Shown here one piece after another: positions 1 through 11,807 of a stretch of DNA of 11,807 nt. This stretch comes from Treponema sp. UBA4326 (GTDB taxonomy: Bacteria; Spirochaetota; Spirochaetia; Treponematales; Treponemataceae), in assembly GCA_002393835.1 (NCBI GenBank), contig DGTW01000209.1:1-11807 (forward strand). The letters are read 5' to 3'. The translations under genes were made by a program, and so were the position numbers. The notes under the pieces were generated by a model. It saw only the letters and a program-made list of their open reading frames with translations, was not told the DNA's origin and did not search any database. Each line of letters starts with the position of its first letter. Within the stretch, counting starts at the first letter, position 1.

Positions 1-37
1 TTTTTTAACGCTCCCTATCTGTGAGGAATTTAAAATA

Positions 38-72
38 CCCGCTCTGAGATTTTCTTGGAGCGGGATTTTTTT
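38..72 (+). terminator. Rho-independent terminator of an upstream + strand unit
   Basis: A perfect 7-bp stem (CCCGCTC at 38-44 with GAGCGGG at 58-64) and a 13-nt loop are followed by ATTTTTTT at 65-72. This is the classic intrinsic terminator layout for transcription entering from the left of the window. The gene it ends lies outside the window; nothing in 1-37 looks coding. Confidence 0.85.
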
Positions 73-83
73 GCGTTAAAGAA

Positions 84-110
84 ATCTGCGTGCATCTGCG
101 TTTATCCGCG
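84..110 (+). repeat. Three ATCYGCG repeats phased at exactly 10 bp
   Basis: ATCTGCG occurs at 84-90 and 94-100, and ATCCGCG at 104-110, each exactly 10 bp after the last. The block lies just upstream of the predicted promoter of the ribbon-helix-helix gene at 160. It could be a phased operator for that DNA-binding family, or one copy of a short dispersed intergenic repeat of the type seen in many bacterial genomes. The pattern is seen; its role is inference. Confidence 0.55.
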
Positions 111-124
111 TCTGATTTTGTCCG

Positions 125-153
125 TTGCAAAAATCGGAGATTTGACCGATAAT
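125..153 (+). promoter_or_regulatory. Predicted sigma70-type promoter of the RelB/DinJ-like gene, possibly leaderless
   Basis: TTGCAA (125-130, 4/6 to consensus), a 17-bp spacer and GATAAT (148-153, 5/6). The -10 box ends 6 nt before the ATG at 160, so transcription would begin at or next to the start codon. No Shine-Dalgarno sequence sits at a usable distance (GGAGA at 135-139 is about 20 nt away), which fits a leaderless mRNA. Confidence 0.5.
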
Positions 154-159
154 ACAACC

Positions 160-711
160 ATGATTAAGACTTATGATATTGATTTAGACGATGAGCTTGT
201 TGAGGCTGCCAGCAATCTTTTTGCAAGCCTTGGAAGCGACATCGACAGCGCCATAAAGATTTTTTTAAAGCAGTCACTTTTGAGAAAGGGATTTCCTTTT
301 GAAGTTGCGCTTCCTCAAGAAAGTGCAGATGCTCTTCCAGAGGAGTCTTCACTTGCGACGGAGACTTCAGCTCCAGAAATTGCTCCTGAAGTTGAATCTC
401 GCGTTGCCGCCAATGAGGCTCTTGTTGCCCAAATGCGAGCCGAAATTGGCGACAAGGATATTACCCCTGAATTTGACCCTGGTGAAGAAGAACAAATTGA
501 AAAGTCAGTTGTAAAAGAGGCCGCTTCGCCTGCTGAAAGCAAACTTGCCCAAAAAACTGATGATAGTTCTGCCGGAGAAGAAAATACGCCTTCACCAGAT
601 TCAAGTGTGCAAGCGGAAGAAGCTTCTGATGAGGATGAAGACGAAACGGCTCCCGAAAATCTCTTCGATGCCTGGAATGTGGGCGAGGAAGAGGATATCG
701 GTTGTCGCTAA
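160..711 (+). CDS. RelB/DinJ-family ribbon-helix-helix protein with long acidic C-terminal tail
   Basis: A 183-residue protein starting at the ATG at 160. The open frame extends upstream to 55, but that part crosses a terminator and a repeat block, so the internal ATG is preferred. Residues 1-52 resemble the RelB/DinJ antitoxin N-terminus: a short beta strand (KTYDIDLDDEL), a helix, the LGSDIDSAIKIFLKQ helix and the typical GFPFEV ending. Such proteins dimerise, bind DNA and normally neutralise a YafQ/RelE-type RNase. Residues 53-183 are an unusual tail rich in Glu, Asp, Ala and Ser, ending in LFDAWNVGEEEDIG, and are probably disordered. No toxin gene follows; the next gene is convergent. It may be an orphan antitoxin or a DNA-binding regulator with a different partner. 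The fold assignment is fairly secure, the function is not. Confidence 0.7.
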   Translation: MIKTYDIDLDDELVEAASNLFASLGSDIDSAIKIFLKQSLLRKGFPFEVALPQESADALPEESSLATETSAPEIAPEVESRVAANEALVAQMRAEIGDKDITPEFDPGEEEQIEKSVVKEAASPAESKLAQKTDDSSAGEENTPSPDSSVQAEEASDEDEDETAPENLFDAWNVGEEEDIGCR

Positions 712-1742
712 AAGCAGACTGTGCAAGTTATTGGCAGGTGGTCTGAGTAGCCCTTGCCATTCCAAATTTGGTAACGGAGGGGGTGGCCTTGCTTGTCTGC
801 CCATTCTCCAATGCTTTCTGCATAAAAATCCTTCACTTCTATTTTTCCGGCTGCAAAAAAGTGGTCGATTCGCTCCCATTGATTTTTATACCAGTAGCTT
901 CCTGGATTAGCAAGGGAACCGTTTTCGCAAATCCATGGCGAGTAGACTTTGACATCATCTTTTCCGTGAAGAATCAGGTTGCTTTTCTCCCCATTTTTTT
1001 CTTTTATGTCGAACTCCAGAATGTCCTTGTTGAAATCTCCGCAGGCAAGAATGGCTTGTCCGCTGTGTCCGGCCTTTTTAATCAGCCTTGCAAGAAGGGC
1101 TTCCTGCCTTTTTCTCCATATTTCAGATTCAGCTTCCCCGCTGCTTTTGCTTTTCCAGTGATTTGCAAAGATTGTGAGGCTTTTTCCCTTGCTTGAAAGC
1201 GAAAACTGAATGACAGGTCTCATTGACGGGGCTTTACCTTCAGTCCTGACATCAAGCGAATGTACCGAAACGCTGTCTATAGGTAGCCTTGAGAGTATTC
1301 CACAGCCTATGGAAGAGCCTTCGTCCCTGGCAAAAAGTCCGTGCTTGTAGAGACTTGAAAAGTCAAAGGTTCCAGAAAGCCTGTTCGCAATATCCTGAAG
1401 TTGAGCCTCCTTCTCCAATTCTTCCATTACGATTACATCGGCATCCATTTCTCTTATTACGGAACAGAGCCTTTCAAGCCTTTCTTCGTATTTGTCTGAA
1501 GACCAGCCGCTTTTCGGGCTTTTGTAATCGCTGTATTCATTTCCGTCAAAAATTCCGTCAAAGAAAGTCTGAAGGTTCCAGTTCATCACCTTGATGGTGG
1601 CAGAAAAGCTTTCCCATTCCGAAGAATTCTTTGCATCAGAGGCGGTAAAAGAGACAGTGCATGATGCAAGCACAAAGAGAACTGGCAAAAGTGCCAGCCG
1701 ACCAGTCCTTAAAAAAGGCATGTTAAAAATAATTTTTCTCAT
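708..1742 (-). CDS. Endonuclease/exonuclease/phosphatase (EEP) superfamily lipoprotein
   Basis: A 344-residue secreted or membrane-anchored hydrolase. The N-terminus has basic residues, a hydrophobic stretch and the lipobox LASC (25-28), so Cys28 is the likely lipid-modified residue. The EEP fold motifs appear in order: MNWNLQTF (Asn56), VIVMEELE (Glu108), FANHWKSK (His195), CGDFN (Asp236, Asn238), RIDHFF (Asp293/His294) and GYSDHLP (Asp334/His335). These are the metal and catalytic positions shared by DNase I, exonuclease III and phosphoesterases. Substrate (DNA, phosphoinositide or other) cannot be told. The ATG at 1742 is preferred to an upstream in-frame TTG at 1778 because it gives a standard signal peptide and follows AAAGG, though very closely. 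An ATG at 1721 is also possible. It is convergent with the RelB-like gene: the stop codons overlap (708-711), with no terminator between them. Confidence 0.88.
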   Translation of the reverse strand: MRKIIFNMPFLRTGRLALLPVLFVLASCTVSFTASDAKNSSEWESFSATIKVMNWNLQTFFDGIFDGNEYSDYKSPKSGWSSDKYEERLERLCSVIREMDADVIVMEELEKEAQLQDIANRLSGTFDFSSLYKHGLFARDEGSSIGCGILSRLPIDSVSVHSLDVRTEGKAPSMRPVIQFSLSSKGKSLTIFANHWKSKSSGEAESEIWRKRQEALLARLIKKAGHSGQAILACGDFNKDILEFDIKEKNGEKSNLILHGKDDVKVYSPWICENGSLANPGSYWYKNQWERIDHFFAAGKIEVKDFYAESIGEWADKQGHPLRYQIWNGKGYSDHLPITCTVCF

Positions 1743-1754
1743 ACCTTTATATAG

Positions 1755-1774
1755 CGAAAATTTTTGAATTTTCG
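1755..1774. promoter_or_regulatory. Inverted repeat just upstream of the EEP gene
   Basis: CGAAAATT (1755-1762) and AATTTTCG (1767-1774) form perfect 8-bp arms around TTTG. The repeat lies 12 nt before the chosen ATG (1742) of the lipoprotein gene, inside its untranslated leader. It may be an operator, or an RNA hairpin affecting translation. I saw no convincing -35/-10 pair for the minus-strand gene here. Confidence 0.4.
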
Positions 1775-1795
1775 GCAATGACTGGAGAAGTTTTT

Positions 1796-1824
1796 TTGAT
1801 TTTTATTTAAAATAGATTTATAAT
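1796..1824 (+). promoter_or_regulatory. Strong sigma70-type promoter of the phosphatase/kinase operon
   Basis: TTGATT (1796-1801, 4/6), a 17-bp spacer and a perfect TATAAT (1819-1824). The start of transcription would fall near 1831, giving a leader of about 12 nt that contains the AGGA ribosome-binding site (1833-1836), 6 nt before the ATG at 1843. Confidence 0.7.
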
Positions 1825-1842
1825 TTTAAAATAGGATAACTT

Positions 1843-3459
1843 ATGAAGCGTAAATTTCAGATTTCTGCCCTTTCTGCCAAACTTATCATAGGTGCCGTTT
1901 TCTTCGGCCTTTTCATGTGCGTCATCAATAGTTTTGTAAGCTATCATGAATTCAAGACTCAGGTTGAAAGCCTTTATAAAAATGTAACAAAGCAATTTGC
2001 AGAAACAGCCGTCTCTTATGTTGACCCGGAGAGAATTCCATACTGGCTTAAAGACGGAAGCGACGGTTTATGGGACAGCACAAATCAGCGTCTCAACGAG
2101 CTTACGGAAACTGCGGAAGTTGCCTTCATTTACCTTACGGTTCTTTCTTCAGATTATAAATCACGCACTTATGTTTTTGACACGGTGAACAGTCTGGTTA
2201 TAGACTCTAAAGTCATCCCTCTTGGCTTTGTTCAGTCCTTGGAACACAAAACTCCTGATTATATCGAAAATTTACGCCTCATAATGGAAGAAGGAAAAGT
2301 CCAAAGTTATTTTTCTTACAGCAAAAAAGGCGGTCATGTTACCACATCCATTCCAGTGCGTAATTACATGGGAAAAACAGTTGCAATTATGAGCGTAGTC
2401 AAACCCATGGAAGAAATAAGGGAATACAAGACAAATTACCTCCGCTCAATGATTTTTGCGGCCCTTGCCTTTACTGCACTCTTTATCGTTCTTTATACTC
2501 TCTCCCTTTTTGCAGGAATTATTCGCCCCCTCATGCTTATAATCGACGAAACATCTCATTTTGCCGAGCATCATGGTGAGCTTACGGGGCTTCTTAAAAA
2601 AATCAAAAACCGTGACGAACTGGGACTTCTTGCAAAATCCGTTGAAAAAATGAGCGTGGACATGAACAAATACATTTCAGACCTTACTGCCGCCACGGCC
2701 GAAAGGGAAAGAATTGGAGCAGAGCTTAATGTCGCCACGAAAATTCAAGCGGAAATGCTGCCACGGACATTCCCGCCCTACAAAAATTGCCCGGAAATCG
2801 AACTTTATGCGAGCATGAGTCCTGCGAAGGAAGTAGGCGGCGATTTTTACGATTTTTTCATGGTTGATGAAGACCATTTTGCCCTCGTTGTGGCTGATGT
2901 CTCAGGCAAAGGGGTGCCGGCCGCCCTCTTTATGGTCGTTGCGAAAACCCTTTTGAAAGACGCTGCTTTCACCTTCAAAACACCGGCCGAAATTTTTGCT
3001 CATGTAAATAATACCCTGTGCGAGAACAATGCTTCTGGCCTTTTTGTCACCTGCTGGATGGCTATTCTTGAAATCAGCACAGGCAAAATGACTTTCGCAA
3101 ATGCCGGACATACACCGCCTCTTATTTACAAGGATCGTAATATTTCCTTCCTGAAGACACAGCCCGATCTTATGCTTGCCGCAATGGAAGGAATGCCTTA
3201 CGAAAACCATGAAATTACGCTGGGCTCTTGCGACAGAATCTTCGTTTATACAGACGGAGTAACCGAGGCTACGAACAGCGAAGAGCAGCTTTACGGTGAG
3301 GAAAGACTTTTGAAGAGGCTGCAACTGGATACCACAAAAGTCCTTTCTCCAAAGGAGATAATAGACTTCGTGCGTGCTGATATAGATGAATTTGTCGGTG
3401 GTGCGCCTCAGTTTGATGATATAACCATGCTGGAAATGCTATATAAACCCACTAAATAA
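1843..3459 (+). CDS. Membrane HAMP / SpoIIE-type PP2C serine phosphatase (RsbU-like)
   Basis: A 538-residue sensor phosphatase. Residues 11-32 are a first membrane helix, 33-200 a probable periplasmic sensing domain, 203-227 a second membrane helix, and 226-280 a HAMP-like linker. A helix with the family signature ERIGAELNVATKIQAEMLP leads into the phosphatase domain (about 318-535). Metal-binding motifs are intact: EVGGDFYD (330-337), ADVSGKGVPAALFM (351-364), YTDGVTEA (469-476) and QFDDITML (523-530). Family members dephosphorylate a STAS-domain antagonist, which then captures an RsbW-type kinase. Both partners are encoded next door: the kinase begins 11 nt downstream, and the STAS gene is convergent beyond it. 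The signal sensed is unknown. The start is supported by AGGA at 1833-1836. Confidence 0.93.
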   Translation: MKRKFQISALSAKLIIGAVFFGLFMCVINSFVSYHEFKTQVESLYKNVTKQFAETAVSYVDPERIPYWLKDGSDGLWDSTNQRLNELTETAEVAFIYLTVLSSDYKSRTYVFDTVNSLVIDSKVIPLGFVQSLEHKTPDYIENLRLIMEEGKVQSYFSYSKKGGHVTTSIPVRNYMGKTVAIMSVVKPMEEIREYKTNYLRSMIFAALAFTALFIVLYTLSLFAGIIRPLMLIIDETSHFAEHHGELTGLLKKIKNRDELGLLAKSVEKMSVDMNKYISDLTAATAERERIGAELNVATKIQAEMLPRTFPPYKNCPEIELYASMSPAKEVGGDFYDFFMVDEDHFALVVADVSGKGVPAALFMVVAKTLLKDAAFTFKTPAEIFAHVNNTLCENNASGLFVTCWMAILEISTGKMTFANAGHTPPLIYKDRNISFLKTQPDLMLAAMEGMPYENHEITLGSCDRIFVYTDGVTEATNSEEQLYGEERLLKRLQLDTTKVLSPKEIIDFVRADIDEFVGGAPQFDDITMLEMLYKPTK

Positions 3460-3460
3460 T

Positions 3461-3465
3461 GGAGG
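3461..3465 (+). promoter_or_regulatory. Shine-Dalgarno GGAGG that fixes the kinase start
   Basis: GGAGG lies 5 nt before the ATG at 3471. An in-frame ATG at 3459 overlaps the phosphatase stop codon and would place this site inside the coding sequence, so 3471 is the better start. The 1-nt stop/start proximity at 3459 still suggests translational coupling. Confidence 0.75.
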
Positions 3466-3470
3466 TAAAA

Positions 3471-3869
3471 ATGAAAGAATTGACTATTCTTGCGGACGAC
3501 AAAAATATGGAGGCAGTAAATGATTTTGTTCATTCTGTTTTCCCTGAAGATTGTCCTGCCGCTATCATTTACAAGATTGATTTGGCCGTGGAGGAAATAT
3601 TTGTTAATATAGCTCACTATGCTTACAGTCCCAACAGCGGAGAGGCGAAAATTCTGGCATCTTTTGAAAATGGCGAGCTGATGCTGGTTTTTTGCGACAG
3701 TGGAAAGGCCTTCAATCCAATCGAAAAAAAAGACCCCGACATTACGCTCAGTGCAGAAGAGCGTGACATCGGGGGACTTGGCATCTTCCTTACGAAGAAA
3801 TTTATGGATAGCGTTGAATACGAATACAAGGACGGCCAGAATATCCTGACCCTCCGTAAACGCATTTAG
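3471..3869 (+). CDS. RsbW-like anti-sigma factor / serine kinase (HATPase_c_2)
   Basis: A 132-residue GHKL-fold ATPase. The N box DLAVEEIFVNIAHYAY (38-52; Glu42, Asn46), the G1 box VFCDSGKAF (73-81; Asp76, Gly78) and the G2 box GGLGIFLTKKFMD (101-113) are all present, which argues for working ATP binding. In the RsbW/SpoIIAB family such proteins hold a sigma factor or another effector, and phosphorylate a STAS partner on serine. The gene follows the phosphatase by 11 nt in one operon. It converges on the STAS gene with only 3 nt between stop codons. No sigma factor is visible in the window, so the controlled target is unknown. Confidence 0.9.
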   Translation: MKELTILADDKNMEAVNDFVHSVFPEDCPAAIIYKIDLAVEEIFVNIAHYAYSPNSGEAKILASFENGELMLVFCDSGKAFNPIEKKDPDITLSAEERDIGGLGIFLTKKFMDSVEYEYKDGQNILTLRKRI

Positions 3870-3872
3870 CTG

Positions 3873-4172
3873 TTATTCTTTGTTTAGAACTTTATCCATT
3901 CCCGTTGCTTCCAGCACCTGCATACAGAATGCTGAAGGCGAACGGAGAATCATTTTCCCGCCTGTTGGAAGCATGACTTTGTGAGCAAGAAGTATTACAC
4001 GAAGCCCGGCACTTGAAACATAGTCTATGCCGCTGAGATTGATGTAAAGGTTCATTTTTATTTTTGGGATTTTGTTCAGCTCTGCTTCCAGCTGGGGGGC
4101 TGTTCCTGTGTCGAGTCTTCCTTCAACAACGAGCTCAATTCCGTCTGCAACTTTGTTTTCTTTAATTGTCAT
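3873..4172 (-). CDS. STAS-domain anti-anti-sigma factor (RsbV/SpoIIAA-like)
   Basis: A 99-residue protein that is a single STAS domain. The core motif LYINLSGIDYVSSAGLRVIL (42-61) is typical; by alignment with SpoIIAA/RsbV, Ser54 is the likely phosphorylated residue, though Ser53 is possible. The unphosphorylated form would bind the kinase at 3471-3869, and the phosphatase at 1843-3459 would regenerate it. The start has AGAGG (4180-4184) 7 nt upstream. It lies 33 nt downstream of the FGE-like gene on the same strand with no terminator between, so the two are probably cotranscribed. Placing V on the strand opposite to U and W is unusual for such modules. Confidence 0.88.
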   Translation of the reverse strand: MTIKENKVADGIELVVEGRLDTGTAPQLEAELNKIPKIKMNLYINLSGIDYVSSAGLRVILLAHKVMLPTGGKMILRSPSAFCMQVLEATGMDKVLNKE

Positions 4173-4205
4173 TATTATACCTCTATATGATTTTCTTTTT
4201 TAGTT

Positions 4206-5180
4206 TTACTGATTAACTATGCTTCGACAAACCCTAAAGCCAAGATTGCTGCTTTTTCCGTTTGGCGTGCTTCCTGTTCGATACAATACAGTGCACTGCT
4301 GGGGGTCGTCGAGCCAGCTTCCGCCTCGTTTTACATGAAGAGTGCCGATTGAAGGCCCTCTGGGGTTTATTTGCGGAGTCATAAGAAGCTCGTTTGCGAA
4401 GAAATCCCAGCACCATTCGTTTACATTGCCGGTCATGTCATAAAGACCGAGACTGTTTGGTTCTTTTGTGGCTACATCATGGCTTTCAATATTGCTGTTT
4501 TCTCCGTACCATGCGACCTTGCTGATGTCGTTGCTGCCTGAGAACTGGTAGGGCTTTGTTTCCCTTCCGCCTCGTGCCGCATATTCCCATTCGGCTTCGG
4601 TGGGCAGGCGGTATCCTGAAGCCAAGAAATTGCATACGACCCTTTTCCAGATGGGGCTTGCAGTGTTAAATTGTGAAAGTTTTGTTTCCGTGCCTATGCT
4701 GTAGCAGGGGGTAAGGCCGATTTTAGCGCTGAGCATGTTGCAGTAGATGAGTGCTTCTGCCCAGTCAACCATTTCGACCGGACGGTTTTCGCCGTTGAGT
4801 TTGCTGGGATTTTTTCCTGTTATATGTGCGTATTGGCCTTGTGTGACCAGAGTTTCTGACATGTAAAAGTCTGACAAAGTAACAGGAGAATTTATGAACT
4901 TGCCTCCCATGTGAAAATTTCCGCCTTCTATGCGAATCATGGTTGGGTATACATCGATTTTTGTCTTAATTGTTGTCTCAAGAGATGAAGTACCAGGCGC
5001 CTCTTGTACGGATAATACCGGCATTCCGCAGTGTGAACAGAAGTTGTCGATAGTGCTAAGAGTTGCACCACATTTTTGACAAGAACGACAGGTTTTTACG
5101 GAACCAGCGGGGTAACCGCAATTGCTGCAAAAATTTGCATCATCGGGCAGTTCTTTGTTACATTTGATACAATTCAGCAT
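4206..5180 (-). CDS. Double zinc-ribbon protein with FGE/SUMF1-like domain
   Basis: A 324-residue, probably cytoplasmic protein (no signal peptide). Residues 1-52 hold two zinc ribbons: Cys4/Cys7/Cys18/Cys21 and Cys34/Cys37/Cys48/Cys51. A linker (53-78) leads to a formylglycine-generating-enzyme-type domain (about 80-320) with landmark motifs RPVEMVDWAEALIYCN (133-148), YRLPTEAEWEYAARGG (190-205), LGLYDMTGNVNEW (244-256), KRGGSW (284-289) and LGFRVCRS (313-320). In true FGE a copper-binding Cys pair follows GGS; here the first Cys is Asp291 and only Cys296 matches the second, so sulfatase activation is unlikely. Treponemes carry many such paralogs of unknown role. GGAGA (5185-5189) precedes the ATG. 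It is probably cotranscribed with the STAS gene. Confidence 0.88.
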   Translation of the reverse strand: MLNCIKCNKELPDDANFCSNCGYPAGSVKTCRSCQKCGATLSTIDNFCSHCGMPVLSVQEAPGTSSLETTIKTKIDVYPTMIRIEGGNFHMGGKFINSPVTLSDFYMSETLVTQGQYAHITGKNPSKLNGENRPVEMVDWAEALIYCNMLSAKIGLTPCYSIGTETKLSQFNTASPIWKRVVCNFLASGYRLPTEAEWEYAARGGRETKPYQFSGSNDISKVAWYGENSNIESHDVATKEPNSLGLYDMTGNVNEWCWDFFANELLMTPQINPRGPSIGTLHVKRGGSWLDDPQQCTVLYRTGSTPNGKSSNLGFRVCRSIVNQ

Positions 5181-5205
5181 ATTTTCTCCAAAAAAATATA
5201 TTACT

Positions 5206-5214
5206 ATTATACCA
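5206..5214 (-). promoter_or_regulatory. Extended -10 promoter of the FGE-like/STAS unit
   Basis: On the minus strand TGG-TATAAT (5214 to 5206) is a perfect -10 with the TGn extension. The -35 region is weak (TATACT with a 16-bp spacer, 3/6), as expected for extended -10 promoters. It lies 25 nt upstream of the ATG at 5180, downstream of the lyase terminator. Confidence 0.6.
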
Positions 5215-5253
5215 TGAATTAAAAAAAAGTATAGAAAAGATTCTGCAAATATT

Positions 5254-5285
5254 AAAAAAAGGCCGCCTGCTTTTGACAGGCAGCC
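5254..5285 (-). terminator. Rho-independent terminator of the pectate lyase gene
   Basis: Read on the minus strand, GGCTGCCTG (5285-5277) pairs with CAGGCGGCC (5269-5261) as a 9-bp stem with one G-T pair and a 7-nt loop, followed by seven T residues (5260-5254). It begins 52 nt after the lyase stop codon and separates that gene from the FGE-like/STAS unit. Confidence 0.9.
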
Positions 5286-5337
5286 TCATTTGCTGGAAGA
5301 AAAGCGAATTAAAGCGCTTTTTTAACGCAGTTCCAGC

Positions 5338-8300
5338 TTATTTGAGGGAAATTCCCATTACGCTTGAAGCCTGTGAGCCGAAAGAGTGGCCCGTGTAAGA
5401 GCCGTTTGTGTATCCGCTCAGTTTGATTGTGCCGTCTGCATTTCTGTAGCTTGTGTGTACAGATGAGTTGCAGGCCAGGCTTGTGGCTGTAGTAGAAGGA
5501 GCTGAAATAGTGGTAGAGAAATCTTTCTGTCCGTTCGTGATTGAGGCGGCAGAAGAGATATAGTAGTACTTACTGTTGGTGAAGTAAACGGAATTAGAAA
5601 TCGTTGAGGCTACGCTTGATGTACCGTACTTGTCGCTGCTCTTTGGAGCGAGAGTGAGCATGTGGTCGAATTTGCCCTTGTTGGTGCGGTAGAAGTTGAA
5701 GTTTACCTTTGCGTTTCCGTAAGATGTACAGTAAGAAACATTGAGGGCTCCTCCGTTTCCGTTGTCTGTAAATCCGTCGTGTCCGTTTCCGACAGCGAGA
5801 CAGTTTGTTACAACGTGGGCTGTAGGAACCTTACCGTTTGAACCACCAAGTTTGAATCCGTTCATATCGCCGTTTGCGTAGCTTGAATTTGTTGTGAGGC
5901 GTCCGTTGTTGTAAGCCACGCAGTTTCTGATTGTTACGACACCGATTGAGCCTGTTGCTTCTTTTGCGTAGAGGTCCCATCCGTCATCACAGTTACAGTA
6001 AGCGATACATCCGTCAAATACGTTTCCGTTTCCTGTGGTGAGTTTGCAGGCAAATCCGTCTGCATTTTCACCTGTTGCAGGGTCTGCGTTGTCGAAGGCT
6101 GTACAGTTGAGAATCAGGTTGTTTGCAGGCCAGTCGCTCATTGAAGACATAGAAGATTTTTCCCGTCCAAGCTGAAGGCCTGTGTCACGGTTTGCGTAGA
6201 ATACACAAAGCTCGACGATGTTGTTGCTTCCGCCGATGTACATGCCGTTGTCACCGGCTCCTGTTACATTGATTCCGAAGAAGTGCCAGTAATCACCGAA
6301 AATCTGGATACCGCGGTTAGAGTCAGAAAGAGCCTCGCCTGAGAAGTCGAAGATGACCTTGTTTGCAGAGCCTGGTTCTGCCATTACATACTTCATTGCA
6401 GAAGATGAACCCTTGTTTGATGAAGCGATTGTAATTGGTGAAGAGAACTTGTAGGTTCCGGCCTTGATTACGACAGCCTGACCGCCTGCGACTTTTGAGA
6501 TGGCAGAAGTGATTTCTGAGGCTGACTGACAGTAAATGTAGCTCTTGATCTGAGATTTGTTTGTGATTTCTGTGAGGCGTGAACGGCTTCCAACTCCGCT
6601 CTGAGTTATTGAGCCTGTGTTAGAGAGTCCTGAGCCGCTTCCTGTGCTTCCAGAAGAAGATTCGCTTCCGCTTGAAGATGACCCACTTCCTGAAGATGAA
6701 CCGCTTTCAGAAGATGAGCCTGAGCTTCCAGATGATGAGCCGCTTGAGCCTGAAGAAGAGGCAGAAGAAGCTGAAACATAGATTTCGTAGACCCGGATTG
6801 CGCTTCCTGCTGAGTAAACATAGAAAGTTCCGCTTTTTGTCGTGGTGTAGCTCAAAAGAGTTGCACCTGTTCCGACTGAGACTGACTTGAGGACAGCTGA
6901 GCCGTCAGAAATCTGGAGTGTGCGAGCTGAATCTGCTGTTGCGACTACAGAAATTGTTGCCCCAGAAGCCGCGTCGAATTTGACTGCACGGTATGTGGGT
7001 TTTGTTCCTGCAAATCCGCCCTTAAGATCCAGGGCTTTCGTGTAGTTGTTTGAGTTGTAAGTCAAAGATGAATTGACGATTGCAACCGGCTTGTCAGATG
7101 AGGCGAGCACCTGGAATGAAGCGTAAGTTGCGTTTGAAGTTACAGCACCCGCAGAAAGGCTTGTGGGTTTGAATGAAATTGCCGAGCCTGTTGAAGCTGA
7201 GCTTTCGCCTGAGCTTGAAGAGCCGTTTCCGCTTGAAGATGAGCTTCCGCCTGAGCTGGATGAGCCGCTTGAGCCTGAAGATGAGCCAGAAGAGCTACCT
7301 GAAGATGAGCCTGAAGTGCTGCCAGATGATGAGTCTGAGCTTGAAGAAGAGCCTGAGACATAGACTTCATAGATTTTAAGTGAGCTTGAAGAAGAGTAGA
7401 GGTAGAAGGTTCCGCTCTTTGTCGTCGTGTAGTTGAGGACAGAAGCTGCGCTTGTGACAGAAGCCGTTTTGAGGACTGATGAGCCGTCAGAGAGGTTGAG
7501 GGTTCTCGTTGAGCCTGCGTTTGCGACTACAGTGATTGAAGAACCGGCAGCAGCATTGAATTTGATTGCGCGGTAAGTCGGTTTTACTCCGTCAGCTCCA
7601 CCGCCTAAATCAATGGCCTGCTTGTAGTTGTTTGAGTTGTATGAAAGCGAGTTTTTTGAGACTTTCACGGTTTTTGCGCTTGTGGCAAGAATTGTGAAAG
7701 AGCCGCTTGTTGTGTTTGAAGAAAGTGTTCCAACTGTGAGGTTGTCGCCCTTCAAAGAGACTGCTGATGCCGGTGCTGTCGTGCTTCCAGAAGATGAGCC
7801 TGAGCCAGATGAAGAACTTCCTGAGCCAGATGAGCTTCCGCTTGAACCAGATGAACTTCCAGAGCCTGATGAAGAAGAGCCGCTTCCAGAAGAGCTTCCA
7901 GATTCAGATGATGAGCCAGAGCCGCTTTCACTTGAGTCTGAGCTTGTGTTCGTGTTGTAGGCTGTTGTAGCCCCTGTGTATGAAGCGAGCTTTGATTTGA
8001 GAGTGTTGTCTATATCTGCGCTTGAATCAGCTGAAGAAGAGAATGTGTACTGGAAATCCCCGCCCTCGATTCGACCGGCGTACTTTTTGACATTTGCCAT
8101 GGCATTTGCCGGAGAATCTGCTGTGTAAGAATACATGATGCTTGAAGTGTCGAAGTTGTTGTACTTGTTAGAGCCTGCGGCTGAAGCAACACTTGAAGGA
8201 ACCGTGTCATAGCGTGATGAAACTACATAAGCGTCAAAGTCAGTTTTTGTGTCAGCTCCTGAGTAGCTTCCGCCATAAGGAATGAAATTGTAGGTTCCGT

Positions 8301-9696
8301 TGAATGAGTTGTTGTAAGCCTTGATCATGCCGCCGTTTTCTTTTGAGAATGTGGCATTGTCGGTCTTCTTTGTTGAAGTTCCGGCATACAAGTCGCTTCC
8401 CTGCATTGAAATCATCATCGGGTATTTGCAGTTTCTGAAGTAGTTTGACTCCATGAATACTGATGAACCTAAGCAAGCACCGGCACCGTATTTTGCGTTT
8501 CCGTCGTAGTAGTTGTTGTAGACATGGGCTGAGTAGAATCTTACGCGAGGATGGCGTGAATCTGAGTGGTCATACCAGTTGTGATGATAGGTGATGTAGA
8601 GTCCGTCTGTCGTTCCTTCGCTTAAGCCCAGAAGGTTACATTTTCCTGAATCCCAGAAGTGGTTGTAAGAGAAGGTGACATAAGTTGATTTTTTGCAGTC
8701 CAGGGCTCCGTCGCCTTTTTTCTGGTCAGCGTCCCCGCCGGCCTCTCCGTAGAACATGTCGCAGTTGTGAACCCAGACATTCTCGCATGACTGCTGGAGA
8801 GAGACATTGTCACCCTCGGCAGAATCGACCATCATAAAGCCGATGTTTGCGACCTCAACATATTTTGCGTTCTTGAGGCGGATTCCCCAGCCGTAAGCCG
8901 TAGCGTCCGAGCCGACACCTTCAATTGTGATTCCGTTTGAGAGGAGTTTTGTGGCTCCTGAGCCTGAAACCATGATGTCGCCGCCGTCACTTACAGCGAA
9001 GTCAGTGATTTTTCCGATGAGGCGTACGCAGAGAGGGCGGTTGTCATAGCCTTTTTTGAAAGCCGTGAGAATGTCCTGAAGACCTTTTGCTGATGTGACT
9101 GCTCCTTTTGAAGAAGTGACCACATCCAGGGAGATTGTATCTTTGTTCGAGTTGTTGATGTGAAGGACAACGGCGTTGTCTTTGAGGGTGCCGTCTGCCT
9201 TGTAAGCGCCCGGAGTTGTGTTTCCGTAGAAAGCGAATCCTGAGCGGTCATGCGAGACGACTGTTACCGTTGCAGAAAGGTAAGAGGAGCCGCTTGTTAC
9301 CTTGATTGTGTGGCTTCCGGCTTTGAGGCCTGGAATGTCGCATCGCCACTGTGAGCCGATTTTACGGGTGAGCAGAGAGTTTACGGCCACGCCGTCACAG
9401 GTGACAGTGTAGTTTGTGGGTGAGCCAGTCCATACGATGTAAGCGCTGTTGAGCCAGCCCTGGGCTTTGACTCCTGTAAGACCGCTTCCTGTTGGAATTG
9501 CTGAGCCTGGAGTTCCTATTCCGCTTGAAGAAGCCGAGTAGGTGGCAGCCCGTGATAAGAGTGAGCTTGATTCAACAACCGGACTTTTGGCTGAGTTTGA
9601 ATCAACTTCGTCAATCTCGGCAATGTCAGAACAGCCTGACAATACGAGTGCTGCGGCGAGACTTGCACAAATCATCGCCTTTAAACTTTTTTTCAT
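5338..9696 (-). CDS. Bimodular PL1 + PL9 pectate lyase lipoprotein
   Basis: A 1452-residue lipoprotein (lipobox LSGC, Cys22). About 70-148 looks like an Ig/FN3-type segment. About 150-545 is a PL1 pectate lyase: NVWVHNCD (306-313), GDGALDCKKSTYVTFSYNHF (328-347), Lys352, and HHNWYDHSDSRHPRVRF (371-387), where Arg381 matches the catalytic Arg of PelC. Ser/Gly linkers flank two copies of a ~139-residue module (643-781, 837-975). About 1040-1452 is a PL9 beta-helix lyase: Asp1213 in NADGF and Asp1237, Asp1238 and Asp1241 in CDDGWDL keep the spacing of the Pel9A calcium ligands (209, 233, 234, 237), and Lys1282 in GFKLGG is the probable base. Both lyases should cleave polygalacturonate by beta-elimination at the cell surface or in the periplasm. 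GGGGG (9702-9706) sits 5 nt before the ATG. The gene is monocistronic. Confidence 0.93.
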   Translation of the reverse strand: MKKSLKAMICASLAAALVLSGCSDIAEIDEVDSNSAKSPVVESSSLLSRAATYSASSSGIGTPGSAIPTGSGLTGVKAQGWLNSAYIVWTGSPTNYTVTCDGVAVNSLLTRKIGSQWRCDIPGLKAGSHTIKVTSGSSYLSATVTVVSHDRSGFAFYGNTTPGAYKADGTLKDNAVVLHINNSNKDTISLDVVTSSKGAVTSAKGLQDILTAFKKGYDNRPLCVRLIGKITDFAVSDGGDIMVSGSGATKLLSNGITIEGVGSDATAYGWGIRLKNAKYVEVANIGFMMVDSAEGDNVSLQQSCENVWVHNCDMFYGEAGGDADQKKGDGALDCKKSTYVTFSYNHFWDSGKCNLLGLSEGTTDGLYITYHHNWYDHSDSRHPRVRFYSAHVYNNYYDGNAKYGAGACLGSSVFMESNYFRNCKYPMMISMQGSDLYAGTSTKKTDNATFSKENGGMIKAYNNSFNGTYNFIPYGGSYSGADTKTDFDAYVVSSRYDTVPSSVASAAGSNKYNNFDTSSIMYSYTADSPANAMANVKKYAGRIEGGDFQYTFSSSADSSADIDNTLKSKLASYTGATTAYNTNTSSDSSESGSGSSSESGSSSGSGSSSSGSGSSSGSSGSSSGSGSSSSGSGSSSGSTTAPASAVSLKGDNLTVGTLSSNTTSGSFTILATSAKTVKVSKNSLSYNSNNYKQAIDLGGGADGVKPTYRAIKFNAAAGSSITVVANAGSTRTLNLSDGSSVLKTASVTSAASVLNYTTTKSGTFYLYSSSSSLKIYEVYVSGSSSSSDSSSGSTSGSSSGSSSGSSSGSSGSSSSGGSSSSSGNGSSSSGESSASTGSAISFKPTSLSAGAVTSNATYASFQVLASSDKPVAIVNSSLTYNSNNYTKALDLKGGFAGTKPTYRAVKFDAASGATISVVATADSARTLQISDGSAVLKSVSVGTGATLLSYTTTKSGTFYVYSAGSAIRVYEIYVSASSASSSGSSGSSSGSSGSSSESGSSSGSGSSSSGSESSSGSTGSGSGLSNTGSITQSGVGSRSRLTEITNKSQIKSYIYCQSASEITSAISKVAGGQAVVIKAGTYKFSSPITIASSNKGSSSAMKYVMAEPGSANKVIFDFSGEALSDSNRGIQIFGDYWHFFGINVTGAGDNGMYIGGSNNIVELCVFYANRDTGLQLGREKSSMSSMSDWPANNLILNCTAFDNADPATGENADGFACKLTTGNGNVFDGCIAYCNCDDGWDLYAKEATGSIGVVTIRNCVAYNNGRLTTNSSYANGDMNGFKLGGSNGKVPTAHVVTNCLAVGNGHDGFTDNGNGGALNVSYCTSYGNAKVNFNFYRTNKGKFDHMLTLAPKSSDKYGTSSVASTISNSVYFTNSKYYYISSAASITNGQKDFSTTISAPSTTATSLACNSSVHTSYRNADGTIKLSGYTNGSYTGHSFGSQASSVMGISLK
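6628..6771 (-). repeat. Ser/Gly-rich linker 3 (before the PL9 domain)
   Basis: Encodes residues 976-1023 of the lyase, almost only Ser and Gly with a few Glu. It links the second ~139-residue module to the PL9 domain and is probably a flexible spacer. The DNA is low-complexity and prone to slippage. Confidence 0.8.
6772..7188 (-). repeat. Internal module, copy B (residues 837-975)
   Basis: Second copy of the ~139-residue unit. It aligns without gaps to copy A, with about 79 of 139 positions identical by my hand count. The most conserved parts are the YNSNNY, GTKPTYRAVKF, ISDG and YTTTKSGTFYVYS motifs, ending in YEIYVS. The predicted fold is all-beta. A carbohydrate-binding role is likely from its position between two lyases, but I do not recognise a named CBM family. 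Confidence 0.8.
7189..7353 (-). repeat. Ser/Gly-rich linker 2 (between the two modules)
   Basis: Encodes residues 782-836, dominated by GSSSGSSS-type units, between module copies A and B. Antisense open frames over this stretch only reflect its composition. Confidence 0.8.
7354..7770 (-). repeat. Internal module, copy A (residues 643-781)
   Basis: First copy of the ~139-residue unit. Shared landmarks with copy B are SLSYNSNNY, KPTYRAIKF, NLSDGS and YTTTKSGTFYLYS, ending in YEVYVS. The two copies have diverged to about 57% identity while keeping equal length, which suggests an old duplication kept under selection. Confidence 0.8.
7771..7944 (-). repeat. Ser/Gly-rich linker 1 (after the PL1 domain)
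   Basis: Encodes residues 585-642, the longest of the three linkers, with repeated SGSGSSSS and SSGSSGSSS units. It separates the PL1 domain from module copy A. Confidence 0.8.
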
Positions 9697-9810
9697 ACAT
9701 TCCCCCTTTTTGAATGTAGCGAAAGAGGCTGAAAAGAGAAAAATCCGATATTTAGCTCTTTGTCAGTCTTTTCATAAAAACAGTATCAAATGTTTTTAAA
9801 TTCATGTTCT

Positions 9811-9839
9811 TTGCAGAATTTGGATTATTCAGATATAAT
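9811..9839 (+). promoter_or_regulatory. Possible second, upstream promoter toward rex
   Basis: TTGCAG (9811-9816, 3/6), a 17-bp spacer and a perfect TATAAT (9834-9839). The last base of the -10 is also the first base of the 9-bp inverted repeat at 9839-9860, so a protein bound there would cover the start point. The region is very AT-rich, so a chance match is possible. Confidence 0.3.
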
Positions 9840-9860
9840 TTCTAAGAAATATCTTAGAAA
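9839..9860. promoter_or_regulatory. Perfect 9-bp inverted repeat in the lyase/rex divergent region (putative operator)
   Basis: Arms TTTCTAAGA (9839-9847) and TCTTAGAAA (9852-9860) are exact reverse complements around AATA. The repeat lies 142 nt upstream of the lyase ATG and 75 nt upstream of the rex ATG, so it could act on either. It does not match the TGTGAA-N4-TTCACA Rex pattern seen on the other side of rex, so a different regulator is likelier. The rest of 9697-9935 is AT-rich; I found no convincing minus-strand promoter for the lyase. Confidence 0.55.
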
Positions 9861-9900
9861 AATCTCAAAAATCTCTAATATTCAATAAATTTTTATATTA

Positions 9901-9929
9901 ATGACAGGAAAAGTGTTTTGTGATATAAC
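9901..9929 (+). promoter_or_regulatory. Predicted promoter of rex, possibly leaderless
   Basis: ATGACA (9901-9906, 5/6), a 17-bp spacer and TATAAC (9924-9929, 5/6) with a TGn extension (TGA at 9921-9923). The -10 ends 6 nt before the ATG at 9936, so the transcript would start at the start codon. Only a weak GGA (9930-9932) precedes the ATG. A lone TTGTGA half-site (9918-9923) overlaps the promoter. Confidence 0.6.
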
Positions 9930-9935
9930 GGAATT

Positions 9936-10547
9936 ATGAAAAAAATGCCAAACCCTTCAAAAAAGCGACTTGTAATTTTGGCACGAATTCTCTCCCAGCA
10001 GGGCAAAAAAAAGGTCACTTCTGTTGATTTGAGTGCTCTTACCGGCTGGAGCGAGGCCACGATAAGACGGGATATTTCAATTCTGGAACTTCATCAGGGA
10101 GCCAGCAACGGCTATGATGCAGGCCTTTTAAGGGAGGCGATTTGCGCAGCCCTGGACATAAATTTGGCTGATTCAGAAAAGCACAGGTGCTGTATTGTTG
10201 GCTTGGGAAAGCTGGGTGAAGCCCTTTTGGAGTCTTCTGTTTTTAAGGGAAGTGATTTTGAGCTTGTAGCCGGTTTTGACACGAACTTCAACAAAATCGA
10301 AATTATGAAAAGTGAAATTCCTCTTTTCGCAACTTTGGATTTGGAAAGAAAAATACGCTCGTTAAAGATTGAATATGCGATTCTTGCAGTCCCAGACGAA
10401 AAAGCCCAGTTTATGGCTGACAGGCTTGTTTCTTACGGAATCAAAGGAATAGTAAATTACACGAATATAGTCCTTTCCCTGCCAAAAGAGATTAGGGTAG
10501 AACATGTAAATACCGTGGCTGTCCTTACGACAATGGCCTTAAAGTAA
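9936..10547 (+). CDS. rex: Redox-sensing transcriptional repressor of the Rex family
   Basis: A 203-residue protein, close to the usual ~210 for Rex. Residues 1-75 form the winged-helix DNA-binding domain; the recognition region SEATIRRDISIL (39-50) matches the family's RKDLS pattern, followed by the family's NGYDAGLLREAI. Residues 84-190 are a Rossmann domain: VGLGKLGEALL (88-98; Gly89, Gly91, Gly94) binds the dinucleotide, and Asp115 in AGFDTNF is at the position that selects NAD(H) over NADP(H). The end (VEHVNTVAVLTTMALK) corresponds to the domain-swapped C-terminal helix. Rex leaves DNA when NADH rises. Two Rex-operator-like palindromes lie 3' of the gene before serC. The GefGkrG stretch of classical Rex is altered here (ELHQGASNG), so this is a divergent member. 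A later ATG at 9945 is possible. Confidence 0.88.
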   Translation: MKKMPNPSKKRLVILARILSQQGKKKVTSVDLSALTGWSEATIRRDISILELHQGASNGYDAGLLREAICAALDINLADSEKHRCCIVGLGKLGEALLESSVFKGSDFELVAGFDTNFNKIEIMKSEIPLFATLDLERKIRSLKIEYAILAVPDEKAQFMADRLVSYGIKGIVNYTNIVLSLPKEIRVEHVNTVAVLTTMALK

Positions 10548-10575
10548 GTAATGAAAATGTAAAGACTGTTTTCCT

Positions 10576-10605
10576 CTTTTACTGTGAAAAATTTCACAGT
10601 AAAAG
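10576..10605. promoter_or_regulatory. Rex-operator-like palindrome 1, also a possible rex terminator hairpin
   Basis: Perfect 14-bp arms (CTTTTACTGTGAAA at 10576-10589 and TTTCACAGTAAAAG at 10592-10605) around AA. The core TGTGAA-AAAT-TTCACA (10583-10598) matches the known Rex operator pattern. It starts 28 nt after the rex stop codon and ends 21 nt before the serC -35 box. The arms are followed by CTCTTTTT (10606-10613), so in RNA it could also work as a weak, AT-rich terminator for rex. Confidence 0.75.
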
Positions 10606-10626
10606 CTCTTTTTCTCCCCCTTTTGA

Positions 10627-10655
10627 TTGACCAAGCCTTGGTAAACTTCTAAAAT
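10627..10655 (+). promoter_or_regulatory. Predicted sigma70-type promoter of serC
   Basis: TTGACC (10627-10632, 5/6), a 17-bp spacer and TAAAAT (10650-10655, 5/6), giving a start near 10662. The spacer contains a 6-bp inverted repeat (ACCAAG and CTTGGT around a C, 10630-10642). The two Rex-operator-like sites lie on either side of the promoter. Confidence 0.7.
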
Positions 10656-10670
10656 CTTGAACATAAATTC

Positions 10671-10686
10671 TGTGAAAGATTTCACA
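10671..10686. promoter_or_regulatory. Rex-operator-like palindrome 2, just downstream of the serC start point
   Basis: TGTGAA (10671-10676), AGAT, then TTCACA (10681-10686): a second exact match to the Rex half-site pattern. Its centre is about 16 bp after the predicted serC transcription start and 88 bp from the centre of palindrome 1. This is a typical place for a repressor to block RNA polymerase. Confidence 0.75.
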
Positions 10687-10695
10687 CAGAAAAGT

Positions 10696-10777
10696 CGGTA
10701 CCGGGGCGTTGCGGGGTGTCCCCGCAGAGTGGGGTGCGGCATAACGAAGTATGACGCAGGGGAGAGACTTCTCCCCT
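10696..10777 (+). other. GC-rich structured leader with three consecutive hairpins before serC
   Basis: Within AT-rich surroundings this ~80-nt block begins with the palindrome CGGTACCG (10696-10703). Hairpin 1: GCGGGG/CCCCGC with a TGT loop (10711-10725). Hairpin 2: TGCGGCATA/TATGACGCA with one G-A mismatch (10735-10758). Hairpin 3: AGGGGAG/CTCCCCT with a 6-nt loop (10758-10777). The AGGAG ribosome-binding site follows at 10783-10787. It may be a cis-regulatory RNA or a dispersed repeat copy; I cannot match it to a known riboswitch class. Confidence 0.6.
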
Positions 10778-10793
10778 AGAATAGGAGTTAAAA

Positions 10794-11807
10794 ATGGCTA
10801 GAGTCTACAATTTCAGTGCAGGTCCTTCTTGCTTGCCGGAAGAAGTTTTGAATGAATGTGCGGCAGAAATGCTTGATTACAATGGAACAGGTCAGTCCGT
10901 AATGGAAATGAGCCACCGCTCAAAGGCTTACGAGCCAATCATCGAGGACGCTGAAAAAATGGTCCGCAAATTGATGAATGTTCCTGAAAATTACAAAGTC
11001 CTTTTCGTTCAGGGCGGAGGAAGCACTCAGTTTGCAATGGTCGCTCAGAACCTTGGCATCAAAAACAAAAAGGCCGCTTACATTGAGACTGGTGTTTGGG
11101 CAAAAAAAGCTGCCGCAGAGGCTAAAAAGCTGGGAATCGCAGTTGATGTAATCGCTTCTTCAAAAGACAAGAACTATTCTTATATCCCGAAAGTTGAGAA
11201 AATCACTGGCGACTATGATTACGCCTATATCTGCTTTAACAACACAATCATGGGAACTCACTACGAGTACATTCCTGACACAGGCGACATTCCTTTGGTT
11301 GCAGACATTTCTTCATGCGTTTTGAGCGAGCCTCTTGATGTCTCAAAATTCGGGCTTCTTTTCGCTGGCGCTCAGAAAAACCTGGCACCGGCTGGCGTTA
11401 CTTTGGTAATCGTCCGTGAAGACCTGATTCCTGAAGTTGACGCTTGTTTGCCGGGAACTCCGACAATGCTCGCTTACAAAACACACGCTGACAATGGCAG
11501 CATGTACAACACACCGCCATGCTACACAATCTACGTTCTTGGAAAAGTCCTTCACTGGATTGAAAAGAACGGCGGAGCTGAAGGTATGCTCAAACGAAAC
11601 AAGGAAAAGGCTGATTACCTCTACAACTTCCTTGATTCAAGCGATTTCTACCATGCCACAACTGAGAAGGGAAGCCGCTCTCTGATGAACGTTCCTTTCC
11701 TCACAAAATACTCTACTGCCGAGACAGCAGCCGCTGGAAAGAAAGACGAGGCTGACCGCTCTGACGCAGAAAAAGCAGCTCTGGCAAAAGAAAAGGAAAT
11801 CAACGAC
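10794..11807 (+). CDS. serC: Phosphoserine aminotransferase SerC (3' end beyond the window)
   Basis: 338 residues are visible and the frame is still open at the window end. The N-terminus MARVYNFSAGPSCLPEEVL, GQSVMEMSHRS (33-43), the cofactor-phosphate loop QGGGSTQF (73-80), VADISS (Asp171, which holds the PLP ring nitrogen) and FAGAQKNLAPAGVTLVIVR (190-208, PLP lysine Lys195) are all intact SerC signatures. SerC transaminates 3-phosphohydroxypyruvate with glutamate in serine synthesis, and also serves pyridoxal phosphate synthesis in some bacteria. AGGAG (10783-10787) is 6 nt before the ATG. After SLMNVPF (296-302) the usual short stretch before the AAGL..LKGHR motif is replaced by at least 35 Ala/Lys/Glu-rich residues, an apparent insertion. 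Control by the neighbouring rex is suggested by the two operator-like sites. Confidence 0.95.
   Translation, partial: MARVYNFSAGPSCLPEEVLNECAAEMLDYNGTGQSVMEMSHRSKAYEPIIEDAEKMVRKLMNVPENYKVLFVQGGGSTQFAMVAQNLGIKNKKAAYIETGVWAKKAAAEAKKLGIAVDVIASSKDKNYSYIPKVEKITGDYDYAYICFNNTIMGTHYEYIPDTGDIPLVADISSCVLSEPLDVSKFGLLFAGAQKNLAPAGVTLVIVREDLIPEVDACLPGTPTMLAYKTHADNGSMYNTPPCYTIYVLGKVLHWIEKNGGAEGMLKRNKEKADYLYNFLDSSDFYHATTEKGSRSLMNVPFLTKYSTAETAAAGKKDEADRSDAEKAALAKEKEIND

Follow-up and report, generated by a model that had tools for sequence, protein, structure and literature searches.

Probable Rex control of serine genes through two matching palindromic sites in gut Treponema

Does the serC gene of a gut treponeme, which lies next to a rex gene and has two matching palindromes around its promoter, respond to NADH through the neighboring repressor? 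We addressed this question in a stretch of 11,807 nt from Treponema sp. UBA4326 (contig DGTW01000209.1), referred to as the window, for which a first-pass annotation had proposed exactly this connection. Judged by comparison of sequences, serine genes in gut Treponema are very probably under the control of Rex acting through two matching sites.

The rex-serC locus of the window

The features of the locus are listed in Table 1. The serC gene starts 246 bp past rex on the same strand. The annotation of its neighbor as a Rex-family gene was confirmed by the NCBIfam Rex model NF003995 (134.5 bits against a cut-off of 126; eight further Rex models match below their own cut-offs) and by matches to Rex structures in the PDB down to an E-value of 1e-23, the best of them being 2vt2. 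The protein carries the GxGxxG motif as IVGLGKLGEAL, aligned to Rex structures, and its closest species-named relative among the matches listed is the Rex of Treponema ruminis (79%). Both annotated palindromes match TGTGAA-N4-TTCACA at all 12 core positions and agree with TTGTGAA-N4-TTCACAA in the core, the outermost T/A pair being replaced by C/G at the first site and by C/C at the second. With transcription taken to start near 10662, the predicted operators are centered at about -72 and +17. The promoter sequence TTGACC-17-TAAAAT does sit between them, as had been claimed, but the match is not significant by itself, since a scan of positions 9700-10850 gave 3 promoter-like sites against 2.1 in shuffled sequences. 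Behind the truncated serC of the window the next gene is probably serA, which does follow in T. ruminis; the earlier remark that serA often follows serC was borne out in 78 of the 85 loci long enough to tell, some species being represented more than once.

Table 1. Coordinates of the features around the serC promoter in the window
Feature	Position	Strand	Description
rex	9936-10547	+	203 aa; NAD(H)-sensing winged-helix repressor; recognition helix I43-R44-R45-D46; GLGKLG dinucleotide motif
Upstream predicted Rex operator	10576-10605		core TGTGAAAAATTTCACA at 10583-10598; 14-bp perfect inverted repeat
Putative serC promoter	10627-10655	+	TTGACC-17-TAAAAT (-35 at 10627-10632, -10 at 10650-10655); transcription start inferred at ~10662
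Downstream predicted Rex operator	10671-10686		TGTGAAAGATTTCACA; ~+10 to +25 relative to the inferred start; 88 bp from the upstream operator
serC, phosphoserine aminotransferase	10794-11807	+	incomplete, contig end falls inside the gene

The first palindrome forms the core of the 14-bp inverted repeat, which is followed by a T-rich stretch, so that in the window genome it could double as the end of the rex transcript. This second role as a rex terminator is possible. That the first palindrome does nothing but terminate rex transcription and that the second echoes it by chance appears scarcely credible to us. The window has a strong 13-pair hairpin with a T-rich tail (-15.5 kcal/mol, z -6.8), but L016, the only relative folded, has the same core without the long hairpin (z -1.2), and the core also occurs in front of rex or of an isolated serC, places where a terminator is not expected.

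Past the downstream operator, the leader of serC up to the ribosome site (10702-10778) is a copy of a double-hairpin repeat of about 75 bp, which has 16 matches in the same genome, this copy counted, and no credible match in Rfam. The folding z-value for positions 10662-10800 is -3.6. An ORF of at least 100 aa begins within the next 70 bases in only 1 of the 10 other copies read, and the element therefore looks like an interspersed repeat.

Conservation of the palindromes and their association with serine genes

Relatives that keep rex-serC but lose both palindromes would contradict the first-pass annotation, and the survey gave no such contradiction. We observed rex together with one or more Rex-type palindromes before rex-serC or serC in 54 of the 57 same-genus genomes that have at least one of the two genes (G008 and G054 have neither), counting up to one mismatch to TGT(G/T)A(A/T)-N4-(A/T)T(C/A)ACA, while the chance controls cover the strict forms of this pattern only. 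The annotated layout is thus conserved as far as the presence of a palindrome is concerned, but many genomes carry one site and not two. Two of the remaining three genomes (G011 and G028) are interrupted by contig ends, and the third, G052, lacks rex and matches the palindrome poorly. G028 belongs to the genomes with rex and serC split, whereas G002 and G053 seem split merely through contig ends. With at most one mismatch, 26 of the 57 genomes have TGTGAA-N4-TTCACA in the regions searched, the other half-sites among its 90 permutations reaching at most 2; the TGTTAA form is present in 24 of the 57, where none of the other half-sites among its 60 permutations exceeds 6. Among 80 loci from named species, which overlap the same-genus set, at least one site was found in 63 of the 64 with serC in reach, and the one left over begins at a contig edge. 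The survey covered the genus and the neighboring family, with 27 genomes of other families outside it. In the neighboring family a site was found in 8 of the 11 genomes examined, 16-38 bp before the gene start; there was no site at serC in G065 and G082 and none at rex in G096, whose serC was not found. In both of the rex-less genomes checked, G052 and G065, no good site is present at serC.

The arrangement of rex and serC differs among the relatives, and this bears on the question of whether the sites serve autoregulation of rex, with serC a bystander in the operon or the neighborhood. Where only a small gap separates the two genes, the sites lie 5' of rex and hence upstream of both genes. 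Many relatives have this tight operon, and Rex controls itself elsewhere, as PMC6391272 reports. In the clade of the window, however, the sites are placed between rex and serC, and the 320 bp that precede rex contain no such palindrome. Moreover, in genomes with unlinked genes and readable sites the palindromes are located at serC in 10 of 10 cases (on different contigs in G013, G021, G022, G036, G038, G047, G051, G079 and G093; more than 1 Mb apart in T. ruminis), and in G087 an operator precedes rex-serA with serC elsewhere, the serA product being 58% identical to T. ruminis SerA. Among the named loci, 13 of the 16 without serC in reach have no site before rex and one has only a weak one, while two keep it (T. 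socranskii L197 and Marseille-Q4130 L212). In favor of autoregulation, T. socranskii L199 and G030 have the site at rex, with serC following 2.1 and 1.2 kb on behind other ORFs, and no site was found directly before serC in either. All in all, we regard it as very improbable that rex is the sole object of these sites. On the Rex tree, which is poorly resolved (126 columns, T. ruminis absent), the fewest changes required are 8 for linkage and likewise 8 for site position.

The cleanest case is T. ruminis, where the palindrome pair precedes serC-serA and rex is more than 1 Mb off. In this locus (L254:6508-6955) pflB (formate C-acetyltransferase) and serC are read in diverging directions, and one Rex pair could thus act on both. 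Among the unlinked genomes the gene on the other side of serC varies: it is pflB in T. ruminis and, judged by eye, in G051, and others are found elsewhere.

Rex residue 45, operator spacing and the sign of regulation

In one clade the sites take the form TGTTA-N6-TAACA, and the same clade has His in place of Arg/Lys at residue 45 of Rex. Assigned by hand, the TGTGA class consists of 37 genomes with the recognition helix R-R/K-D, and the TGTTA class of 19 genomes with a readable N-terminus and the helix R-H-D. We counted the fourth half-site position within the genus using a pattern blind to G and T, and obtained 112 G and 12 T for Arg/Lys45 compared to 41 T and 3 G for His45. For the named loci the numbers were 192 G, 25 T and 1 A with Arg/Lys and 7 T and 5 G with His, the latter because TGTTA...TCACA sites of mixed type occur in five of the six His-type loci; mixed half-sites are also present in several Arg/Lys genomes. 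The tree shows a single switch to His45 and TGTTA, a count that leaves out the mixed-site and Tyr genomes, and for this reason the covariation counts are not independent and have no statistical weight as a repeated event. The half-site counts include a site 301 bp before rex in G057 and a weak TATTATTATTATAACA before rex in G047, both of which the tree labels omit.

According to PMC8376106 and PMC8836258, this G is contacted by Arg51 of S. agalactiae Rex and by Lys49 of T. maritima Rex in structures with DNA. R44-R45 of the window protein were aligned, via a relative, to I-R-K-D of T. maritima Rex, and from the order of residues they should correspond to Arg50-Arg51 of the S. agalactiae protein; they form the Arg-Arg/Lys pair that is predicted to contact the two G of TTGTGA. 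We propose that residue 45 may act as the specificity residue. The equivalent position in our alignment is Gln in the Rex of PDB 3wg9, which we take to be T. ethanolicus Rex. For T. ethanolicus Rex the operator ATTGTTA-N6-TAACAAT is cited in PMC5886521.

The covariation also bears on a different candidate for the regulator, namely a member of the CRP/FNR family, which perhaps activates from the upstream position. The CRP consensus is TGTGA-N6-TCACA, and a spacing of about -72 is typical for class I activators. Both the core of the palindromes and the location of the upstream site conform to this, and an HTH_Crp_2 match was found in 57 of the 59 genomes searched (45 of them above the cut-off), including that of the window (G000:C342, E 7e-15). 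However, G062 (99% complete) and G079 (93%) gave no HTH_Crp_2 match at E<=1e-3 with this one CRP model and nevertheless keep exact rex/serC palindromes, and the change to TGTTA tracks the contact residue of Rex, a covariation that a CRP factor would leave unexplained. In addition, known Rex sites occur both as TTGTGA and as TTGTTA (PMC8376106, PMC5886521). We therefore give a CRP/FNR-type regulator very little credence compared to Rex.

The position of the sites relative to the promoter was analyzed in the 27 genomes with two sites. The downstream site begins 12-16 bp past the -10 box in 16 of them, 22-23 bp past it in 9, and 33 and 56 bp past it in one each. In most of them this places the site immediately behind the start, where a repressor would be expected to bind. 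Most genomes of the His clade have one site only. The operator-to-operator distances of the 27 genomes follow a period of about 10 bp (none of 2000 jittered sets was as good; for the 17 distinct values p = 0.02). From the upstream site to the -35 box we observed distances near 18, 28, 38, 69 and 79 bp, corresponding to a ladder of about 10.25 bp with p-values of 0.0003 upstream, 0.11 downstream and 0.00065 jointly, a test that is post hoc, with the gaps collapsed by hand to five upstream and three downstream values and with G021 left out owing to an unfitting promoter call. The spacing suggests that the helix face of the upstream site matters, via cooperation with the other site or via contact with the polymerase. 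Promoter calls of the type TATAAT(G) at 69-70 bp from the site in the His clade were discarded; the one read closely, in G056, is the start codon region.

With considerable confidence, we interpret the palindromes as operators of the adjacent Rex, with serC as the target, serA as the likely second gene and a repression through both sites that NADH would relieve. The sequences themselves establish which genes are rex and serC, the exactness and conservation of the sites, their movement with the serine genes and their covariation with the contact residue of Rex, from which binding, the sign of regulation and the part played by the upstream site are deduced. Rex, either NAD+-bound or free, would occupy both sites. 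The downstream operator, just past the transcription start, would block RNA polymerase, and the upstream operator, on an apparently preferred side of the helix, would reinforce repression by cooperative binding or looping. A rise in NADH would then release Rex and allow serC-serA to be transcribed. Rex normally releases DNA at high NADH. Transcription of serC-serA should consequently rise under this condition and SerA would add still more NADH, which amounts to positive feedback and not to simple NADH balancing. The argument of the first-pass annotation, that such control is sensible because SerA makes NADH, thus runs into a difficulty of sign. Possibly serine drains off 3-phosphoglycerate when glycolysis is backed up; the odd sign might also be explained if SerA recycles its own cofactor or if Rex activates from the upstream site.

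In the case of activation, Rex would bind as proposed but switch serC-serA on via the upstream site, resulting in a sensible negative NADH feedback. This agrees with the ladder of upstream distances, its values being those collapsed by hand, and with one C. bescii operon for which PMC8579813 infers activation by Rex from 45 bp before the start. Nevertheless, the site just past the inferred start in most double-site genomes and the single site of the neighboring family, 16-38 bp before the gene, speak against it, and so does a related C. bescii operon that is higher in a rex deletion (log2 0.57-0.63, taken without significance marks; PMC6391272), which fits repression. We thus consider activation unlikely.

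Breadth of the regulon and comparison with known systems

To look for further targets of Rex, we scanned whole genomes for strong sites. The assembly of the window (2.98 Mb in 373 contigs, 74% complete) contains exactly two copies of TGTGAA-N4-TTCACA, both in the rex-serC gap at the serC promoter and nowhere else. At up to one mismatch 12 sites were found compared to 2 for the reversed pattern; nine of the other ten are within ORFs of at least 90 aa and one is intergenic. The sole exact palindrome of the T. ruminis chromosome precedes serC-serA, its partner site being 87 bp away, and the sole exact site of the T. parvum chromosome precedes rex-serC. At up to one mismatch T. ruminis has 19 sites compared to 9 in the control, and beyond the serC pair 16 of 17 are located in ORFs and one is intergenic. 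Eleven relatives (10 of them at least 90% complete) contain 20 exact TGTGAW-N4-WTCACA sites in total, compared to a control total of 1. Twelve of the 20 are at rex/serC, two at ldh (G001), four in ORFs and two elsewhere in intergenic regions; in G044 and G068 the single exact site is located away from rex/serC. The ldh gene is a classical Rex target, and the two exact palindromes of G001 (L126:1501-1547) are 31 bp apart and 5' of this gene for L-lactate dehydrogenase. T. socranskii, with a His-type Rex, has one exact TGTGA-type site, which is located inside an ORF. Two more sites of this species, at G099:C1:1388280 and G099:C2:685267, are of the mixed type TGTTA...TCACA.

In the genome of the window we also found the site CGTGAAAACTTTCACA (L009:1501-1552), 7 bp before TTGACA-17-TATAAA and about 330 bp 5' of a glutamine synthetase III gene. 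This gene was rejected as a regulon member: a TGTGA-type site with at most one mismatch was found in 0 of 29 other upstream regions, in a comparison of one locus each from the 30 of 59 genomes with a match (several are paralogues at 55-60% identity, and one region comprises 175 bp). We take the site as due to chance or as lineage-specific.

On the strength of the strong-site scans of T. ruminis, the window genome and the 11 relatives, the Rex regulon of Treponema appears to be largely confined to serine genes, with serC as the only conserved target found. A more far-reaching scenario, which we consider evenly balanced between right and wrong, is that Rex, once a global regulator of fermentation, became in Treponema almost entirely a regulator of serine biosynthesis, that the operators stayed at serC or serA the several times that these were separated from rex, and that in one large clade the replacement of Arg/Lys by His at a base-contacting residue moved the specificity of Rex from TGTGA to TGTTA, thereby reaching the operator form used by a Firmicute Rex with Gln at this position.

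Control of serine genes by Rex is not a new idea as such, since in the unrelated thermophile C. bescii Rex binds before the Athe_2126 operon, which encodes a class V aminotransferase and a phosphoglycerate dehydrogenase and is the one with the higher level in the rex deletion (PMC6391272). For 14 Caldicellulosiruptor genomes PMC8579813 also predicts that SerC and SerA belong to the Rex regulon, and Athe_2126 presumably is the SerC of that study. The Athe_2126 operon and the treponeme genes are alike in the Rex family, in the two-gene serine operon and in an operator in the promoter region. In the Firmicute C. bescii, however, the operon is one of a broad regulon with hydrogenases, POR and others, and several other Rex-bound operons drop in the rex deletion (PMC6391272), whereas the treponeme genomes yielded no conserved target other than serC, and their rex gene frequently belongs to the operon itself. 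In Thermotogales, Rex regulons include a serine-pyruvate aminotransferase (Ravcheev 2012, as cited in PMC6391272); Rex is thus tied to a serine-related aminotransferase as it is here, but there the connection is to the use of serine and not to phosphoserine synthesis. The canonical operator is given as TTGTGAA-N4-TTCACAA in PMC8376106. The treponeme core is identical to canonical Rex operators in both half-site forms, while its flanks, often TACTGTGA or TATTGTGA, are different, and the TGTTA form goes with His at the contact position where the Rex of PDB 3wg9 has Gln.

Our literature searches returned no described spirochaete Rex regulon, no Rex with serine genes as its conserved targets and no His-type Rex specificity. 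New here are accordingly the spirochaete lineage, the strong-site regulon that appears largely limited to serine genes, the His switch and the paired operators. If the proposed control is true, the supply of serine and one-carbon units would be directly governed by NADH, in a phylum for which we found no Rex regulon described, and the question arises why NADH should switch on a pathway that makes NADH. The genus would also offer natural intermediates for the joint change of a repressor and its operator, with GG, TG and TT half-sites and Arg, Lys, Tyr and His in the protein.

Two further regions of the window were noted. A putative exported protein of 1452 aa is encoded at 5338-9696 on the minus strand, with long Ser/Gly-rich linkers separating its domains, and its ends resemble polysaccharide lyases, by eye only. 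Positions 1843-4172 contain ORFs resembling, again by eye, a PP2C-type phosphatase, an anti-sigma kinase and a STAS protein, which together look like a partner-switching module.
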